Shown here in pieces: positions 1-64,000 of a stretch of DNA of 64,000 nt. Positions within the stretch are counted from its first letter, which is position 1, and each line of letters starts with the position of its first letter. The DNA is taken from NCBI RefSeq assembly GCF_009649955.1, contig NZ_CP045875.1, positions 1,345,501-1,409,500 of the forward strand. The letters are read 5' to 3'. The notes beneath the pieces are model-generated. The model saw only the letters and a list, made by a program, of their open reading frames with translations, made no database searches and was not told where the DNA came from. The stretch comes from Heliorestis convoluta. Lineage in GTDB: Bacteria > Bacillota > Desulfitobacteriia > Heliobacteriales > Heliobacteriaceae. Made by a program: the position numbers and the translations under genes.

Positions 1-582
1 ATCAATTTCAGTCTCAAAAGATCCTAGTTTGGTAAACCAATAAATATAGTCTTTTACGATATTTTGAAGGTACATTGATCTTTCGTTATTGTTATAACCT
101 TCTAACCTAATATACGTCCCTGTTTTTGAAGCAGGATTACAGGGCTTAATCCTTGGAGTATGTAATTTTCCTGCATTAAGATCATTAAAAGGTCGATTAC
201 ATATTGATTCATAAGAACCAGATTCATGATGAGTTATGACATAAACCGTATCTGAACGAAGGTAGATTTTTGTTCCGTGACCTTTCTCTCCAATTTTTGA
301 AGAGTCGTTCTTTGATGCGGAATTTCCCAGTGCCCAAAAATTCTTTTCTAGGATCTCATGAGACATGCCAACTCCGTTGTCTTGTAACTCTATTACCAAC
401 TTATAATATCCATCAATATTCATTACACTAAAACTTATTTTTATATACGTAGCTTTAGCGTCAAAAGAATTAGAAATAGCCTCTCTTACTACTTCTAAAG
501 GATTGCCAAAATCGCTGGCTATCTCTAAAAACTCATAATGCTCGTTTACGTACGGCTTAATCTTGGTCCAATTGTCACCCAT
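1..582 (-). CDS. GHKL-fold (Hsp90/MutL/histidine-kinase type) ATPase, 3' part outside window
   Basis: Reading frame of 194 codons from an ATG at 582, preceded by a strong GGAGGAGG ribosome site, and still open at the left edge, so the C-terminal part is missing. Seen in the N-terminal third: the Bergerat ATP-binding motifs in order, an N-box (EAISNSFDAKAT), the G1 box (DNGVGMS) and a G2-like loop (GEKGHGT). These bind ATP and Mg in GHKL proteins. The D-A-K-A-T ending of the N-box fits the HATPase_c_3 branch (MORC and stand-alone bacterial ATPases, several in defence loci) better than sensor kinases. No HisKA segment precedes it. It is divergent from the Mrr-type nuclease gene at 1022, 440 bp away. 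The fold is confident; the role is unknown. Confidence 0.8.
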   Translation of the reverse strand, partial: MGDNWTKIKPYVNEHYEFLEIASDFGNPLEVVREAISNSFDAKATYIKISFSVMNIDGYYKLVIELQDNGVGMSHEILEKNFWALGNSASKNDSSKIGEKGHGTKIYLRSDTVYVITHHESGSYESICNRPFNDLNAGKLHTPRIKPCNPASKTGTYIRLEGYNNNERSMYLQNIVKDYIYWFTKLGSFETEID

Positions 583-730
583 ACTATACCTCCTCCAAGA
601 AAACAACAAGTCATTTGGTTTACATTTCGATATCTTGTTTTATTTCCCTTTTTTACTTTGACAATAATACTCATTTTTTCATATTTAGAGCTAGTGCTCC
701 AAATATGTATAGAAAGGTAAAGCAAGTAAA

Positions 731-757
731 AAAGAACAGCTTTAGCTGTTCTTTTGT
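731..757. terminator. Small bidirectional hairpin terminator
   Basis: A 10-bp perfect stem, AAAGAACAGC and GCTGTTCTTT, closes a 4-nt TTTA loop. The stem ends in runs of A and T on both sides. No intact gene ends directly at it, so it may be left from a lost gene. Confidence 0.5.
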
Positions 758-781
758 GTCCACTACCTATCCCCTATTGGT

Positions 782-905
782 TATTCCGATATCAGAGATC
801 GACTGCTCCCATGATGGCTGGGCCTTCTACGGAAAAAATGAGCCCTTACTCAATGCCATACCCGTTCGAGACTGGCGACTGTCAACGGACTTCGAAACGA
901 GCGAA
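782..905 (-). repeat. IS-like non-coding fragment, inverted copy
   Basis: Read on the minus strand this stretch aligns with 3128-3180: both carry the block CAGTCTCGAACGGGTA and related flanks, followed by a GGCTCA-TTTTTCCG block that resembles 3300-3317. The two copies are inverted relative to each other. No reading frame of note. It looks like the end of a mobile element left without its transposase. Confidence 0.5.
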
Positions 906-1021
906 ACTCATTGACATTTTGCTTTTAAAATTAATTTTTCCACCAAAGAAGGAAATAAACCCTACCGAATGGAATTAATTGTATGGTTTTTAATTAAAAC
1001 GATTGAAGGGTGGTGGGTTTT

Positions 1022-2485
1022 GTGGTGGAAAATAAAGAGAAAATTTTAGAAACGCTAAGCGTCTTAGAACATAACTTTGGGCCTCAACAAGAATTTTTAT
1101 TAGACGATGGTACTGGTGAAAAAAAAGATGTCATTTTTAGAGTTGTTTACTATTATTGTAATCTATTCAAGCAAGATTCATTAGAAACCAATAATATCGT
1201 TGGATTAATATGTTTTTTAAGTAATCGCTTTAATATAGAAATTGATGGAGACGAAGAACTAGAAGAACTGCATACTTTCATTGTAGCAGGAACACAGCAT
1301 ATTCTAGATAAGGAAAAGGAATCTTCTTGCAATTTAAATGATGACATCCTTCATAAATCTAATAAACCCGGCATTAATTTTGAAAACCAAGTGCTGAACT
1401 TGGTTCGTAAAATGGGGTTTGAGGCTTCATCAACAAAATCAACAGCTGACGGTGGGGTAGATATTGTAGCTTATTCAAATCAACCATTGATGAAGGGAAA
1501 GTATATAATACAATGTAAAGACTGGAAGGCACCAGTTGGCGAACCACCAGTCCGTGATTTATACGGAGTTGTTCATTCCGAAAGAGCTAATAAGGGAATA
1601 CTTATTACAACTTCAACATTTACCTCTTCGGCAGTAAAATTTGCAGAAGATAAACCCATAGAATTAATTAATGGTGCTGAGTATTATCAGCTTATTTCTG
1701 ATTATCAAGTAGGTTCAAATATTTCTTATGAACCGTTTAATGATGATTTTGAAGATCCTACTGAACGAGAAAATGCTTACCTATCTCGTGGTTATTGCTC
1801 AGTTATTTATTTAGGAAAAAAATATTATTCCTCACAGCAATTAATTGAAGAAGATTTAATCAAAGAAGGTTCTTCAGATTCCGTTGTATTTGCAAGAGTC
1901 AAAGCTTCACCAAATTCAATATTTCTCGATTTAAAAAATGTTTCATATTCTTTTGAAAACGTAACTTTTTCGTTGCTTGATATAGATAGTAATAGTTGGT
2001 CTTACGATGATTCTGTCCTAGATGTAATCTTGCAGTTTGACACGAGAAATAACGAAAAAGGTCGAGACGAAACAATTAGATTGTGTATTACTGGTGAAAA
2101 AAACACCATAAATGATTTAGTAGACAAAATAAGAGAAGAACAATATTTATACGAAAATATGTTTAATCAAGGAAAAATAGCTATAACAAATTTTTATTAT
2201 TGGTCAACTGAAAATAATAAAACTATAAACAGAAAAGAGTACTTTGGTGGTAAATATTTAGGTAATGTAAAAATTACAAGAAATTCTTTTGGATTTGATT
2301 GTATCAATGATAATGGGAAATCTTTTTCTCTTTCAAACATTATAATTGATGATGTTGAAGAAGTAGACGAAGCCTATTCTTTTAACGGTTGTGACGCATT
2401 AGAGTTTTCATCAGATGAATATAAAAGTGATATTTTTACTGTAACTATTTCGTTTTTAGATTCATCTTCAAATACTATAATATAA
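1022..2485 (+). CDS. Mrr-type restriction endonuclease domain protein
   Basis: The middle of the protein (about residues 120-235) is a Mrr_cat PD-(D/E)xK nuclease domain, as seen in Mrr and other type IV enzymes that cut modified DNA: an N-FENQV helix, the metal-binding Asp in GVDIVA, and the QCK motif with the catalytic Lys, followed by GILITTSTFT. N-terminal 110 residues are acidic and helical; the last 250 are beta-rich and unrecognised, possibly for target recognition. GTG codons at 1010, 1013, 1022 and 1025 are in frame. A purine-rich AAGGGTGGTGG stretch sits at the right distance for 1022 or 1025 only, hence this start. AT-rich compared with the genes after 4 kb, which suggests transfer. 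Likely a defence nuclease; its substrate is unknown. Confidence 0.8.
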   Translation: MVENKEKILETLSVLEHNFGPQQEFLLDDGTGEKKDVIFRVVYYYCNLFKQDSLETNNIVGLICFLSNRFNIEIDGDEELEELHTFIVAGTQHILDKEKESSCNLNDDILHKSNKPGINFENQVLNLVRKMGFEASSTKSTADGGVDIVAYSNQPLMKGKYIIQCKDWKAPVGEPPVRDLYGVVHSERANKGILITTSTFTSSAVKFAEDKPIELINGAEYYQLISDYQVGSNISYEPFNDDFEDPTERENAYLSRGYCSVIYLGKKYYSSQQLIEEDLIKEGSSDSVVFARVKASPNSIFLDLKNVSYSFENVTFSLLDIDSNSWSYDDSVLDVILQFDTRNNEKGRDETIRLCITGEKNTINDLVDKIREEQYLYENMFNQGKIAITNFYYWSTENNKTINRKEYFGGKYLGNVKITRNSFGFDCINDNGKSFSLSNIIIDDVEEVDEAYSFNGCDALEFSSDEYKSDIFTVTISFLDSSSNTII

Positions 2486-2684
2486 CTTTGCTTTCAAAAA
2501 GAAAATATATTGTAGATTTATATAATCTGGCAATGCTTTACAAGAAATAAGTACTTTTTTTGAGACATTGTAATTAACGATCGTAGGTACTATATCATTT
2601 GATGATGATAGGGGTTCTAACGGCTCCTTTGAAGTACTAAAAAAGGCGTTGAAAGAACTAAAGTGACCTTTTAGGTTCTTAAAG

Positions 2685-2730
2685 AGGCATTAAAAGTGAC
2701 CCTTATGGTACTTTTAATGCCCTTTTTATA
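2685..2730. terminator. Hairpin terminator downstream of Mrr gene
   Basis: A 12-13 bp stem formed by GGCATTAAAAGT and ACTTTTAATGCC is followed by CTTTTTAT on the plus strand. It lies 200 bp after the Mrr stop. The sequence just before it (2645-2680) is a degenerate version of the same hairpin. Confidence 0.6.
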
Positions 2731-2920
2731 CTACTTCAAGTAACTTATTAAGCACCCTATTTCGGGATATAAATGAGTCCTAGTCATACTAGCACTATTA
2801 AATCATCTAATATATTAAAGAAAATCGGTATGATACTAAAAAGCGGATTGGAATGGAACGAATAAATTCGGTCTACTCATACAACGCTACGCTTATTTAA
2901 AGTAGATCCAGTTTCTAAGT

Positions 2921-3345
2921 GAGTATTTCGCTCCGAGAGAGCCATTGTGTCGGAGAAATAGAGCCATGATCACGGAAATACAGAGCTACCTTCACGGATC
3001 AGAGAGCCACCCTTCTGGATGTTGAGCAATTAAAGGTAAAGAGCATCATTTTCGGTATATCGTACAAACACCGCCACATGGATTGTCCGTCCGAGCCAGC
3101 CGTCTGTAAATGGCAAGGGGCTTCGTCCGCCTCTTCGAGGGCCATTGACGGTCGTCAGTCTCGAACGGGTACGGCGTTTAGGCGGTGTTAGTAGCTTTGT
3201 GTGTTGTGGCTCTCTGAAATCGTAATACGCACCATCAGGGTCATCTAAGGGATAGCTGGCTTTCGTTCCGTGAGCATGGCTCTATTTTCCCGTGAAGGTG
3301 GCTCAATTTTTCCGATAAAGTGGCTCTTTCACGCCGAAATAATCA
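2921..3345. repeat. Relic resembling paired IS21-family ends, no transposase
   Basis: Several short blocks built on GAGCCAT/GAGCCAC occur on the left (2940-3010), and their complements GTGGCTC/GGCTCT on the right (3205-3330), interleaved with A/T-rich spacers. Multiple short repeats of this kind at element ends are typical of the IS21 family (knowledge). Between them lies the block starting CACAAACACCGCC-type at 3061 and the CAGTCTCGAACGGGTA block at 3157. No istA/istB frame survives. Family assignment is inference. Confidence 0.45.
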
Positions 3346-3404
3346 TTGTTTCAAAGCTGAGTAAAAGGTAACTGATTGGCTACCTGTAAATGAGCCATTG
3401 AACT

Positions 3405-3590
3405 AATGTTTTGAGCCACTATGTTAATCACTAGAGCCACCCTTCCATATGAAGAGTCATGGATCTTTATGGCGTGTCGCACAAACACCGCCGTCTGGAT
3501 TGTCCATCTGAGCAAACCGTCTGTAAACGACAAGGCTCCAATCAGCTCTTCGAGCTCCATGCGTTGTTTGGTTACTATAATGCCATCCAT
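3405..3590. repeat. Second direct copy of the IS-like internal block
   Basis: 3479-3555 repeats the block at 3061-3139 in the same orientation: both contain CACAAACACCGCC, GGATTGTCC, CCGTCTGTAAA and end in CTCTTCGAG, with scattered substitutions. GAGCCAC motifs precede it at 3411 and 3433. On the minus strand both copies can be read as FTDG-x-L-x-x-TI-x-x-AVFVR, but no credible gene contains that peptide. Confidence 0.45.
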
Positions 3591-3661
3591 TTTTCATCTT
3601 CTATTTTTTGGCGTAAAAAAGCAACCTGTTAAGGTTGCCTGAATAAATAGTCATTTATTTT

Positions 3662-3970
3662 TCAATATAACATTCTCTCCAAATTTTCTATGCGTAATTG
3701 GCGTTCCCTCATAGCTTGTAATTTGTTAATTTCCTGTCTCAAACTATCAATTCTATTATTAAATTCTGTCTTTCTACTTTTTGCCCAAAATGAATCGTCA
3801 AGTGCCAACTCGTTCAGTTGAGATTGAAAATTTTGAAGTTCATGTAGCAATTTATTTAAATCTCTCTTGAAATCGTTTTCACTACTCCAGTATCCCACAG
3901 AACCTTCACTTCTAATATCTCTTATTTTGTTTTGAATAAGATTTCTTTTTTCTTGTTCTAATCTTTGTTG
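3662..3970 (-). pseudogene. 3' fragment of a coiled-coil protein gene
   Basis: About 100 codons of open frame end at 3662 and run upstream to a stop at 3971-3973 with no ATG there; the first usable start is a GTG at 3898 without a ribosome site. The peptide is charged and helical with heptad-like spacing (LLHELQNFQSQLNEL, then a second helix ending NLERMLY). It looks like the C-terminal end of a longer coiled-coil protein cut where the panB 5' region begins. Family not recognised. The panB ribosome site lies only 30 bp from the break. Confidence 0.45.
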
Positions 3971-4012
3971 CTACAGGGGACCCATCTTCAAAGGAAACCA
4001 GGAGGCAGAAAA

Positions 4013-4831
4013 ATGAGCAAAAAAATTACAATTCCTCAGCTTAAAGAGCATAAAAAAGAAGGCTATAAACTTCGTATGGTTACAGCCTACGATTATCTTT
4101 TTGCAAGTATCATTGATAAAAGCGATGTTGAAATGATTCTAGTCGGCGATTCTCTCGGTATGGTCGTTCTAGGCTATGATAGTACTGTACCGGTCACATT
4201 AGAAGATATGATTCATCACTGTCGACCTGTTGTTAAAGGCGCTCCAAGTACTTTTGTAATTGGAGATATGCCTTTCGGTACTTATAACGTATCGATTTCC
4301 GATGCTATTGCCAAGGCCAATCGTTTAATGAAAGAAGGCGCCGTCGATGCCGTCAAGCTAGAAGGCGGGCGGGACATGGCACCTACTGTAGCTGCTCTTG
4401 TTCAAGGTGGCATTCCTGTGATGGGACACATCGGTTTGACACCCCAGCGGGCTTCTCAACTCGGCGGATTCAAAGTACAAGGAAAAACAGAGGAAGCTGC
4501 AGAAACTTTGCTGCAAGATGCACTCGCTTTGGAAAAGGCCGGCGCTTTTTCCATTGTGATTGAGTGCGTTCCCTATGATGTAGCACAAAAAATTACAGAA
4601 AGCTTGCAAATTCCAACGATCGGGATTGGTGCCGGTCCTTATTGTGATGGACAAGTTCTTGTGACCCATGATCTCGTCGGTATGTACGAGCGCTTTGTGC
4701 CCAAGTTTGTAAAGCAGTATGCCCAGATTGGACCTACCATTCACAGTGCATTGAACGACTTTGCCCGCGAAGTATCAGAAGGTCAATTTCCCAAGGCAGA
4801 GCACAGTTTTGGCATGGATAGCAACAAATAA
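4013..4831 (+). CDS. panB: 3-methyl-2-oxobutanoate hydroxymethyltransferase (ketopantoate synthesis)
   Basis: Transfers a hydroxymethyl group from 5,10-methylene-THF to 2-oxoisovalerate to give ketopantoate, the first step of the pantothenate/CoA branch. The 272-residue length is normal. Family marks: LVGDSLGMV and IGDMPFG with the two Mg-binding Asp, VKLEGG, GHIGLTPQ, and FSIVIECVP with the catalytic Glu, then IGIGAG and HDLVGM. The ATG at 4013 has an AGGAGG site at good distance; the open frame upstream to 3965 lacks one. panE follows after 12 bp, so both are one unit. panC and panD are not in the window. Confidence 0.96.
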   Translation: MSKKITIPQLKEHKKEGYKLRMVTAYDYLFASIIDKSDVEMILVGDSLGMVVLGYDSTVPVTLEDMIHHCRPVVKGAPSTFVIGDMPFGTYNVSISDAIAKANRLMKEGAVDAVKLEGGRDMAPTVAALVQGGIPVMGHIGLTPQRASQLGGFKVQGKTEEAAETLLQDALALEKAGAFSIVIECVPYDVAQKITESLQIPTIGIGAGPYCDGQVLVTHDLVGMYERFVPKFVKQYAQIGPTIHSALNDFAREVSEGQFPKAEHSFGMDSNK

Positions 4832-4843
4832 GAGGTGCACGCC

Positions 4844-5782
4844 ATGAAGATAGCTGTACTAGGCGCTGGTGCTATGGGCTCACTCTACGGTTCTTTTTTA
4901 TCACAAAGTGGTGCCGATCTTTGGCTGATCGATATTTGGAAAGAGCATATCGAAGAAATACAAAAAAAAGGCATCACGATTGAAGAAGGTGAAGCCTCTT
5001 ATTCTATACCCGTCAAGGCAACGATCGATAAAAGTCAGGTCGGGCCTGTCGACTTACTGCTTATTTTTGTAAAGTCTTATCAAACAAAAAAGGCCTTAGA
5101 AGATCTCTCCCCTCTTATTGGTGAAGAGACTACCTTTCTAACGTTGCAAAATGGCTTGGGCAATGATGAAGCTATTGTAGAGCGTTACGGTCAAAATGCA
5201 ATCTTAGCTGGCACCAGTTCTTTTGGCGCTACCCTGTTAGGACCTGGGCGCATTCGCGTGGCCGGTCGAGGCGAGACCACTCTAGGCATTCTTCGTGGCG
5301 CCACTACGGAATCGTTAGAAAAGGTAGCTCAACTTTTTCGACAGAGTCAACTGAATCCCCGAATCGAAGAGAATGTGCAAGGTCCGATATGGGATAAGCT
5401 ATTGGTCAATGTAGGCATCAATGCTCTAACAGCACTGATGCAAATACCCAACGGACGTCTTCTTGATCATAAAGGGTTGTTGTATTTATTAGAGCAAGCC
5501 GTGAGAGAAGCTGAAGAAGTAGCAAAGGCGCTTCAGGTACCAACTTCTCCCCAGCCCGTAGAAAAGACAAAAAAAATAGCCCAAGTAACAGGTCATAACT
5601 TTTCCAGTATGTATCAAGATCTACACAATGGACGCCGAACAGAAATTGATGCGATCAACGGTAAAGTAGCAGCATGCGCTAAAAGTGTAGGCCTACCAAC
5701 GCCCGTCAATGAAACGTTAGGCTTGCTCATTGAAGCCATGACAGAAGTAAAACAGATCAAAAGGAACAGAAGCGACACCTAA
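4844..5782 (+). CDS. panE: 2-dehydropantoate 2-reductase
   Basis: NADPH-dependent reduction of ketopantoate to pantoate, the step after PanB. The 312-residue protein opens with the Rossmann motif GAGAMGS and carries FVKSYQT, LTLQNGLGN, the IWDKLLVNVGINALTAL segment with the catalytic Lys, and a C-terminal helical domain ending with the conserved TEIDAINGKV stretch. The ATG at 4844 has AGAGGT seven bases upstream; a GTG at 4835 is in frame but would overlap that site. Translationally close to panB. Followed by a strong terminator. Confidence 0.95.
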   Translation: MKIAVLGAGAMGSLYGSFLSQSGADLWLIDIWKEHIEEIQKKGITIEEGEASYSIPVKATIDKSQVGPVDLLLIFVKSYQTKKALEDLSPLIGEETTFLTLQNGLGNDEAIVERYGQNAILAGTSSFGATLLGPGRIRVAGRGETTLGILRGATTESLEKVAQLFRQSQLNPRIEENVQGPIWDKLLVNVGINALTALMQIPNGRLLDHKGLLYLLEQAVREAEEVAKALQVPTSPQPVEKTKKIAQVTGHNFSSMYQDLHNGRRTEIDAINGKVAACAKSVGLPTPVNETLGLLIEAMTEVKQIKRNRSDT

Positions 5783-5841
5783 AGGCATACTACTCCTATC
5801 ATTAGACTTGAGCGGCAGCAAAGCTGCGTGATCAATATAAA

Positions 5842-5882
5842 AAGAAGGCCTTACGAGATAACGCTCGTAGGGCCTTCTTTTC
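5842..5882. terminator. Bidirectional terminator between panE and HAD gene
   Basis: AGAAGGCC-TTACGAG pairs with CTCGTAG-GGCCTTCT around a short loop, with T-rich sequence on the right and A-rich on the left. It serves the convergent panBE and HAD/StiP units and overlaps the last codons of the HAD gene. Confidence 0.8.
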
Positions 5883-6732
5883 TTTCTTCGCATAGAGATA
5901 AGAGACAGTTCAAAATCTCTTCTCCTGCTTTCATGCCTTGCTGAGGAAGGAAGGTAATTTTTCTTGTTTTTGTATTTGCTTTTACCGAATCCTCTTCACA
6001 GTGCTTTTCTTGTTTCTTCTGGCAGAAAGTAGACCACAATTCACCGTGAGATGGTGCTAGTGCAAGATTGGCTTTTTCAAGCATCTCTTGATCTAAGAGG
6101 GAATCACCGGCAGCGACAACATAGTGATGGCCTACTCTTTCAAGGATCTCTTCTACAGCAGCCCACTTGCTTACTGGCTTGGGTACAAGGTAAAGCTTTC
6201 GGCCTTGTATTGAGATTCGCCAATTCTGTTCATATGCCCATAGAGAAAATCTTTCCAGTTCTTCGGTAGGCACCTTTGTTCTCTCAATGATGTAAAACAA
6301 AAAAAGGTGTTCAGCTCTGCGACGATCTGTAACCCAATCTGGCGCGGCTATTTTAGAAAATTCCGCTTCCATTTCTTCCAATCCCAGGCACTTTTCTTGT
6401 ATTTGAGACTGAATCTTATGGTGCCATGCTTGGTCAGGTTCTCCGTCAATAAGAATATGACCGCCATTGCTTACGACGGCATAGTAGGGTTGCGTGGGCA
6501 GGGTAACTCTTTTGTACTGTTCTATAGTGCGGGTTGTAACAGGAACAACAAGGGCTTGCTTGGACACTTCACAGAATTGTTCTACCGATTGAGTGGTCAT
6601 ATAAGAAATATATTGGCCTTTGTAACGTTCTACCGGTACCAGATCATGGAGTTGATGAGAATCACCCATACTTCGCCGTGAATAGATCAGCGTTTGATCT
6701 AAATCCGTAGCAAAGATTATTTTTTCCATCAT
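5851..6732 (-). CDS. HAD-superfamily hydrolase linked to StiP-type protein
   Basis: HAD motif I, DLDQTLIYS, is at the N-terminus (residues 9-17) with the nucleophile Asp, and motif IV, AAGDSLLDQEML, near residue 210; the middle is a Cof-like cap. The last 50 residues are charged and not conserved in this fold. The ATG at 6732 overlaps the TGA of the upstream StiP gene in an ATGA overlap, so the two are translated together. In Ter-type stress loci, HAD phosphatases are encoded next to PRTase-PELOTA proteins and are proposed to make a nucleoside-like metabolite (Anantharaman and Aravind analysis). Substrate unknown. Confidence 0.8.
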   Translation of the reverse strand: MMEKIIFATDLDQTLIYSRRSMGDSHQLHDLVPVERYKGQYISYMTTQSVEQFCEVSKQALVVPVTTRTIEQYKRVTLPTQPYYAVVSNGGHILIDGEPDQAWHHKIQSQIQEKCLGLEEMEAEFSKIAAPDWVTDRRRAEHLFLFYIIERTKVPTEELERFSLWAYEQNWRISIQGRKLYLVPKPVSKWAAVEEILERVGHHYVVAAGDSLLDQEMLEKANLALAPSHGELWSTFCQKKQEKHCEEDSVKANTKTRKITFLPQQGMKAGEEILNCLLSLCEERKEGPTSVIS

Positions 6733-7934
6733 TCTTTTCTATCCCTTTCATGGCCATCGAGAGGCTTGATCAAGCCACAGCAAGAGTAGATCAAGTCTGG
6801 ATAGACTTCGACAGGAACATTTCGATCTCGCGCCAGAATCAAAATATGTTTTAGATTGGGATTGTTCATAGAGTCAACGAGTATTTTCCAGGGAACACGT
6901 CGCAAAAGGACTCTAGTTGTCTCTCCTACACCTGGTTTAATCAAGTTAATATCTTTCATTTTGAAGTGATTTTGAATCGATTGAAGAGACTGTAAGCCTT
7001 GCCAAGAGCAAGGCTCTAGCAACAAAGATGGATCAGAATTCTGCTCCCCCTTGCATTTACCTTCTGTAAGGCAAATGCGCTCTCGCATTTTTTTCTTAAG
7101 ATAGATTTGCCCTTCCGAAGCAACTTCTTCAAAATACCTTGAAATCCTATTGACAAATAAGTTGGACACGTCTTCCTCTTTGAGCTCTCTGTAGTAGCGA
7201 GCCCCATGATAATCGAGAGAGCCTAGTAGCTCAGGCTTATAAACAGTACGACTAACCAATCCAGACACAGTGGAGTTAAGACAAGCACTGGGAATTAGAT
7301 AATCTTCTCTCGTACCATATAGAGGGGCACAGTAACCAGGGTCAGCTAGAACAGCAAGCTGATCGGAAAGCTCTATGGCGTATTTTTCTTGAAATTGTTG
7401 ACAAGCTTTCGTTAATTGCATAGCGATGGCCCCTTTGCCTGTCCAGCCATCGACAAACTGAAGGCCTTTATTTCCGTGCTTTTGCAAAATATATAATAAG
7501 GCATTTTCATCGATGCCTTTATCACGAATAATAGATATGCTGTAATGAGGCACCTTCATACCATGAATTTTCTCTAAATAGCGGCGAATTAATATGCCCA
7601 CCGGCGTTCCCGCTCTCGCTAGCGATACCAATACAAGATCGGACGAATGAAAACGAACAAGTTTCTCAGCCACAACGGCTGTAGCCCAAGCTACTTTTCG
7701 AGCCGATTCTTCTAAGGTCTGATAAAAAAGATCCATATATTCGGGCGTAGGCTTGTACTCTAAAGGAAGCATCTCCGAATAATGAACGCCCTTTTGAATC
7801 AATCGCTCCCGTTGTTCTGTCGGGATTTCTTCCATCATTCCACTGATATCTTTCAGTAGAAAAACTACATCCTCGCGATTGTAAGAACCGATTTGGTTGG
7901 GCTCGGGCAAGATTTTATTTCCTAGAAGGGTCAT
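6729..7934 (-). CDS. StiP-family PRTase-PELOTA protein
   Basis: The N-terminal two thirds look like the phosphoribosyltransferase-like domain of the so-called cysteine protease StiP family: VLVSLARAGTPVGIL, HYSISIIRDKGID, and the loop FVDGWTGKGAI that resembles a PRPP loop. The C-terminal 110 residues (KPGVGETTRVLLRRVPWKIL and on) fit a PELOTA RNA-binding-like domain. Start at 7934 (MTLLGNK) has AAAGGAAG at suitable spacing; the longer frame to 7973 does not. Members sit in Ter (tellurite/phage stress) clusters, but no terD-like gene or ATP-grasp gene is near here. Function remains inferred. Confidence 0.75.
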   Translation of the reverse strand: MTLLGNKILPEPNQIGSYNREDVVFLLKDISGMMEEIPTEQRERLIQKGVHYSEMLPLEYKPTPEYMDLFYQTLEESARKVAWATAVVAEKLVRFHSSDLVLVSLARAGTPVGILIRRYLEKIHGMKVPHYSISIIRDKGIDENALLYILQKHGNKGLQFVDGWTGKGAIAMQLTKACQQFQEKYAIELSDQLAVLADPGYCAPLYGTREDYLIPSACLNSTVSGLVSRTVYKPELLGSLDYHGARYYRELKEEDVSNLFVNRISRYFEEVASEGQIYLKKKMRERICLTEGKCKGEQNSDPSLLLEPCSWQGLQSLQSIQNHFKMKDINLIKPGVGETTRVLLRRVPWKILVDSMNNPNLKHILILARDRNVPVEVYPDLIYSCCGLIKPLDGHERDRKE

Positions 7935-8074
7935 GACTATGTTCTTCCTTTCCCTTTCTTGGCCGGGTGGCATGGGGACGTTTCGTTTTGCTGGAAAGTA
8001 TCGGTATCTATTTTCGTACCAAAAGCAACATAACGATCCATTCTAGAAAAAACCATAAAACGGGTGGTACAGAC

Positions 8075-10762
8075 ATGCTAAATCGAAACAAAAAAATCCT
8101 CACACTTTTCTGTGCTTCTGTACTTTTCCTTTCCACCCCTTTGGTTCAAGCTGCCACATTGCCCTCAGAACTAAAAGGCGTCCCTTACTACCAGAGTCTT
8201 ATCTATAATGCAACCTATACGGATACGCAAGGACACTGGGCTGAAGAAGCCCTCTACATCGCTGGTATCTTTGGACTCCTGAAATCCAACCAGGGCCAGA
8301 TCAGACCTGATGAAGCTTTAACACGCCGAGAAGCCCTCCTAGCCCTGGCCAACCTTGGTGGAACTTTTGAAGAAGTACAAAAAAACCAAGGGGACAATCA
8401 ACGCAATCAAAATGCGTCCGTCGAACCGCTCACTCTCTGGGGACAGCGCCTCATCGAAGCAGCAGCCCAACAAGGTCTTTTTGAAGGTTTTCCACAAGCC
8501 CAAGTAGGACCACAGTCTCCCTACTGGGATGAAGCAATTACCCGTGAAGAAATGGCTCTATGGACAACTCGAACCCTTCAGTTAGAACCGATCTATGGAA
8601 CAGCCCAAGCCCACATTTACAATTTTGATGACTGGCAAAGTATTAACGGTCAGACCCTTCCCTATCTTGAAAGGGCTTTGCAATATGGACTGATTAACGG
8701 CATTGCACAAAACGATCGCTTCTATATGAAGCCGCAACAAGAGATTACCCGTGCTCAAAGCGCCACCATTTTCTTAAACAGCTTGCCCCGAGCTCTTGAG
8801 CAGCAAGAACGCTCCGTCTTTGCCGCTTCCATTGATGACATCGATCAGATCCAAGAGGGACCGGGTGGTGCCATCATACGTCGCCTCCACATCACCACCA
8901 CCACAGGAGAAATGCGCTCAATCGTCCTCTCAGGCCCCCACAAAGATAGCCCTAGAGGTCAAGATATTGCCATATGGAAAAAAGGACCTGCCGACAGCAG
9001 GGCTTTACAACCAGGCGATCAGATTGAAATCTATCCTGCTACAGCCTCAGCCAAGCAGGAAGGAACAGTCAGTCAAAGCGCCCCTGGAGAAGAGAATCAA
9101 AGGATTATAGACAATCCTTCCGTTCCAGAGCACTTTCTCAATACAGACATCCCTATGGACATTCATTTGATTCGAGTTTTACAAAGCAACAGCACCCTAG
9201 AAGGTCTGCTTATGGACTACGATGCTGGCACAGGCTACCTGATCTTGCAAAATGACCAGGGACAACTTCAGCATGGCTACGTCATGGCTGGTGCCACCGT
9301 CCAAATCGGTGCCATCTACCGCAAAATAGAGGATATTCCCAACGGCACCTATCTGACAGCTCGCGCCGTAGCAGATCGTATTGTTGCCATCACGGCTGAC
9401 CTCCCCACAATGCATCCTGGTGCCATACCGGAAGGCAGTAAAGTCCAAGAAGGTCGTATCCGAGCTATCGAAGCACGAGGTCTTCAGATCGTCGACGCGG
9501 AAGGCCGCGAAGTATATTACCCTTTTGCCCCTGCCTTAGAAGTACGGCAGGGACAAGAATTGGCTCGTTTACAAGATCTACGCATTGGCGACCCTGTGAT
9601 TTTGCGCTTTTCCACCTACCAAGGTTATCAAATTGCTCGCATCGAAATCCCCAAAGCCAATCGCCTTGTCGAAGATGTATATCGTGGTACCATCGGCTTT
9701 ATCAACCCCATCACCAAAGTCGCCACCCTACGGAATGTGTACAAATACAGCGGTAGTCGTTGGCAAGTCCAACCAGGGCAAGTACAAGTTCGTGTCAGTC
9801 CAGTGACCTCGTTAGTGCTCAACAACCAAGTCCTTTCAGCCGATACATTTTTAAGAGTAAGCCCCGGTCAATCTATTATCTTCAGCGCAGCCAACAATTT
9901 TGACGGTCTCAGAGCATCTCAGCTGGCCCTTCTTTCTAGTGAAGGAGCAATGATCAACGATCGCATACGCAGCCTTGATATCGTCGGCGGCAGCCTCCGC
10001 CTACAAGTCGACGGCAACTACTTGCATATCGACAACAATACAATTGTCCTACGAGACGGACGCCTTACTGATATCAAAGATTTAGAAGAAGGCGACTCCA
10101 TCATGGCTTATGTCGATGTAACTCGCAGTGGCTACCGAGCTGCCTTCATCGAAACCCACAAAGACATTATCTGGACAGAGCAAAGCAGCGACGGCCTTGT
10201 CCAAGGCTCCCTACTAAGAATTCGTGCAGATGGCGAAATGGAACTACAGCGCTACAGCCGTCACCGCAACAACAGTTGGGAAAACTTTAGCAGTGGAAGC
10301 AGACGCTTCTATATCCAGCCCAGCCGCGACACCCAAATCTACGACTTCCGCGGCCTCATTCCCACGACCATTCCTATCAGCGATTTCCTAACCCAGGGCG
10401 CCCATGGTCAATACAACGGCAGCTATATCCAAAGCTTTGTCCAAGCAGGCCGACCTCTTGTCATAACGCTACACAATACGGCACCCCAACCAGAGAGAGC
10501 ACCACTAGAAAGAACATCCTTAGCTCGCATCAATAGCCTCAATCCTCAGAGCCAGACCATTATTTTTAGAGAAGTTCAAGATTGGAGCGATGCAAGTCAA
10601 CGCTGGACATCCAATCCTGTTACTTTATCACTCCATGCAGAAGAAGCCGTCATCATTCAGAATGACAGAATCATACCCTTTCACCAACTGCGCCCCAACA
10701 CAAAGGTTCTCCTTATCCGCGATCCACAAACCAACGAAGTCCGCTTCATCTTTGTTCAATAA
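8075..10762 (+). CDS. Exported SLH-domain surface protein, 895 aa
   Basis: Signal peptide at residues 1-27 (basic start, hydrophobic core, VQAAT cleavage region). Three SLH repeats follow: YTDTQGHWAEEAL near 48-95, a diverged one near 115-165, and FDDWQSIN...LINGIAQ near 180-235, each ending in an ITR/LTR-type motif. SLH repeats bind pyruvylated secondary wall polymer. The remaining 650 residues are beta-rich with several repeating small beta domains (GxIxxIxxxGLQIVDAEG type). ATG at 8075 has a GGGTGG site; frames further upstream lack a signal peptide. Codon use is C-ending and gene GC is higher than in flanking accessory DNA. Likely an S-layer or wall-anchored protein co-transcribed with the next gene. 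Confidence 0.88.
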   Translation: MLNRNKKILTLFCASVLFLSTPLVQAATLPSELKGVPYYQSLIYNATYTDTQGHWAEEALYIAGIFGLLKSNQGQIRPDEALTRREALLALANLGGTFEEVQKNQGDNQRNQNASVEPLTLWGQRLIEAAAQQGLFEGFPQAQVGPQSPYWDEAITREEMALWTTRTLQLEPIYGTAQAHIYNFDDWQSINGQTLPYLERALQYGLINGIAQNDRFYMKPQQEITRAQSATIFLNSLPRALEQQERSVFAASIDDIDQIQEGPGGAIIRRLHITTTTGEMRSIVLSGPHKDSPRGQDIAIWKKGPADSRALQPGDQIEIYPATASAKQEGTVSQSAPGEENQRIIDNPSVPEHFLNTDIPMDIHLIRVLQSNSTLEGLLMDYDAGTGYLILQNDQGQLQHGYVMAGATVQIGAIYRKIEDIPNGTYLTARAVADRIVAITADLPTMHPGAIPEGSKVQEGRIRAIEARGLQIVDAEGREVYYPFAPALEVRQGQELARLQDLRIGDPVILRFSTYQGYQIARIEIPKANRLVEDVYRGTIGFINPITKVATLRNVYKYSGSRWQVQPGQVQVRVSPVTSLVLNNQVLSADTFLRVSPGQSIIFSAANNFDGLRASQLALLSSEGAMINDRIRSLDIVGGSLRLQVDGNYLHIDNNTIVLRDGRLTDIKDLEEGDSIMAYVDVTRSGYRAAFIETHKDIIWTEQSSDGLVQGSLLRIRADGEMELQRYSRHRNNSWENFSSGSRRFYIQPSRDTQIYDFRGLIPTTIPISDFLTQGAHGQYNGSYIQSFVQAGRPLVITLHNTAPQPERAPLERTSLARINSLNPQSQTIIFREVQDWSDASQRWTSNPVTLSLHAEEAVIIQNDRIIPFHQLRPNTKVLLIRDPQTNEVRFIFVQ

Positions 10763-10816
10763 GGAGGAACCAAATCAAGAGGGCAACAGCCCCTGCCAAG
10801 GAGGTGCCCCACAACA

Positions 10817-12445
10817 ATGCAAAAAGCGATTTCCTTTTTGCTTACACTACTCCTGCTATTTTTCACAGCTGGCACCGCATGGGGAGCATCCAGTCACATG
10901 CCTCTAGAAGGAGGTATTGCCAATGAATATGACTACGAAGAATACATCTTTGTCACCGGCCAACCTGTTCACATGCAAGGCACCGTTCGCGTTACCATCA
11001 GCGCCGGACGCGGTGACACTACAACGACTCGCTTTACCTTTAACCTCAGCGACGCCACAGGACAAAACAAACTAAATCGTTCTACCACCTATGTAGAAAT
11101 GGCTACCCAGCGAGAGGATCAGCAACAAAGTACAAAGACCACACAGTTAGACCGCATCACCGAGACGATCACCATTGACGGTAATCGTTACCAACTTGTC
11201 GATGGACGCAACTTTAAGTCCGTCCTAGTGGACAAGCATCCTGTGGTCAACTACTACAGTGGCAACTGGGAAGGGCGCAAAATCTACAACGTTAACAGGA
11301 ACCAGGGCCGACTCACCGTTGAAAGCTCTGGCCACACCATAGGCTATGATCACAACTGGGGTCGCTCAGAAACACAAAGAATGACCCACCTCTTACAGTA
11401 TAGACCGGTCAACCCAGGCGTTGAAGACAACAGCCCTTTTACCAGCCCCTGGGACGGTCAAGTCGATTACGCCATTAACCTTTCTACAAACCGTCAGGTA
11501 TTGTACCACAACAACGACCCTGTCAATATCAGCTTTAGCGGAGGCTACATCATAAGCGAACAAGGTAGCTCCGCCTCTGTCATCCGTTATGATCTTCCTT
11601 GGATGGCTGAGATAGACAATGAGCCCATCATTGACAATCACTATCGTCATCGCGACGAGCTCCAGCTTTCACTTACCACATCGCCGAAAGTCCATCGCCT
11701 CTATGTACCAAACTTTGAAGATATTCGAAATCACTGGGCTCAATCCTACGTCAATCGTCTCGCAGGCCTGAAAGCTTGGAACGGACACAGCGGCTATTTT
11801 GGTCCTATTCAGCCGATTACACGTCTTGACTTTGCCCGTGCCTTCGTACAAACACTGGGCATTGTCTCCCCAGAAGGACCTTCCGGCATGATCGCCTACA
11901 CAGCAGGTTATCCCAACTTACCCAATCCGGGAGAAAAAGCCCAAGGCCCGAACAGTACCACCAGACCTTCTGCGCGCGATCCTTACAACGGCGCTACGGG
12001 TACACCACGACAATTGGCTGCTGCCTCTAACCCCTCCCCTTTTGCCGATATTACCCCGGCTATGGAGGGTTTTGAAGAAGTACGCCTTGCTCATGCCCAA
12101 AAAATCATGAACGGTGTCAGCGCCACTCGCTTCGACCCCTACGGCTTGCTTACCCGAGAACAAGCGGCCACTTTAATCGTCCGCGGTCTGGGCCTGATAG
12201 ACCTCGCACCTGCGGGCTTTACCTACAGTCCCTTTTACGACGATCATCAGATCAGTCCCTGGGCCCGCGATTCTATCTACGTGGCCCAAGAACTTGGCAT
12301 CTTAACAGGCGATAACTACGGCTACTACCGACCACAAGAAGTAATGACCAGAGCAGAAGCAGCAGCTCTTCAAGTCAAAGCGATAGAATTCCTTCAATAT
12401 GATCTAAAGCATGATTATCGTGACAGGCTGCTCAATCTTTTCTAA
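10817..12445 (+). CDS. Exported SLH-domain surface protein, 542 aa
   Basis: Signal peptide MQKAISFLLTLLLLFF...WGASS, then about 270 residues of beta-rich, Thr/Asn-rich sequence without a recognised domain, then three C-terminal SLH repeats: FEDIRNHWAQSYV, FADITPAMEGFEEV and FYDDHQISPWARDSI, each closing with a TR-x-x-AA motif. Order is opposite to the upstream SLH protein (anchors at the C-terminus here). AAGGAGGTG precedes the ATG. The 54-bp gap to the upstream gene and a shared terminator point to one operon; the two may form one surface structure. Confidence 0.88.
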   Translation: MQKAISFLLTLLLLFFTAGTAWGASSHMPLEGGIANEYDYEEYIFVTGQPVHMQGTVRVTISAGRGDTTTTRFTFNLSDATGQNKLNRSTTYVEMATQREDQQQSTKTTQLDRITETITIDGNRYQLVDGRNFKSVLVDKHPVVNYYSGNWEGRKIYNVNRNQGRLTVESSGHTIGYDHNWGRSETQRMTHLLQYRPVNPGVEDNSPFTSPWDGQVDYAINLSTNRQVLYHNNDPVNISFSGGYIISEQGSSASVIRYDLPWMAEIDNEPIIDNHYRHRDELQLSLTTSPKVHRLYVPNFEDIRNHWAQSYVNRLAGLKAWNGHSGYFGPIQPITRLDFARAFVQTLGIVSPEGPSGMIAYTAGYPNLPNPGEKAQGPNSTTRPSARDPYNGATGTPRQLAAASNPSPFADITPAMEGFEEVRLAHAQKIMNGVSATRFDPYGLLTREQAATLIVRGLGLIDLAPAGFTYSPFYDDHQISPWARDSIYVAQELGILTGDNYGYYRPQEVMTRAEAAALQVKAIEFLQYDLKHDYRDRLLNLF

Positions 12446-12456
12446 ACCCATATAAA

Positions 12457-12519
12457 GGGACGGTTCTACTGTGTTGTTAGCCTACAGGCATAACACAAAA
12501 GAACCGTCCTCTTTTTTTG
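12457..12519. terminator. Long GGGACGGTT hairpin ending the SLH operon
   Basis: GGACGGTTCT pairs with AGAACCGTCC, and an inner stem (TGTGTT...AACACA, TTAGCC...GGC-TAA) extends it; seven T follow. The outer sequence GGGACGGTTCT...ACACAAAAGAACCGTCC is a repeated type of hairpin; a relative lies at 16600-16628. Confidence 0.8.
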
Positions 12520-12699
12520 CGATGGATAATTTGCTGAAGTTCCACTTGATAGGCATGTCCAAAAAGGTCCATTTATTGATATAATGATCAAGTTTACGAT
12601 AATATAATTTTTCATTAGCAAATGAGTGATATGCCCCTATCAACGCTTTTTCAAACAAGAAAAACGCTTTAAATATAGAAGAAAAGGAGTTGTAGAAAG

Positions 12700-15600
12700 G
12701 TGAATTCTAGCTTATTTTATAAAACCATCGTAGAACAGTTACCCTTCGCTTATGCCTATCACAAGATACTATATGATGTTCAGGGTGCACCAATTGATTA
12801 TGAATTGGTAGAAGCTAACAAAGCTTTTGAGAACATAACATGTTTACAGCGGAAAGACCTTATCGGAAAAAAATTGACAGAAACAGAACTTATCAAAAGC
12901 GAACGGCACTGGCTAGATACTTTGGCTCAAGTGGCAAAAAACCATGAAAGAGCCTGTTTTGATTATTATTCACCACAACTCCATCGATGGTACGAAGTTA
13001 CGGTTTATAGTCATGAAGAAGGCTACCTTGCAACTATTTTTCACGAGACGACTCGCTGGAATAAAAAGGAAGGAGAGATAAGGTTAGAGAACCAGCTCTG
13101 TGTGATTTTAGGCACCTGGGAATGGAACATCCAGACGAATGAATACTTTCTCAATGAGCGCTGGGCAGAAATGCTTGGCTATACCCTTAAAGAATTGATA
13201 CCCTTTGACGTTCAAACCTGGACAAGCCTGATCCATCCACAGGATTTACAAGAAGTTCAAAAGCCAATGAAAGCGGTAATGGAGAAGGAACAGGAATACT
13301 TTGATGTTGAAATTCGCATGAAGCACAAAGAAGGTCACTGGGTCTGGGTACAAACTCGAGGAAAGGTCATCAGTTGGACAGCCGAGGGGAACCCTCTGCT
13401 CATGAGTGGTACCCATACAGACATTACAGAGCGAAAAAAGATGGAAGAAGCGCTACTGGAAAAGCAGAGAAGGCTTTCCATGGCACAGTCTTTCTCTCAT
13501 ATTGGTGCTTGGGAATATGATATCAGCAATGGACGCCTTTCCTGGTCCAAAGAGTGTGAAGCCCTTTTTGGTCTGGAAGAGGGAGAATTTGAAGGCACTT
13601 TTGAGGCCTTTCTCGATCGAATTCATCCTGAGGACAAAGCATATGTGCAGACAGTGAATCAACCTATTACAGAATATAAAGAAGGAACCATCCTTTATTA
13701 TGAACACCGGATTGTTAAAAGGTCAGGGGAAGTTCGCTGGATTCGAGAGTCTGCTGGTGTCGAGACCAATGAAGAAGGAGAACCGATTTGCATCATTGGT
13801 TTTGCCATAGATATAACAGAGACAAAAGAAGCAGAAGCAAAAATAGCCGAACGAGATCAGCTCTTGACAAAATTTTCTCAGCAAGTACCTGGTGCTCTCT
13901 ATCAGTATCAGATGTACCCCGATGGTTCTTCCCGTATTCCCTTTGCCAGCAAAGGCCTTTGGGAGATTTGCGAAGTGAAGCCGGAAGAAGTCAGAGATGA
14001 TGTTAGCAAGATCATGTCTCGAATCCATCCTCATGATTACCAATCATTCATAGACTCTATTCAAGAGTCCTTTGATAATAACTCCATCTGGTCTAACGAA
14101 CATCGAGTGTTGCTACCAACGAAAGGACAACGTTGGCTGCGTGGGGTGGCGCAGCCTGAAAAATTAGCAGATGGCTCTATGTTATGGCATGGCTTTTTAG
14201 CCGATATTACTGAAAATAAGAAAATGGAGGAAGCTCTACGAGAAAGGGAACATTATCTAAATGCCTTGATATCGAATACGCCTGCAGTCATCTATTCCTA
14301 TACCATTGATGATGACGGGAAAATAGAACTAAAATATATTAATCAAAATGTAGAAAAAGTTTTAGGCTTTAAGCCCCATGACTTTATTGGAAAGAACATA
14401 GAATTTTGGGCCAGCCATGTCCATCCAGAAGACCTGAAAAACCTTCAGGAAAAGCTATCCGGGAAAGAAATGGTCAATGAGTATCGATTCCAAGATAAAC
14501 AAGGAGAATATCATTGGCTCTATGATCAGCAAAGGGTTTTTAAGCGGGAAAAAGGTTGCACAGAAATCGTCGGCACTTGGTGGAACATTACTGATCGAAA
14601 GCAAGCAGAAGAAGCCCTGCTAGAAACGAACGACCATCTAAAAAGAGCTATGAGGCAAGCAAAAGCAGCTAACAACGCTAAAAGCCAGTTTCTGGCCAAT
14701 ATGAGTCACGAAATACGTACTCCTATGAATGGAATACTCGGCTTCTTGCACTTGCTAGAAGAGACGGAAACGACGCAACAACAGGAAAAATATATAGACT
14801 ATATCAAAACATCTACGGAAAATCTGTTAAACGTCCTCAACGATATCTTGGACTTGTCAAAAATTGAATCGAGCAAGATAGAAATAGAAGAAATTTCTTT
14901 CGACTTGCGCTCCACCATCGAAGCAGCTGTAATTCCTTTTGCCCAACAAGCTTATAGCAAAGGTGTGACCTTAAGTCTTCTGGTGCAACCATCGGTGCTT
15001 CAGCAAGCCAAGGGTGACCCTACTCGACTGAGACAAGTGCTCTCCAATTTGGTAAATAATGCTGTGAAATTTACCAAGAGGGGCACAGTTACTGTAGAAG
15101 CCAAGCAACTAGAAGAAAGTGATAGTACCAGCACCCTTCAGTTGATCATTAAAGATAGCGGCATTGGTATGCAGGAAGAAACTCTACAAAAGCTTTTTAC
15201 ACCCTTTTATCAAGCAGACAGCTCTAACACCCGAACCTACGGAGGGACAGGCCTTGGTCTAGCGATTACCAAAAACCTATTAGATCTGATGGGAGGCTCC
15301 ATAGAGGTAGAAAGTATCTATACTGTGGGAAGTACTTTTACCATTACGCTGACCCTGGACAAATGTCATGACATCGCCCGAGAAGCGATCGATCATCACG
15401 CTCTGCGAGGCAAACGTATTCTCATCGTAGATGATAATGACCACAACCGAGAAATTCTGCGCATCTACCTAGAAGAAGCCGGTGCCGTCGTGGAGGAATC
15501 ATCTAATGCACCGGAAGCTTTGGTCTTACTCGTGAAAAATGGCAAAGAACAGATAAAATACCACGCCGTTATTATTGATGAACAAATGCCCCATATGAGT

Positions 15601-16569
15601 GGTAGTGATCTGGCAATCACCTTGAAGAATATTCCATCTACAAAAACACTTCCTCTGTGTCTCTTAACTTCTGTGGTAGGTTACAACAACGCCCAGAAAT
15701 CACAGGAAGTTGGCTTTTCTGCTTATCTGACCAAGCCCATTAGAAGGCAGGAGCTTAAGGATGCCATAGCCAGCTTATTTTCAAAGAACATGAACAACAA
15801 AGAGAAGCAACATCCCTCTCTGATCACCCGTCACACAATACGAGAAGCCCAAAGCCGACAAAGGCTTAAGGTGTTGGTAGTAGAAGATCAGGCTATTAAC
15901 CGAGAGTTGACAGTGCAACTCTTACAAAACAAAGGCTTTAGCTGTGATGTCGTAGAAAATGGTTTAGAAGCAGTAAAAGCTTGTATCAAAAACCCCTATC
16001 ACATTGTCTTAATGGATTGTCAAATGCCCATTATGAACGGTTATGAAGCAACCCAAAAAATCCGACAGATGAAAGAAATTCATCAGCCAAAAATCGTGGC
16101 CATGACAGCCTATGCTATGAAATCTGATGAAGAACGATGTCTGGCCGCCGGCATGGATGGTTATCTAAGTAAGCCCATTGATTTTAGTCTTTTTAATTCA
16201 ATTTTACAAAAATCTTTTGATAACATAGAACCTCTGAACGAAACAGAGCAGAGAAGCGAAAAGGATAGTAACTATAAAAAAGCGATTACCTATATCGTTG
16301 AGGAATCAGGACTCGATCAAAAAGAAGCAGAAGAGCTCTTAGCCAAAGGAGTCACACGAATCAAAGAACTAATCGTGCTGATCAAAAATGCTCTGGAGAA
16401 AAATGAGACCTTAGAAGCGTCAAGAACTCTGCACACTCTAAAAGGCATCGCCAAAAATCTCCAATTAAAAGAGATCGCAATAAAAGCACTTGAAGGAGAA
16501 GAAGCGTTGGCCAGAAAAGACGGGCTAAAGCTAAAGCCTTTGTTGAAAGAAATAGAAGAAAGCCTTTAG
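12700..16569 (+). CDS. Five-PAS hybrid sensor histidine kinase with two REC domains and Hpt
   Basis: Soluble 1289-residue phosphorelay protein with no membrane segment. Order: PAS domains near residues 5-120, 130-250, 255-378, 385-510 and 520-645 (three end in the usual D-I-T-E motif); HisKA with the phospho-His at 670 in MSHEIRTPMNG; HATPase with LVNNAVKFT, DSGIGMQ and GGTGLGLAI; REC1 with Asp960 (IIDEQMP); REC2 with Asp1106 (LMDCQMP); and a C-terminal Hpt with His1245 in TLHTLKG. All phosphotransfer residues are intact, so a full His-Asp-His route is possible. GTG start with AAGGAG ten bases upstream. It stands alone between two GGGACGGTT hairpins with no response regulator next to it. Signal unknown; PAS_3 types often sense redox, ligand or light. 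Confidence 0.93.
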   Translation: MNSSLFYKTIVEQLPFAYAYHKILYDVQGAPIDYELVEANKAFENITCLQRKDLIGKKLTETELIKSERHWLDTLAQVAKNHERACFDYYSPQLHRWYEVTVYSHEEGYLATIFHETTRWNKKEGEIRLENQLCVILGTWEWNIQTNEYFLNERWAEMLGYTLKELIPFDVQTWTSLIHPQDLQEVQKPMKAVMEKEQEYFDVEIRMKHKEGHWVWVQTRGKVISWTAEGNPLLMSGTHTDITERKKMEEALLEKQRRLSMAQSFSHIGAWEYDISNGRLSWSKECEALFGLEEGEFEGTFEAFLDRIHPEDKAYVQTVNQPITEYKEGTILYYEHRIVKRSGEVRWIRESAGVETNEEGEPICIIGFAIDITETKEAEAKIAERDQLLTKFSQQVPGALYQYQMYPDGSSRIPFASKGLWEICEVKPEEVRDDVSKIMSRIHPHDYQSFIDSIQESFDNNSIWSNEHRVLLPTKGQRWLRGVAQPEKLADGSMLWHGFLADITENKKMEEALREREHYLNALISNTPAVIYSYTIDDDGKIELKYINQNVEKVLGFKPHDFIGKNIEFWASHVHPEDLKNLQEKLSGKEMVNEYRFQDKQGEYHWLYDQQRVFKREKGCTEIVGTWWNITDRKQAEEALLETNDHLKRAMRQAKAANNAKSQFLANMSHEIRTPMNGILGFLHLLEETETTQQQEKYIDYIKTSTENLLNVLNDILDLSKIESSKIEIEEISFDLRSTIEAAVIPFAQQAYSKGVTLSLLVQPSVLQQAKGDPTRLRQVLSNLVNNAVKFTKRGTVTVEAKQLEESDSTSTLQLIIKDSGIGMQEETLQKLFTPFYQADSSNTRTYGGTGLGLAITKNLLDLMGGSIEVESIYTVGSTFTITLTLDKCHDIAREAIDHHALRGKRILIVDDNDHNREILRIYLEEAGAVVEESSNAPEALVLLVKNGKEQIKYHAVIIDEQMPHMSGSDLAITLKNIPSTKTLPLCLLTSVVGYNNAQKSQEVGFSAYLTKPIRRQELKDAIASLFSKNMNNKEKQHPSLITRHTIREAQSRQRLKVLVVEDQAINRELTVQLLQNKGFSCDVVENGLEAVKACIKNPYHIVLMDCQMPIMNGYEATQKIRQMKEIHQPKIVAMTAYAMKSDEERCLAAGMDGYLSKPIDFSLFNSILQKSFDNIEPLNETEQRSEKDSNYKKAITYIVEESGLDQKEAEELLAKGVTRIKELIVLIKNALEKNETLEASRTLHTLKGIAKNLQLKEIAIKALEGEEALARKDGLKLKPLLKEIEESL

Positions 16570-16599
16570 CAGAAGGCTACCTTGCATGCAAGTATTACT

Positions 16600-16628
16600 C
16601 AGGGGACGGTTTGTTGAACCGTCCCCTG
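16600..16628. repeat. Perfect GGGGACGGTT hairpin after the PAS kinase
   Basis: CAGGGGACGGTT and AACCGTCCCCTG form a 12-bp perfect stem with a 5-nt loop. T-richness after it is weak, so it may be a repeat-family hairpin as much as a terminator. It shares the GGGACGGTT core with 12457-12519, and the two bracket the kinase gene. Confidence 0.65.
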
Positions 16629-16647
16629 ATATCTTTATATCCTAACA

Positions 16648-18231
16648 TCACAAATTTCCAGCACGAAACTCTTGTACAATATAATCCGCCGTCCGCCAAG
16701 CCAGTGCCATGGCCGTCAAAGTGGGATTGGAAGCGCCAGAAGTGACAAAGACTGACGTATCAGCAAGAAAAAGATTCTTATGATCATGACAACGACCCCA
16801 GCCATCAACAACAGAATCAGTAGGATTGCTACCCATGCGACAACCACCCAGCATATGAGACGTATCAGGGCTAATGAGCTCCACACGCCCGCCTGCTGCT
16901 TCTAGTACCTGTTTGCACATAGCCACGGCAGCTTCAATCACTTTCCGATCGTTATCGCCATAGGAAAAGGTCACCACAGGAGAAGGAAGACCCACTTCAT
17001 CTTTCTCATCAGACAGCGTGATTGTATTGTTCATCTGCGGCAACACTTCTCCCACTATGGTTAAGCGAGCAAAGTAGTTATAATCACGAGCCATTTCCCG
17101 CAAGTGCCTTCCCCAAGCGCCTGTTGCTTTCGTTACAATCTTCATAAAAGCAAGAGGCCGTGACCCATGGGCATGAATCGAAAAGCCGCGAGCACGGGAT
17201 CCATCACCGGGAGACTCATAAAAATCTTGAGTCGTTGTCAGAATCGGCGTGCCCTTGTAGGGCAAAATTTCTTCAGAAAAACGGGCCACCACTTCATGAC
17301 CTGAATGAACCATAAAGCACTTGCCGACCATACCACTGCGATTTGCCAAGCCTTGTGGATGGCGACCATCGGCAGACAGTAGCAGCAACCGAGGCGTTTC
17401 GATGGCCGAAGCGCATACAACAACGGCTTTTGCACGTTGCCGATACTCTTTGCCTTGGAAAAGAAAAGCCACACCTTCTACTCGATCGTCTTTGTTAACA
17501 AGAATGCGATGAACCATAGAGCCATGACGCAATTCTACGCCCGCGTCAAGAGCCCGCGGTATATGGTGAATCAATGTAGAGAATTTCGAATTGGGCAAGC
17601 AACCTTGGGCACAAAAACCTCGATTAATACAAGGTGGACGACCTTGGAAAGGTGCTGACAAAATGGCCAAAGGGGCTACAGAACTTTGAATCCCCAGCTT
17701 TTCACAACCAATCCGTAATACCTGATGCGTTGCTGCCACAGGCTCACGAGCTGGATAGGGATAGGGCCCATGAAAACCTCCCCAAGGATAATGCTTGGGC
17801 CCTGAGACAGGAATTTCTTTTTCTAGCTGCTCATAGTAGGGCGCAAGATCTTCATAGGTAATCGGCCAATCTTCACCAACACCATCAATGGTCTTCGTTC
17901 GAAAATCAGAAGGAAAAAAGCGAGGAACGACAGCCGTAAAATGATTGGTACCACCACCAACACCAGACCCAGAAATATTATGACCCAGTTCTGGCGCATC
18001 CGAACCCGCTGTCAAGCGATGAAAACGCCAAGCCGTTTTGCGCATATGCAATTCATCGCTAACAAAATCGCGACTCACTTCCCAGTAAGGGCCCGCTTCG
18101 AATAAGACAACAGAAAGACCGGCTCGGCCTAGCTCCTGTGCTACAACAGGCCCCGTAGCGCCAGCACCAACAATAACAACGTCAACTTCTTCATTTAGGT
18201 TACGCCAGGGAAGACCGGTCTCATGGTTCAT
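16648..18231 (-). CDS. GMC-family FAD-dependent dehydrogenase (large subunit)
   Basis: N-terminal FAD dinucleotide site VVIVGAGATGPVVAQELG with the acidic end of strand 2 (FEAGP), a GSGVGGGTNHF segment, and the C-terminal catalytic block SHMLGGCRMG plus SNPTLTAMALAWR, as in gluconate-2-dehydrogenase-type and related membrane-linked alcohol/sugar dehydrogenases. Its ATG overlaps the TGA of the small-subunit gene by four bases, so the two are coupled. The third subunit of the classic complex, a c-type cytochrome, is absent; the small membrane protein at 18892-19284 may take the anchor role. Substrate is unknown. Confidence 0.9.
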   Translation of the reverse strand: MNHETGLPWRNLNEEVDVVIVGAGATGPVVAQELGRAGLSVVLFEAGPYWEVSRDFVSDELHMRKTAWRFHRLTAGSDAPELGHNISGSGVGGGTNHFTAVVPRFFPSDFRTKTIDGVGEDWPITYEDLAPYYEQLEKEIPVSGPKHYPWGGFHGPYPYPAREPVAATHQVLRIGCEKLGIQSSVAPLAILSAPFQGRPPCINRGFCAQGCLPNSKFSTLIHHIPRALDAGVELRHGSMVHRILVNKDDRVEGVAFLFQGKEYRQRAKAVVVCASAIETPRLLLLSADGRHPQGLANRSGMVGKCFMVHSGHEVVARFSEEILPYKGTPILTTTQDFYESPGDGSRARGFSIHAHGSRPLAFMKIVTKATGAWGRHLREMARDYNYFARLTIVGEVLPQMNNTITLSDEKDEVGLPSPVVTFSYGDNDRKVIEAAVAMCKQVLEAAGGRVELISPDTSHMLGGCRMGSNPTDSVVDGWGRCHDHKNLFLADTSVFVTSGASNPTLTAMALAWRTADYIVQEFRAGNL

Positions 18232-18875
18232 CGATCAACCCTCCGCACAGGACCGGGCCCCATACCGGCTTTAGCCCGCTCTTCAACCAATTCAGGCTTT
18301 AATCGAGCTTCCCAAGGATCTTTCAATCCATATTCAATACGATAGTACCCTCGCGGATAGGCGGGCCCACCATAACCGATCTCAGACCAAATCTCAGGTT
18401 GAGAAAAGAAAAAATCAACGGCTGTATTTAATAGTTTGTTAAAAAAATCTTTCGGTCCAATCTCAGTCCAAGCAATTTCTCCTCGCTGCACCTGCCCCAA
18501 TATTTCATCTTTTTCTTGGGGCGTCAACTGTAGAAAAGATTGCTCATAGCGCTGTAAGGCCGTAGCATCAAGCCAAGCCAGGCCACTGCGAAAAAGAACC
18601 TCCTCTTTTGGAACCCCTACCTTACGGTAGCCTTGTCCTCGTTTTTCAGTCAAATGTTCATCAATCTGCCCTGCCACACGTGCAATAATGGCTTGATCTT
18701 CTTCATCAAGAAGGCGATGTAAAGCGGCCTTTAATAAGGCCAACTCTTGAGGCGAAAAAAAAGTAGGCATACCTGGCGCTTTTAGACGCGATTGAATTAC
18801 ATGGTACGTATTTTCATCCCAACGATCCTGCTCTTTCATGACGTCATAATCAGGATATATTGTTTTTACACTAAT
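18228..18875 (-). CDS. Gluconate 2-dehydrogenase subunit 3-like protein
   Basis: Small partner subunit of GMC dehydrogenases (PF13618-type): FFSPQELALLKAALHRLLDEE near the N-terminus, and PEIWSEIGYGGPAYPRGYYR near the C-terminus, ending just before the GMC gene. No ribosome site precedes the ATG at 18839, whereas the frame stays open upstream and adds YPDYDVM, a stretch typical of this family. A consensus AAGGGGG lies eight bases before an ATT codon at 18875, so I place the start there (rare but known ATT initiation). The stop of the membrane gene is 16 bases upstream. No Tat signal is seen. Confidence 0.8.
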   Translation of the reverse strand: MSVKTIYPDYDVMKEQDRWDENTYHVIQSRLKAPGMPTFFSPQELALLKAALHRLLDEEDQAIIARVAGQIDEHLTEKRGQGYRKVGVPKEEVLFRSGLAWLDATALQRYEQSFLQLTPQEKDEILGQVQRGEIAWTEIGPKDFFNKLLNTAVDFFFSQPEIWSEIGYGGPAYPRGYYRIEYGLKDPWEARLKPELVEERAKAGMGPGPVRRVDR

Positions 18876-18891
18876 ATCTTTCGCCCCCTTT

Positions 18892-19284
18892 CTACAGTAA
18901 GAGAGCTAGTAAGCCCAATATGGAAAGACCGGAAACCATCAAGGGCAATAATGGAGGTGGACCAACCATAACATTGTTGATGTCCCATCCCCCTACGCGC
19001 TGGCTAATACCTTTTCCATGATAATAAAAACCCGCAAGGCCACTTGCTATTTCAATCACTAATAAAATCAAAAAAAGCCAGCGAAACAAGGTCAGATCAC
19101 GCCAAGTTAATAAAAAACCTACAATTGCCACCAAAGGTAGACCAATGGTCGGTCCCCACATGGCCCAATGCCTAAAATTTTGCCGATAATGAAAAAGCGT
19201 TGTTTGCAGCGCCATCACCAGAAAAGCAATCGATGTAAAAAGAATTAAATAGCGCTCCAGAGGCCAACCAAGCCATCGTTCCAT
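18892..19284 (-). CDS. Small four-helix membrane protein of the GMC operon
   Basis: 130 residues with four hydrophobic segments (about 10-30, 38-60, 66-88 and 108-129). An extramembrane loop carries HYHGKG-like and GGWDINNVMVGPPP motifs. No recognised family. Position first in the operon before the subunit-3 and GMC genes suggests that it anchors the dehydrogenase or passes electrons to quinone; the few His residues could bind heme, but that is only a possibility. 34 bp after the stress-like gene at 19319. Confidence 0.65.
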   Translation of the reverse strand: MERWLGWPLERYLILFTSIAFLVMALQTTLFHYRQNFRHWAMWGPTIGLPLVAIVGFLLTWRDLTLFRWLFLILLVIEIASGLAGFYYHGKGISQRVGGWDINNVMVGPPPLLPLMVSGLSILGLLALLL

Positions 19285-19318
19285 TTACTTTCCTCCCGGC
19301 CAGAACGAATCTCAGGAA

Positions 19319-19696
19319 TCACACTCCCACTTTACCACCATAGGAAGCCAGCAATTGCTCTGCTTCTTTCGTTCTTTTCTTATCACAAACGACAGTTACG
19401 ATATAGTTCTCTCCCGTAATCATTGTACTATTATCAGCCATACCGGAAGAAGTTGGCATGGCCGCCGCCAGTGGTGACGTATCGTCGCCACCTTCAATTC
19501 CTTCTGTCAAAGCAGTAACAGAAAGACGCTCATCACCTGTAAGGGGATTAAAATAGCGCTCTGCCGTTTGTGGTTCCGGAAAGTGATGAAAATTATCCAA
19601 CTGCACGATCTCAAAGCCAGCTTGCTTAAGATGTTTCGTCGCATCTTCAGCAGCATCAGCTTGCGAAAAATAAGCGAGGATAGAACTTTCAGGCAT
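19319..19696 (-). CDS. Small soluble hypothetical protein, ferredoxin-like fold suspected
   Basis: 125 residues. Starts SSILAYFSQADAAEDATKHL and ends ENYIVTVVCDKKRTKEAEQLL-ASYGG, a beta-alpha...beta-alpha pattern like that of small stress proteins that sense or bind ligands; the middle is Ser/Thr/Gly-rich. No family recognised. The ATG follows AAGGAGG by seven bases, but that site lies inside a 15-bp perfect hairpin (19701-19740). First gene of a possible unit with the GMC operon. Confidence 0.65.
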   Translation of the reverse strand: MPESSILAYFSQADAAEDATKHLKQAGFEIVQLDNFHHFPEPQTAERYFNPLTGDERLSVTALTEGIEGGDDTSPLAAAMPTSSGMADNSTMITGENYIVTVVCDKKRTKEAEQLLASYGGKVGV

Positions 19697-19700
19697 AGAA

Positions 19701-19740
19701 AAACCTCCTTTTCGAGACTATTTTGTCGAAAAGGAGGTTT
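19701..19740 (-). promoter_or_regulatory. Hairpin that buries the ribosome site of the 19319-19696 gene
   Basis: AAACCTCCTTTTCGA and TCGAAAAGGAGGTTT form a 15-bp perfect stem around a 10-nt loop. In the minus-strand transcript the 3' arm contains AAGGAGG, seven bases before the ATG at 19696, and is followed by TTTTTCT. It can therefore hide the ribosome site, or end transcription from the MBL gene upstream, or both. Confidence 0.7.
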
Positions 19741-19778
19741 CCTTATCCTCATAAATCTTGTTCAGGGAAAGACCTTTA

Positions 19779-20750
19779 CTAGTGATACTTTACTTCCTTC
19801 TCTTCTCGTTCCCGACCCTGCTTTATCGTCAAAGTACCACCAATTGGAAGAGGATGGGCCTGTTCCGTCAAGTTCTCTTCCCTAGCCGCTTTCTTAAAGC
19901 GTTCCCGCGGTTCATCAATCGATTCTAATGACAACACAAAAGTCTCATGATGCATTGGAACAATGAAGCGAGCCCCCATCTCTTGGGCCATCTTCAAGGC
20001 TTCTTCCGGATTGCAGTGATCATCATGAAACTCTTCCGGCTTATAAGCAGCAATCGGCACAATGGCACAATCAATGCCATCGGGACGAGCCTGACGAACT
20101 TGCTCCGCCAGCTCGGGGCTGTATCCGCTATCACCCACATAAACGATGGAAGAATCACCTTTTTCGATAAGATAGACCAATGTAAGATTAGAAGATAGCC
20201 CCATCGCTCTTTTTCCTTCATGTTCCGCTTTAAAAGTTTTGATAGTAAGATCTTCTGACCTATAAGTATCGTTGGCTTTCAGCGTAACTTTTTTCTGCCT
20301 TAGGTCTTTAACCACTTGCCCATCCCCTTCCGGCAACACAAGGATAGCCTCATCGGGCAAAGCTTGCAAACTAGCGATATCTAGATGATCATAGTGGGCA
20401 TGAGAAAGCAAGATATAATCTAAAGAATCAATCTGATCTGGCTGCAAAGCTGGTGCAACAAGACGCTTCGGAAAAACAGCTCTTTCAGAAAAAATGGGAT
20501 CTGTAATCAGACGCTTTCCTTGCATTTCAAGTACCCAGGTCGAATGACCGACCCAACCAATGGTGACATCATCATCAGGACCCATCGGGATTGTCAACAG
20601 ATGGGGCGGCTTTTTCACTTCACCGGTAAACTCTCGACCTACATTCAAAGCTAGCATAGCTGCCGTAGGACGGTATTTCGGAAGAAGAAATAAGATCGCA
20701 ACAGCGGCAAATAGGAGCAGTAAAATGATTCCAATAATAGGTCCGAGCAC
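19779..20750 (-). CDS. Membrane-anchored MBL-fold hydrolase (UlaG/NAPE-PLD-like)
   Basis: N-terminal membrane segment (residues 3-24), then a metallo-beta-lactamase fold: GHSTWVLEM, TDPIFSER, the di-metal motif HAHYDH near residue 120, IVYVGDSGYS, and a late PMHHETF. This layout matches the lipoprotein/membrane-bound MBL hydrolases related to UlaG and N-acyl-PE phospholipase D, often acting on lipids or unknown phosphoesters. Start is GTG at 20750 with GGAAGG upstream. The next gene on the strand is 83 bp on, after the hairpin at 19701. Confidence 0.88.
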   Translation of the reverse strand: MLGPIIGIILLLLFAAVAILFLLPKYRPTAAMLALNVGREFTGEVKKPPHLLTIPMGPDDDVTIGWVGHSTWVLEMQGKRLITDPIFSERAVFPKRLVAPALQPDQIDSLDYILLSHAHYDHLDIASLQALPDEAILVLPEGDGQVVKDLRQKKVTLKANDTYRSEDLTIKTFKAEHEGKRAMGLSSNLTLVYLIEKGDSSIVYVGDSGYSPELAEQVRQARPDGIDCAIVPIAAYKPEEFHDDHCNPEEALKMAQEMGARFIVPMHHETFVLSLESIDEPRERFKKAAREENLTEQAHPLPIGGTLTIKQGREREEKEVKYH

Positions 20751-20952
20751 GGTACATTCTTCCTTTCCCTGTACTCATTGTTGGCTTCCGTTAAACCTAT
20801 TATTGATTGCTAAGTCGGAAATATACAGTTACAAAAGAGCATCAGTAGAGGAAAGAGCCAGCCTGATACCATACCCCCCAAGATAATGAACTTTTCTTCC
20901 TTGCAAAGCCTATTTTTAGAGCAATATCTCAAGCATACCCCCATCCCGTATA

Positions 20953-20982
20953 TTGACAAAGACAGAGCATTCGTCTTACTAT
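20953..20982 (+). promoter_or_regulatory. Promoter for the structured RNA/ferredoxin transcript
   Basis: TTGACA (20953-20958) and TACTAT (20977-20982) with an 18-bp spacer. The predicted start near 20990 lies just before the long inverted repeat at 21021. Confidence 0.6.
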
Positions 20983-21017
20983 GTAAATAGGTCGTTGATT
21001 GCGTTAGGGTTACTTCA

Positions 21018-21150
21018 TAGAGGGGCCAGGGCATCACGCTTTCCTCCGCTCTGGACTGGTCCCACGCTGTTACCGCCAGCAAGCTGGCGACAGCTGAGGT
21101 CCCAAGTCCCGCTGCGGAAAGCGTGATGACCTGGCCCAGAGGGTTTTTGC
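21018..21150 (+). ncRNA. Candidate structured RNA, class unknown
   Basis: GGGCCAGG (21024-21031) pairs with CCTGGCCC, and ATCACGCTTTCC pairs with GGAAAGCGTGAT, separated by one 2x2 internal loop: 20 bp closing a stretch of about 110 nt. The inside folds again (GCTGT-x-GCCAGC with GCTGGC-x-ACAGC, and GGACT with AGTCC), giving one long rod. A consensus promoter starts about 30 nt before it, and GAGGGTTTTTG follows. It could be a free small RNA or the leader of the ferredoxin gene at 21302. It does not match riboswitch, SRP, 6S or tmRNA consensus that I can recall. Direct AGAGGG copies at both ends also allow a MITE-like origin. Confidence 0.5.
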
Positions 21151-21301
21151 TGATTGTTACTCCCGTTGGAATAGCTTGGCGAAACTTCCTTCTATACGCA
21201 ACTACCTATTGTATTTGCATTTGCAATAGGCTCAAACCCAGTCACAACCAGCAAGATGCACACAAGAAGAAGTGCAAGAAAATAATCAGGAGGTTTTCCC
21301 C

Positions 21302-21505
21302 ATGCTTTATATTGACTCCAACAAGTGTGATAAGTTTAAAGGCTGTCCCCCAGCAAAGATCTGCCCCACAGAAGCCATACGAGCCGTCGGTTCGAACAAA
21401 CTCTTCTGGGTAAAAGAGTGGGTAATTGACGAGGATAAGTGTATTAACTGTAAAAAATGTATTGCTCGTTGTCCTCATCACGCTATTTTAGAGAAAAAGA
21501 AATAA
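21302..21505 (+). CDS. Small ferredoxin-like iron-sulfur protein
   Basis: 67 residues. The second half has a complete C-x2-C-x2-C-x3-CP set (Cys47, 50, 53, 57). The first half has only three Cys (9, 15, 21-Pro) with wide C-x5-C-x5-C spacing, so this is one sure [4Fe-4S] cluster and perhaps a second, unusual one. Start ATG at 21302 has AGGAGG nine bases upstream. The leader is about 310 nt and contains the structured RNA candidate. Likely a low-potential electron carrier; its partner is not evident. Confidence 0.85.
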   Translation: MLYIDSNKCDKFKGCPPAKICPTEAIRAVGSNKLFWVKEWVIDEDKCINCKKCIARCPHHAILEKKK

Positions 21506-21509
21506 AGAG

Positions 21510-21995
21510 CTAGAGTTCTTCCACTTCTCGACCCAGATAGACTTGATGATTCTGGAAGTTTCTTTCGTAGTCTTGCCAGAATTGATTGCGCAGTATGGTT
21601 GGGTAAACAGGTAAAATGGCAGCTCGGATTTCTTTTTCTGTCATGAAGAAGCAGTCAAAAATCATTTGGTCCTTCTCATCCACTTCAGGATCTCGTCCTT
21701 TTTGCAAGGTTCCTGCCAAATATTGGACTTGTATGTATAATTCTAGATGATGTATTTTCCGGACTTCATCAAGCCACTCCACCACATAGAGTAGCTTTTG
21801 GGCTTTGCAGTGCAGGTTACACTCCTCAAGCATTTCTCTTTCTGCTGCCTCGAAGATCGTTTCACCTTTCTCCACACCACCGCCAGGCGGTGAAAGCCAG
21901 TGATACTGGCGCCGTGGATGGCGATGATGGATCAGTAGAACTTGCTTTTGTGCATTAACTAAGATGGCAGCGGCTCGCATACGATGTCGAAACAT
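21510..21995 (-). CDS. NUDIX hydrolase
   Basis: Complete Nudix box: GGGVEKGETIFEAAEREM followed by LEECNL, with the REUxEExGU core that binds Mg and hydrolyses nucleoside diphosphates linked to another moiety. 161 residues, a single domain, no substrate-specific signature seen. Convergent with the ferredoxin gene; the two stops are only 4 bp apart. Confidence 0.88.
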   Translation of the reverse strand: MFRHRMRAAAILVNAQKQVLLIHHRHPRRQYHWLSPPGGGVEKGETIFEAAEREMLEECNLHCKAQKLLYVVEWLDEVRKIHHLELYIQVQYLAGTLQKGRDPEVDEKDQMIFDCFFMTEKEIRAAILPVYPTILRNQFWQDYERNFQNHQVYLGREVEEL

Positions 21996-22086
21996 AGAAT
22001 CACCACTTCCGTTATAGTAAAAGCTTGCTTTAAAGGATTTCCTCTGCTATTGTCAAAAAAGATCCTACAGAAGGGATGCGTCTTTC

Positions 22087-23418
22087 ATGACAACAGCTTC
22101 TTTGTTTAGAAAAGAGCAAGAATTATACGAAGAAATCATGAGCGCTTGGCACTCGTTAGGCTTTTATCGCCCACTAAGAGACGATGAGACTTTACAACTA
22201 GCTTACCAGCTTTGTACTCATTTTTATAGATCTTCGAAAGAGTCTTTACAAGTTTCCGATCTGTACTGGCAATTGTTCGAACGTTTGGTTGGCTATAGTG
22301 AGCTAAGCAAGGGCGTTCTCATAGGAGACAGTTGGCAAAACTACCTTTTGGATCGCCTCTTAGAAATCGAGACACCCTTTTCCCTCAAAGCCTCTCTTGA
22401 TGAACCAACAGGGCTTGCTTTGCGTTCTGCTCTTGCTATGGAATACCATTCGCTACAGAAGCTATTTAACCTTTCTGCCACTTGGTGGCAACAAGAAGCA
22501 GAGAAGATCCTAGGGCGACCGCTTCCCCTTTGGTCTGATCTTGAAGCGTTACCTTCTTCTCAAGAAGATTGGCTAAGGACAGGCTATTTGCAGATGAAGG
22601 ATCATCTTGCCAAAGCAGAAGATTGGTCCATGGAACTTCCCGCTCTTGGAGCCTACTACAAACAGTATGGCTCTGGCCTTTTCTCTCGCTATCTTGCTTT
22701 TCGTTGGGAAGGAACGCTTATAGGCATTGAAGAACCTGATCCCATTCGATTGGAAAATTTAGTAGGCTATAAGAAGCAACGACAATGGATTGTGGAGAAT
22801 ACAGAAAGGCTACTACAAGGCTATCGTGCCAACAATATCTTGCTTTATGGCGATCGTGGTACGGGCAAGTCTTCTACCGTTAAAGCCTTGCTACATCGCT
22901 TTGGACAAGCTGGATTACGGCTCATTGAAGTTCCTAAGAGCCGACTTGGTGATTTTCCTGCGATCATTGAAGCGACGCGAAAATCGAAAGTGCCTGTTAT
23001 TCTTTTTGTAGACGATCTTTCTTTTGAAGATGGGGAATCAGGGTACCAGGAGATGAAAGCGCTCTTAGAAGGCGCTGTAGCAGTTCGACCCGATCATATG
23101 GTGATTTATGCTACATCTAATCGAAGACATTTAATCAAAGAAAAAGCAAAGGATAGCCTTGCGACGATGCAGGAAGAAGAACTGCGCCCTGGTGACAGCT
23201 ATCAGGAGAAAATGTCTTTGGCCGACCGCTTTGGCATCACCGTAACGTTCCTAGCGCCGAACCAAGAAGAGTACTTGCAAATTGTAGATGCTTTAGCAGC
23301 AGAACGCTCTCTTCACATAAGCAAAGAAGAACTGCATAGGCGCGCGCTCCTCTGGGAAAGACGGCAAAATGGGCGTTCTGGTCGTACAGCAAGACAATTT
23401 ATTGATTCCATCACCTAA
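22087..23418 (+). CDS. DUF815-family AAA ATPase
   Basis: N-terminal helical region of about 220 residues, then a P-loop ATPase: LLYGDRGTGKSS (Walker A, about residues 252-263), PVILFVDDLSFE (Walker B, about 302-313), IYATSNRRHL (sensor 1) and an arginine-rich tail. This is the DUF815 arrangement, conserved in Firmicutes and proteobacteria but of unknown role, perhaps protein or nucleic-acid remodelling. ATG follows AAGGGATG. Stand-alone gene. Confidence 0.88.
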   Translation: MTTASLFRKEQELYEEIMSAWHSLGFYRPLRDDETLQLAYQLCTHFYRSSKESLQVSDLYWQLFERLVGYSELSKGVLIGDSWQNYLLDRLLEIETPFSLKASLDEPTGLALRSALAMEYHSLQKLFNLSATWWQQEAEKILGRPLPLWSDLEALPSSQEDWLRTGYLQMKDHLAKAEDWSMELPALGAYYKQYGSGLFSRYLAFRWEGTLIGIEEPDPIRLENLVGYKKQRQWIVENTERLLQGYRANNILLYGDRGTGKSSTVKALLHRFGQAGLRLIEVPKSRLGDFPAIIEATRKSKVPVILFVDDLSFEDGESGYQEMKALLEGAVAVRPDHMVIYATSNRRHLIKEKAKDSLATMQEEELRPGDSYQEKMSLADRFGITVTFLAPNQEEYLQIVDALAAERSLHISKEELHRRALLWERRQNGRSGRTARQFIDSIT

Positions 23419-23498
23419 GAATCAAGTCATAGATTGCACTTTTGACGACTACTAATGAGTGAATAGCAATCGCTAAAAAGCTTGTTGGGGGTCGTCAT

Positions 23499-24098
23499 AT
23501 GAATATGAAAATAAAAAAAGCCCCCTCCCTATCAACAATAATCGGTGAGAGAATTTTTCTTCTCGTCGGCTCTTTTTTTGTTGCCTTGGCTTTAGAAACT
23601 TTTCTATCTCCTAATAAAATTATGGATGGTGGTACAACGGGTCTCGCCATTATTCTGGCGCACCTTACGCCACTTTATCTGGGGTTTTGGATTGTTTTAT
23701 TAAATATTCCTTTTTTAATTTTGGGGCATCACTTTTTTGGTGCTCTTTTTGCTCGTCGAACCGTTTTAGCCCTATTATTTCTGGGCTTTTTTATTTATCT
23801 GCTTCACTTTGTGCCAACAATAACGAACAATGACTTGCTGGCTTCTGTCTTAGGTGGTCTGGCCATCGGAATTGGCGTAGGGCTGGTAATCCGTGGCAGA
23901 GGCTCTATTGACGGCATTGATGTCTTGGCCATTGTACTATCTCGCAGCAGCCGCTTTAGCTTGGGGCAGATTATTTTGTTCTTTAATATTTTCATTCTAA
24001 TCCTAGGTGGCTTTGTCTTTGGTTGGCCGAAAATGTTTTATTCTTTGATCACCTATTTTTTTGCCTACCAGATTATCGACCTCGTAATTCGCCTCTAA
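23499..24098 (+). CDS. YitT-family membrane protein without C-terminal DUF2179 domain
   Basis: Five to six hydrophobic helices. Family motifs are present: FLSPNKIMDGGTTGLAI near residue 35, GLAIGIGVGLVIRGRGSIDGIDVLA near 125, and YSLITYFFAYQIIDLV at the end. Usual YitT proteins run to about 280 residues and end with a soluble DUF2179 domain; this one stops at 199, just after the last helix. The DUF421 gene begins directly at the stop in convergent orientation and no DUF2179 remnant is visible, so it is a short form rather than a recent frameshift. Confidence 0.85.
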   Translation: MNMKIKKAPSLSTIIGERIFLLVGSFFVALALETFLSPNKIMDGGTTGLAIILAHLTPLYLGFWIVLLNIPFLILGHHFFGALFARRTVLALLFLGFFIYLLHFVPTITNNDLLASVLGGLAIGIGVGLVIRGRGSIDGIDVLAIVLSRSSRFSLGQIILFFNIFILILGGFVFGWPKMFYSLITYFFAYQIIDLVIRL

Positions 24099-24800
24099 CT
24101 ATTTGGGCCCATCTTTTTTTAAGTCCACATAAAGCTTCCCTTCTGTATCTATCTGCGCAATAAAAACTTCATTGATATCTTTGATACCACGATTACGAAG
24201 CTGTGTGAGCAACCATTCTTTGCTTAGCCTAATTTCTCTTAGACGATGCTCAATAATCTGACCGTCTTCTAAGAGTGTTGTTGGTAAGCCTGTATAGGAT
24301 GTAGAAAGATGAAGATCTTCTGGCGTCACAGGCCTTTTCTGTGATTTTTGCAATACGGAAACAGAACCATCGGTCTCAAGAATGGCAAACTCTATATCAT
24401 GTAGGTTAAAAACACCTTGTTCACGAAGATTTGATAAGAGATCGTCAAGATTAAAGCGGTGTCGCTGTAACGCTTGCTTATCAATGGTACCGTTAACAAT
24501 AATAATTGAAGGTTCCCCTTCTACTATTTTTCGAAGCCAAAAGGATCGTAAGGTAAACCAACCTAAAAGGATGGGCAGAACAATCCATACAGCCAAAGCA
24601 AGAGCTCCGTCCCAAAAGTTATCACTACCGGCTAAGGTCATATCCGCGGCCAAAGAGCCTATCGTAATGCCTACAACATATTCAAAAAGAGTCATTTGAG
24701 AGATAAGTTGACGTCCTAGCAAGCGGGTAAAGAGTAACAAGAATGTATAAGCAGCAAAACCACGAATAAGAATTCCGACAACATCTACATCCATGATCAT
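24099..24800 (-). CDS. DUF421/YetF-family membrane protein
   Basis: Three N-terminal membrane segments (LLLFTRLLGRQLISQMTLFE and VVGITIGSLAADMTL are family marks), then the soluble YetF C-terminal domain with SIIIVNGTIDKQALQ and an LREQGVFNLHDIEFAILETDG stretch split over two strands. Members are common in spore-forming Firmicutes; function unknown. Stop abuts the YitT stop. ATG at 24800 or 24794; AAAGGATC fits the second better. Confidence 0.85.
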   Translation of the reverse strand: MIMDVDVVGILIRGFAAYTFLLLFTRLLGRQLISQMTLFEYVVGITIGSLAADMTLAGSDNFWDGALALAVWIVLPILLGWFTLRSFWLRKIVEGEPSIIIVNGTIDKQALQRHRFNLDDLLSNLREQGVFNLHDIEFAILETDGSVSVLQKSQKRPVTPEDLHLSTSYTGLPTTLLEDGQIIEHRLREIRLSKEWLLTQLRNRGIKDINEVFIAQIDTEGKLYVDLKKDGPK

Positions 24801-24834
24801 GATCCTTTACAACCCCTTGCAATCTTCTAAATAG

Positions 24835-24866
24835 CAAAAGCCTTGCCAAATACGGCAAGGCTTTTG
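24835..24866. terminator. Bidirectional terminator
   Basis: CAAAAGCCTTGCC and GGCAAGGCTTTTG form a 13-bp perfect stem around a 6-nt loop. It lies after the D-2-hydroxyacid dehydrogenase gene (minus strand) and before DUF421. Confidence 0.85.
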
Positions 24867-24911
24867 GTTTATTATAGACACTTTACAGAATCTACATGCA
24901 TTATTGTAAGG

Positions 24912-25862
24912 TTAATATCCTTTTTCTAAGTCAATAACATTTAAGGGTAGTGGCTTGTCTTCCATAAACGCTTTTAGATTGGTTTCAAAGACTTCTAAGG
25001 CACGCTCCATATAACGAGGAGAGCGACCCGCCACATGGGGCGTGATCATTACATTGTTCATTTTCCAAAGAGGGTTATTGGGGGAGAGAGGCTCTTTCTC
25101 GAAGACATCAAGGGCTGCACCGGCGATGCGACCTTCTTGTAGCGACTCAACGAGCGCCTTTTGATCGATCACTTTACCACGAGCCACATTGATTACAATG
25201 GCTGATTTCTTCATTACATCAAGTTCAGCTGCACCAATTAACTTTTCTGTTTTCTCTACTAGAGGTACTGTTACAACGACAAAGTCTGCTTCTGACAAAG
25301 CTCGACGCAGTTGATCGGCTGGATACACTTTATGAACACCTTCTACATCTCTGCCATCGGTATTCACACCAGTGACTCGCATGCCAAAGGCATTTGCTTT
25401 CGCAGCAATCTCTTGACCCAGAGCGCCTAAGCCTACAATGGTTACCGTTTGTTCATAAAGCTCATTAAAACGAACGTGATATTCCCATCGAGACTGTTCT
25501 TGCATGCGCACAAAGAAAGGCAACTGGCGAACGAAAGCCAACATCACACCGAGAGTATGCTCAGCCACTTGAATCCGGTGAATCCCTCGTACATTCGTTA
25601 AAGTGATTTCTCTTTCTTTTAAGGTCTCGAAAGGAATATTTTCTAACCCTGCACTCATGGAATGAATCCACCGTAACTTTTCAGCTCGCCTTAACCATTG
25701 TGACGTAAGTCCGTCACCATAAGTGACTAATACATCGGCTCTCGGTAAGTATTCAAGCGCTTCCCCAGTGGAACGACAAACGCGCCAGTGAACGCCTGGA
25801 TACATATCTTCCAAGCGATCAAGATAAATCTCTTTGATAGCCATCGTCGTAAGAACTTTCAT
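24912..25862 (-). CDS. D-2-hydroxyacid dehydrogenase family protein
   Basis: NAD-binding motif VGLGALGQEIAAKA, with Arg in INVARGKVID, Glu in FEKEPLS and His in ITPHVAGRSP as the catalytic set of the D-isomer 2-hydroxyacid dehydrogenases. 316 residues is full length. The Ala-Gly-Leu-Glu-Asn-Ile segment (SAGLENIPFE) is typical of the glyoxylate/hydroxypyruvate branch; exact substrate is unclear. Lies 12 bp after nth and is probably co-transcribed. Confidence 0.9.
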   Translation of the reverse strand: MKVLTTMAIKEIYLDRLEDMYPGVHWRVCRSTGEALEYLPRADVLVTYGDGLTSQWLRRAEKLRWIHSMSAGLENIPFETLKEREITLTNVRGIHRIQVAEHTLGVMLAFVRQLPFFVRMQEQSRWEYHVRFNELYEQTVTIVGLGALGQEIAAKANAFGMRVTGVNTDGRDVEGVHKVYPADQLRRALSEADFVVVTVPLVEKTEKLIGAAELDVMKKSAIVINVARGKVIDQKALVESLQEGRIAGAALDVFEKEPLSPNNPLWKMNNVMITPHVAGRSPRYMERALEVFETNLKAFMEDKPLPLNVIDLEKGY

Positions 25863-25874
25863 TGTTTGTCCCCC

Positions 25875-26519
25875 TTACTTCGAGCCGTCAGCTCCTAGAT
25901 ACATTTTACAGTGCAGTGCAAGTTGGCAACCGTCACAGGCTGGTTTACGAGCATGGCAAACTTGTCGGCCATGAAAGATAAGGCAATGATGAAGCTGTGA
26001 CCACAATGATTCTGGAACCTTCTCCATCAAAGCTTGTTCCGTCTTCCAAAGATCTTTGCTATCAGCAAGACCCAGTCGATTAGAAACACGAAATACATGG
26101 GTGTCCACAGCAATGGTCGGTATGTTGAAAGCATTGCTCAGCACCACATTGGCCGTTTTTCTACCTACACCTGGCAGAGCTTCTAATGCTTCTCGATTGG
26201 CTGGTACGTCTCCACCATGCTCTTCCACCAAGATCTTACAAGTTGCTAGAATATGACGTGCTTTATTTTTATATAGGCCAATCGTCTTAATTTCTTTCTC
26301 TAGTTCTTCTTGAGAAAGTGTGAGAAAATCTGCTGGTGTGGGGTAGCGTGAGAAAAGAGCTGGTGTAATCTGATTGACAGACTTATCCGTCGCTTGAGCG
26401 GCCAAAATAGTAGCAATAAGCAGTTCAAAAGGATTATTGAAGAATAATGCACAACAAGCGTCTGGATACATCTCTATAAGTGTTGATACAATGAGACTGT
26501 CTCTGTCCAGAATGGTCAC
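25875..26519 (-). CDS. nth: Endonuclease III
   Basis: DNA glycosylase/AP lyase that removes oxidised pyrimidines. Helix-hairpin-helix-GPD region: EALPGVGRKTANVVL, with the catalytic Lys in GRKTAN and Asp in IAVDTHVFRVSNRLGL. C-terminal [4Fe-4S] loop C-x6-C-x2-C-x5-C (CHARKPACDGCQLALHC). 214 residues is standard. First gene of a two-gene unit. Confidence 0.96.
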   Translation of the reverse strand: MTILDRDSLIVSTLIEMYPDACCALFFNNPFELLIATILAAQATDKSVNQITPALFSRYPTPADFLTLSQEELEKEIKTIGLYKNKARHILATCKILVEEHGGDVPANREALEALPGVGRKTANVVLSNAFNIPTIAVDTHVFRVSNRLGLADSKDLWKTEQALMEKVPESLWSQLHHCLIFHGRQVCHARKPACDGCQLALHCKMYLGADGSK

Positions 26520-26608
26520 CCCTGTTCTTTTTTCACCGCCTTAATAACCTGTGTTCAGTATTCAAGTTTACCACATTCATGAACCGAGAGAAAGGAGACT
26601 TTATCCAA

Positions 26609-26872
26609 ATGATACCGAAAGAACTCATTGAGCGAATCAACGAACTGTCTCGCAAGAACCGCGCAGAAGGTCTGACTGACGAGGAGAAAGTCGAGAGAGA
26701 TGGCTTACGTCGCCAATATGTAGAAGCCATGAGAACTCGTTTCAAAGATGTCCTTGACAACGTAAAAATTGTGTCACCAGAAGAAGCCGCCTCGTTGAAT
26801 ACAGAGAAAGGCAATGGCCTGCCTACAGATAAGACATGCAGTTGCTGCAGTCATGATCATAAAGTGCATTAA
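26609..26872 (+). CDS. DUF896 (YnzC-like) protein with Cys/His tail
   Basis: Two-helix DUF896 core: ERINELSRKNRAEGLTDEE and RRQYVEAMRTRFKDVLDN. Members include SOS-linked YnzC of Bacillus; role unknown. The C-terminus adds a CSCCSHDHKVH tail not needed for the fold, which looks able to bind a metal. ATG at 26609 has AAAGGAG twelve bases upstream; the frame extends to 26579 without a site. Divergent from nth and followed by a strong terminator. Confidence 0.85.
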   Translation: MIPKELIERINELSRKNRAEGLTDEEKVERDGLRRQYVEAMRTRFKDVLDNVKIVSPEEAASLNTEKGNGLPTDKTCSCCSHDHKVH

Positions 26873-26889
26873 GTAAGGACCTAGAGACG

Positions 26890-26927
26890 AAAAAAGGCGC
26901 AGGCAAGCGATCCTGCGCCTTTTTTTA
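26890..26927. terminator. Bidirectional terminator after DUF896 gene
   Basis: AAAAAAGGCGCAGG pairs with CCTGCGCCTTTTTT around an 8-nt loop; shared with the convergent DUF3243 gene. Confidence 0.88.
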
Positions 26928-26936
26928 GAAAAAATG

Positions 26937-27182
26937 TTAATGCAAAGCCTGCTTACCGTAGCGCAAAAGAACATTGGCCAAAACTTTTTTCTCATCTTCT
27001 GTGCTAACTTCCCAAAGTTCTTTCATTAGCTTTTCTTCCGGCTTATTCGCAGAAAAGAAATGAACAGCAATATCAGCTAGATTGACAATGCCTTCTTTCA
27101 TAACATCATCGGAGATACCATGTTCTTTCCCTTCTGCAATTCTTGAAGCCAGCCGTTCTTTGAAACCTTCAATATCAACCAT
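26937..27182 (-). CDS. DUF3243-family protein
   Basis: 81 residues: FKERLASRIAEGKEHGIS at the start, then a helical body with NKPEEKLMKELWEVSTEDEK, which is the family signature (Bacillus YmfJ relatives). Small, acidic, soluble. Function unknown. Preceded by a GAGGTGG site before the ATG. Confidence 0.82.
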   Translation of the reverse strand: MVDIEGFKERLASRIAEGKEHGISDDVMKEGIVNLADIAVHFFSANKPEEKLMKELWEVSTEDEKKVLANVLLRYGKQALH

Positions 27183-27275
27183 TGTTTCTCCACCTCTTAC
27201 ATAATGAACTTAACCCTTATTAGAATTTTCCCTAAGAGTACAGGACCATACATGGGCTTTTGAGTTATTTTCAAA

Positions 27276-27324
27276 AAAAAGCAAAGAGCCGAGAGTCTCA
27301 AAGACCTCGGCTCTTTGCTTTTTC
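27276..27324. terminator. Bidirectional terminator
   Basis: GCAAAGAGCCGAG and CTCGGCTCTTTGC form a 13-bp stem with A and T runs on both sides; it follows the rubredoxin-like gene on the minus strand. Confidence 0.85.
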
Positions 27325-27331
27325 TACCTTA

Positions 27332-27661
27332 TTATCCCCATTTTCCTTTGTTCATATGACCTTGTAGTTCTGCTTTAATAGACTGTCTATACTCGATGGC
27401 GCTCTTTTTGATTTCATCAAAAAGCTTATTACAGGGAGGATCAAGATCTTCTTCGCGACCTTCTTCAGCAAGAACGATTACACTTTCTAAGTTCGCGAGC
27501 AGTTGAACGTAAATATCGTTGGTAACACGGGACTTTTCAACTAAGTTAGCCCCTTCTTCTGAAAGCTGGGTAAACTTTTCTTGTGGAGCGCCGCACTTTG
27601 GACAGACTTTAGGAGCTGCATCGCCTTCATGGATATAGCCACAAACACCACATTTGAACAT
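27332..27661 (-). CDS. Rubredoxin-like domain protein (rubrerythrin C-terminal type)
   Basis: N-terminal iron site CGVCGYIHEG...CPKCGAP, two C-x2-C pairs as in rubredoxin and the tail domain of rubrerythrin. The remaining 70 residues are helical (LANLESVIVLAEEGREEDL) but lack the diiron ligands of a full rubrerythrin. 109 residues. Probably an electron carrier in peroxide or oxygen defence; inferred from the domain only. Confidence 0.85.
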   Translation of the reverse strand: MFKCGVCGYIHEGDAAPKVCPKCGAPQEKFTQLSEEGANLVEKSRVTNDIYVQLLANLESVIVLAEEGREEDLDPPCNKLFDEIKKSAIEYRQSIKAELQGHMNKGKWG

Positions 27662-27772
27662 AGAGCAGAAACGCCACCTTTCTGATAATTATGATGGGAA
27701 GTTTTTCCCATCTCTTTACTGTTTATTCGACAGCCTTTCCCTAGTTCCTGCTTGATCTTGTTCCATAATACT

Positions 27773-27931
27773 CTAGCAGCACTCTTCTTCCACTAGATCC
27801 TTAACTCTTACGGGCCGCTCCTCTTTGAGGAGACGAATCATACCAAAGATAAAACGCAATTCATCTTCCTTAAGATCATAAATCATACGTAAAACGGATT
27901 GCACTTTCGGATCTTTTAGTAAATTAAGCAT
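27773..27931 (-). CDS. Small 52-residue protein coupled to the triple-HTH regulator
   Basis: Frame MLNLLKDPKVQ...LVEEECC, rich in Leu, Glu and Lys, with a C-terminal Glu-Glu-Cys-Cys. GGGAGAAG lies five bases before its ATG, and the ATG is only 11 bp after the regulator stop. No family recognised. Too short to be sure by itself; support comes from the ribosome site and coupling. Confidence 0.5.
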   Translation of the reverse strand: MLNLLKDPKVQSVLRMIYDLKEDELRFIFGMIRLLKEERPVRVKDLVEEECC

Positions 27932-27942
27932 ATCTTCTCCCA

Positions 27943-28564
27943 TTAGTGCAGAAGACTATCAAGGGAAGGCTGGGGTACAAGAAAGTAACAAGGTGTAACG
28001 CCAAGCACTTCAGAAATGCGTTCTATGGTGCGTAAAGAAGGCTGTACCTTCCCTTGTTCTAATTGACCGATCAAGCCAGGAGAAACACCGGCTTTTTCGG
28101 CCAATTCTGCTTGTGTTAACCCTGATTGCTCTCGCACTGTGCGCAGGCGCGTCGCAATCATCGTTACTGTACTAAAAAGCTGAGAAGTAGAAATATGTAA
28201 AGCTTCGGCAATCGCTTTCAACGTCTCTATATCAGGCTTGATATTTCCATTTTCAATTTCCTGAAGCAACCCCGCTTCTATACCACTTATCTTGGCTACA
28301 TCAGAGACAGACAAGTTTTTCTTTTCTCGAAACATTTGTATTCTCTGTCCTAAGCCCACATCGCTCTCAGATAGAGGCTTAATAACTTCTTCTCGTGGCA
28401 CCCCCAGCGCAGAGGCAATCTTAATCATCGTTTTCGTTGCGCCTTCTTTGGCACCTCTTTCTATTTCACTAATATAGGAAACAGAAACACCTGAAAGGCG
28501 TGACAATTCATGCAGGGACAGGCCCTTCTCTTCTCTTTTTTTTTCGAATCCAAGATACTGACAC
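27943..28564 (-). CDS. Triple XRE-HTH regulator with apparent frameshift in an A9 tract
   Basis: Three XRE-type HTH domains in tandem: LSRLSGVSVSYISEIERG, VAKISGIEAGLLQEIENG and LAEKAGVSPGLIGQLEQG. The frame containing them has no start codon upstream of a TTG inside the first HTH. A GTG at 28564 has AAGGAGAG seven bases upstream and would read MSVSWIRKK; removing one A from the A9 run (28536-28544) joins it to REEKGLSLHEL, giving a perfect first HTH and a 206-residue protein. So either the base call, a real mutation, phase variation or slippage at A9 explains it. Such regulators often control stress or sporulation genes; target unknown. Confidence 0.75.
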
Positions 28565-28683
28565 CTATCTTCTCTCCTTCGTAACTACAGGCGAATATAT
28601 TTTTCATTTTAAATAACAGGGAAATCATGAATAGCACACTAAAGGTATCCCATTTATCTTTATTTTTCAATCAAAATTTGTCG

Positions 28684-28717
28684 AAAAAAGGAGGAAGCTT
28701 TCAAAAAAAACTTCCTC
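28684..28717 (-). terminator. Terminator of the propeller lipoprotein gene
   Basis: GAGGAAG and CTTCCTC pair around a T-rich loop, and on the minus strand CTTTTTT follows. Confidence 0.65.
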
Positions 28718-28718
28718 A

Positions 28719-30479
28719 CTAGGGAAAACGTAGTTCTCCGCGATATTCCAGTTGCTCTAGCCCAAAAACTTGTACCTTGCTAGGAGAAACAGTGTAGAAA
28801 TTTTTCTCAATGGTAAAGATCCTTCCCGTCCAACCTTCCTCCCAATCTTTTTGCGCTTCTTCGATTTTACCCATTAAATGAAATCCTTTCTCTTCATCAA
28901 ACCGGTATACATAAAAACCAAAAAAAGCTTCTTTTTCCTTATCTTCTTCAGTAATTTTTACCGGAAAGGCTATAATTTTGCTATCTTTTCCTATGAATAA
29001 AGAATGCTGATCCCGAAAAAGAGGCGTATCGCTACCGTAGTGCCCTACTCTCTCTACGAATTTCTCATTGGATACAGGCTGATCCGGGTCTGAAAGATCG
29101 AAAAAACTGAGAAGAATCCCTTTGTCTTTTCCCAAGCCAAGCAAGCTACGATCGCCATAAGGATAAAGAAGGTTATAGTAGCCTGGGAAATGCATTATCT
29201 TGGTCAAGTTCAACACTTTTGAATCGGTTTCAATAGCAATTCTGTGTAAGGTAGACTCTTCTTGAAAAGTAACAAGAAAGATTTCCTTATCCAAAAAACA
29301 AAGTGTCGTAAGCTGTTCACCTGGCGCAATCTCTTCGAGCTTACCGGCGATAGACAAGGTTTCGTCTAAAAGATACAATTGCTGCCTAGCGCCACCTTCT
29401 CCCTCCACCCAGGGGTTTCCTTTGGTCGTTACAATTCGCAATTTTCCCTCTTGTTCATCCATGGAATAGCGATGTAATAAGGTGCCCGGTACAGTACCTT
29501 GCCCTTTGAAAACCAACTTGCCATCTTGAATCGCAAATTTATAAATCGATGTATGCTCATCAAGAGTGAGACTTCCTAATGGATTTACCCGCTCTTGCTC
29601 CGGTGCTACAATCAAGGGATTCTTCGGATTATATTGTGTTACAGCTACATAGAGGTTTTTGGGGGAGGCATAGACATACTCTCCAGCACCGAGATAGGCT
29701 GCTATCTGGGCTTTTTGTTCATGTTGTAGCATGTTAAAAGAGGCAACCAGTAAATATTCAGGTTCTACATAGTAAGGAAAATAATGTATTTCCGGAACAT
29801 CTATCACTGCCGGATTTTCAGCACTTGCTGTATCAAAAAAAGCTGACCAGACTTCCTTTTGATCCCCTTCTGAAGGGTGGTAGCTCCTACTTCGGTTGGC
29901 TATCAAGTATAAGACCGCTCCAACACGTCGCGAGCTCAGATAACGTCCTTCCAGCAACACCTTTCGTTTAAGCTGCAGTTGGAAATAATCATCGATTTCA
30001 TAGACCAGTGCTTTCACCGAAGCTGGCGTAAAAAAAGCTCGATCTTGTTCTACCGAATCTTCATAAACAGCCCGATCTTTCTCAACCGTTCCAATCAAAG
30101 CGAGATGACGACCCTCTACAAATAGATCGACAGGATAAAAGCCATCTTCTATTTCCACCACTTGAAGGATTTTCATCTCATCTACAGGCATAATCTGGGC
30201 AATAAGAAGCTGATTCCCTTTAACTGTATAAAGATAGCGATCGTCCCATTGTAACAAGCCGCCTTCTTCTACTTTTTCCTTTTTTTCTATCTCTTTCAGA
30301 TCAGGCATAACTTCATCAGAATCATTCACTGGATGATTCGTTCTATTTAACACAGGAAGGTCTTGATTATAAAGGTTTTCACCTTGCTTTTCAGCACCAC
30401 AAGCGCTAAGCAAAGGTAACGTAAGAACTGCTAAAAAAGCAATTACTATATTTTTACATACCCTTGAGAAGTCACGCAC
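28719..30479 (-). CDS. Beta-propeller domain lipoprotein
   Basis: Lipoprotein signal peptide with lipobox LLSAC (Cys about residue 27), so anchored outside the membrane. The body of about 550 residues fits the secreted beta-propeller family PF09826: an RYLYTVKGNQLLI-type blade start and repeated strand patterns. A 30-residue charged linker follows the lipid anchor. GTG start with AAGGGGAG six bases upstream. No catalytic residues are obvious; role unknown. Confidence 0.8.
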   Translation of the reverse strand: MRDFSRVCKNIVIAFLAVLTLPLLSACGAEKQGENLYNQDLPVLNRTNHPVNDSDEVMPDLKEIEKKEKVEEGGLLQWDDRYLYTVKGNQLLIAQIMPVDEMKILQVVEIEDGFYPVDLFVEGRHLALIGTVEKDRAVYEDSVEQDRAFFTPASVKALVYEIDDYFQLQLKRKVLLEGRYLSSRRVGAVLYLIANRSRSYHPSEGDQKEVWSAFFDTASAENPAVIDVPEIHYFPYYVEPEYLLVASFNMLQHEQKAQIAAYLGAGEYVYASPKNLYVAVTQYNPKNPLIVAPEQERVNPLGSLTLDEHTSIYKFAIQDGKLVFKGQGTVPGTLLHRYSMDEQEGKLRIVTTKGNPWVEGEGGARQQLYLLDETLSIAGKLEEIAPGEQLTTLCFLDKEIFLVTFQEESTLHRIAIETDSKVLNLTKIMHFPGYYNLLYPYGDRSLLGLGKDKGILLSFFDLSDPDQPVSNEKFVERVGHYGSDTPLFRDQHSLFIGKDSKIIAFPVKITEEDKEKEAFFGFYVYRFDEEKGFHLMGKIEEAQKDWEEGWTGRIFTIEKNFYTVSPSKVQVFGLEQLEYRGELRFP

Positions 30480-30678
30480 GATAGTCTCCCCTTATAACAT
30501 CCTTATAGGATAAGCATATACCTGATGAGCTACTTTCACACCTTATTTTCTAGGCAACTTTTTTCTTTGGAAATAAAAAGAATCCATTCTACGGGCATAA
30601 ATAGAACCCCCTACACTCGAATGGTTATATTGACAGCAGAGCAGTGTTGTTAATTATTTGTTGCAAAAGGAGAAAAGA

Positions 30679-31494
30679 ATGAAAAAGAAAAAGTTGCTAT
30701 ATCCCGTGAGCGTCAGCCTTCTCGCCGGTCTTCTGCTTCTCCCAAGCCTCTCTGCCGCGTCGCAGGCTACATATCAAGTAAAGTCTGGTGACTCTCTCTG
30801 GAAGATTGCTACCTCTCATTCCATGACCGTGCAAGAATTAATGCAGATGAATAATCTGAACCATACTATGATCTACCCCGGACAAACTCTTCATATCCAA
30901 AGTGGCCGATATACTGTCCAAGCAGGCGACAGCATGTTCAGAATCTCTCAAAAATTAGGTATTAGCCTGCACAGCTTTATTGCTGCCAACCCTGGCATCA
31001 ATCACAATAACATTCACGTCGGTCAAACTTTGAACCTACCTGCTCAAAATGCACCGGCTCCTGCTCCAGCACCAGCACCTGCACCTGCGCCTGCGCCTGC
31101 GCCTGCTCCACAACAACCAGCTCAGCAATCTTTTGAGCAACAAGTGGCCAACCTAGTCAACCAGGAACGTGCCAAAGCAGGCTTACAGCCCATGAGCTTC
31201 GATGCAGCGCTTAGCAATGTAGCTCATATTAAAGCCAAAGATATGATCGACAATAATTATTTTTCTCATACCTCTCCAACCCATGGCTCTCCTTTTGATA
31301 TGATGAGAAGCTACGGCATTCAATATCGCACAGCCGGCGAAAACATTGCTCGTGGTCAAAGAACGCCCCAAGAAGTGATGAATGCTTGGATGAATAGCCC
31401 TGGACACAGAGCAAATATCCTAAATGCCAACTTTAATACCATCGGTGTTGGCTACTACCAAGGTGCTTGGGTGCAAATGTTTGTCGGTCGCTAA
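30679..31494 (+). CDS. Secreted protein with two LysM repeats and a CAP/SCP domain
   Basis: Signal peptide MKKKKLLYPVSVSLLAG, LysM1 (YQVKSGDSLWKIA...IYPGQTLHI), LysM2 (YTVQAGDSMFRIS...IHVGQTLNL), a Pro-Ala repeat linker of about 24 residues, then a CAP domain: NLVNQERAKAGLQPM, YFSHTSPTHGSPFDMM, GENIARGQRTPQEVMNAWM and SPGHRANIL. LysM binds peptidoglycan; CAP domains of this YkwD type occur in spore-coat and wall proteins. ATG at 30679 has AAAGGAG. Ends in a strong terminator. Confidence 0.93.
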   Translation: MKKKKLLYPVSVSLLAGLLLLPSLSAASQATYQVKSGDSLWKIATSHSMTVQELMQMNNLNHTMIYPGQTLHIQSGRYTVQAGDSMFRISQKLGISLHSFIAANPGINHNNIHVGQTLNLPAQNAPAPAPAPAPAPAPAPAPAPQQPAQQSFEQQVANLVNQERAKAGLQPMSFDAALSNVAHIKAKDMIDNNYFSHTSPTHGSPFDMMRSYGIQYRTAGENIARGQRTPQEVMNAWMNSPGHRANILNANFNTIGVGYYQGAWVQMFVGR

Positions 31495-31509
31495 GATAAA
31501 GAAAAGTCG

Positions 31510-31550
31510 AAAAAGAGCAACTCTGCACAAAGAGTTGCTCTTTTTCTTTT
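31510..31550 (+). terminator. Terminator of the LysM-CAP gene
   Basis: AAAAAGAGCAACTCT pairs with AGAGTTGCTCTTTTT around a 6-nt loop, followed by CTTTT. Confidence 0.88.
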
Positions 31551-31746
31551 ATTTGCTATAATTTAACTGTTATTGATTGTTCTCTCATCTGCGGTCCCAA
31601 GTTCCGCACTTTTTCTGTAAAATTATAATCCTTTTTACTCTTGCATAGACTACATCTTATTGTCTGATCTTTAACAATGCACCATAGTTCTATTTTGCTA
31701 TGCTGGTTTTATAGATTATTCAATAAAAAGCAAGGAGGAGTTTCTA

Positions 31747-33093
31747 GTGAACAATGGCCACCGAGAACAATGGGCCTCCCGAATTGGTTTTATTCTAGCT
31801 GCCGCTGGATCGGCTGTAGGACTAGGTAACATCTGGCGCTTTTCCTATGTAGCTGGTGAACAAGGTGGTGCTGCCTTTGTATTCATCTACCTCATCGCCA
31901 TCCTTTTAATCGGCTATCCTCTTATGGTCACAGAAATTGCTATCGGTCGTAAAACACAAAAAAATCCGATTGGAGCCTTCAAGAGTTTAGCACCCGATAC
32001 CCCTTGGTGGATTGTAGGCGCCTTAGGTGTACTCACTGCTTTTGTCATTCTCTCATTCTATTCTGTTGTTGCTGGTTGGTCATTGGCTTATACCTTTAAA
32101 GCCTTTGGTGGCTTTGTGCCTGGCTTGGACTATGAAGGAATTTTTATCTCCCATATTACGGACGTCTATATGCCCATTTTCTGGCATGCTGCTTTTATGA
32201 TTCTGACACTCGTCATTATTGCTTCTGGTGTCGTCAAAGGAATTCAGCGGTGGTCTAAAGTCTTAATGCCTCTCCTTTTTGCCATATTGCTGGCTTTAGT
32301 AGTTCGCGGATTGACTTTAGAAGGGGCTGGTGCAGGTGTCGCTTTTTATCTGACGCCTGATTTTACAGAAATCTCTGGTGAAACCTTTCTAACAGCGCTG
32401 GGGCAAGCCTTCTTTACCTTAAGCCTTGGTATGGGTGCCTTAATTACCTACGGAAGTTACCTTTCTCAAAAAGAAAACGTATCTGATAGCGCCGGCTGGG
32501 TTGTCGGTATGGATACCCTAGTAGCCCTCCTTGCGGGCTTTGCCATCTTCCCTGCTGTTTTTGCCATTGGCTTTGACCCTGCAGGTGGTGTTGGCTTAGC
32601 TTTTATCACCTTACCCGCCGTTTTTGCAGAGATGCCGCTGGGAGGCCTTTTCGGATTTCTCTTTTTCCTCTTGCTCACCATCGCTGCACTTACTTCTGCC
32701 ATCTCCCTCTTAGAAGTGGTCGTTGCCTGGCTTATTGATGAAAAAGGCTGGGATCGGCTCAAAGCCTCTATGCTCATGGGCTTAATCATCTTCGTCGTAG
32801 GACTTCCACCTACCTTGGGTTACAGTGTACTCAGTGGTGTCACCATCTTCGGTATGGATATTCTAGACACCTATGATTTTCTCAGTGGTAACATTTTGCT
32901 TCCCTTGGGTGGACTTCTGACTAGTATCTTTGCCGGCTACATTTGGAGAGCAAAAAGTGTAATAGATGAGGCGAATAACCCCAAAGGTAAGATCGTCTTT
33001 GGTCAGTGGTATGGCTATGTCATTCAATACCTTTTACCTCTTGCCATCGGCGCCGTCTTGATCTGGGGCATCATTAGCACTTTCATTGAATAA
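31747..33093 (+). CDS. Sodium-dependent transporter, NSS/SNF family
   Basis: Twelve hydrophobic helices. TM1 signature SRIGFILAAAGSAVGLGNIW with the unwound substrate/Na site, then GGAAFVFIYLIA and PLMVTEIAIG, as in LeuT and other amino-acid or amine symporters. 448 residues. GTG start with AAGGAGG eight bases upstream. Substrate probably an amino acid (inference). Monocistronic. Confidence 0.93.
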   Translation: MNNGHREQWASRIGFILAAAGSAVGLGNIWRFSYVAGEQGGAAFVFIYLIAILLIGYPLMVTEIAIGRKTQKNPIGAFKSLAPDTPWWIVGALGVLTAFVILSFYSVVAGWSLAYTFKAFGGFVPGLDYEGIFISHITDVYMPIFWHAAFMILTLVIIASGVVKGIQRWSKVLMPLLFAILLALVVRGLTLEGAGAGVAFYLTPDFTEISGETFLTALGQAFFTLSLGMGALITYGSYLSQKENVSDSAGWVVGMDTLVALLAGFAIFPAVFAIGFDPAGGVGLAFITLPAVFAEMPLGGLFGFLFFLLLTIAALTSAISLLEVVVAWLIDEKGWDRLKASMLMGLIIFVVGLPPTLGYSVLSGVTIFGMDILDTYDFLSGNILLPLGGLLTSIFAGYIWRAKSVIDEANNPKGKIVFGQWYGYVIQYLLPLAIGAVLIWGIISTFIE

Positions 33094-33103
33094 GTCCAGA
33101 CCT

Positions 33104-33679
33104 TCATAGCCAATAGCGATTGATAAAGTCAATCAGGTAGGTCGCACCACTTCCTAGTGCAGCCATTACTAGAGCTATTGGAAAAATGGCCAAAGCAGAA
33201 GTCCAAAGATAACGGCCAAAAGGCACTTTCCAAAGAGGTGCCACATATTTGACGATATCGCTGCCTACAAAAGGAATAAATCGTACACCGATCAAGAAAA
33301 GAGGCGAAGATACAGGTATGTTCCGAATCAGGGGGGGCAATTTCTCCATATAGCGGGAGAATTTGGCCTCCTCGGCACTATGATATATAAGCCAGTATCC
33401 TACAATTGAGCCGGTAAGAGATCCTATCCAATTTACCAAAGTACCTAGCCAGATTCCATAAATAAAGCCATTGGCCAAAGCCACAGGTTCAGACCCCATC
33501 GGTGAAACACTTAAAAGAACATGCAAAGGAATGGTAAAAAACAAAGCCACACCACTATGTTCACGAACATGATCAAGAAAAGCAACCAGGTCAATGCCGA
33601 GATAGGTAACGACAAAAGGAAGAAGCATCAGCACTATCAGAAGAGTCAGAGAGCGATATTGACGTATAATTTTGATCAT
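33104..33679 (-). CDS. TVP38/TMEM64 (VTT domain) membrane protein
   Basis: 191 residues with about five hydrophobic segments. VTT signature: EPVALANGFIYGIWLGTLVN, then RFIPFVGSDIVKYVAPLWK. This DedA-superfamily branch is linked to lipid scrambling or transport of undecaprenyl-type lipids in other members. Convergent with the Na+ symporter, 10 bp apart. Confidence 0.87.
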   Translation of the reverse strand: MIKIIRQYRSLTLLIVLMLLPFVVTYLGIDLVAFLDHVREHSGVALFFTIPLHVLLSVSPMGSEPVALANGFIYGIWLGTLVNWIGSLTGSIVGYWLIYHSAEEAKFSRYMEKLPPLIRNIPVSSPLFLIGVRFIPFVGSDIVKYVAPLWKVPFGRYLWTSALAIFPIALVMAALGSGATYLIDFINRYWL

Positions 33680-33790
33680 AAGCTCACCTCATAAAGGCCG
33701 ACGCATCAACAGGGCAAGGAACTTTTTTCCTCACTTTGATCACCATCCTCTGTCACATCTTACTCCCTTGTCTCCTATCTCAATACAACG

Positions 33791-33838
33791 AAAAAACCTC
33801 TTTCTGTTCCTTTTTGCGAACGGAAAGAGGTTTTTTTT
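33791..33838. terminator. Bidirectional terminator
   Basis: AAAAAACCTCTTTC and GAAAGAGGTTTTTT form a 14-bp stem with an 18-nt loop. It ends no close plus-strand gene, but serves the LL-H-type gene side by position. Confidence 0.6.
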
Positions 33839-33876
33839 AGGACCTTCTATAGGACCAGCACCCTATGCATAAATTC

Positions 33877-34248
33877 TTAATTCTCATCTATCTTTTTTGA
33901 CAGTGATTGCAATAAACCTGCTTTTTTGGCTTCTTCATAGGCTAACTCCAAAAGTCCTTCCATCTCTTCTCGACTGATAGGAATTCCTTTCTCCACCAAA
34001 GCCTTGTTAAAGTAATCAATGGCCTGCGTAAACTGTTCTTGACCTGATAAGTGACCAAAACGATTTCTCGCAAATAAGACGGCACTGCGAGCCAGAAAAG
34101 CAAGCAATTCCCGTTGCTGTTCCGTCGTTTTACTATTGATATACTCTACGATAGAAGGTCCAAAGTTACGAATTACAAATGTTACAATCGCAATGAGACC
34201 AAAGATCATTATATAGAGAGCAATTACCATGAGATCGCCATATGGCAC
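33877..34248 (-). CDS. LL-H-type holin-like membrane protein
   Basis: One N-terminal membrane helix (VIALYIMIFGLIAIVTFVI) followed by 100 residues of soluble helices (EYINSKTTEQQRELLAFLARSAV, QAIDYFNKALVEKGIPIS), the pattern of the phage_holin_LLH family. Here it is chromosomal with no lysin or phage genes around. GTG at 34248 has GCGGGGTG upstream; ATG at 34230 and TTG at 34272 are alternatives. Possibly a domesticated gene. Confidence 0.65.
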   Translation of the reverse strand: MPYGDLMVIALYIMIFGLIAIVTFVIRNFGPSIVEYINSKTTEQQRELLAFLARSAVLFARNRFGHLSGQEQFTQAIDYFNKALVEKGIPISREEMEGLLELAYEEAKKAGLLQSLSKKIDEN

Positions 34249-34470
34249 GAAAAAACACCCCGCTTCATACAATTTGCTCTATCATATGCAACAGGGCTCT
34301 AAAGTGAAAAAAAAATGACCTGCCTTGTATAGGCAGGTCAATATAGATTGGATGTGAGAAAAGAAGGTTAATGTAAGTATACAATCATTATAGAAAAAGC
34401 GCCTCCAACTACAGACCCATTTTTTATGAGTTAATAGTCCCGAATTGTCACAACATTACGTCCTATATGG

Positions 34471-35772
34471 TTAGGACATTTCTTCGTACCAAAAGGTAGC
34501 ACCTTGTTGTAGCATCGCTTCTGCCACCTCTGTTTTTTCCATTCGATATAGTAGCAAAGAATAATTTAGGTAGAATCGTCCTGAATCATCGGTGCTATAA
34601 GAATCTTGTTGTAACAAGAGCAATGCTTGTTCATAATAGTTTTCGCTTTCATGGAAAGTTCCTTCTATTTCCGCCAATTCAGCCAAAACCATTAATGCTT
34701 CTAGTTCATGATCCTTAAGAGCTAACACTTCCAACCATGCTTGACGACAATCTTGGAAAATCTGCTGCCTCTTACCTTTTATTTTTTCTTTTTCATTACC
34801 ATAATACCAAGCCAAAAATGCCCTAGCCAAATATAGCGCCAAAAGGCTGTCATTTTTTTGACGCCAGTTGGCTCTTTGCAACCAGTAGACAGCTTTTTCC
34901 CATTGATGTTCCCGAAGGTAGCTTCTTCCTAGAAGAGCCTCCACCTTTGGCTTATCCCAGAGGGACAGGTAGCGATTTCCTTCTTCTAGGATAGGCATCA
35001 AAAAAAAGTCTACTCTACCTTCTTTAAGAGACCATTGGGCCAATGTTTGATAAATGCGCACTTTTTGCTGCTTTGTAAGCAGGGAACAATCTTCCTTCTG
35101 AACCTGTTCACCCAGCCACTGCACGTCTTCTTCAGTTAAATCTTCTTTATAAAAGCGAGCCTTGATCAAACGATCATGACAGCGTCGATGAACTTCCTCT
35201 GCAGAAGGAAAGCGACCTGCTTCCCACAAATAAAAGCCCAGAACTTCCTTCAGATCGTCGCAAAACCAAGAAAACCTGCTAAAGTTCTCATCTTGCATCA
35301 ATAAATCTCGACTGTCATATTGCCATAGCATTTCATCTTGCACATCTATCGCCTTGGCATAATACTTTAGTGCTTCAGGTTCCATGCTATTTTTCTCCTC
35401 ATAGGAAAGAGCCACAGCCCAGATAAGAAAGGGATCATGAGGAAGCAGCTCCAGACTATAACGATACAGGGGCAAATAGCGCCAATCAAGACCTCTGTAG
35501 CCAATATCGCCATGACAACGAAGTAAAAACCAAAGCGGATCGGACCGCTCGGGATCGGCTTTATCAATATAATAAATATCACTACAGTAGTAAGGATCCC
35601 ACAATTCTGTGATGCGGTAAAACCAATCATGATCGCCACGCAAAATGCTCAAAGCCAATGCGATCTTAGCTTCTGTCGCATCTTCATCCCAGCCAACGAA
35701 TTTTGAAGCTAGACCATAGCGTCGCGTTGCTAACAAAAGTTTAAGAGATGGACTGATTTTGTACCGTTCCAT
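34471..35772 (-). CDS. TPR-like repeat protein, function unknown
   Basis: 433 residues built of paired helices with TPR-like spacing, clearest near residues 290-420 (REHQWEKAVYWLQRAN, GTFHESENYYEQALLLL, RFYLNYSLLLYRMEKTEV). Rich in Trp and Tyr in the first half. No signal peptide. No catalytic domain seen. 25 bp downstream of the sirtuin gene on the same strand, so likely co-transcribed with it. Confidence 0.7.
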   Translation of the reverse strand: MERYKISPSLKLLLATRRYGLASKFVGWDEDATEAKIALALSILRGDHDWFYRITELWDPYYCSDIYYIDKADPERSDPLWFLLRCHGDIGYRGLDWRYLPLYRYSLELLPHDPFLIWAVALSYEEKNSMEPEALKYYAKAIDVQDEMLWQYDSRDLLMQDENFSRFSWFCDDLKEVLGFYLWEAGRFPSAEEVHRRCHDRLIKARFYKEDLTEEDVQWLGEQVQKEDCSLLTKQQKVRIYQTLAQWSLKEGRVDFFLMPILEEGNRYLSLWDKPKVEALLGRSYLREHQWEKAVYWLQRANWRQKNDSLLALYLARAFLAWYYGNEKEKIKGKRQQIFQDCRQAWLEVLALKDHELEALMVLAELAEIEGTFHESENYYEQALLLLQQDSYSTDDSGRFYLNYSLLLYRMEKTEVAEAMLQQGATFWYEEMS

Positions 35773-35797
35773 AGGATTTTATCAACTCCAAAGCCTC

Positions 35798-36565
35798 TCA
35801 ATCCCCAGTCTGACTCTTCTGAACAATGACGGGCAAGATTTCTCCTACCTTGGCATGAAAGACATAATCAGCCTCTCTATCGTAAGGTGTTGCTTCTAAA
35901 TTAATAATAACCAGTTTGCTATCATGACGACGATGCTGCAGCAATGTATTAGCTGGTGTCACTGTCAAAGATGTACCGAGACAGAAGATAAGATCCGCCT
36001 GGGCCATCCAGATTTGTGCTTTTCGAAATTCTTGCATATCAAGGGGATCGCCAAAAAGCACAACCTTCGGCTTTAAGATGCCACCACAATCACAAAGAGG
36101 TATCATCTTATTTTCTAGTTTTTCCTTAATGCCATTCATTACTTTGGCGGTTCCACATTTTTGACATACAGCATGCCGCAAATTGCCATGCAGTTCTATA
36201 ACCTGCTTCGATCCAGCTACTTGATGAAGACCATCAATATTTTGCGTAGCAATGCCAACCCACTTGCCCTGTTCATTCTCTAGATCGGCCAGTGCGAGAT
36301 GTCCCTGGTTCGGTTTGATATCAGTCCAAGAGAGAAACAGTTGACTAAAATAGTAATAGAAGCGTTCAGGCTGTCGTGAAAAACAAGATCGTGTGATGGC
36401 TTCACGCACTTCCTCTTTTTGCCAGAGACCATTAGAGCTGCGAAAGTCTGGTATCCCTGACTCCGTAGAAATCCCAGCACCACTTAAAACAGCAATCTTA
36501 GAGGCACTTTGTAAGAAAGCCGCACAAGCTTCTATCTCTTGCTCCCGATTGAATGGATAAGACAT
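35798..36565 (-). CDS. Sir2-family NAD-dependent protein deacylase
   Basis: GAGISTESGIPDFRS, TQNIDGLHQVAG and the catalytic His in IELHGNLRH; zinc knuckle C-x2-C (CQKCG) paired with CDCGG; GTSLTVTPAN and INLEATPYD near the end. 255 residues. Removes acetyl or acyl groups from lysines using NAD. ATG at 36565 with AGGTG-type site. First gene of a pair with the TPR-like protein. Confidence 0.94.
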   Translation of the reverse strand: MSYPFNREQEIEACAAFLQSASKIAVLSGAGISTESGIPDFRSSNGLWQKEEVREAITRSCFSRQPERFYYYFSQLFLSWTDIKPNQGHLALADLENEQGKWVGIATQNIDGLHQVAGSKQVIELHGNLRHAVCQKCGTAKVMNGIKEKLENKMIPLCDCGGILKPKVVLFGDPLDMQEFRKAQIWMAQADLIFCLGTSLTVTPANTLLQHRRHDSKLVIINLEATPYDREADYVFHAKVGEILPVIVQKSQTGD

Positions 36566-36614
36566 ACCCTTTCACCTCCATCCAGAATACCAAAAAGACC
36601 TTGTCACCCTTCTC

Positions 36615-37574
36615 TTAACCTTTCGAGCGCAACCGCAGCCTCTTTTTTCCATTTTGTTCTGGAACGAACACTTGTAAGGCACGAGGCAGAACTCCTATGT
36701 CCCAGGGTAGGGGTGGCCCTATCTCACCATCAAGATCCGTTTCCATGCTTTCAGGTCCCTGTAATAGATAACGTTGTGCTTGATGATACTTCACCAGGGG
36801 AGAACGAACATGGTCACCTTGTAGAACACTTAGAAAGAGTCCAACAAATTCACTGATGGAACAAGATCGAAAAACGACCAAATCAAGCAAAGCATCATCA
36901 ATTTGTGCTTGAGGCGCCAATTGCGAAAAGCTGCCTGCTCCAGCACTGTTGAGTACCAGAAATAATAAGGTATCGCCTTCGTAAATCTTCTCACCGGAAG
37001 GCAATTGCACCTGCAAAGGAAAAGGACGAAATTCTGGCAACTGCTCAAGTGCCTTTAGATAGTAAGCAAATTTCCCCAATTCCTGCTTTAAAGCTTGATC
37101 CACTTTATGAGAAACGTCTGTCAACAAGCCTCCGCTGGCAACATTCAAAAAGTAACGACCGGCAAGAGCGCCTATATCAATCTTTTTTTTCTTACCTTTA
37201 ACAATAATATCACAGCAAGTTTCCACATCTTTGGGAATGGATAAGTAAGAAGCTAGATCATTGGCTGTTCCTGCTGGTATAATACCTAGGGTCGGAAGGG
37301 GTCTCCCTTCTTCGACGAGTGAGACGAGACCGTTCATGACTTGATGAAGTGTACCATCGCCACCGACAGCCACAACAGCAGAGCAACCTTCATCGATAGC
37401 ATGGTGCGCTTCTGCCACAGTGAGCTCCGCCTTTCCTTCCGTTCGATAGGTGAGAACTTGCCATCCCCCACTTTGAAGAATGCGAACGGCCAGATCCAAT
37501 CGTGTTCGAAAAGCAGCCGAACCAGCCTCTGGATTATAAATGAGCTTCAACCGTTTTCTAGCTTGATATTGCAC
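36615..37574 (-). CDS. YegS/BmrU-type diacylglycerol (lipid) kinase
   Basis: DAGK catalytic domain: RLKLIYNPEAGS at the start, VVAVGGDGTLHQVMNGL with the nucleotide loop, LGIIPAGTANDLA, and a C-terminal SMETDLDGEIG block. Phosphorylates a lipid such as diacylglycerol. The GTG at 37574 has AAAGGGGGG at seven bases and removes a long unlikely N-terminus, giving 319 residues, normal for the family. Confidence 0.92.
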   Translation of the reverse strand: MQYQARKRLKLIYNPEAGSAAFRTRLDLAVRILQSGGWQVLTYRTEGKAELTVAEAHHAIDEGCSAVVAVGGDGTLHQVMNGLVSLVEEGRPLPTLGIIPAGTANDLASYLSIPKDVETCCDIIVKGKKKKIDIGALAGRYFLNVASGGLLTDVSHKVDQALKQELGKFAYYLKALEQLPEFRPFPLQVQLPSGEKIYEGDTLLFLVLNSAGAGSFSQLAPQAQIDDALLDLVVFRSCSISEFVGLFLSVLQGDHVRSPLVKYHQAQRYLLQGPESMETDLDGEIGPPLPWDIGVLPRALQVFVPEQNGKKRLRLRSKG

Positions 37575-37650
37575 CTTTTTCCCCCCTTTAAAATTATACG
37601 TCATCTTTGCAGAATAACCAAATGCAGGTGGAAGATAAAAGAAAAAATTC

Positions 37651-37679
37651 TTGGCAAAATTAAAGACTTTGCGTATAAT
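37651..37679 (+). promoter_or_regulatory. Consensus promoter of the zinc-ribbon gene
   Basis: TTGGCA (37651-37656), 17-bp spacer, TATAAT (37674-37679). The start is expected near 37686, leaving a 150-nt leader before the ATG at 37837. Within it GTCCGGG (near 37750) can pair with CCCGGAC (near 37787). Confidence 0.7.
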
Positions 37680-37836
37680 GGTATTAGCCACGGTTCGGAG
37701 GATAAACCTTCCATGTAAAGTCAACCCGTTCTATTATCGGCGTCTTTGTCCGGGGAATGATTGGTTGCTTTCGTTATAGGTAAGGCCCGGACCAAGATAT
37801 CATTTTTCTCCGATTGGAAAGGACGGGATCTTTTTA

Positions 37837-38133
37837 ATGTTCCAAGATCGTACCCTAGGTTGTAAGGAATGTGGAGTAGACTTTTTGTTCACAGCTCGAG
37901 AGCAAGAATTTTATGCTGAAAAGGGCTTCCAGAACGATCCTTCTCGTTGCCCCGACTGTCGCGCTGCGCGCAAGCGTCGCATGGCTGAAAACGGTGACGT
38001 TCGCCCTCAACGTGAAATGCACGAAGTCGTCTGTTCTTCTTGCGGTGTAGATACGACGGTTCCTTTTAAACCAACGGGACAGCGCCCCGTATATTGTCGT
38101 GACTGCTTTCAAGCACAACGTGCTGCCTATTAA
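37837..38133 (+). CDS. Double zinc-ribbon protein
   Basis: 98 residues with two treble-clef-like zinc sites: CKECG...CPDCRAARK and CSSCG...CRDCFQAQR. The first half (DFLFTAREQEFYAEKGF) is the typical Clostridia zinc-ribbon family found with Cys-x2-Cys and basic tail. Probably nucleic-acid or ribosome associated, but function is unknown. Own promoter and terminator, short and likely highly expressed. Confidence 0.87.
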   Translation: MFQDRTLGCKECGVDFLFTAREQEFYAEKGFQNDPSRCPDCRAARKRRMAENGDVRPQREMHEVVCSSCGVDTTVPFKPTGQRPVYCRDCFQAQRAAY

Positions 38134-38152
38134 TTATTAAGATATTTGATAA

Positions 38153-38190
38153 GGTATCGGGGATCAATCCCGATGCCTTTTTCTATTTTT
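38153..38190 (+). terminator. Terminator of the zinc-ribbon gene
   Basis: GGTATCGGG pairs with CCCGATGCC (one G-U) around a 7-nt loop, followed by TTTTTCTATTTTT. It excludes any ABC-gene start before 38190. Confidence 0.8.
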
Positions 38191-38211
38191 AAGGTAGGTG
38201 ATAGACCGATT

Positions 38212-38979
38212 ATGTCAACACCAGCTCCTTATCGCACAATAAGCTTTTCCCGTTCCTTATTACAATGGTCTCAATTATCCCTTACATTGCCTTCCGAACA
38301 AAAAAACGAAAATGAAAGAAGGATTCTGCAAAACTTACAAGGCCTTGTCTCCGGTGGTGAAATTGTTGCCTTGCTCGGCCCTTCTGGTTCGGGCAAAAGC
38401 ACTTTATTAAAAATGTTCAATCGCCTTTTAGAGCCAACGACAGGCACAATCTTTTATCAAGGGCAGAAAATCGAAGAGATGGCTGTCACAGAATTACGCA
38501 GACAAGTCGCTTACATCAGTCAACAACCCTATTTGTTCCCCGGGACGGTAGCCGACAATCTAGCCTATGGCGCCGATCTATGGAATTTATCTTATGACGG
38601 CGAAAAATGGCTAGAAAAAGTCAACCTGTCGCCGACCCTTCTTTTACAGTCAGGAGAGAACCTCTCAGGGGGAGAAAGGCAACGTCTGGCCCTAGCTCGC
38701 TCTTTACTACTTGAGCCGACTTTGTTATTGCTCGATGAGCCGACAGCTGCTTTAGATATTCATAGTACAGCTATCATTGAAGGCTTAATTAAAGGATGGC
38801 TCCATCAAGATAGAGCCGTTTTATGGGTTACCCACGATCCAGGTCAAGCCAAGCGCGTGGCTCATCGAATTTTACTCTTAGCAGAAGGCACATTACAGTG
38901 CGATTTATCTACAGAAGTATTTTTCTCACCACAAGCGCCTGAGGTTGTGCAATCATTTCTGACCGTAAAGGAGAAGTGA
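38212..38979 (+). CDS. fetA: ABC transporter ATP-binding protein, FetA-like
   Basis: Walker A GPSGSGKST, Q-loop AYISQQPYLFPG, signature LSGGERQRLALARSL, Walker B LLLLDEPTAALD, H-loop WVTHDPGQAKR. Adjacent UPF0014 permease identifies it as the iron-export type FetAB (YbbLM). ATG at 38212 follows an AAGGTAGGTG site and comes after the upstream terminator; the frame before it belongs to that hairpin. Overlaps the start region of the permease gene. Confidence 0.87.
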   Translation: MSTPAPYRTISFSRSLLQWSQLSLTLPSEQKNENERRILQNLQGLVSGGEIVALLGPSGSGKSTLLKMFNRLLEPTTGTIFYQGQKIEEMAVTELRRQVAYISQQPYLFPGTVADNLAYGADLWNLSYDGEKWLEKVNLSPTLLLQSGENLSGGERQRLALARSLLLEPTLLLLDEPTAALDIHSTAIIEGLIKGWLHQDRAVLWVTHDPGQAKRVAHRILLLAEGTLQCDLSTEVFFSPQAPEVVQSFLTVKEK

Positions 38980-38981
38980 GC

Positions 38982-39752
38982 GTGAGTCCTTTTCTTCTTG
39001 TTATGAGTCTCTCTTTTATTGCGATCGCTTTGTTCATTTCCTACAAAGAAAAGTTGGCATTAGAAAAAGATCTATTTATTGGGACAATACGAGCATTTAT
39101 TCAACTTTTTATTATCGGTTTCCTATTACAACTGATTTTTGATCTGCGTTCTATAACAGGGATGGTGCTCATCATCGTCGTGATGATTGCTGTGGCTGGA
39201 CAAAATGCTGCCCAGAAATCAAATTATCTTCCTCGTACCAAAGCAATGGTTTCTATTGTGGGAGCTCTTTTGCTTGCTGAAGTCCTAACCATGGGTTTGC
39301 TTTTAATCATGAATATTATACCATCAGAACCTCAATATATTATTCCGATTAGTGGCATGATTATAGGCAATGCCATGGTTGCAGCAGGTCTTACCATTAA
39401 TCGACTACAAGCTGAATTGGCCGCGCAGAAAGGGCAAGTCCTAACGGCTCTTTCACTAGGTGCAACATCACGTCAAGCTGCTACATTATCGATTAAAAAG
39501 GCCCTCCGGGCAGGTATGAGCCCCTCGATAGATGGTATGAAAACAATTGGACTGGTACAATTACCAGGGATGATGACAGGTTTAATCATCGCTGGCGCAA
39601 GTCCTATGGAAGCAGTAAAGTATCAAATCTTAATTACACTCGTTATTACAGCTTCTACAGCCATCTCGAGTATCACTGTTGCTTTACGTTGTTATAAACC
39701 CTTTTTTACGAAACAACATCAACTTTCTCTATACTATCCAAAAAATGAGTAA
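38982..39752 (+). CDS. fetB: UPF0014 permease, FetB-like
   Basis: Six to seven hydrophobic helices; family motifs EKDLFIGTIRAFIQLFIIGF, PISGMIIGNAMVAAGLTINR, SPSIDGMKTIGLVQLPGMMTGLI split by short loops, and GASPMEAVKYQI. Works with FetA to export iron and relieve peroxide stress in E. coli (knowledge). GTG at 38982 lies eight bases after AAGGAG; the in-frame GTG at 38976 is too close to it. Confidence 0.88.
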   Translation: MSPFLLVMSLSFIAIALFISYKEKLALEKDLFIGTIRAFIQLFIIGFLLQLIFDLRSITGMVLIIVVMIAVAGQNAAQKSNYLPRTKAMVSIVGALLLAEVLTMGLLLIMNIIPSEPQYIIPISGMIIGNAMVAAGLTINRLQAELAAQKGQVLTALSLGATSRQAATLSIKKALRAGMSPSIDGMKTIGLVQLPGMMTGLIIAGASPMEAVKYQILITLVITASTAISSITVALRCYKPFFTKQHQLSLYYPKNE

Positions 39753-39848
39753 TTTTTTTAATGTTTATATAGCAAAATAGTTTTAGCTTGTAACAAAACG
39801 TTGTATACTATAATCAATAAGATTATAGTAAAGGACGGTTTGATAAAA

Positions 39849-40694
39849 GTGCGTCACAAAGAAACTTTAACAGCGCAAGAAAAAGCTTTACAAGAACTTG
39901 ATGCTGAATATCTCCGCTATCGCAAAGCCATTGAATTTGCTTTTATGACGGCTGAAACAATGGTCGAAAACGCTTTAAGACCTGTTATGGCAGAAATTTC
40001 TTCCCTTCGTCAAGTTGTAGAAAGCAAACTTCCCCAAGAAAAAGACACTGTAATTCGCGTTGAAGTCGCCACTGAGAAAGAAGAAAGCCCCGCTGAAAGA
40101 ATGAATTCGGAGTTAGAAGCCTGTTCTACTTGTAATGTAGAAACCTCTGTGAACGCCTTCTCTTCTTTTTCTTCACCCGTTGAGCCTAGCTTTGAGCAGG
40201 ATGAAGCAACAGATGTAGTACATCAAGAAAGACCTCTTCACGTTGTCGTGAATGTTCCAGAATCGAATCAAGTGATAACTCCACTAGAAGTAGTCTCAAA
40301 AGATGTGGAAGCTCCCTTAGAAACCACTCCCCCTGCAGAGAAAAAGAGCACCCGAGGACGTAAGAAAAAAGTCCAGACAGCAGAAGTTGCTGAATTAGAA
40401 ATGAAAAGCCCACGCATTCGCTGGGGTAGCACGGAAGAGGAAGTAAAAAAGACTGTCTTTGAAAAATTAAATGATTTAGAAAACCAAGGACTTGAGATCA
40501 GTGTTAATAACATAAAAAGCCACTACGCCAGCATGATGCGCTATATTTATGGCAAAGAGGCTATCTTTAAAGGAATCGGCGCACTCCTAGATGAGTATGA
40601 AGACTACAAGCAACCACTCGCTTCTTCGAACGATACAGAACGCTTGACCAGTGTTCAAGCAGAAGAAGAAAGCTCTATCGCAGATAAAGAATAA
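39849..40694 (+). CDS. Hypothetical acidic protein with AT-hook-like motif
   Basis: About 281 residues. N-terminal coiled helices (EKALQELDAEYLRYRKAIEF), a long low-complexity acidic/Ser-rich middle, a basic TRGRKKK patch like an AT-hook (near residue 180), and a compact C-terminal domain (TVFEKLNDLENQGLEISVN, SHYASMMRYIYGKEAIFKG) that looks conserved but that I cannot name. A -10-like TATAAT at 39810-39815 rules out the earliest in-frame starts; TTG 39840 is an alternative. May be a DNA-associated protein; inference only. Confidence 0.6.
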   Translation: MRHKETLTAQEKALQELDAEYLRYRKAIEFAFMTAETMVENALRPVMAEISSLRQVVESKLPQEKDTVIRVEVATEKEESPAERMNSELEACSTCNVETSVNAFSSFSSPVEPSFEQDEATDVVHQERPLHVVVNVPESNQVITPLEVVSKDVEAPLETTPPAEKKSTRGRKKKVQTAEVAELEMKSPRIRWGSTEEEVKKTVFEKLNDLENQGLEISVNNIKSHYASMMRYIYGKEAIFKGIGALLDEYEDYKQPLASSNDTERLTSVQAEEESSIADKE

Positions 40695-40767
40695 GGGTCG
40701 CCAAGTCCTGCCAATATTAAGTGCTCTAACGCGCTGTCTATTGCTAGCGCCAGTTGTCTCTTTTATT

Positions 40768-40814
40768 ATTATGAAAAGCCCTTTCGGCCACAAACCGAAA
40801 GGGCTTTTCATAAT
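40768..40814. terminator. 20-bp perfect bidirectional terminator
   Basis: ATTATGAAAAGCCCTTTCGG (40768-40787) pairs perfectly with 40795-40814 around a 7-nt loop, followed by TTTT. It separates the hypothetical gene from katG. Confidence 0.85.
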
Positions 40815-40906
40815 TTTCCTATAGAAGCTAAAAAACTCAAATCTACTTTTTCGTGTTCTTTGGAGTGGTGGCATGACTCTAGTTCAAGTATCTAAGACTG
40901 TTATGA

Positions 40907-43438
<2,532 letters not shown>

Positions 43439-45073
43439 TTGACCATGTTCTGTAACCAATGTGAACAAACAGCAAAGGGCACAGGCTGTACTGTCGTTGG
43501 TGTCTGTGGCAAGAAGCCTACCGTAGCGGCACTACAAGATCTCTTACTTTATGCACTGAAAGGCCTGGCCATTTTCGCCCATGAAGGACGCAAGCAAGGT
43601 ATTATCGATGAAGAGGTAAACCTATTTACGTACCAAGCTCTTTTCTCAACTGTTACAAATGTAAACTTTGATGAACAACGACTTCAAGATCTGATCACTC
43701 AAGCCATTACCCTACGTGAAAAATTAAAGTCACAATTGGTAGGCCAAGGCGGAAAGATTACTTCTGCTGACCCTGCTGTAGCTTTTCAACCTGCTTCAGA
43801 CCTCGATGCACTGGTGGAACAAGGCCAAGCGGTCGGTCTTCTCACTGACAAAGAGGCAACCGAGGATATACAGTCTCTGCAATTAACAATGCTCTATGGC
43901 ATGAAAGGCTTAGCGGCTTACGCAGACCACGCTTACATCCTTGGCAAAAGCGATGACCGCGTCGCCGCCTACCTGCAAAAGGCTCTGGCATCCATTGGTG
44001 ACAATAATCTAACGCTGCAAGATTGGATTGGGCTAACCTTACAATGCGGAGAAATCAACTACCTAGCCATGGAACTCTTAGACAGCGCCAATACAGAAGC
44101 CTACGGACATCCTGTGCCAACAGCTGTTCCACTAGGCCATAAAAAAGGAAAAGCCATTCTCGTATCAGGTCATGACCTAAAAGATCTAGAAGAGCTTCTC
44201 AAGCAAACAGAAGGCAAAGGAATCTATATTTATACACACGGGGAAATGCTACCAACTCATGGTTATCCTTTTCTGAAGAAATACAGTCATTTTTACGGTC
44301 ATTATGGAACAGCCTGGCAAAATCAAAAGAAAGAGTTCAAAGATTTTCCCGGTGCCATTTTAATGACAACTAACTGTATTCAAGAGCCACAAGATCTTTA
44401 TAAAGATAATATCTTCACTTCTGGTTTAGTCGCTTGGCCTGGCGTCAACCATGTAAGCAAAGGTGACTTTTCACCTCTTATAGAAAAAGCCTTGGGTCTT
44501 CCAGGTTTTACTGAAGACGAAGAGAAAGGCCAAGTGCTTACAGGCTTTGCTCGCAACTCTATCTTAAACGTAGCAGATGCGGTCATTGAAGCTGTCAAAA
44601 AAGGCGCTATTAAACACTTCTTCTTAGTCGGTGGCTGTGATGGTGCCAAACCTGGCCGCAGCTATTATACAGATTTTGTTGAAAAAGCACCCAAAGACAC
44701 GGTTATACTAACACTAGCCTGTGGAAAGTTTCGCTTCTTTGATCGGCAGCTTGGCGACATCGGTGGCATTCCTCGCCTGCTTGATGTAGGACAGTGTAAC
44801 GACGCCTACTCGGCCATTCAAGTTGCCGTAGCTCTATCGAAAGCTTTTGACTGTGAAGTCAACGACTTGCCTCTTTCCCTTGTACTTTCCTGGTATGAAC
44901 AAAAAGCCGTAGCTATTCTACTTACTCTGCTCCATCTAGGCATTAAGAACATACGCATTGGCCCCTCTTTACCAGCTTTTATCACGCCCAATGTGTTACA
45001 AGTTCTCGTGGATAATTTTAACATCAAACCGATTTCTACCGTTGAAGAAGACTTGGCAGCGATCTTAAGCTAA
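43439..45073 (+). CDS. hcp: Hybrid-cluster protein (hydroxylamine reductase)
   Basis: 544 residues. N-terminal [4Fe-4S] Cys set CNQCEQTAKGTGC...GVC; later hybrid-cluster ligands in VSGHDLKDLEELL, THGEMLPTHGYP, NCIQEP, VGGCDGAKPGRSYY and TLACGKFRF. Reduces hydroxylamine in vitro and acts as a nitric-oxide reductase in vivo. TTG at 43439 lies eight bases after AAGGAGG and is the better-placed start; ATG at 43445 is the other choice. Short N-terminal Cys spacing is the class found in strict anaerobes. Upstream inverted repeat suggests regulation. Confidence 0.96.
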   Translation: MTMFCNQCEQTAKGTGCTVVGVCGKKPTVAALQDLLLYALKGLAIFAHEGRKQGIIDEEVNLFTYQALFSTVTNVNFDEQRLQDLITQAITLREKLKSQLVGQGGKITSADPAVAFQPASDLDALVEQGQAVGLLTDKEATEDIQSLQLTMLYGMKGLAAYADHAYILGKSDDRVAAYLQKALASIGDNNLTLQDWIGLTLQCGEINYLAMELLDSANTEAYGHPVPTAVPLGHKKGKAILVSGHDLKDLEELLKQTEGKGIYIYTHGEMLPTHGYPFLKKYSHFYGHYGTAWQNQKKEFKDFPGAILMTTNCIQEPQDLYKDNIFTSGLVAWPGVNHVSKGDFSPLIEKALGLPGFTEDEEKGQVLTGFARNSILNVADAVIEAVKKGAIKHFFLVGGCDGAKPGRSYYTDFVEKAPKDTVILTLACGKFRFFDRQLGDIGGIPRLLDVGQCNDAYSAIQVAVALSKAFDCEVNDLPLSLVLSWYEQKAVAILLTLLHLGIKNIRIGPSLPAFITPNVLQVLVDNFNIKPISTVEEDLAAILS

Positions 45074-45093
45074 ATCAATCGTCAAAGCAAAGC

Positions 45094-45278
45094 CTGACAG
45101 AGGTAATAACCCTCAGTCAGACAAGGGTTTCCAAGCATTAGAACCTCTGGTAGCAAAGCCGCCAGAAAAGTTCAATGCTCGGAAACCCTTTCTTTATAGA
45201 CATTTTCTACAACCTTACTTTTTCCGCTAATGGCTTAGTAGGTGGCAAGGCAAGCTAAGCGAAGTGTCCCTTTGCCAC
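45094..45278. repeat. rlmD-flank repeat, copy 1
   Basis: Core hairpin 45123-45190: AAGGGTTTCC pairs with GGAAACCCTT, with inner GAAC/GTTC and CTGG/CCAG pairs. A second hairpin, GGTGGCAAG...CTTTGCCAC, follows at 45241-45277, shared with copy 3. The rlmD end is only traceable as CCTTACTTTTTCC. It probably also serves as hcp terminator. Confidence 0.8.
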
Positions 45279-45815
45279 TTAAAATCTTAATGATTCATCT
45301 AGCATTGAATTTGCAGCTTTGTACTCTTCCTGACTTGCCTGATACTTCTTTTCTTTAGGCGGGAATGATTTGTCAAATTCTTCAACCTCTTCTTCATTCA
45401 CATCGAACAGGTCTGAAAAAGCTGCATAACCGGATATATTATCCAGCGCTCCCTCGTAAAGAGGCAAAACTAACAGACCTTTATAGAACTCTCCATCAGG
45501 CATGGAGATATTATATTTCTTGCCACCTAAAAATCCGTATGGCTCATAATGATATGGATATCCCAGTGTTAGAATTGCTCGATATCCCATTTCTTTAGCA
45601 ACTTCAATAGAGTGAGTAATGAGCTCTTTTCCAAGGCCCTCTCTATGGAACTCCGGAGAAATGAAAACAGGTCCAAAACTAATTGTTTTATACTCTTTAT
45701 TATCCTCTGATACTATTTTTGAATGCGTATAAAAAATACCGCCTTCGACTTGACCGAAAGGAAAATCTTCTTTCCTAGCTTGATCAAGCAACTGGGTAAA
45801 CTTACGCTCCTGCAT
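45279..45815 (-). CDS. GNAT N-acetyltransferase, short N-terminus
   Basis: GNAT core: ISFGPVFISPEFHREGLGKEL (acetyl-CoA loop R/Q-x-x-G-x-G/A type), then GYRAILTLGYPYHYEPYGF and a YhbS-like C-terminal lobe (PDGEFYKGLLVLPLYEGAL). Relatives carry about 40-60 more residues before ILYTHSKI-type strands; here the gene starts with its own AAGGAGG site at the ATG 45815, so the start of the fold appears shortened or replaced. Ends directly at repeat copy 1. Confidence 0.75.
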   Translation of the reverse strand: MQERKFTQLLDQARKEDFPFGQVEGGIFYTHSKIVSEDNKEYKTISFGPVFISPEFHREGLGKELITHSIEVAKEMGYRAILTLGYPYHYEPYGFLGGKKYNISMPDGEFYKGLLVLPLYEGALDNISGYAAFSDLFDVNEEEVEEFDKSFPPKEKKYQASQEEYKAANSMLDESLRF

Positions 45816-45892
45816 CTTTATCCTCCTTCCTTAGATAAAAAAACAGACCGACCGAAGATATGTTTTTAGGTAAAATGTAAGATTCCTTTTTT

Positions 45893-45925
45893 AGCTAGCT
45901 GTTGTGGTCACAGCTAGCTTTTTTT
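45893..45925 (+). terminator. AGCTAGCTG hairpin with T-run
   Basis: AGCTAGCTG pairs with CAGCTAGCT and seven T follow on the plus strand, although both flanking genes are on the minus strand. May be left from a lost gene. Confidence 0.5.
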
Positions 45926-45962
45926 CAAGTTGGCAGGTAAAATCTTCTTGAGAAAATTCTAT

Positions 45963-47117
45963 TTATCTTTTCTCCAGTATCTGAAGAAGCGTAGGCATGA
46001 TTTTATATGGAGCAGCAGCAGCTGTTACCTGGCTTACAGTTCCAGCAAGGATTAAATCTAGCTTGGGACAATAAAATAGCCAAGACCCCACAGCACCAGA
46101 GTGCCCTATGACTTCTGGGATCGGCTTGAAGGGGGTAAAAAGACGAGGGACTTGAAAACGCATCATGCCGAGGCCATACTGGATGGGCCAGCCAGGTGCT
46201 ATGGGGCTAAGGGCAAAGCCAAAAGTTTGCCACATACTACGCATCAAGTCAAACGTATCTGGTTTATCAAATACTTTACCATGGAGTAGCGCCCTCTTAA
46301 ACTCGATTAAATCCTTTGCTGTGCTATTGAGATCGCCAAAGGATCTCAATGCTTGCGGTTTGTTATCAAAGGCTGTTTCTTGAAGCCAAACTGTAGCTAC
46401 AGGTCCCACTGGTTCTAGCGGTTTAGACCCCGGGTGAAATGTGTTTGCTAAATTCAATGGTTGAAAAAGCATATCCCTAAAAGCATCTTCTATAGACTTT
46501 TTTGTTACTGCTTCAATAATAGCAATCAGCATTTGAAAGTTGGTATCTGAATAACGGATTCGGTATTTCCTTTGGGTTAAATTTTGAGGTGGGAAAAGTG
46601 GAGCATTCGCCTTCCGAACAATCTGAAGTATGTCCTCAATAGACCAAGACATGTCTTTTTCTTCTATCACTTGATCGATTATTGTTTTCTTACCTGTGAT
46701 CTTTATCTCTAGATAGTCTGGAATTCCTGAGGAATGACTTAATAAGTGTCTAATCGTTAACCGAGCATAATAATCTACGCCATTTATGACATGCACACCC
46801 TTGAGCAGATGCTCTGGAAGATACTCTATAACAAGATCATCAAGGGAAAGCATGTTTTGTTCGTGTAATTTTAGTATGGTGGAAGCGATGTAGAGTTTGG
46901 TCACACTGGCAATCCAAAAAGGTGTATCAGCCTCCATAGGTGTCCCATCAGGCTGGGCAATACCTTTAGCCCCAACCCAGCTTAAGGACTCATCTCTACT
47001 CTCTACAGCCATAATGGCATGCCTGACACCCTTCATGTTCATTAACTCATCCAAGAGGCCCTGCAGTAGCTTGATTTGAGTATCACTTATTGTTTTCTTC
47101 TTCGTATGATTCAACAT
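45963..47117 (-). CDS. Serine hydrolase, beta-lactamase/penicillin-binding class C type
   Basis: Catalytic SVTK (S-x-x-K) in DTPFWIASVTKLYIAST, the YSDTN (Y-x-N) motif, and HSGAVGSW as third motif. 384 residues without a clear signal peptide, unlike secreted class C enzymes; such intracellular esterase/peptidase forms are common. Start ATG 47117 has GAGGAAGG eight bases upstream. Substrate unknown; an antibiotic-resistance role is not supported by sequence alone. Confidence 0.85.
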   Translation of the reverse strand: MLNHTKKKTISDTQIKLLQGLLDELMNMKGVRHAIMAVESRDESLSWVGAKGIAQPDGTPMEADTPFWIASVTKLYIASTILKLHEQNMLSLDDLVIEYLPEHLLKGVHVINGVDYYARLTIRHLLSHSSGIPDYLEIKITGKKTIIDQVIEEKDMSWSIEDILQIVRKANAPLFPPQNLTQRKYRIRYSDTNFQMLIAIIEAVTKKSIEDAFRDMLFQPLNLANTFHPGSKPLEPVGPVATVWLQETAFDNKPQALRSFGDLNSTAKDLIEFKRALLHGKVFDKPDTFDLMRSMWQTFGFALSPIAPGWPIQYGLGMMRFQVPRLFTPFKPIPEVIGHSGAVGSWLFYCPKLDLILAGTVSQVTAAAAPYKIMPTLLQILEKR

Positions 47118-47254
47118 TTCTATTACCTTCCTCATCTAAATTCTTTTCCAGACAGTTTACTGACCCTTCTGCAAAACTCATTCCATTCATTTGGGTACCT
47201 ATTAATTCCATGCATGTAAAAAACATGGTTATAGAGCATAGCTTTCCCGACAAC

Positions 47255-47322
47255 AAAACGACCCGCTATGCACGAGTCGTTTTCTTATTTTACTGTTGTT
47301 TACCTTTCGTGGTAATCCCCAA
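47255..47322. repeat. Detached copy of the hicB 3' end and terminator
   Basis: This 68-bp stretch matches 52395-52462 at 67 positions. In the second place it is the last 11 codons and stop of hicB plus its terminator hairpin (AAAACGAC...GTCGTTTT). Here the frame continues upstream into unrelated residues (YRDHLDYPTVEVAQAAEDL), so it is a relic of a former hicB-like gene or a recombination scar. Confidence 0.75.
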
Positions 47323-47401
47323 AGATTTGGCGTTAAGATCTTCTGCGGCCTGGGCTACTTCCACTGTGGGATAATCTAAGTGGTCCCGATAAGTAGGTAG
47401 A

Positions 47402-48568
47402 TTACATTGCTTTCTCAAGAATTTTTTGGCTTATTTCTGGTGTGAGATCCTGCGTTTCTGAAAGTGCAACCATGCCGTGAGCCTTCAATTGTTCAACAAC
47501 ATCCGCTATTTGATTCTCTGTAACGCCATGCTCAGATAGACGAGTTTTTACACCTAGGCTTTCGAAGAATTCTCTTGTTTTCTGAATGGCCAGGTAGATC
47601 TTTTCGTCTTCATGGTCGCTCTCAATTTTCCATATGCGTTCTGCATATTGCAAGAGTTTGGCTCGTTTTTGCTCCCTTCTTACATCCAGCAATGCTGGTA
47701 AGACGATGGCCAAAGTTTGCCCATGATCAATGCCAAATTTGACCGTCAGTTCATGTCCAATCATATGAGTGGCCCAATCCTGTGGAACACCTGCACCAAT
47801 TAATCCATTCAAAGCAAGTGTAGCACTCCAGACCAGATTGGCACGGGCATCATAATTTTCAGGTTCTGCCATTGTGGCTTCCGCGATTTCAATTAAGGTA
47901 AGCAAAAGACCCTCGGCCAATCGATCTTGTACGATGCCATTCACAGGGTAGGTTAGGTATTGTTCCGTGATGTGAACAAAAGTGTCAATAATTCCATTGG
48001 CAACCTGAATCTTAGGAAGTGTATAAGTAATGGTCGGATCTAAAATTGAAAACTTCGGGAAGGTCAAGGGGCTCATCACGGGAAATTTTCCGTCCCCGTA
48101 ACTAATTACGGCTCCACTATTCATTTCAGACCCTGTAGCAGGTAGAGTAAGAACGGTACCGAGGGGAACAACTTTGCCAACGATCTCAGAAGTAATAGGT
48201 CTAAAGCCGTGCTTCAACAAATCACGAGTATCTCCCTCGTAATAAGCAGCCAGTGTAATGAATTTCGTTCCGTCGATAACGGAGCCGCCACCTACAGCAA
48301 TAATAAAATCAATCTTCTCCTTGCGTACAACCTCTACGGCCTTCATCAAGGTCTCGTACCGGGGATTGGGCTCGATGCCGCCGAATTCATAGACTTTCCT
48401 GTTCCCGAGGATCACTTTCACTTTATCAATCAGGCCACTTCTTATGGCACTTCCGCCTCCATAGGTAATTAAGACAGTGGCATCGGCGGGAACATGACTG
48501 TCCATTCGAGCAAGTCTATCTTTGCCAAATATAATACGTGTGGGATTGTGAAATTCGAAGTTTAACAC
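47402..48568 (-). CDS. Iron-containing alcohol dehydrogenase (BDH/YqhD type)
   Basis: Fe-ADH family: FEFHNPTRIIFGKDR at the start, ITYGGGSAIRSGL, IIAVGGGSVIDGTKFI, and metal ligands in a late block GHELTVKFGIDHGQTLAIVLP with His residues. Oxidises or reduces alcohols/aldehydes such as butanol with NAD(P)H. GTG 48568 lies seven bases after AGGAGG and matches the usual N-terminus, so the longer frame to 48607 is not used. 388 residues. Confidence 0.9.
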   Translation of the reverse strand: MLNFEFHNPTRIIFGKDRLARMDSHVPADATVLITYGGGSAIRSGLIDKVKVILGNRKVYEFGGIEPNPRYETLMKAVEVVRKEKIDFIIAVGGGSVIDGTKFITLAAYYEGDTRDLLKHGFRPITSEIVGKVVPLGTVLTLPATGSEMNSGAVISYGDGKFPVMSPLTFPKFSILDPTITYTLPKIQVANGIIDTFVHITEQYLTYPVNGIVQDRLAEGLLLTLIEIAEATMAEPENYDARANLVWSATLALNGLIGAGVPQDWATHMIGHELTVKFGIDHGQTLAIVLPALLDVRREQKRAKLLQYAERIWKIESDHEDEKIYLAIQKTREFFESLGVKTRLSEHGVTENQIADVVEQLKAHGMVALSETQDLTPEISQKILEKAM

Positions 48569-48715
48569 AGGCAAGCCTCCTAGGAATTTTTTCATCGTTA
48601 TTTCCATTCTTTTTAGTCATACACAATCCTTCTTTTAAGTTACGATCAATCACTTGTTTTTAATAACATGATTTGGTAGGTTAATGTTGTCTGCTGATTT
48701 TTTGAAAGATTCATA

Positions 48716-48853
48716 CTAATACTTACTTCTCCTGGCTCTGTCAATTCGTTTTTTTCTTAGCCAAAGACCAAAAGCTAAATATGCTACGAGTGGTATAATA
48801 CCCGTCAATGGATTAAACAAAGTATCTCCTTGACCTGTACCCGATTTGTTGAA
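48716..48853 (-). pseudogene. C-terminal fragment of a membrane-anchored surface protein
   Basis: About 45 codons end at 48716: a Gly-rich segment, then FNPLTGIIPLVAYLAFGLWL and a basic tail RKKRIDRARRSKY, the pattern of a sorting or stop-transfer anchor. No start or ribosome site; the frame is cut near the IS3-like fragment at 48850. Confidence 0.4.
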
Positions 48854-48890
48854 CACCTAAGAGTGAGATAAAATACTCTTAGGGAGAGCG

Positions 48891-49045
48891 ATGAAAATGC
48901 CAAGAACGGAACAATATATAGTGAAGAATTCAAGAAAAATACCTTGGAACTGATTAATGAACAAGGCCGAAGCGAAGCGTACAGAGCGTGGCCAAAGATT
49001 TAGGCGTCAGCGATCAGATATCTATCGCTGGATGGAACGTGAAAG
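48891..49045 (+). pseudogene. IS3-family OrfA (HTH transposase) 5' fragment
   Basis: Starting at an ATG near 48891, the three frames together give MPRTEQY, then EEFKKNTLELINEQGRS, then VAKDLGVSDQ, that is the N-terminal HTH of IS3/IS911-type OrfA, broken by at least two frameshifts and cut at its end. TAAGAGT/ACTCTTA pairs just upstream (48860-48880) may be an element end. Confidence 0.6.
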
Positions 49046-49107
49046 TGTAATTTATTTGAGAATTTACACGTTCTTAATACTGAACATTAGAAAAAGGAGA
49101 TTGAGCG

Positions 49108-49458
49108 ATGATTACTACTTATGAAGAAAATGTGGCTAGTTTTGATCAAATTGATTCTGCAAAAGCACAGGAATTGGTAAAAGGGGATGGTGAAGCTGTT
49201 ATCTATATTGGCAGGGCTGTATGTCCTTATTGTCAAATATTCATTAAAAAACTAAAAAAAGTGGCTGAAGAAACTGATACTCACGTCTATTATATTAATA
49301 GTGCGGAAGAATCTGATATGGAAGGTATTACGGCCTTCCGAAATGAATACGACATTCCAACGGTTCCTGGTTTCATCTTTACTAATGGTGACACCTTAAA
49401 CGTGAAATGCGATTCATCCATGTCAGAAGAAGAAATCAAGGTTTTTATGAATAAATAA
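49108..49458 (+). CDS. Thioredoxin-like protein, bacteriocin-accessory type
   Basis: Thioredoxin fold, 116 residues: GRAVCPYCQIFIKKL with active site CPYC (glutaredoxin-like pair), cis-Pro in IPTVPGFIF. It resembles the PedC/bacteriocin-transport accessory proteins, small cytosolic thiol oxidoreductases. AAAAGGAG before ATG. No bacteriocin gene is nearby. Confidence 0.8.
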   Translation: MITTYEENVASFDQIDSAKAQELVKGDGEAVIYIGRAVCPYCQIFIKKLKKVAEETDTHVYYINSAEESDMEGITAFRNEYDIPTVPGFIFTNGDTLNVKCDSSMSEEEIKVFMNK

Positions 49459-49564
49459 CTCAATTCTAAAATGCTGTGTTTAATTATACAATAACGACAC
49501 CCCAAGCCCCATTGACTTAATTCCCGACTCATTTGCTTAACCACATCAACCCACAAAACTTTGA

Positions 49565-49723
49565 CCTGTTACCACTAGTATAAAAAACAAGGGTTTCCAA
49601 GCATCAGAACCTCTGGCCACAAATTCGCCAAAAAAGTTCAATGCTCGGAAACCCTTTATTTGTAGACATCATCAACTACCTTATTAATCATCCCTTGACA
49701 TCAATACGACACACTCGAGGTGA
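49565..49723. repeat. rlmD-flank repeat, copy 2, with rlmD 3' end
   Basis: Shared flank GACCTGTTACCA then hairpin 49589-49656 (AAGGGTTTCC...GGAAACCCTT). It continues through 49684-49723, which on the minus strand encodes HLECVVLMSRDD and a stop, the same last residues as rlmD at 63569-63610 with a synonymous change. This is a detached rlmD 3' end. Confidence 0.85.
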
Positions 49724-49873
49724 GAGGAGGGGTAAATAAGCTTCCCTCTTTAGAGTTAAGGTTTGAACCCCCTTCACTTCCATTTTTCGTTATGTGAAGT
49801 GAAGTTTCTATGGTATACCCTTTTTTGTCTACTATATTGACAATATTGGCAATATAGGATTAAAGAAAATTCC

Positions 49874-50176
<303 letters not shown>

Positions 50177-50267
50177 TCAATACAGGTAATACTTCTCTTT
50201 ATTTTTAACATAAGCCTATGAGTCTAAAAGGATAAATAATACTATAGATGACACCTTTAAATTTCAG

Positions 50268-50948
50268 TTATATTTCGATTTCTACAGGAAGTCCATACAA
50301 TTTATGTGAGCAAACATTTTTTACTTTAATTGGTATTTCATAATTAGATCGGCCCCTCAAAGACATTCCACCATCAATTAAATCAGCCCACGGTTCTTTT
50401 GAACTATAGGTATTTATCAATATGGCTGCTTCAATTCTTTCTCTTTTCCTTCTGTCAGCAATTTCACTGATGAATAATCTATAAGCAATCAGTTCTTTTT
50501 CAGCAAATTCTAATATGACATCTTTGTTTTCCAAAAAGATATTCTGGTGTTCTTTTGCATATTGCCATCCATGCCACAATTCTTTCCTTACTCCATTTTT
50601 AGCAGATTCAACATCTAGCAAAGTGTAATTTCCTTTCTTATATTCACGTGTATGTTCAGTAAATCTCCTCTTCATGGAGTTTGTTACACCAACTGAACGC
50701 AAAATATAACCATCTAAATACTCAAATGTAAAAAGATAAACTCCTGCAATATCTGGGATGGGTTTGACTTCATTAATTTGCTCGTACCCAATCCAAGAGA
50801 ATGGTCCCTGCCATATTAAATCTTCTCTTTTAATCATACAAGCATCTCTTATCCTATTAAAACTCCAGAATTGTGGTAGTGCATTTTTCATGTTCTTTTC
50901 ACATCCCCTTATGCAATATACTGGTAATACATATTTACTTGCGTTCAT
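50268..50948 (-). CDS. GIY-YIG-like protein, 226 aa
   Basis: Residues 66-110 show GVYLFTFEYLDGYILRSVGV followed by NSMKRRFTEHTREY, which matches the GIY-x(10)-YIG plus R-x-x-x-H layout with YIG changed to SVG; a late RKRERIEAAIL gives the acidic residue. The C-terminal half (SSKEPWADLIDGGMSLRGRS) has no match that I know. Start uncertain (50948, or an internal ATG at 50891). AT-rich. Neighbour of a second GIY-YIG gene on the same strand. Confidence 0.6.
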   Translation of the reverse strand: MNASKYVLPVYCIRGCEKNMKNALPQFWSFNRIRDACMIKREDLIWQGPFSWIGYEQINEVKPIPDIAGVYLFTFEYLDGYILRSVGVTNSMKRRFTEHTREYKKGNYTLLDVESAKNGVRKELWHGWQYAKEHQNIFLENKDVILEFAEKELIAYRLFISEIADRRKRERIEAAILINTYSSKEPWADLIDGGMSLRGRSNYEIPIKVKNVCSHKLYGLPVEIEI

Positions 50949-51234
50949 TTTTGAACCTTATGTATGCGGAGACATCTCATGTTTTTAGCTATTTTTTGAG
51001 AAATCTAGGTATGAGGAAACATATCTATTTAACGTATAGTGTTATATTTCCTTCACTGGACGAACCACACTGTCATCTTCATCTTCCATTCAGCAAGCAT
51101 CATCCTCCGCTTTTTACTGTACATCAAAACATATTTCACTATCATCTCCCATATCCGGAAGTGATAGTACTAACAAATTCAAGTTGGAATATGCTTATTC
51201 TCTAAAAGGAATCCCCCTTCAGGTGATGTTATTT

Positions 51235-51385
51235 TTATTGTATTTGCTCTTCTTGTGCCATTCTTGGAGCTAAATTTATAATAAAATCTCTAATTGATTT
51301 TGCATTTATTAGTGCTTCCTGCATGTCTCTTTCTTCTAGCATTAATTGCATTGGATACCTAGGTTGCACTTGTTACATTATCCAT
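51235..51385 (-). pseudogene. HEPN toxin gene, internally deleted (copy A)
   Basis: Begins at an ATG overlapping the last codons of the MNT gene (MDNVTSA), then meets a stop; the other end encodes a normal HEPN C-terminus (QLMLEERDMQEALINAKSI, then RDFIINLAPRMAQEE). The central helices with the R-x4-6-H site are gone. Copy B at 62773 lost a different central part. Confidence 0.7.
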
Positions 51386-51701
51386 AGACCACCATACCTT
51401 CCTGCGCTATTTGGCGCTCTATAGATGGAGTATACTTTCGTTGATCGAATTTGTTTTTCTTGTTAACTATTACATCTACTGGCATTGTTTTTTTATCCCT
51501 AATTGCTTTGTTTATCAGTTTCATTGCATCGATTTCTCGGATATCAATATCCTCTTTTATTACTACAAAAATATCTAAGTTTGAATCAGCATGTGGTGTA
51601 CCAGTTGCATAGGAACCGAAAAGAAATATCTTTTCCACAGGGACAATCCTTATAATAGCGTCTATAAGTATTTGTATTTCTTCCTGTATTATCTTATCCA
51701 A
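51378..51701 (-). CDS. MNT-type nucleotidyltransferase antitoxin, copy A
   Basis: Minimal nucleotidyltransferase, 107 residues from a TTG at 51701 that follows GGAGG by eight bases. Motif GSYATGTPHADS-NLD: the first Asp of the usual SDxD catalytic pair is Asn here. In MNT/HEPN modules this enzyme AMPylates the HEPN RNase and so blocks it. Differs from copy B (62922) at six of 107 residues. Its HEPN partner downstream is deleted. Confidence 0.85.
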   Translation of the reverse strand: MDKIIQEEIQILIDAIIRIVPVEKIFLFGSYATGTPHADSNLDIFVVIKEDIDIREIDAMKLINKAIRDKKTMPVDVIVNKKNKFDQRKYTPSIERQIAQEGMVVYG

Positions 51702-51865
51702 CCTCAACACCTCCGCTTGCTTTCCATTTCCACTAATTCTAATACAGCAATTACCAATAGTCAATAATTTGATAAGTGCGTTTATGTGGGAACATGTCGA
51801 GGGAAGCTTTGTTCATCAGGTAGCTTACACTTTTATGTCTGCCTAATCGGGTATAGGTCACTCTT

Positions 51866-52318
51866 CTAAATCTCAATGGCTACTCCTTCTAGCTGAGATT
51901 TGAGAATGGTAAGCTGGTCTTGCAAGTTGTCTTGCATAATCTTTGCCATTTCGGCAGCAGCTGTTGGTTTGCCCAAACGAGTGATAGCACCGTGCAAAGA
52001 TGTACCCGATTAACTGCCTTTAATCACCGCTCTAACTCCGCTGTCTCTTTGGCGTCTTTGCCTTTTGTTTCAACGGCTTTTCTATGGGCTTGTTCTAAAA
52101 CGGATACTCTTTGTTTTTGGATTTCTTTTTTGTTTCGTCAAAGACTGTGATTGTAGGCGTAGTCTATCGAGCGCACTACCGTGGTTACCCATTTGGGCAC
52201 TGGCCAGCTTAAACTCGGCCTGCACTCTGCGCATTTCTCGGTTCAGAAGGCTGATGCCGTTTTGAAAGCCCATGGAGTCTAAGCCGATTCGTACCGTTAA
52301 GCTACCGATGTCGGACAT
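51866..52318 (-). pseudogene. Phage tail tape-measure protein, degraded 5' part
   Basis: ATG 52318 with GGAGGTG opens MSDIGSLTVRIGLDSMGF and LNREMRRVQAEFKLASAQMG, the standard N-terminus of siphophage tape-measure proteins. After a frameshift near 52130 comes VSVLEQAHRKAVETKGKDA; then a deletion jumps to TAAAEMAKIMQDNLQDQL-TILKSQLEGVAIEI and a stop. Only about 150 of many hundred codons are left. Confidence 0.75.
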
Positions 52319-52394
52319 CTCACCACCTCCTTGAGGTCCCTGCCTGCCGAGCGCCACAGCCTCTTAATGTAAATGACGCAGGTGGTAAAAAAGT

Positions 52395-52428
52395 AAAACG
52401 ACCCGCTATACACGAGTCGTTTTCTTAT
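52395..52428 (-). terminator. hicB terminator
   Basis: AAAACGAC and GTCGTTTT pair directly after the hicB stop; on the minus strand ACTTTTTT follows. An extra copy lies at 47255-47288. Confidence 0.7.
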
Positions 52429-52429
52429 T

Positions 52430-52858
52430 TTACTGTTGTTTACCTTTCGTGGTAATCCCCAAGGCTTCTTTTATCGAAGCCTGCAAAAGCTGAGAAAAGT
52501 TAAGACCTGCTGCTTCGCCAGCGTCGCGTAACCATCTAGGAAGAGTACAGTTTTTTGTTACAGCTTTATTCGCTGCTTCATCACGATAGGGAGGCATATA
52601 AACCTCTATAAATACAATTCGATCGGTTGCATCTAACAACTCGATACTAGCTGGCTCAGATGGCTTTGGTAGCACTTGACCCTGTTCTTCTTTTTCTAAA
52701 ACAAGATTGGCAAGCATCTCCTTCGCTCGCTTTATCCCATCTGATATACTAGAAGCCAAAATAGCTGTTCCAGGAAAGTCAGGAAAATACATCCCTATGC
52801 CACCATCTTCAGCCTTTTCGACTACAACAGGATAAATAATGTGATTTTCATAGGACAA
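52430..52858 (-). CDS. hicB: HicB-family antitoxin
   Basis: N-terminal partial RNase-H-like HicB fold: YPVVVEKAEDGGIGMYFPDFPG then GIKRAKEMLANLVLEKEE; C-terminal helix-turn/RHH part with LPRWLRDAGEAAGLNFSQLLQ, used for DNA binding and autorepression. Sits 48 bp downstream of hicA in the same unit. TTG 52858 follows AAGGGAG by eight bases; the GTG at 52867 is too near the site. Confidence 0.88.
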   Translation of the reverse strand: MSYENHIIYPVVVEKAEDGGIGMYFPDFPGTAILASSISDGIKRAKEMLANLVLEKEEQGQVLPKPSEPASIELLDATDRIVFIEVYMPPYRDEAANKAVTKNCTLPRWLRDAGEAAGLNFSQLLQASIKEALGITTKGKQQ

Positions 52859-52906
52859 AAGAAACACTCCCTTCTAAAATAATTGCAATTATCTGCTGGG
52901 CAAGGA

Positions 52907-53122
52907 TTAGAACTTAATCCCTGATGTGCGTTCTATGTTTTTAAGAGTTCCTTTCGGTATTACCTGACCACTGCTGTGATAGCTTATGTCAGCATATCTC
53001 TCTGGATTATCTTTGTGTATATATCGTTGGTGACTGCCACCACTTTTATGAGTTGGGGATTTGATAAAGCCTTCTTTCTTAAGGGTCTGAAGCAGTTTTC
53101 TAACTGTGACTTGCTTCCCCAA
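52907..53122 (-). CDS. hicA: HicA-family mRNA interferase toxin
   Basis: Double-stranded RNA-binding-like fold with the catalytic His in SGGSHQRYIH; TVRKLLQTLKKEGF at the start and VIPKGTLKNIERTSGI at the end are family marks. 71 residues from a TTG at 53122 that follows AAAGGGGGG by eight bases; longer starts lack a site. Toxin first, antitoxin second, as usual for hicAB. The catalytic His is present, so it looks active. Confidence 0.88.
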   Translation of the reverse strand: MGKQVTVRKLLQTLKKEGFIKSPTHKSGGSHQRYIHKDNPERYADISYHSSGQVIPKGTLKNIERTSGIKF

Positions 53123-53147
53123 TATTAGCGCCCCCCTTTCTGACTCC

Positions 53148-53177
53148 ATCTTAACACGCATTGAAAACACGCGTCAA
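53148..53177 (-). promoter_or_regulatory. hicAB promoter with direct-repeat operator
   Basis: On the minus strand TTGACG (53177-53172) and TAAGAT (53153-53148) are 18 bp apart. Between them lie two direct ACACGC copies (plus strand 53154-53159 and 53167-53172), 13 bp apart. A HicB dimer bound there would cover the promoter. Confidence 0.6.
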
Positions 53178-53302
53178 GGAAACCTTATTGCTTTTTCTTG
53201 CATTTTTGTAAAAAAAGTTCATTGCCGAGAAGTTGGGTACGGTGTTAACTGATTTAGTCATGCGTTAAGGCTGGGCATAAAAAATACACCTTTTGGAAGG
53301 CG

Positions 53303-53418
53303 CTAGAGAATTTCATCGATATAGCTTTGGGGCTTTTCCATTTTGCGCTTTAAGAGTCTAAGATAGTAGAAAATGTCCATCTGGTCGATTTCAGATGCAT
53401 CCCACCAAGGTAGGAATC
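53303..53418 (-). pseudogene. C-terminal fragment of a phage protein, likely tail-assembly chaperone
   Basis: Residues LPWWDASEIDQMDIFYYLRL then LKRKMEKPQSYIDEIL and stop. The W-x-x-EIDxMDxFxYLxLL pattern is usual at the end of the small gene just upstream of tape-measure genes in siphophages. It lies upstream of the tape-measure relic with hicAB between them. Confidence 0.5.
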
Positions 53419-53944
53419 AGTTCCTTAGCTCCATAAACATCCCCTTTAATTTTTTCTGTATACCCAATCTAACAATTTATGAGCAAGCCACGTGAGGCCA
53501 GCTCCAGCCAATATCTTAGCAGCCCACACTAACGGGGTCGCTTGTGGTTGTACAGTATCTTGATCAACATATCCTTCATCATTAATCAATAACTTGATAA
53601 GTTCGTATCAGGAGTACTGTTGTCTTCTTTGGCACAGTCAAGCACGTCTGTTTTTTTATGAATTTTTGATGCCTATTGTTTCTGAATAATTCCAAGTCAC
53701 TGTATATTCGTCAACACACTAAAGTTTAGGTCGTCTCTCCATTGGCACTCACCTGACGAAGTCTTGCTTCGCCTTTTGCCGTAACGCTCACCACCATGGC
53801 TTTTGACCATAGCAGCTTACGGTGGTTTGAAGCCTCCACCTGTATGGCGGCTCCGAGGGGCCCACCCTCATCTTCAGTTAAGCAAGCTCAGTGTTGCTTT
53901 TGCAGCACTGAGCGTCTGACACACAAGCGTCCCCCTGCCATCCC
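53419..53944. other. Degraded spacer before the XRE gene
   Basis: No credible intact gene. A 47-codon frame (minus, 53446-53589) ends WAAKILAGAGLTWLAHKLLD then WVYRKN but has no ribosome site. The stretch 53585-53610 resembles the sequences just upstream of both MNT genes (AATAA-x-TTGATAAGT type). A hairpin GCTCAGTG...CACTGAGC spans 53887-53914, and GCGTCCCCCTGCCATC at 53926-53941 recalls the second hairpin of the rlmD-flank repeats. Confidence 0.4.
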
Positions 53945-54148
53945 CTAAGATATATCACCATCATTCACAAAAAGTTCATCGACTGTGGTGTTAAGTATAG
54001 AAGCTAATTTAAAAGCCAATTGTAAGGTAGGGTCATACTTGTTATTTTCAATGGCATTTATTGTCTGTCTTGTCACTTTACAACGTTTTGCTACTTCCTC
54101 TTGCGATAGATTTAAAGATTTTCTTAGTTCCTTAATTCGATTCTTCAT
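53945..54148 (-). CDS. XRE-family regulator, 67 aa
   Basis: Single HTH: RIKELRKSLNLSQEEVAKRC and VTRQTINAIENNKYDPTLQ, ends TVDELFVNDGDIS. This short type is commonly paired with a small membrane protein gene, as here: its ATG follows the TAG of the upstream gene with no gap. Probably represses its own promoter at 54477-54543. Confidence 0.87.
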   Translation of the reverse strand: MKNRIKELRKSLNLSQEEVAKRCKVTRQTINAIENNKYDPTLQLAFKLASILNTTVDELFVNDGDIS

Positions 54149-54451
54149 CTACCCACCATATTTCTTCTTATAGTAAAATAATGTAATTAGATACATACCT
54201 GATATTATTATGAGTAATGCTGCAGGCTCAATACTTGTATATGTTTTATCCGTCCAGATGGTAAAGTAAATGGATTTTCCAGTTTCAAATATCAACCAAA
54301 AAATAACAGTAGCAAAAGCATAAGACTGGGCTTTCATTTTGATTAAATCTTTTCTTTCATCACCCAATTGTGGCAATGTTACAAGTGTTGCAATAATTAG
54401 AACTACACAGATCACCAACCAGGACAAGAAAGCGATATAAATCCAATCCAT
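54149..54451 (-). CDS. Three-helix membrane protein paired with XRE regulator
   Basis: 100 residues; hydrophobic helices near 4-26, 45-62 and 76-93, with a charged loop (GDERKDLIKMKAQSY) between the first two. No family named with certainty. It is first in a two-gene unit with the XRE regulator and is preceded by AAGGAGGAGC. Such pairs are widespread in Firmicutes, and their role is not settled. Confidence 0.7.
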   Translation of the reverse strand: MDWIYIAFLSWLVICVVLIIATLVTLPQLGDERKDLIKMKAQSYAFATVIFWLIFETGKSIYFTIWTDKTYTSIEPAALLIIISGMYLITLFYYKKKYGG

Positions 54452-54476
54452 AAATCTGCTCCTCCTTATCTTTATG

Positions 54477-54543
54477 GTGTAAAAAACTTTTTACATTTTT
54501 CATTGTATTTTATCAGCCGTAAAATGTCAAATGTTTTTTACAC
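54477..54543 (-). promoter_or_regulatory. Consensus promoter flanked by TGTAAAAAAC operators
   Basis: On the minus strand TTGACA (54530-54525), 17-bp spacer, TACAAT (54507-54502). GTGTAAAAAACTTTTTAC (54477-54494) is nearly palindromic and covers the transcription start; GTTTTTTACAC (54533-54543) repeats its half-site upstream of the -35. The layout fits autorepression by the XRE regulator. Confidence 0.7.
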
Positions 54544-54579
54544 TTTTAAGTAATATCGACGTTGGATCTTCAAAAACTC

Positions 54580-54810
54580 CATCATCTAATCCGTCAACTC
54601 ACCCTTATCTACCTTCACCCCCCGACCTGTTACCACCAACATAAAAAAAAGGGTTTCCAAGCAGTAGAACCTCTGGCCGCAAAGGCGCCAGAAAAGTTCA
54701 ATGCTCGGAAGCCCTTTATTTATATAGCATTTTCAAAAGCCTTACTTTTTTCCCCTTGACATCCGCTAATGGCTTAGAAGGTGGCAAGCGAAGCGTCCCC
54801 TTGCCATCTT
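54580..54810. repeat. rlmD-flank repeat, copy 3
   Basis: Flank CATCTAATCCGTCAACTCAC (54585 on) is shared with copy 4. Core hairpin 54649-54716 (AAGGGTTTCC...GGAAGCCCTT). Then 54742-54762 encodes, on the minus strand, MSRGKK and a stop, a remnant of the rlmD end. The second hairpin GGTGGCAAG...CTTGCCATC (54780-54808) is shared with copy 1. Confidence 0.85.
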
Positions 54811-54811
54811 C

Positions 54812-54846
54812 TTGATGAAAATTTGATGAAAACAATCCTGTAAGAT
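54812..54846 (+). promoter_or_regulatory. SARP-type tandem operator and -10 of the SLH gene
   Basis: Two head-to-tail 11-mers, TTGATGAAAAT (54812-54822) and TTGATGAAAAC (54823-54833), then 7 bp and the -10-like TAAGAT (54841-54846). No separate -35. The identical arrangement occurs at 57902-57936. Confidence 0.7.
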
Positions 54847-54915
54847 GAACTATGATTAAACGCTCCAAATGGAAGTCAAAGGATCAAAAACTCTATACAA
54901 GGGGTGAAAAGGAAA

Positions 54916-56415
54916 TTGCCAAATAAAAAAATAGTAAGTTTTTTCCTCACCCTAGCTCTGCTTGGTCCGCCATTGAATAGTGCTTTAGCGGAAGTGCATG
55001 ATAACATCCCATCAGCTACATCCATTGTTACCTTTACAACGATGTCTATACCTGAATCTTCAAGCAGTCCTCGCTCTTCTAATGAATCAGCACAGAATGA
55101 ATCGGCGCCTAGCGGTACAACTGAAAGTGCTACTGTTGTTATTGTCAACGGTGAAGAACAACTTGCTGGCATTGAAACTGTAAAAATGGAAGATAACAAA
55201 GTACTTGTCTCAATAGAAGTAGATGAAAATGTTATCAATCAAAAAATTACAGAAATTATTGAACAAAGAATGCTCCAACCTTTAGATGCACCACAACAGA
55301 ACATTGTAGAAATTCCTGTTAGTAATCAAAATGCTGATCAAATCGTTATCAACTTGACCCAAAATATGGTGAAAGCCATGGCCGATGAAGGCTTTAGACT
55401 CTCCATCAATAGCGGAAATACCAATTTTATCGTTCCTACACAAGAATTTGCACCTGAAGAAATTAGTAAAATTATTGGCACAACAGTAACAGATGTAACT
55501 GTCAACATCACCATAGAAAAAACAGATGCTCAGAAAACAGAAGAAATCAAGGAAAAAGCCAAAGAACAAGGTCTTGAAGTCTTAACGGCACCTATCCATT
55601 TTACCATTTCAGTAACAGGAAAGGATAGTCAAGGTCAGGTTCACAGCGTCAGGCTGTCTCAATATAGTCAATACACCCAACGGATAATCAAAATTCCCGA
55701 AGGTGTAGACTCATCCAAAATTACAACAGGGATTTATTACAATACTGATGGCTTTTTGTCCCACATCCCTACTGAAGTTTTTACCGACAACAATGGGAAC
55801 TGGTATGCTACAATGAATTCATTAACAGACTCAGACTATACCGTCGTCTATAACCCTGTAACTGTTGAAGCGGTTGCCAATCATTGGTCAAAAGACCATG
55901 TCAACGATATAGCATCCCGCTTGATTATCAAGAATCCTGCAACTTTTCAGCCCGACCAGGCTATTACGCGCGGTGAATTCGCCGAGTACATCACCAAGGC
56001 CCTAGGAATTTATCGTACTCAAAAAGCTCGAGAAGGTATTTTCAGTGACATAGAAAGCCATCACCCCCTGGGTGATGCAATTACCATTGCCTCTGATTAC
56101 AATCTTATACAAGGTTATCCCGATAGAACCTTCCGTTCCCATAATATCATTACACGCGAAGAAGCTATAAACTTATATGCTAGAGCCATGACAATCGTTG
56201 CCTTGGAAAAGGAACGGAATCAGCTTATTGAAAATTACAGTGACAAAGAAAAAATCTCCCCCTGGGCCTATGATGGCGTACACAAAGTCATCAGCGCTGG
56301 AATTTTTAAAGGAAAAACAAGCGAAACTATAAACCCACAAGATATTTTTACCTACGCAGAAGCAGCTACAGCCATTAGAAATCTTTTGACAGAAGCCACC
56401 TTGATCAATCAATAA
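54916..56415 (+). CDS. Exported SLH-domain surface protein, about 500 aa
   Basis: Signal peptide (NKKIVSFFLTLALLG...NSALAE), a Ser-rich stretch, a beta-rich middle with several similar strands (VVIVNGEEQLAGIE, IVINLTQNMVKAM), and three C-terminal SLH repeats: NHWSKDHVNDIASR, FSDIESHHPLGDAI and YSDKEKISPWAYDGV, each with an ITRGE/ITREE-type motif. Anchors to wall polymer. TTG 54916 follows AAGGGG by 11 bases; GTG 54904 is the alternative. It has the SARP-type operator 65-100 bp upstream and is the first surface gene of the 54-62 kb module. Confidence 0.87.
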   Translation: MPNKKIVSFFLTLALLGPPLNSALAEVHDNIPSATSIVTFTTMSIPESSSSPRSSNESAQNESAPSGTTESATVVIVNGEEQLAGIETVKMEDNKVLVSIEVDENVINQKITEIIEQRMLQPLDAPQQNIVEIPVSNQNADQIVINLTQNMVKAMADEGFRLSINSGNTNFIVPTQEFAPEEISKIIGTTVTDVTVNITIEKTDAQKTEEIKEKAKEQGLEVLTAPIHFTISVTGKDSQGQVHSVRLSQYSQYTQRIIKIPEGVDSSKITTGIYYNTDGFLSHIPTEVFTDNNGNWYATMNSLTDSDYTVVYNPVTVEAVANHWSKDHVNDIASRLIIKNPATFQPDQAITRGEFAEYITKALGIYRTQKAREGIFSDIESHHPLGDAITIASDYNLIQGYPDRTFRSHNIITREEAINLYARAMTIVALEKERNQLIENYSDKEKISPWAYDGVHKVISAGIFKGKTSETINPQDIFTYAEAATAIRNLLTEATLINQ

Positions 56416-56436
56416 GAAAAAATGAAAAATGAATCA

Positions 56437-56550
56437 AAAAGCCCCTGAAGCTGGCAAAATGATATGCTCCCCTTGTGGTAGACAGTTAAAATAAAAAAAC
56501 TGTCCACCATAAGGAGGAGCATATCAAAAAGGCCGATCAGTGGCTTTTTC
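56437..56550. repeat. Large palindrome: MITE-like insert inside a terminator
   Basis: Inner arms GATATGCTCC-x-CTT-x-TGGTAGACAGTT (56461-56487) and their complement (56498-56525) around an 11-nt A-rich loop. Outer arms AAAAAGCC-c-CTGA (56437-56449) pair with TCAG-t-GGCTTTTT (56537-56549), which would be an ordinary terminator for the SLH gene without the insert. Confidence 0.65.
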
Positions 56551-56707
56551 TATTACTTCTTTCCATTTCTTTTTTTTTTACCAACTGTCGATGGTAAAAT
56601 AGAGTATAGTAAAAGTGGACCATGAGGCTTCCTATCAACAGCAGTCCTACGACAGGGACGATAGTTACATGGTATTTCCCCGTAGATAGACACAGGAGGG
56701 AGCAAAA

Positions 56708-57814
56708 GTGATCTCGGCAATACTTATAGATGATATGAGACCAGCTCTGCGGGAGCTGGAATATTTACTGAAAAAGTATCCAGACATTTTTATTACAGGC
56801 GTCTACACAGATCCCATAACAGCCCTTGAGAAGGTTGGGGAACAAAAGCCCCAAGTTGTTTTTCTAGATATTCACATGCCCCAACTACAAGGCATCGATG
56901 CTGGCTCAAAGATATTAGATTTAAGTCCCCAGACAGATATTGTCTTTGTAACGGCCTTCGATCAGTATGCTTTAGAAGCTTTTGAACTCCATGCGCTGGA
57001 CTATTTGCTAAAGCCGATTGACGAAAAACGCTTGGAAAAGACGATTGCCCGTTTGCGTCAGAAGAGTTACATGTCCAAGGAGCAACCAGCAAAAAATTTG
57101 CTCATCCGTTGCTTCGGGCGCTTTCAGCTACGCTGGTACGGCCAGGTACCTGTTAAGTGGCGCTCAGAAAAAAACCGAGAGCTTTTTGCCTATCTGCTAC
57201 AAAATGCAGAGCGGAGTATCTCAAAAGATGAGCTCTTAGATCAGCTTTGGCCAGAAGGAGACCATACAAAAGCCCTTCGTCAGCTCTATAATGGCATTTA
57301 CTATATTCGCAAGACTTTGCAGGACTACGGGATCGATCACAGCCTGATTAGCATCGACAGCACCTATAACTTGAATCTCGGGCCGGTTGATCTAGATGTG
57401 AGCTATTATGATGAATTTGAAAAGGGCCATTATACTGAAAGCATCGAGGCGCTAGAAGGATTAGAGGCTCTTTATCAGGGCGATTATTTGGAAACTGAAT
57501 ATTATTCATGGGCTGATTTTGAGAGAGAGAGACTGAGTATTTTGCACCTGCAATGCCTGACCAAGCTTGCCCAGCTCTACCTTAAACAAAAGGACTTTGC
57601 CAAAGCAGAAAGCAAATTGCTCAAAGCCTATAGGAGAAACCCCTATGAAGAAAGGGTTACGGAGCTTTTGCTCAGACTTTACATAATAACAGGAGAAAAA
57701 ACAAAAGCCATCAAGCAGTTTGAAGCTTATTCTACGTTGATAAAGGATGAACTTGGGATCAAGCCCAGCCAAGAGCTCGTTGCGCTGTACCAAGTAGTAA
57801 CAGATAAAAGATAA
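56708..57814 (+). CDS. Response regulator with SARP/BTAD output domain
   Basis: REC domain 1-120: LIDD acidic pair, Asp54 in VFLDIHMP, Thr in VFVTAFDQY, Lys in LLKPIDEKR, close to LytTR-type regulators. Residues 135-235: winged helix of the OmpR/SARP kind (LLIRCFGRFQLRWYG, KWRSEKNRELFAYLL, SISKDELLDQLWPEG). Residues 240-368: BTAD helical domain (YQGDYLETEYYSWADFERER, YIITGEKTKAIKQFEAY, LIKDELGIKPSQE). SARP domains bind tandem direct repeats of 11-bp period; two such sites lie upstream (54812) and downstream (57902). GTG start, AGGAGG nine bases before. Probable partner: the kinase at 59535-62627. Confidence 0.9.
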   Translation: MISAILIDDMRPALRELEYLLKKYPDIFITGVYTDPITALEKVGEQKPQVVFLDIHMPQLQGIDAGSKILDLSPQTDIVFVTAFDQYALEAFELHALDYLLKPIDEKRLEKTIARLRQKSYMSKEQPAKNLLIRCFGRFQLRWYGQVPVKWRSEKNRELFAYLLQNAERSISKDELLDQLWPEGDHTKALRQLYNGIYYIRKTLQDYGIDHSLISIDSTYNLNLGPVDLDVSYYDEFEKGHYTESIEALEGLEALYQGDYLETEYYSWADFERERLSILHLQCLTKLAQLYLKQKDFAKAESKLLKAYRRNPYEERVTELLLRLYIITGEKTKAIKQFEAYSTLIKDELGIKPSQELVALYQVVTDKR

Positions 57815-57851
57815 GCTTGAACTAGAATGAAAATGCAATATCTCTTTTGGG

Positions 57852-57891
57852 AGCCCTCGGTCTGTTACGTTTGGCAGCTGGGCTTTTTTTT
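57852..57891 (+). terminator. Terminator of the response-regulator gene
   Basis: AGCCC and GGGCT close an imperfect stem, followed by eight T. Ten bp later the SARP-type operator begins. Confidence 0.55.
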
Positions 57892-57901
57892 ATAAGCTTT
57901 T

Positions 57902-57936
57902 TTGATGAAAATTTGATGAAAACGTCTTGGTAGAAT
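57902..57936 (+). promoter_or_regulatory. SARP-type tandem operator and -10 of the secreted-protein operon
   Basis: TTGATGAAAAT (57902-57912) and TTGATGAAAAC (57913-57923), then 7 bp and TAGAAT (57931-57936). Same sequence and spacing as at 54812-54846; the sequences on either side differ. Confidence 0.7.
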
Positions 57937-57955
57937 CAAGTTAATTCCTGTACCT

Positions 57956-58012
57956 GCTTTGCTCAGCACAACGGGATAAGCTGTAAAACACGTACGCAGA
58001 GTAGAGCAAAGC
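57956..58012 (+). promoter_or_regulatory. Leader hairpin of the secreted-protein operon
   Basis: GCTTTGCTC (57956-57964) pairs with GAGCAAAGC (58004-58012), enclosing 39 nt with a smaller AGC/GCT pair. It starts about 13 nt after the expected transcription start and may stabilise the mRNA or regulate it. Confidence 0.45.
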
Positions 58013-58119
58013 AACTAAGCAAAGATTTTCCATTATTGACCGGGAAGGAGGAGGTGAGTGTAGTATTGTTCTTTCCACGGCAACCTTTGCATACTTTTTG
58101 AAAAGGAGAGATCTTTTCC

Positions 58120-58614
58120 GTGAAAAAGTTAATCATTGTTATAGCAACTTTATTTCTGGTCTTTTCGGTTGCAGGAGCAGCTTCCGCAGCAACAGCTGAC
58201 AGCACAGTAACGTTCAGAACTGAAAGTGCAGCTGTGGGTATGTCCGTAGGCGATGTAGATGTAGGTGTAGTTAAATTTGGAGATTTCGAAACTGGTACTA
58301 TTGGTCTAACATTTACAAATATAGCCATTGATTACAATCTTAAAGCATCGGTAGAACCAGGTGATCCTAATGATTGGGGAGAACTAGGTTTAACATTAAT
58401 AACGGATGATAGCATTCCTCTTGCAGGTCAAGTGGCTATTAATTTTGCAACACAACAGAGTGCAGGTTCTCCGAGGGTGGTAACAACTATTGCTGAAGGA
58501 ACTACAAGCCGTAATATAGACTTTGAGCTAACATTAGGCCCCCGTGGTTCAGTGCCCTATGATACAGAATTTGACATAAAAGTTGATTGGGAGTTACAAC
58601 CAGTGAATTTTTAA
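58120..58614 (+). CDS. Small secreted beta-rich protein
   Basis: Signal peptide KKLIIVIATLFLVFSVAGAA with ASAAT cleavage. Mature part about 140 residues, Thr/Val/Gly-rich, no Cys, strand-like pattern (STVTFRTESAAVGMSVGDVD, TGTIGLTFTNIAIDYNL, SRNIDFELTLGPRGSV), similar in style to WxL- or pilin-like wall proteins, yet no family is recognised. GTG start 11 bases after AAGGAG. First gene after the second SARP-type site. Confidence 0.72.
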   Translation: MKKLIIVIATLFLVFSVAGAASAATADSTVTFRTESAAVGMSVGDVDVGVVKFGDFETGTIGLTFTNIAIDYNLKASVEPGDPNDWGELGLTLITDDSIPLAGQVAINFATQQSAGSPRVVTTIAEGTTSRNIDFELTLGPRGSVPYDTEFDIKVDWELQPVNF

Positions 58615-58619
58615 GATAA

Positions 58620-58656
58620 ACCCATCTCAAAGAAAAAAGTTTGAGATGGGTCCTTT
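58620..58656 (+). terminator. Hairpin between the two secreted-protein genes
   Basis: ACCCATCTCAAA and TTTGAGATGGGT form a 12-bp perfect stem followed by CCTTTTT. It may attenuate the downstream gene, so that the first protein is made in excess. Confidence 0.8.
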
Positions 58657-58696
58657 TTGTACGCTGACACCAATTGTTCCATAAGGAGTGGCTAAA

Positions 58697-59560
58697 TTGA
58701 GAAAAAAAACATTTTTTACAATGCTATTATTCTTTTTTTTAATACCCCTTCATGCTCATGCAGATGAGGGCAAAGGTTTTTTAGTCGGCCCATCAAGAAT
58801 TGAAGCAGAGCAACCTTTAACACCTGGGAACACTTATCATCTTCCTCCTCACACCGTATACAATAACACAGCCAACAAGATGCAGGTAACCGTCAGTATA
58901 AATGAACAAGGGGAGGGCTTACTGGCCCCTCCGAAGTGGTTTGAACACACTCCCGCCAATCAAGAGGTACTGTCAGGAGAAACAGGCGAATTTGCAAGCA
59001 CGATAACAGTACCAAAAGATGCTGAACCAGGCCATTACATCGCATGGTTCAGGTTTTACGGCGAACCGTCACAAAGGGGTGCTTTTACACACACTTTTGC
59101 TTTGAGCGTTCCTTTTTTGTTTGAAGTGTTACATGCCGAACAGGCCGATTCTACTGCGAGTTATACGGAACAAGAAATTATTTTGGAAATAGGTTCAAGT
59201 ACAGCCATTGTTCAGGGTAAAGAGTTCACCCTTGATGCACCGCCCTATATAAACTCTGCAACTTCTAGAACCATGGTACCCCTTCGATATGTTAGTGAAC
59301 AGTTGCAAGCTGTGGTGCAGTGGGTACCAGAATCACAGCAGGTAATCATCCATACCGAAGAAGTAGAAATTGTTTTAGCCAAGGATTCTGAAAGAGTTCT
59401 TATAAATGGCGTCGAATTCACCTTAGACAGTCCATTAGCAATCAAAAACGGTAGAGCTTTTGTTCCGTTACGATTTGTAAGCGAGGTCTTAGATGCTACT
59501 GTGCAATGGAAAGCCGAAGAACAGCGTATCATTATTAAAAGGGTGTCGTTAAGGGGATAG
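58697..59560 (+). CDS. Secreted protein with two copper-amine-oxidase-N-like domains
   Basis: Signal peptide RKKTFFTMLLFFFLIPLHAHA. Residues 30-150 form an immunoglobulin-like, DUF916-type region (GPSRIEAEQPLTPGNTYHLP, AEPGHYIAWFRFYG). C-terminal 120 residues: two CuAO_N1 repeats (SRTMVPLRYVSEQLQAVVQW, GRAFVPLRFVSEVLDATVQW), domains common in clostridial wall proteins. TTG 58697 is eight bases after AAGGAG. Its 3' end overlaps the convergent kinase gene by 26 bp. Confidence 0.8.
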   Translation: MRKKTFFTMLLFFFLIPLHAHADEGKGFLVGPSRIEAEQPLTPGNTYHLPPHTVYNNTANKMQVTVSINEQGEGLLAPPKWFEHTPANQEVLSGETGEFASTITVPKDAEPGHYIAWFRFYGEPSQRGAFTHTFALSVPFLFEVLHAEQADSTASYTEQEIILEIGSSTAIVQGKEFTLDAPPYINSATSRTMVPLRYVSEQLQAVVQWVPESQQVIIHTEEVEIVLAKDSERVLINGVEFTLDSPLAIKNGRAFVPLRFVSEVLDATVQWKAEEQRIIIKRVSLRG

Positions 59561-62500
59561 ACCAAGTAACCTCTGTACCCCTATTGGGACTGCTACTGAT
59601 TTGAAGGCCTTTTCCATAAAGCTTCTTAAGCCTGTTGTCTATATTGGACAGACCAATACCGCCTTCTGACTCATCTGTAAAAAGACTTCTTAATTTATCC
59701 TGCTCCATCCCTACACCATCATCTTTTACCTGAAAGAGCAACATCTCTTTATCCTTTTTGATAGAGATTTCAACTCGACCTCCTTCTCTTTTTGGCAGTA
59801 TACCGTGGAGTATGGCATTTTCCACCACTGGTTGCAGCATCAATATGGGGACTTTAACCTCTGCGTCATCGGGATAGCAAAGGCTCACTTCAAGGCGTTC
59901 CTCATGCTGTGCCTTTTCTATATGCAGGTATGCCTTTACCAGCTCAATTTCTTGCTTTAAAGGGACAACCTGGCTTAATCCCTTAAAGTCGAAGCTACAC
60001 CTAAGATAATTGCTGAAATCCACCAAAAGCTTTCTCGCCTGCTCCACGTCATAACGGGAGATGGAAATGAAGGTATTGATGGCATTGTATAAGAAATGAG
60101 GCTTAATCTGAGCTTGTAAAAAGGCCAACTCGGAAGCGATTGACTTGTCCACTGACTGTTTTAGCTGAATAAGGATATTTACTCTTGCCAGAAGCTCTTC
60201 TGTATCAAAGGGCTTGGCAAGATAGTCATTGGCACCAGATTCTATACCCATTACGATATCCTGCGTTGAGGTCCTAGCTGTCAACATCAAAATAGGTATC
60301 TCAGAAATTGTATAATTCTTCCTAATCTTACGGCAGATCTCATAGCCTGACAATCCTGGCATCATGACGTCAAGAATAATGAGAGATAAATTTTTTTCCC
60401 TTTTAAATTCTTCGAAGAAAGACTCACTGGAAGTAACTGCGGTAATTGCGTAGTTTTCCATTTTTAGAATATTGGTAAGAGCCATCAGATTGGCTTCATT
60501 ATCATCTAGCACCATAATCTTAGGACCCCTCCCCTGATGTCTGAAGGGGAATTCATCAATATACGTTTGGTTGTATCCAGCAGCTATTTCTTCTGCTGTT
60601 TCAAACTTCCATTCTTTCTCCTTGGAAGATGAAAGTTCCGTTGAGACTGGTACAGTAACATAGAATTTTGAACCTTCTCCAACTTTAGATGCAACCCATA
60701 TTTTTCCGCCATGGGCTTCAACCAGATATCCAGTAATAGGAAGCCCCAGTCCTGTACCTCTGTTTTTTCTAGTAAGGGAATCTTCCAGCTGTAAAAAGTG
60801 TTGAAATATTTCGTTAAGCTTGTCGTCGGGAATGCCGATTCCTGTATCCTCCACACAAATTTCCACCATTTCACCCGTTTTGGTAGCTGATACTTTGATG
60901 TATCCTGCTTCAGTGAATTTTATAGCATTGCCCATAAGATTGTACAGAATCTGCAGCAATCTGTTTTCATCCACATAAATATAGGGGAGGTCATCAGGAA
61001 TGTCTATCAACATTTCTATCCTTTCAGATTTATTTAACCCTCCAAGGACTTTTACAACACCTTCAACAGTGCGTTTCAGATTCACAGGCTGAGGTGTCAA
61101 TTTTAGATCAAAGTTTTTGATTTTGGCATAATCTAGAATGTCATTGATCAAATTGGTAAGACGTTTACCACTACTTATAATCGTGTCAAGAGCTGCCTTC
61201 TGGTTTTTATTGACAACCCCTTCGGATCCTCTAGATACTCCGTCTGCAATGCTTATCATAGCATTGAGGGGTGTCCTCAGTTCATGAGAAGTATTGGCAA
61301 GAAATTCATCCTTTAGCTTGTCTAGCTTCATTAGCTTTTCCGACAACATTTTTGTGTCTTGAAAGGCTTGTGAAAATCTTCTTGCCAGAATAAAGGCATT
61401 TAAGAACAGCATAATTAAAAATCCCAGGGATGAAAATTCACCAAAACCATGAAATATGATGTTGTTATGGTAAAGTATGTCATGAACACCAACCAATACA
61501 CCGATAAAAGTTCCAATTAGTATAAGGATAGAGTCGCTCTTTAAATTCGAATAGGCTTTTATAGTGCAAGTTATTGTATAAAGAACTATAACCAATACTA
61601 TAGCTTCAGCAAAAAAAGCAAGCTTTGTGAATAAGCTTATGGGTATTAACACCGTAACTATGGACATTACAAAGGCATAAAGTACAAATGCCCTAAGCAC
61701 CTTTTTTGAAAATTGTTCTGGAAAAAGCTTGCCTATAAGCAGGGCAAAGACAACTGGAAACCAGTAAGCTGAAAGGTAATCTATGGTAACTTTATGGTAA
61801 TAGGTAATCCAGGTGAAAATATTGCTTATAGAGTAATCCCCATATATTACAACCCTTGCCATAGCAATAATACACAACAAAACAAAGTATAAGCTGCTCT
61901 TATCCTCCCGTCTCATAGAGAAAATGCTAAGATAATAGAGTGCCATAATAAAGAATGCTCCAATTAAGAACAAATCTTTATAGGCTATATTTCGGTCATA
62001 TGCTTTAATGCCATCTACAGAACCCATATAGATGGGATACCAAAGACCTCCACGAGCATAAGAAAAATTTGAAACCTGAATAATAATATCAAAATTACTT
62101 GTTTGTGGAGTGAAATCAAAAGTAACAGGTCGGTATTCTGGTATAAAGTTAGCTTTGTTCGCACTGACTTGACCATTCGACGCAAGCAATTGATCATCTA
62201 TGTAAAGACTATAGGCAGTGGAAACTGTAGGCATTCTTATAGATAGGGGTTGTCCTTCATGAGCGTTGATAACTTTCAATCTATAAGTTGCATATCCAAA
62301 GCCCGGCAGGTTCTTGTCATTGACTGTATAAGCATTCCATACTTTAGGTACTTGGGCCATCAAATCAGGTTCTACGTTGTTATTATGATTATGAAGATCA
62401 TCGTAAGTAAGCAGTTTTGACCAGTAAAATTCCCATTCACCATTAAGGCTCATCATGCTATCATCGGTACTTGGATTCCAACCAGCAAGGTCTAGAGTAC

Positions 62501-62627
62501 CGTCGTCAATGTTTTTTAGGGGATTGTAACCTTTTGCAAGTATGTAAAATGACCCCAATAGTAGGCTAACAATAATGAAACTCACTATGGCTTGTCTGTA
62601 TATTTTTTTATTTTTGAATAATCTCAA
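59535..62627 (-). CDS. 7TM hybrid sensor kinase with two transmitter modules
   Basis: 1030 residues. N-terminal helix (12-31); extracytoplasmic jelly-roll domain of the 7TMR-DISM type (about 45-205; LNGEWEFYW, PGFGYATYRLKV, YSLYIDDQLLASNG); seven helices (about 215-420); HisKA with His448 in TSHELRTP; HATPase with LMGNAIKFT, DTGIGIP and GTGLGLPI; REC with Asp753 in IILDVMMP; then a LytS/YehU-type kinase with His844 in AQIKPHFLYNAIN and a second ATPase (VENAILHG, DDGVGMEQ, GGIGLSNI). All key residues are intact. Likely signals to the REC-SARP regulator at 56708; the LytS-type end suits its LytTR-like REC. Confidence 0.93.
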   Translation of the reverse strand: MRLFKNKKIYRQAIVSFIIVSLLLGSFYILAKGYNPLKNIDDGTLDLAGWNPSTDDSMMSLNGEWEFYWSKLLTYDDLHNHNNNVEPDLMAQVPKVWNAYTVNDKNLPGFGYATYRLKVINAHEGQPLSIRMPTVSTAYSLYIDDQLLASNGQVSANKANFIPEYRPVTFDFTPQTSNFDIIIQVSNFSYARGGLWYPIYMGSVDGIKAYDRNIAYKDLFLIGAFFIMALYYLSIFSMRREDKSSLYFVLLCIIAMARVVIYGDYSISNIFTWITYYHKVTIDYLSAYWFPVVFALLIGKLFPEQFSKKVLRAFVLYAFVMSIVTVLIPISLFTKLAFFAEAIVLVIVLYTITCTIKAYSNLKSDSILILIGTFIGVLVGVHDILYHNNIIFHGFGEFSSLGFLIMLFLNAFILARRFSQAFQDTKMLSEKLMKLDKLKDEFLANTSHELRTPLNAMISIADGVSRGSEGVVNKNQKAALDTIISSGKRLTNLINDILDYAKIKNFDLKLTPQPVNLKRTVEGVVKVLGGLNKSERIEMLIDIPDDLPYIYVDENRLLQILYNLMGNAIKFTEAGYIKVSATKTGEMVEICVEDTGIGIPDDKLNEIFQHFLQLEDSLTRKNRGTGLGLPITGYLVEAHGGKIWVASKVGEGSKFYVTVPVSTELSSSKEKEWKFETAEEIAAGYNQTYIDEFPFRHQGRGPKIMVLDDNEANLMALTNILKMENYAITAVTSSESFFEEFKREKNLSLIILDVMMPGLSGYEICRKIRKNYTISEIPILMLTARTSTQDIVMGIESGANDYLAKPFDTEELLARVNILIQLKQSVDKSIASELAFLQAQIKPHFLYNAINTFISISRYDVEQARKLLVDFSNYLRCSFDFKGLSQVVPLKQEIELVKAYLHIEKAQHEERLEVSLCYPDDAEVKVPILMLQPVVENAILHGILPKREGGRVEISIKKDKEMLLFQVKDDGVGMEQDKLRSLFTDESEGGIGLSNIDNRLKKLYGKGLQISSSPNRGTEVTWSIPLTTPF

Positions 62628-62657
62628 AGTGCCACCTCACTTCTAGGCTCAGCACCA

Positions 62658-62697
62658 ATAAAAAAACATCTCATGTGACTTTTATAGCACGAGATGT
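62658..62697 (-). terminator. Terminator after the MNT/HEPN copy B locus
   Basis: ACATCTCATG and CACGAGATGT pair with one mismatch; on the minus strand TTTTTT follows. It separates the relic from the kinase gene. Confidence 0.65.
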
Positions 62698-62772
62698 TTC
62701 TTCTGCATTATTCTCTATTTCCCTTCTTTTGCAAGCAAAGTGTCCTCCTGTCACCGACGCCTGCCCATCGAT

Positions 62773-62929
62773 TTACTCTTCTTGTGCCGTTCTTGGAGCT
62801 ATATTTACAATAAAATCTCTAACAAATTATTTCGATAGGAACAGGCTGCATCTTAAGAAGATACTCTGCACTCATTAAATCCATTTCTGCAAACTTTCGC
62901 CATTCCTTTGCACTTGTTACATTATCCAT
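62773..62929 (-). pseudogene. HEPN toxin gene, internally deleted (copy B)
   Basis: ATG 62929 overlaps the MNT stop by eight bases. The first 36 residues are a good HEPN start: SAKEWRKFAEMDLMSAEYLL then KMQPVPIEIIC, followed by a stop and, in another frame, the last 15 residues RDFIVNIAPRTAQEE, matching copy A. The middle with the catalytic R-x4-6-H is missing. Confidence 0.75.
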
Positions 62930-63245
62930 AGACCACCATACCTTCCTGCGCTATTTGGCGCTCTATAGATGGAGTATACTTTCGTTGATCGGATTTGTTT
63001 TTCTTGCTAACTATTACATCTACTGGCATTGTTTTTTTATCCCTAATTGCTTTGTTTATCAGTTTCATCGCATCGATTTCTCGAATATCAGCATCCTCTT
63101 TTATTACAACAAAAATATCTAAGTCTGAATCAGCATGTGGTGTACCAGTTGCATAGGAACCGAAAAGAAATATCTGTTCCACAGGGACAATCCTTATAAT
63201 AGCGTCTATAAGTATTTGTAATTCTTCCTGTATTATCTTATCCAA
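62922..63245 (-). CDS. MNT-type nucleotidyltransferase antitoxin, copy B
   Basis: 107 residues from TTG 63245 with a GGAGG eight bases upstream. Intact catalytic motif GSYATGTPHADS-DLD, then VDVIV and a late acidic residue. Expected role: AMPylation of a HEPN RNase, whose gene just downstream is broken. Six residue differences from copy A, and the DNA identity extends past both gene ends. Confidence 0.87.
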   Translation of the reverse strand: MDKIIQEELQILIDAIIRIVPVEQIFLFGSYATGTPHADSDLDIFVVIKEDADIREIDAMKLINKAIRDKKTMPVDVIVSKKNKSDQRKYTPSIERQIAQEGMVVYG

Positions 63246-63404
63246 CCTCAACACCTCCGCTTGCTTTCCATTTCCACTAATTTTAATACAGTAATTGCCA
63301 ATAGTCAATAATTTGATAGGTGCGTGTCAGGGGTACTTTTATTGATATGACATGACGTCCTGAGTCATACACCATCTACCCTATCTCCTCAACCCCTTCA
63401 AAAA

Positions 63405-63612
63405 TCCCCATCATCTAATCCGTCAACTCACCCTTCTACCTTCACCTCCCGACCTGTTACCACCAACATAAAAAACAAGGGTTTCCAAGCACCTAGAACC
63501 GCTGGCCGTAAAACGCCCAAAAAGTTCAATACTCGGAAACCCTTTATTTATAGGCATTTTCAACTGCCTTACTTCTCATCCCTTGACATCAATACCACAC
63601 ACTCGAGGTGAC
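63405..63612. repeat. rlmD-flank repeat, copy 4 (native position)
   Basis: Flank CATCTAATCCGTCAACTCAC, then core hairpin 63477-63544 (AAGGGTTTCC...GGAAACCCTT), then the true 3' end of rlmD (63569-63612). On the minus strand the hairpin is followed by TTGTTTTTT and is the rlmD terminator. Confidence 0.88.
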
Positions 63613-64000
63613 CTGTCTGCGGAAACAGATCAACAGGCGTAACCTTTTTGATAGACCATCCTCGCTGCGTTAGAAAAATCGTATCACGAACTAGACTGGC
63701 TGGATCGCAGCTTACATAGACAATTCGTTGTGGATTCATGGCATCGACAGCGGCCAATACTGTTTCAGAACAGCCTTTGCGCGGTGGATCGAGGAGACAG
63801 ACATCGTAGGTGACGCCTTCCTCTACGAAAGCAGGCAAAAGTTCTTCTACTTTGCCAGCAAGAAATTCTACATGACCCACCTCATTGCGCAGGGCGTTTT
63901 CCTTGCCATCTTCTACAGCTTGTACAACTTCTTCAACACCTGTAACAGAGCGACAATGGGGCGCTACATAAAGACTGATGGATCCCACACCACAGTATGC
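63569..64000 (-). CDS. rlmD: 23S rRNA (uracil-5-)-methyltransferase, C-terminal part
   Basis: 144 codons, open at the right edge; the N-terminal TRAM and central parts are outside. Seen: AYCGVGSISLYVAP (SAM site), GKVEELLPAF, VCLLDPPRKGCSETVL, the catalytic Cys in VYVSCDPASLVRD, and the general base Glu in TGHLECVVLMSRDEK at the very end. RlmD/RlmCD-TrmA family; in Firmicutes one RlmCD enzyme modifies U747 and U1939. Its 3' end and terminator are duplicated at 49.6 kb and, less fully, at 54.6 and 45.1 kb. Confidence 0.92.
   Translation of the reverse strand, partial: AYCGVGSISLYVAPHCRSVTGVEEVVQAVEDGKENALRNEVGHVEFLAGKVEELLPAFVEEGVTYDVCLLDPPRKGCSETVLAAVDAMNPQRIVYVSCDPASLVRDTIFLTQRGWSIKKVTPVDLFPQTGHLECVVLMSRDEK

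Follow-up and report, generated by a model that had tools for sequence, protein, structure and literature searches.

Identical 11-bp direct repeats on both sides of a receiver-linked SARP regulator, very probably a switch for cell-surface genes in Firmicutes

Within a 64,000-nucleotide stretch of the Heliorestis convoluta genome, referred to here as the window, two identical 22-bp sequences flank a gene for a response regulator with a SARP output (REC-SARP), and the question raised by this arrangement is which protein reads the repeats, and with what effect. Each consists of two 11-bp direct repeats, TTGATGAAAAT-TTGATGAAAAC (in full TTGATGAAAATTTGATGAAAAC); the copies, both exact and both on the + strand, are found at 54812-54833 and 57902-57923, 3.1 kb apart. 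A sequence-only reading of this DNA had already reported the tandem at these two positions only, and this holds: allowing up to 3 mismatches, no third copy is present in the window (0 expected from shuffled sequences) or on either strand of the 3,218,981-base genome. The two copies are also the sole period-11 repeats of the window with at least 10/11 identity. A looser whole-genome pattern, including the -10 element, produced three weak sites with 3 mismatches, versus one for a reversed-pattern control: no further regulon targets are therefore claimed.

Each tandem, indicated below as operator 1 or 2, is followed on the same strand by a -10-like hexamer starting 7 bp past it, TAAGAT (54841-54846) and TAGAAT (57931-57936), respectively. 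At 16-18 bp upstream of these hexamers only AAATTT, AAAATT and GAAAAT are found, A/T-rich sequence belonging to the repeats, so that no -35 is available at either promoter; both the exact spacing and the missing -35, as originally described, are confirmed by the sequence. When the two promoters are aligned, identity spans the 22 bp and stops at the tandem boundaries, which rules out a duplicated promoter, in agreement with the earlier remark that the flanks differ. Scanning the region with a promoter consensus gave -35/-10 promoters in no higher number than in shuffled sequences and missed both operators, as expected for promoters devoid of a -35. Between the regulator gene and operator 2 sits a probable rho-independent terminator (57849-57891, + strand), formed by a hairpin of -15.6 kcal/mol and a T run; hairpins occupy the same regulator/operator interval in the related loci L132, L129 and L037.

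Operator 1 precedes a gene for a surface protein (54904-56415, + strand; 503 aa as listed) with three SLH domains (Pfam E 4.5e-31), for which a TTG at 54916, located behind AAGGGGTG, is a likelier start than the listed one. The unit following operator 2, also on the + strand, encodes a 164-aa protein with a signal-peptide-like N-terminus and no Pfam family (58120-58614) and a protein, probably exported, that has copper-amine-oxidase N-terminal domains (58688-59560; PF07833, E 4.6e-42). The claim that both units encode exported wall proteins is thus established for one of them: 54904 only is recognised as a wall or S-layer protein, while for the 58120/58688 unit just the export is likely. For the 58120 protein no clear homologue was found among 83 genomes of the class, and its AF2 model, taken alone, has a pLDDT of 40; PADLOC gave no match for either 58120 or 58688. 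It looks as if the target gene of operator 2 had been swapped, and the operator had stayed. A 128-aa nucleotidyltransferase-like protein is encoded twice on the - strand, in near-identical copies (51378-51764 and 62922-63308) located 11.5 kb apart, one on each side of the module.

The SARP DNA-binding module is known mainly from antibiotic control in Streptomyces. The protein encoded between the two operators (56708-57814, + strand; 368 aa) features it in full, as had been anticipated: Pfam recognises a Response_reg domain, then an OmpR-type winged helix (Trans_reg_C, E 7.6e-9) and a BTAD domain (E 4e-17), the last two both above the Pfam cut-off. The receiver retains the phosphorylatable Asp, the acidic pair, the Thr and the Lys (D54, D8 and D9, T82, K102), all invariant across the eight close members aligned. 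By its domains, the protein is classed as a SARP-domain response regulator. No LytTR DNA-binding domain was matched in the Pfam scan; a LytTR-type site was also considered for the tandem, and rejected, as the regulator has no such domain and the period is wrong.

The AF2 model of the regulator (pLDDT 84.9) finds its best Foldseek PDB match in the AfsR initiation complex 8k60 (TM 0.77 on target), and AfsR is matched by sequence too, in the C-terminal half (E 1.9e-9). The box bound by AfsR comprises two 11-bp repeats (22 bp) and covers the -35, with its centre at -29.5; the protein forms a bridge between sigma region 4 and RNA polymerase (PMC10936776). The geometry found here is the one reported for SARPs, as the first reading had proposed: direct repeats with an 11-bp period, at presumed targets both in the window and in orthologues, with the 3' repeat, in close orthologues, at a fixed 7 bp from the -10 and the tandem over the -35 place. 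The AfsR residues contacting sigma region 4 (E68, D71, E76) and the DNA backbone (W74, R94, K95) (PMC10936776) align with E175, D178, E183 and W181, R201, K202 of the regulator. The base-contacting T88 and R92 are replaced by N195 and Y199, in line with a repeat sequence unlike that of AfsR. R59, needed in AfsR, is not kept, N166 being found in its place.

A candidate sensor is encoded 1.7 kb from the regulator, in convergent orientation and outside the operon of the regulator: a 7TMR-DISM hybrid histidine kinase (59535-62627, - strand), where Pfam finds HisKA, HATPase and REC, then a second kinase module of the LytS type (His_kinase, HATPase). Its orthologue directly precedes the regulator gene in L129, L132, L034 and L037; in L130 and L131 this place is taken by a shorter kinase, matching parts of that of the window. 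A kinase is therefore encoded with the regulator in six orthologous loci, and the 59535-62627 protein is likely the partner sensor, to which phosphotransfer may be ascribed.

Related bacteria keep the layout of sensor-regulator pair and tandem operator. Close orthologues of the regulator (46-62% identity) are found in ten other genomes. For six of them (L129, L132, L113, L037, L130, L131) a tandem, counterpart of operator 2, lies 78-125 bp past the regulator stop; in L165 it lies 565 bp after the stop, beyond an intervening gene described below, and in L166 it precedes what looks like an operon ending with the regulator gene, about 2.5 kb upstream of the latter, a position which suggests autoregulation. 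All sites in genomes with close orthologues share the order 22-bp tandem, 7 bp, TANNNT, mostly beside the regulator gene. At L131:8886-8918 three 11-bp repeats, rather than two, precede the -10, a number also seen at some SARP sites of Streptomyces.

The exact degenerate motif is present in 3 of the 83 genomes of the class, exactly the three with an orthologue, and in none of the remaining 80. Within the phylum it is present in 5 of 399 genomes, all five among the seven with an orthologue of at least 46% identity, and in none of the 392 lacking one: in these collections, operator and -10 occur only together with a close orthologue, and not at unrelated promoters of genomes devoid of the regulator, a check which the first reading withstands. 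The hypergeometric figure for this co-occurrence, 2.6e-10, is circular in part, some of these genomes having served to build the motif; its independent part consists of the complete absence elsewhere and of G290, a new genome (so is G181, which is closely related to G062). The two Thermincola genomes, G062 and G181, do not fit the simple operator-beside-regulator picture: each has a 59-60% orthologue, with no recognisable tandem beside the regulator gene, and GGGAG-type tandems on a different contig or at a distance of tens of kb. These are located at L127:8995 and L128:8419 for G062, and at C3:83000 and C3:7168 for G181; a GGGAG-type tandem of G062 precedes a gene of the pseudo-receiver kind described below and a 1586-aa SLH protein.

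A hybrid kinase, REC-SARP, hairpin, operator and surface gene recur in this order; genes next to the kinase, regulator and surface genes vary among genomes. In most orthologue loci the genes downstream encode S-layer-homology or other exported proteins: SLH proteins of 1,600-1,950 aa in L129, L132 and L131 (assigned, for L131, by homology with the L128 protein, whose SLH domains come from a scan), a CWB2 cell-wall-binding protein in L113, and, in L130, small proteins in a row that look exported, accompanied by signal-peptidase-like genes. This last locus, from Desulfotomaculaceae (L130:1349-9889), features two signal-peptidase-like genes past the operator and resembles SipW/TasA-type matrix clusters. 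A sensor-regulator-surface module in Firmicutes, as first predicted, is thus supported by the tandems of the orthologues, by the surface genes downstream of most of them and by the AfsR-like fold.

In six loci the first gene past the operator encodes a receiver relative of 115-140 aa (L129:9514-9870, L132:9032-9376, L131:8983-9354, L113:9102-9488, L169:7951-8352, L017:971-1333); in L165 such a gene (L165:5250-5606) stands between regulator and operator. These proteins have Arg or Lys in place of the phosphorylated Asp (FIRLG for FLDI) and no longer possess the KP lysine (YLLCP, YLLYP): judged by sequence, they are pseudo-receivers. A feedback on the kinase or the regulator may be guessed as their role. 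None is encoded in the window, and a search of the leader past operator 2 found no leftover of one.

Tandems were also sought without assuming any sequence, as 9-mer repeats (at least 8/9 identical) with a -10-like hexamer at the SARP distance, for periods 7-19, in 35 REC-SARP loci (386 kb) and in 63 loci around other receiver genes (955 kb). Period 11 gave 23 matches in the former and 6 in the latter (60/Mb versus 6/Mb, p 2.5e-8), and no other period differed nearly as much; the -10 offset is most often +18, counted from where the second repeat starts, which is the SARP distance. About half of the 35 loci, including those from Paenibacillus, show no tandem at the scan threshold, partly because many are covered with flanks of 1.5 kb only. 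More distant Firmicutes REC-SARPs feature tandems of other sequence and nearly the same geometry, the -10 being, for several of them, one base off the 7-bp spacing: the repeats are TGTTCAGA in L114 and L115, TTTAGTG in L169, TTTGTTGAG in L009 and CATTTAGGG-like in L014, L016 and L017.

The sequence of the operator may be compared with that of the recognition helix. Helices of the AIRQLYNG type pair with TTGRTGAAA operators (six regulators), and those of the AVHQLHN type with TTTGGGAGA operators (three regulators). In the tree the AIRQLYNG group forms one clade, indicating a single switch of helix and operator, and a repeated covariation of the two was accordingly rejected. The Thermincola genomes are an exception to the pairing, since an RQLYNG regulator coexists with GGGAG sites; no HQLHN-type regulator was found in them. 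In L114 and L115 a Thr occupies the position of AfsR T88, and the repeats contain GTTCA, to be compared with CGTT(T/C)ATCG for AfsR, a match that is suggestive only. That the helix may set the sequence of the operator is put forward as a hypothesis.

Taken together, it is highly probable that the 56708-57814 protein has the 22-bp tandem for its operator, and that it is a SARP-type sigma adaptor which is phosphorylated by the 7TMR-DISM kinase and activates two surface-gene promoters. What is observed here is that the sites exist, are unique and are conserved with the regulator elsewhere, together with the geometry and the fold; from this we infer binding, phosphorylation, activation and the existence of a signal. 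The 59535-62627 kinase would sense this signal and phosphorylate Asp54 of the receiver; the activated SARP domain would bind as a side-by-side pair, one protomer per 11-bp repeat, covering the would-be -35 place, and would recruit sigma region 4 to promoters provided with a -10 element only. The regulon would include, in this genome, two promoters, that of the SLH surface protein (operator 1) and that of the 58120-58688 exported-protein unit (operator 2).

The GGGAG sites of Thermincola, having no adjacent regulator, could indicate that the tandem is bound by another nearby regulator, merely travelling along with the REC-SARP gene. This is improbable: apart from kinase, regulator and surface genes, the neighbours vary among genomes; scanned genomes devoid of the REC-SARP regulator do not have the motif; other REC-SARPs have tandems of their own; and the operator sequence shifts with the recognition helix, although with one switch on the tree. 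Slightly less probable still is that the regulator does bind the tandem, and represses, or only blocks the access of sigma, as the overlap of the site with the -35 position, open to a repressor as well, would permit. Promoters without any -35 need help, however, known SARPs placed at this position activate (PMC10936776), and the AfsR contacts to sigma region 4, E68, D71 and E76, are kept in the regulator. Finally, that two identical copies 3.1 kb apart represent a copied promoter fragment or a repeat element with no operator role is hardly credible, given that identity ends at the 22-bp boundaries, that other genera feature the same layout with diverged sequence and that the genome holds no further copies.

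As a probable activator acting through the tandem, the regulator may be set beside known systems. With the Streptomyces SARPs AfsR, ActII-ORF4, RedD and PimR it shares the winged-helix and BTAD pair, the 11-bp direct repeats by the -10 and over the -35 place, and most sigma- and backbone-contact residues; unlike them, it is joined to a phosphorylatable receiver and has a histidine kinase for likely partner, its presumed operator is TTGATGAAAAT rather than CGTT(T/C)ATCGNN, and its presumed targets are surface proteins in Firmicutes instead of antibiotic clusters. EmbR of Mycobacterium tuberculosis (Foldseek ranks 8-10) has the same winged-helix and BTAD fold, with a C-terminal FHA domain in contrast to the N-terminal receiver found here. 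The closest receivers are those of LytTR-type regulators (BtsR, LytR), with which the LytS-type His_kinase domain of the partner kinase is also shared; the SARP output, with no LytTR domain, and the 11-bp-period operator set the regulator apart from them. BrpL (SSA_0427) of Streptococcus sanguinis, a BTAD-containing regulator affecting glucan and biofilm (PMC5987052), is likewise a Firmicutes regulator acting on the cell surface; it was proposed as LuxR-like, in a report that includes no promoter or binding-site work (PMC5987052).

A search covering mainly the open literature found no study on operators of Firmicutes SARP/BTAD response regulators. The SARP domain pair and its geometry are already known; what appears to be new is their Firmicutes form, linked to a receiver and directed at surface genes, and the operators of this form. 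With an even chance of being right, it may be proposed that Firmicutes hold a widespread class of two-component systems that use a SARP domain, in place of a usual response-regulator output, to switch surface and S-layer genes via clade-specific 11-bp tandems at a constant distance before the -10, with a phosphorylation-dead pseudo-receiver often included in the target unit as built-in feedback or adaptor, and specificity set by a few helix positions, 191, 194, 195 and 199.

Very probably, then, a REC-SARP regulator switches on cell-surface genes in anaerobic Firmicutes via two identical 11-bp repeats shortly before the transcription start, the binding itself being predicted from the letters. 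SARP activation, the adaptation of sigma over a missing -35, would thus extend to phosphorelay control of Firmicutes cell-surface proteins, with operators given to the letter, a regulon of two promoters and candidate specificity residues identified by position, all open to direct testing. Since several REC-SARP clades each have their own tandem near the regulator, reading the sequence could reveal the targets of many regulators not yet studied.
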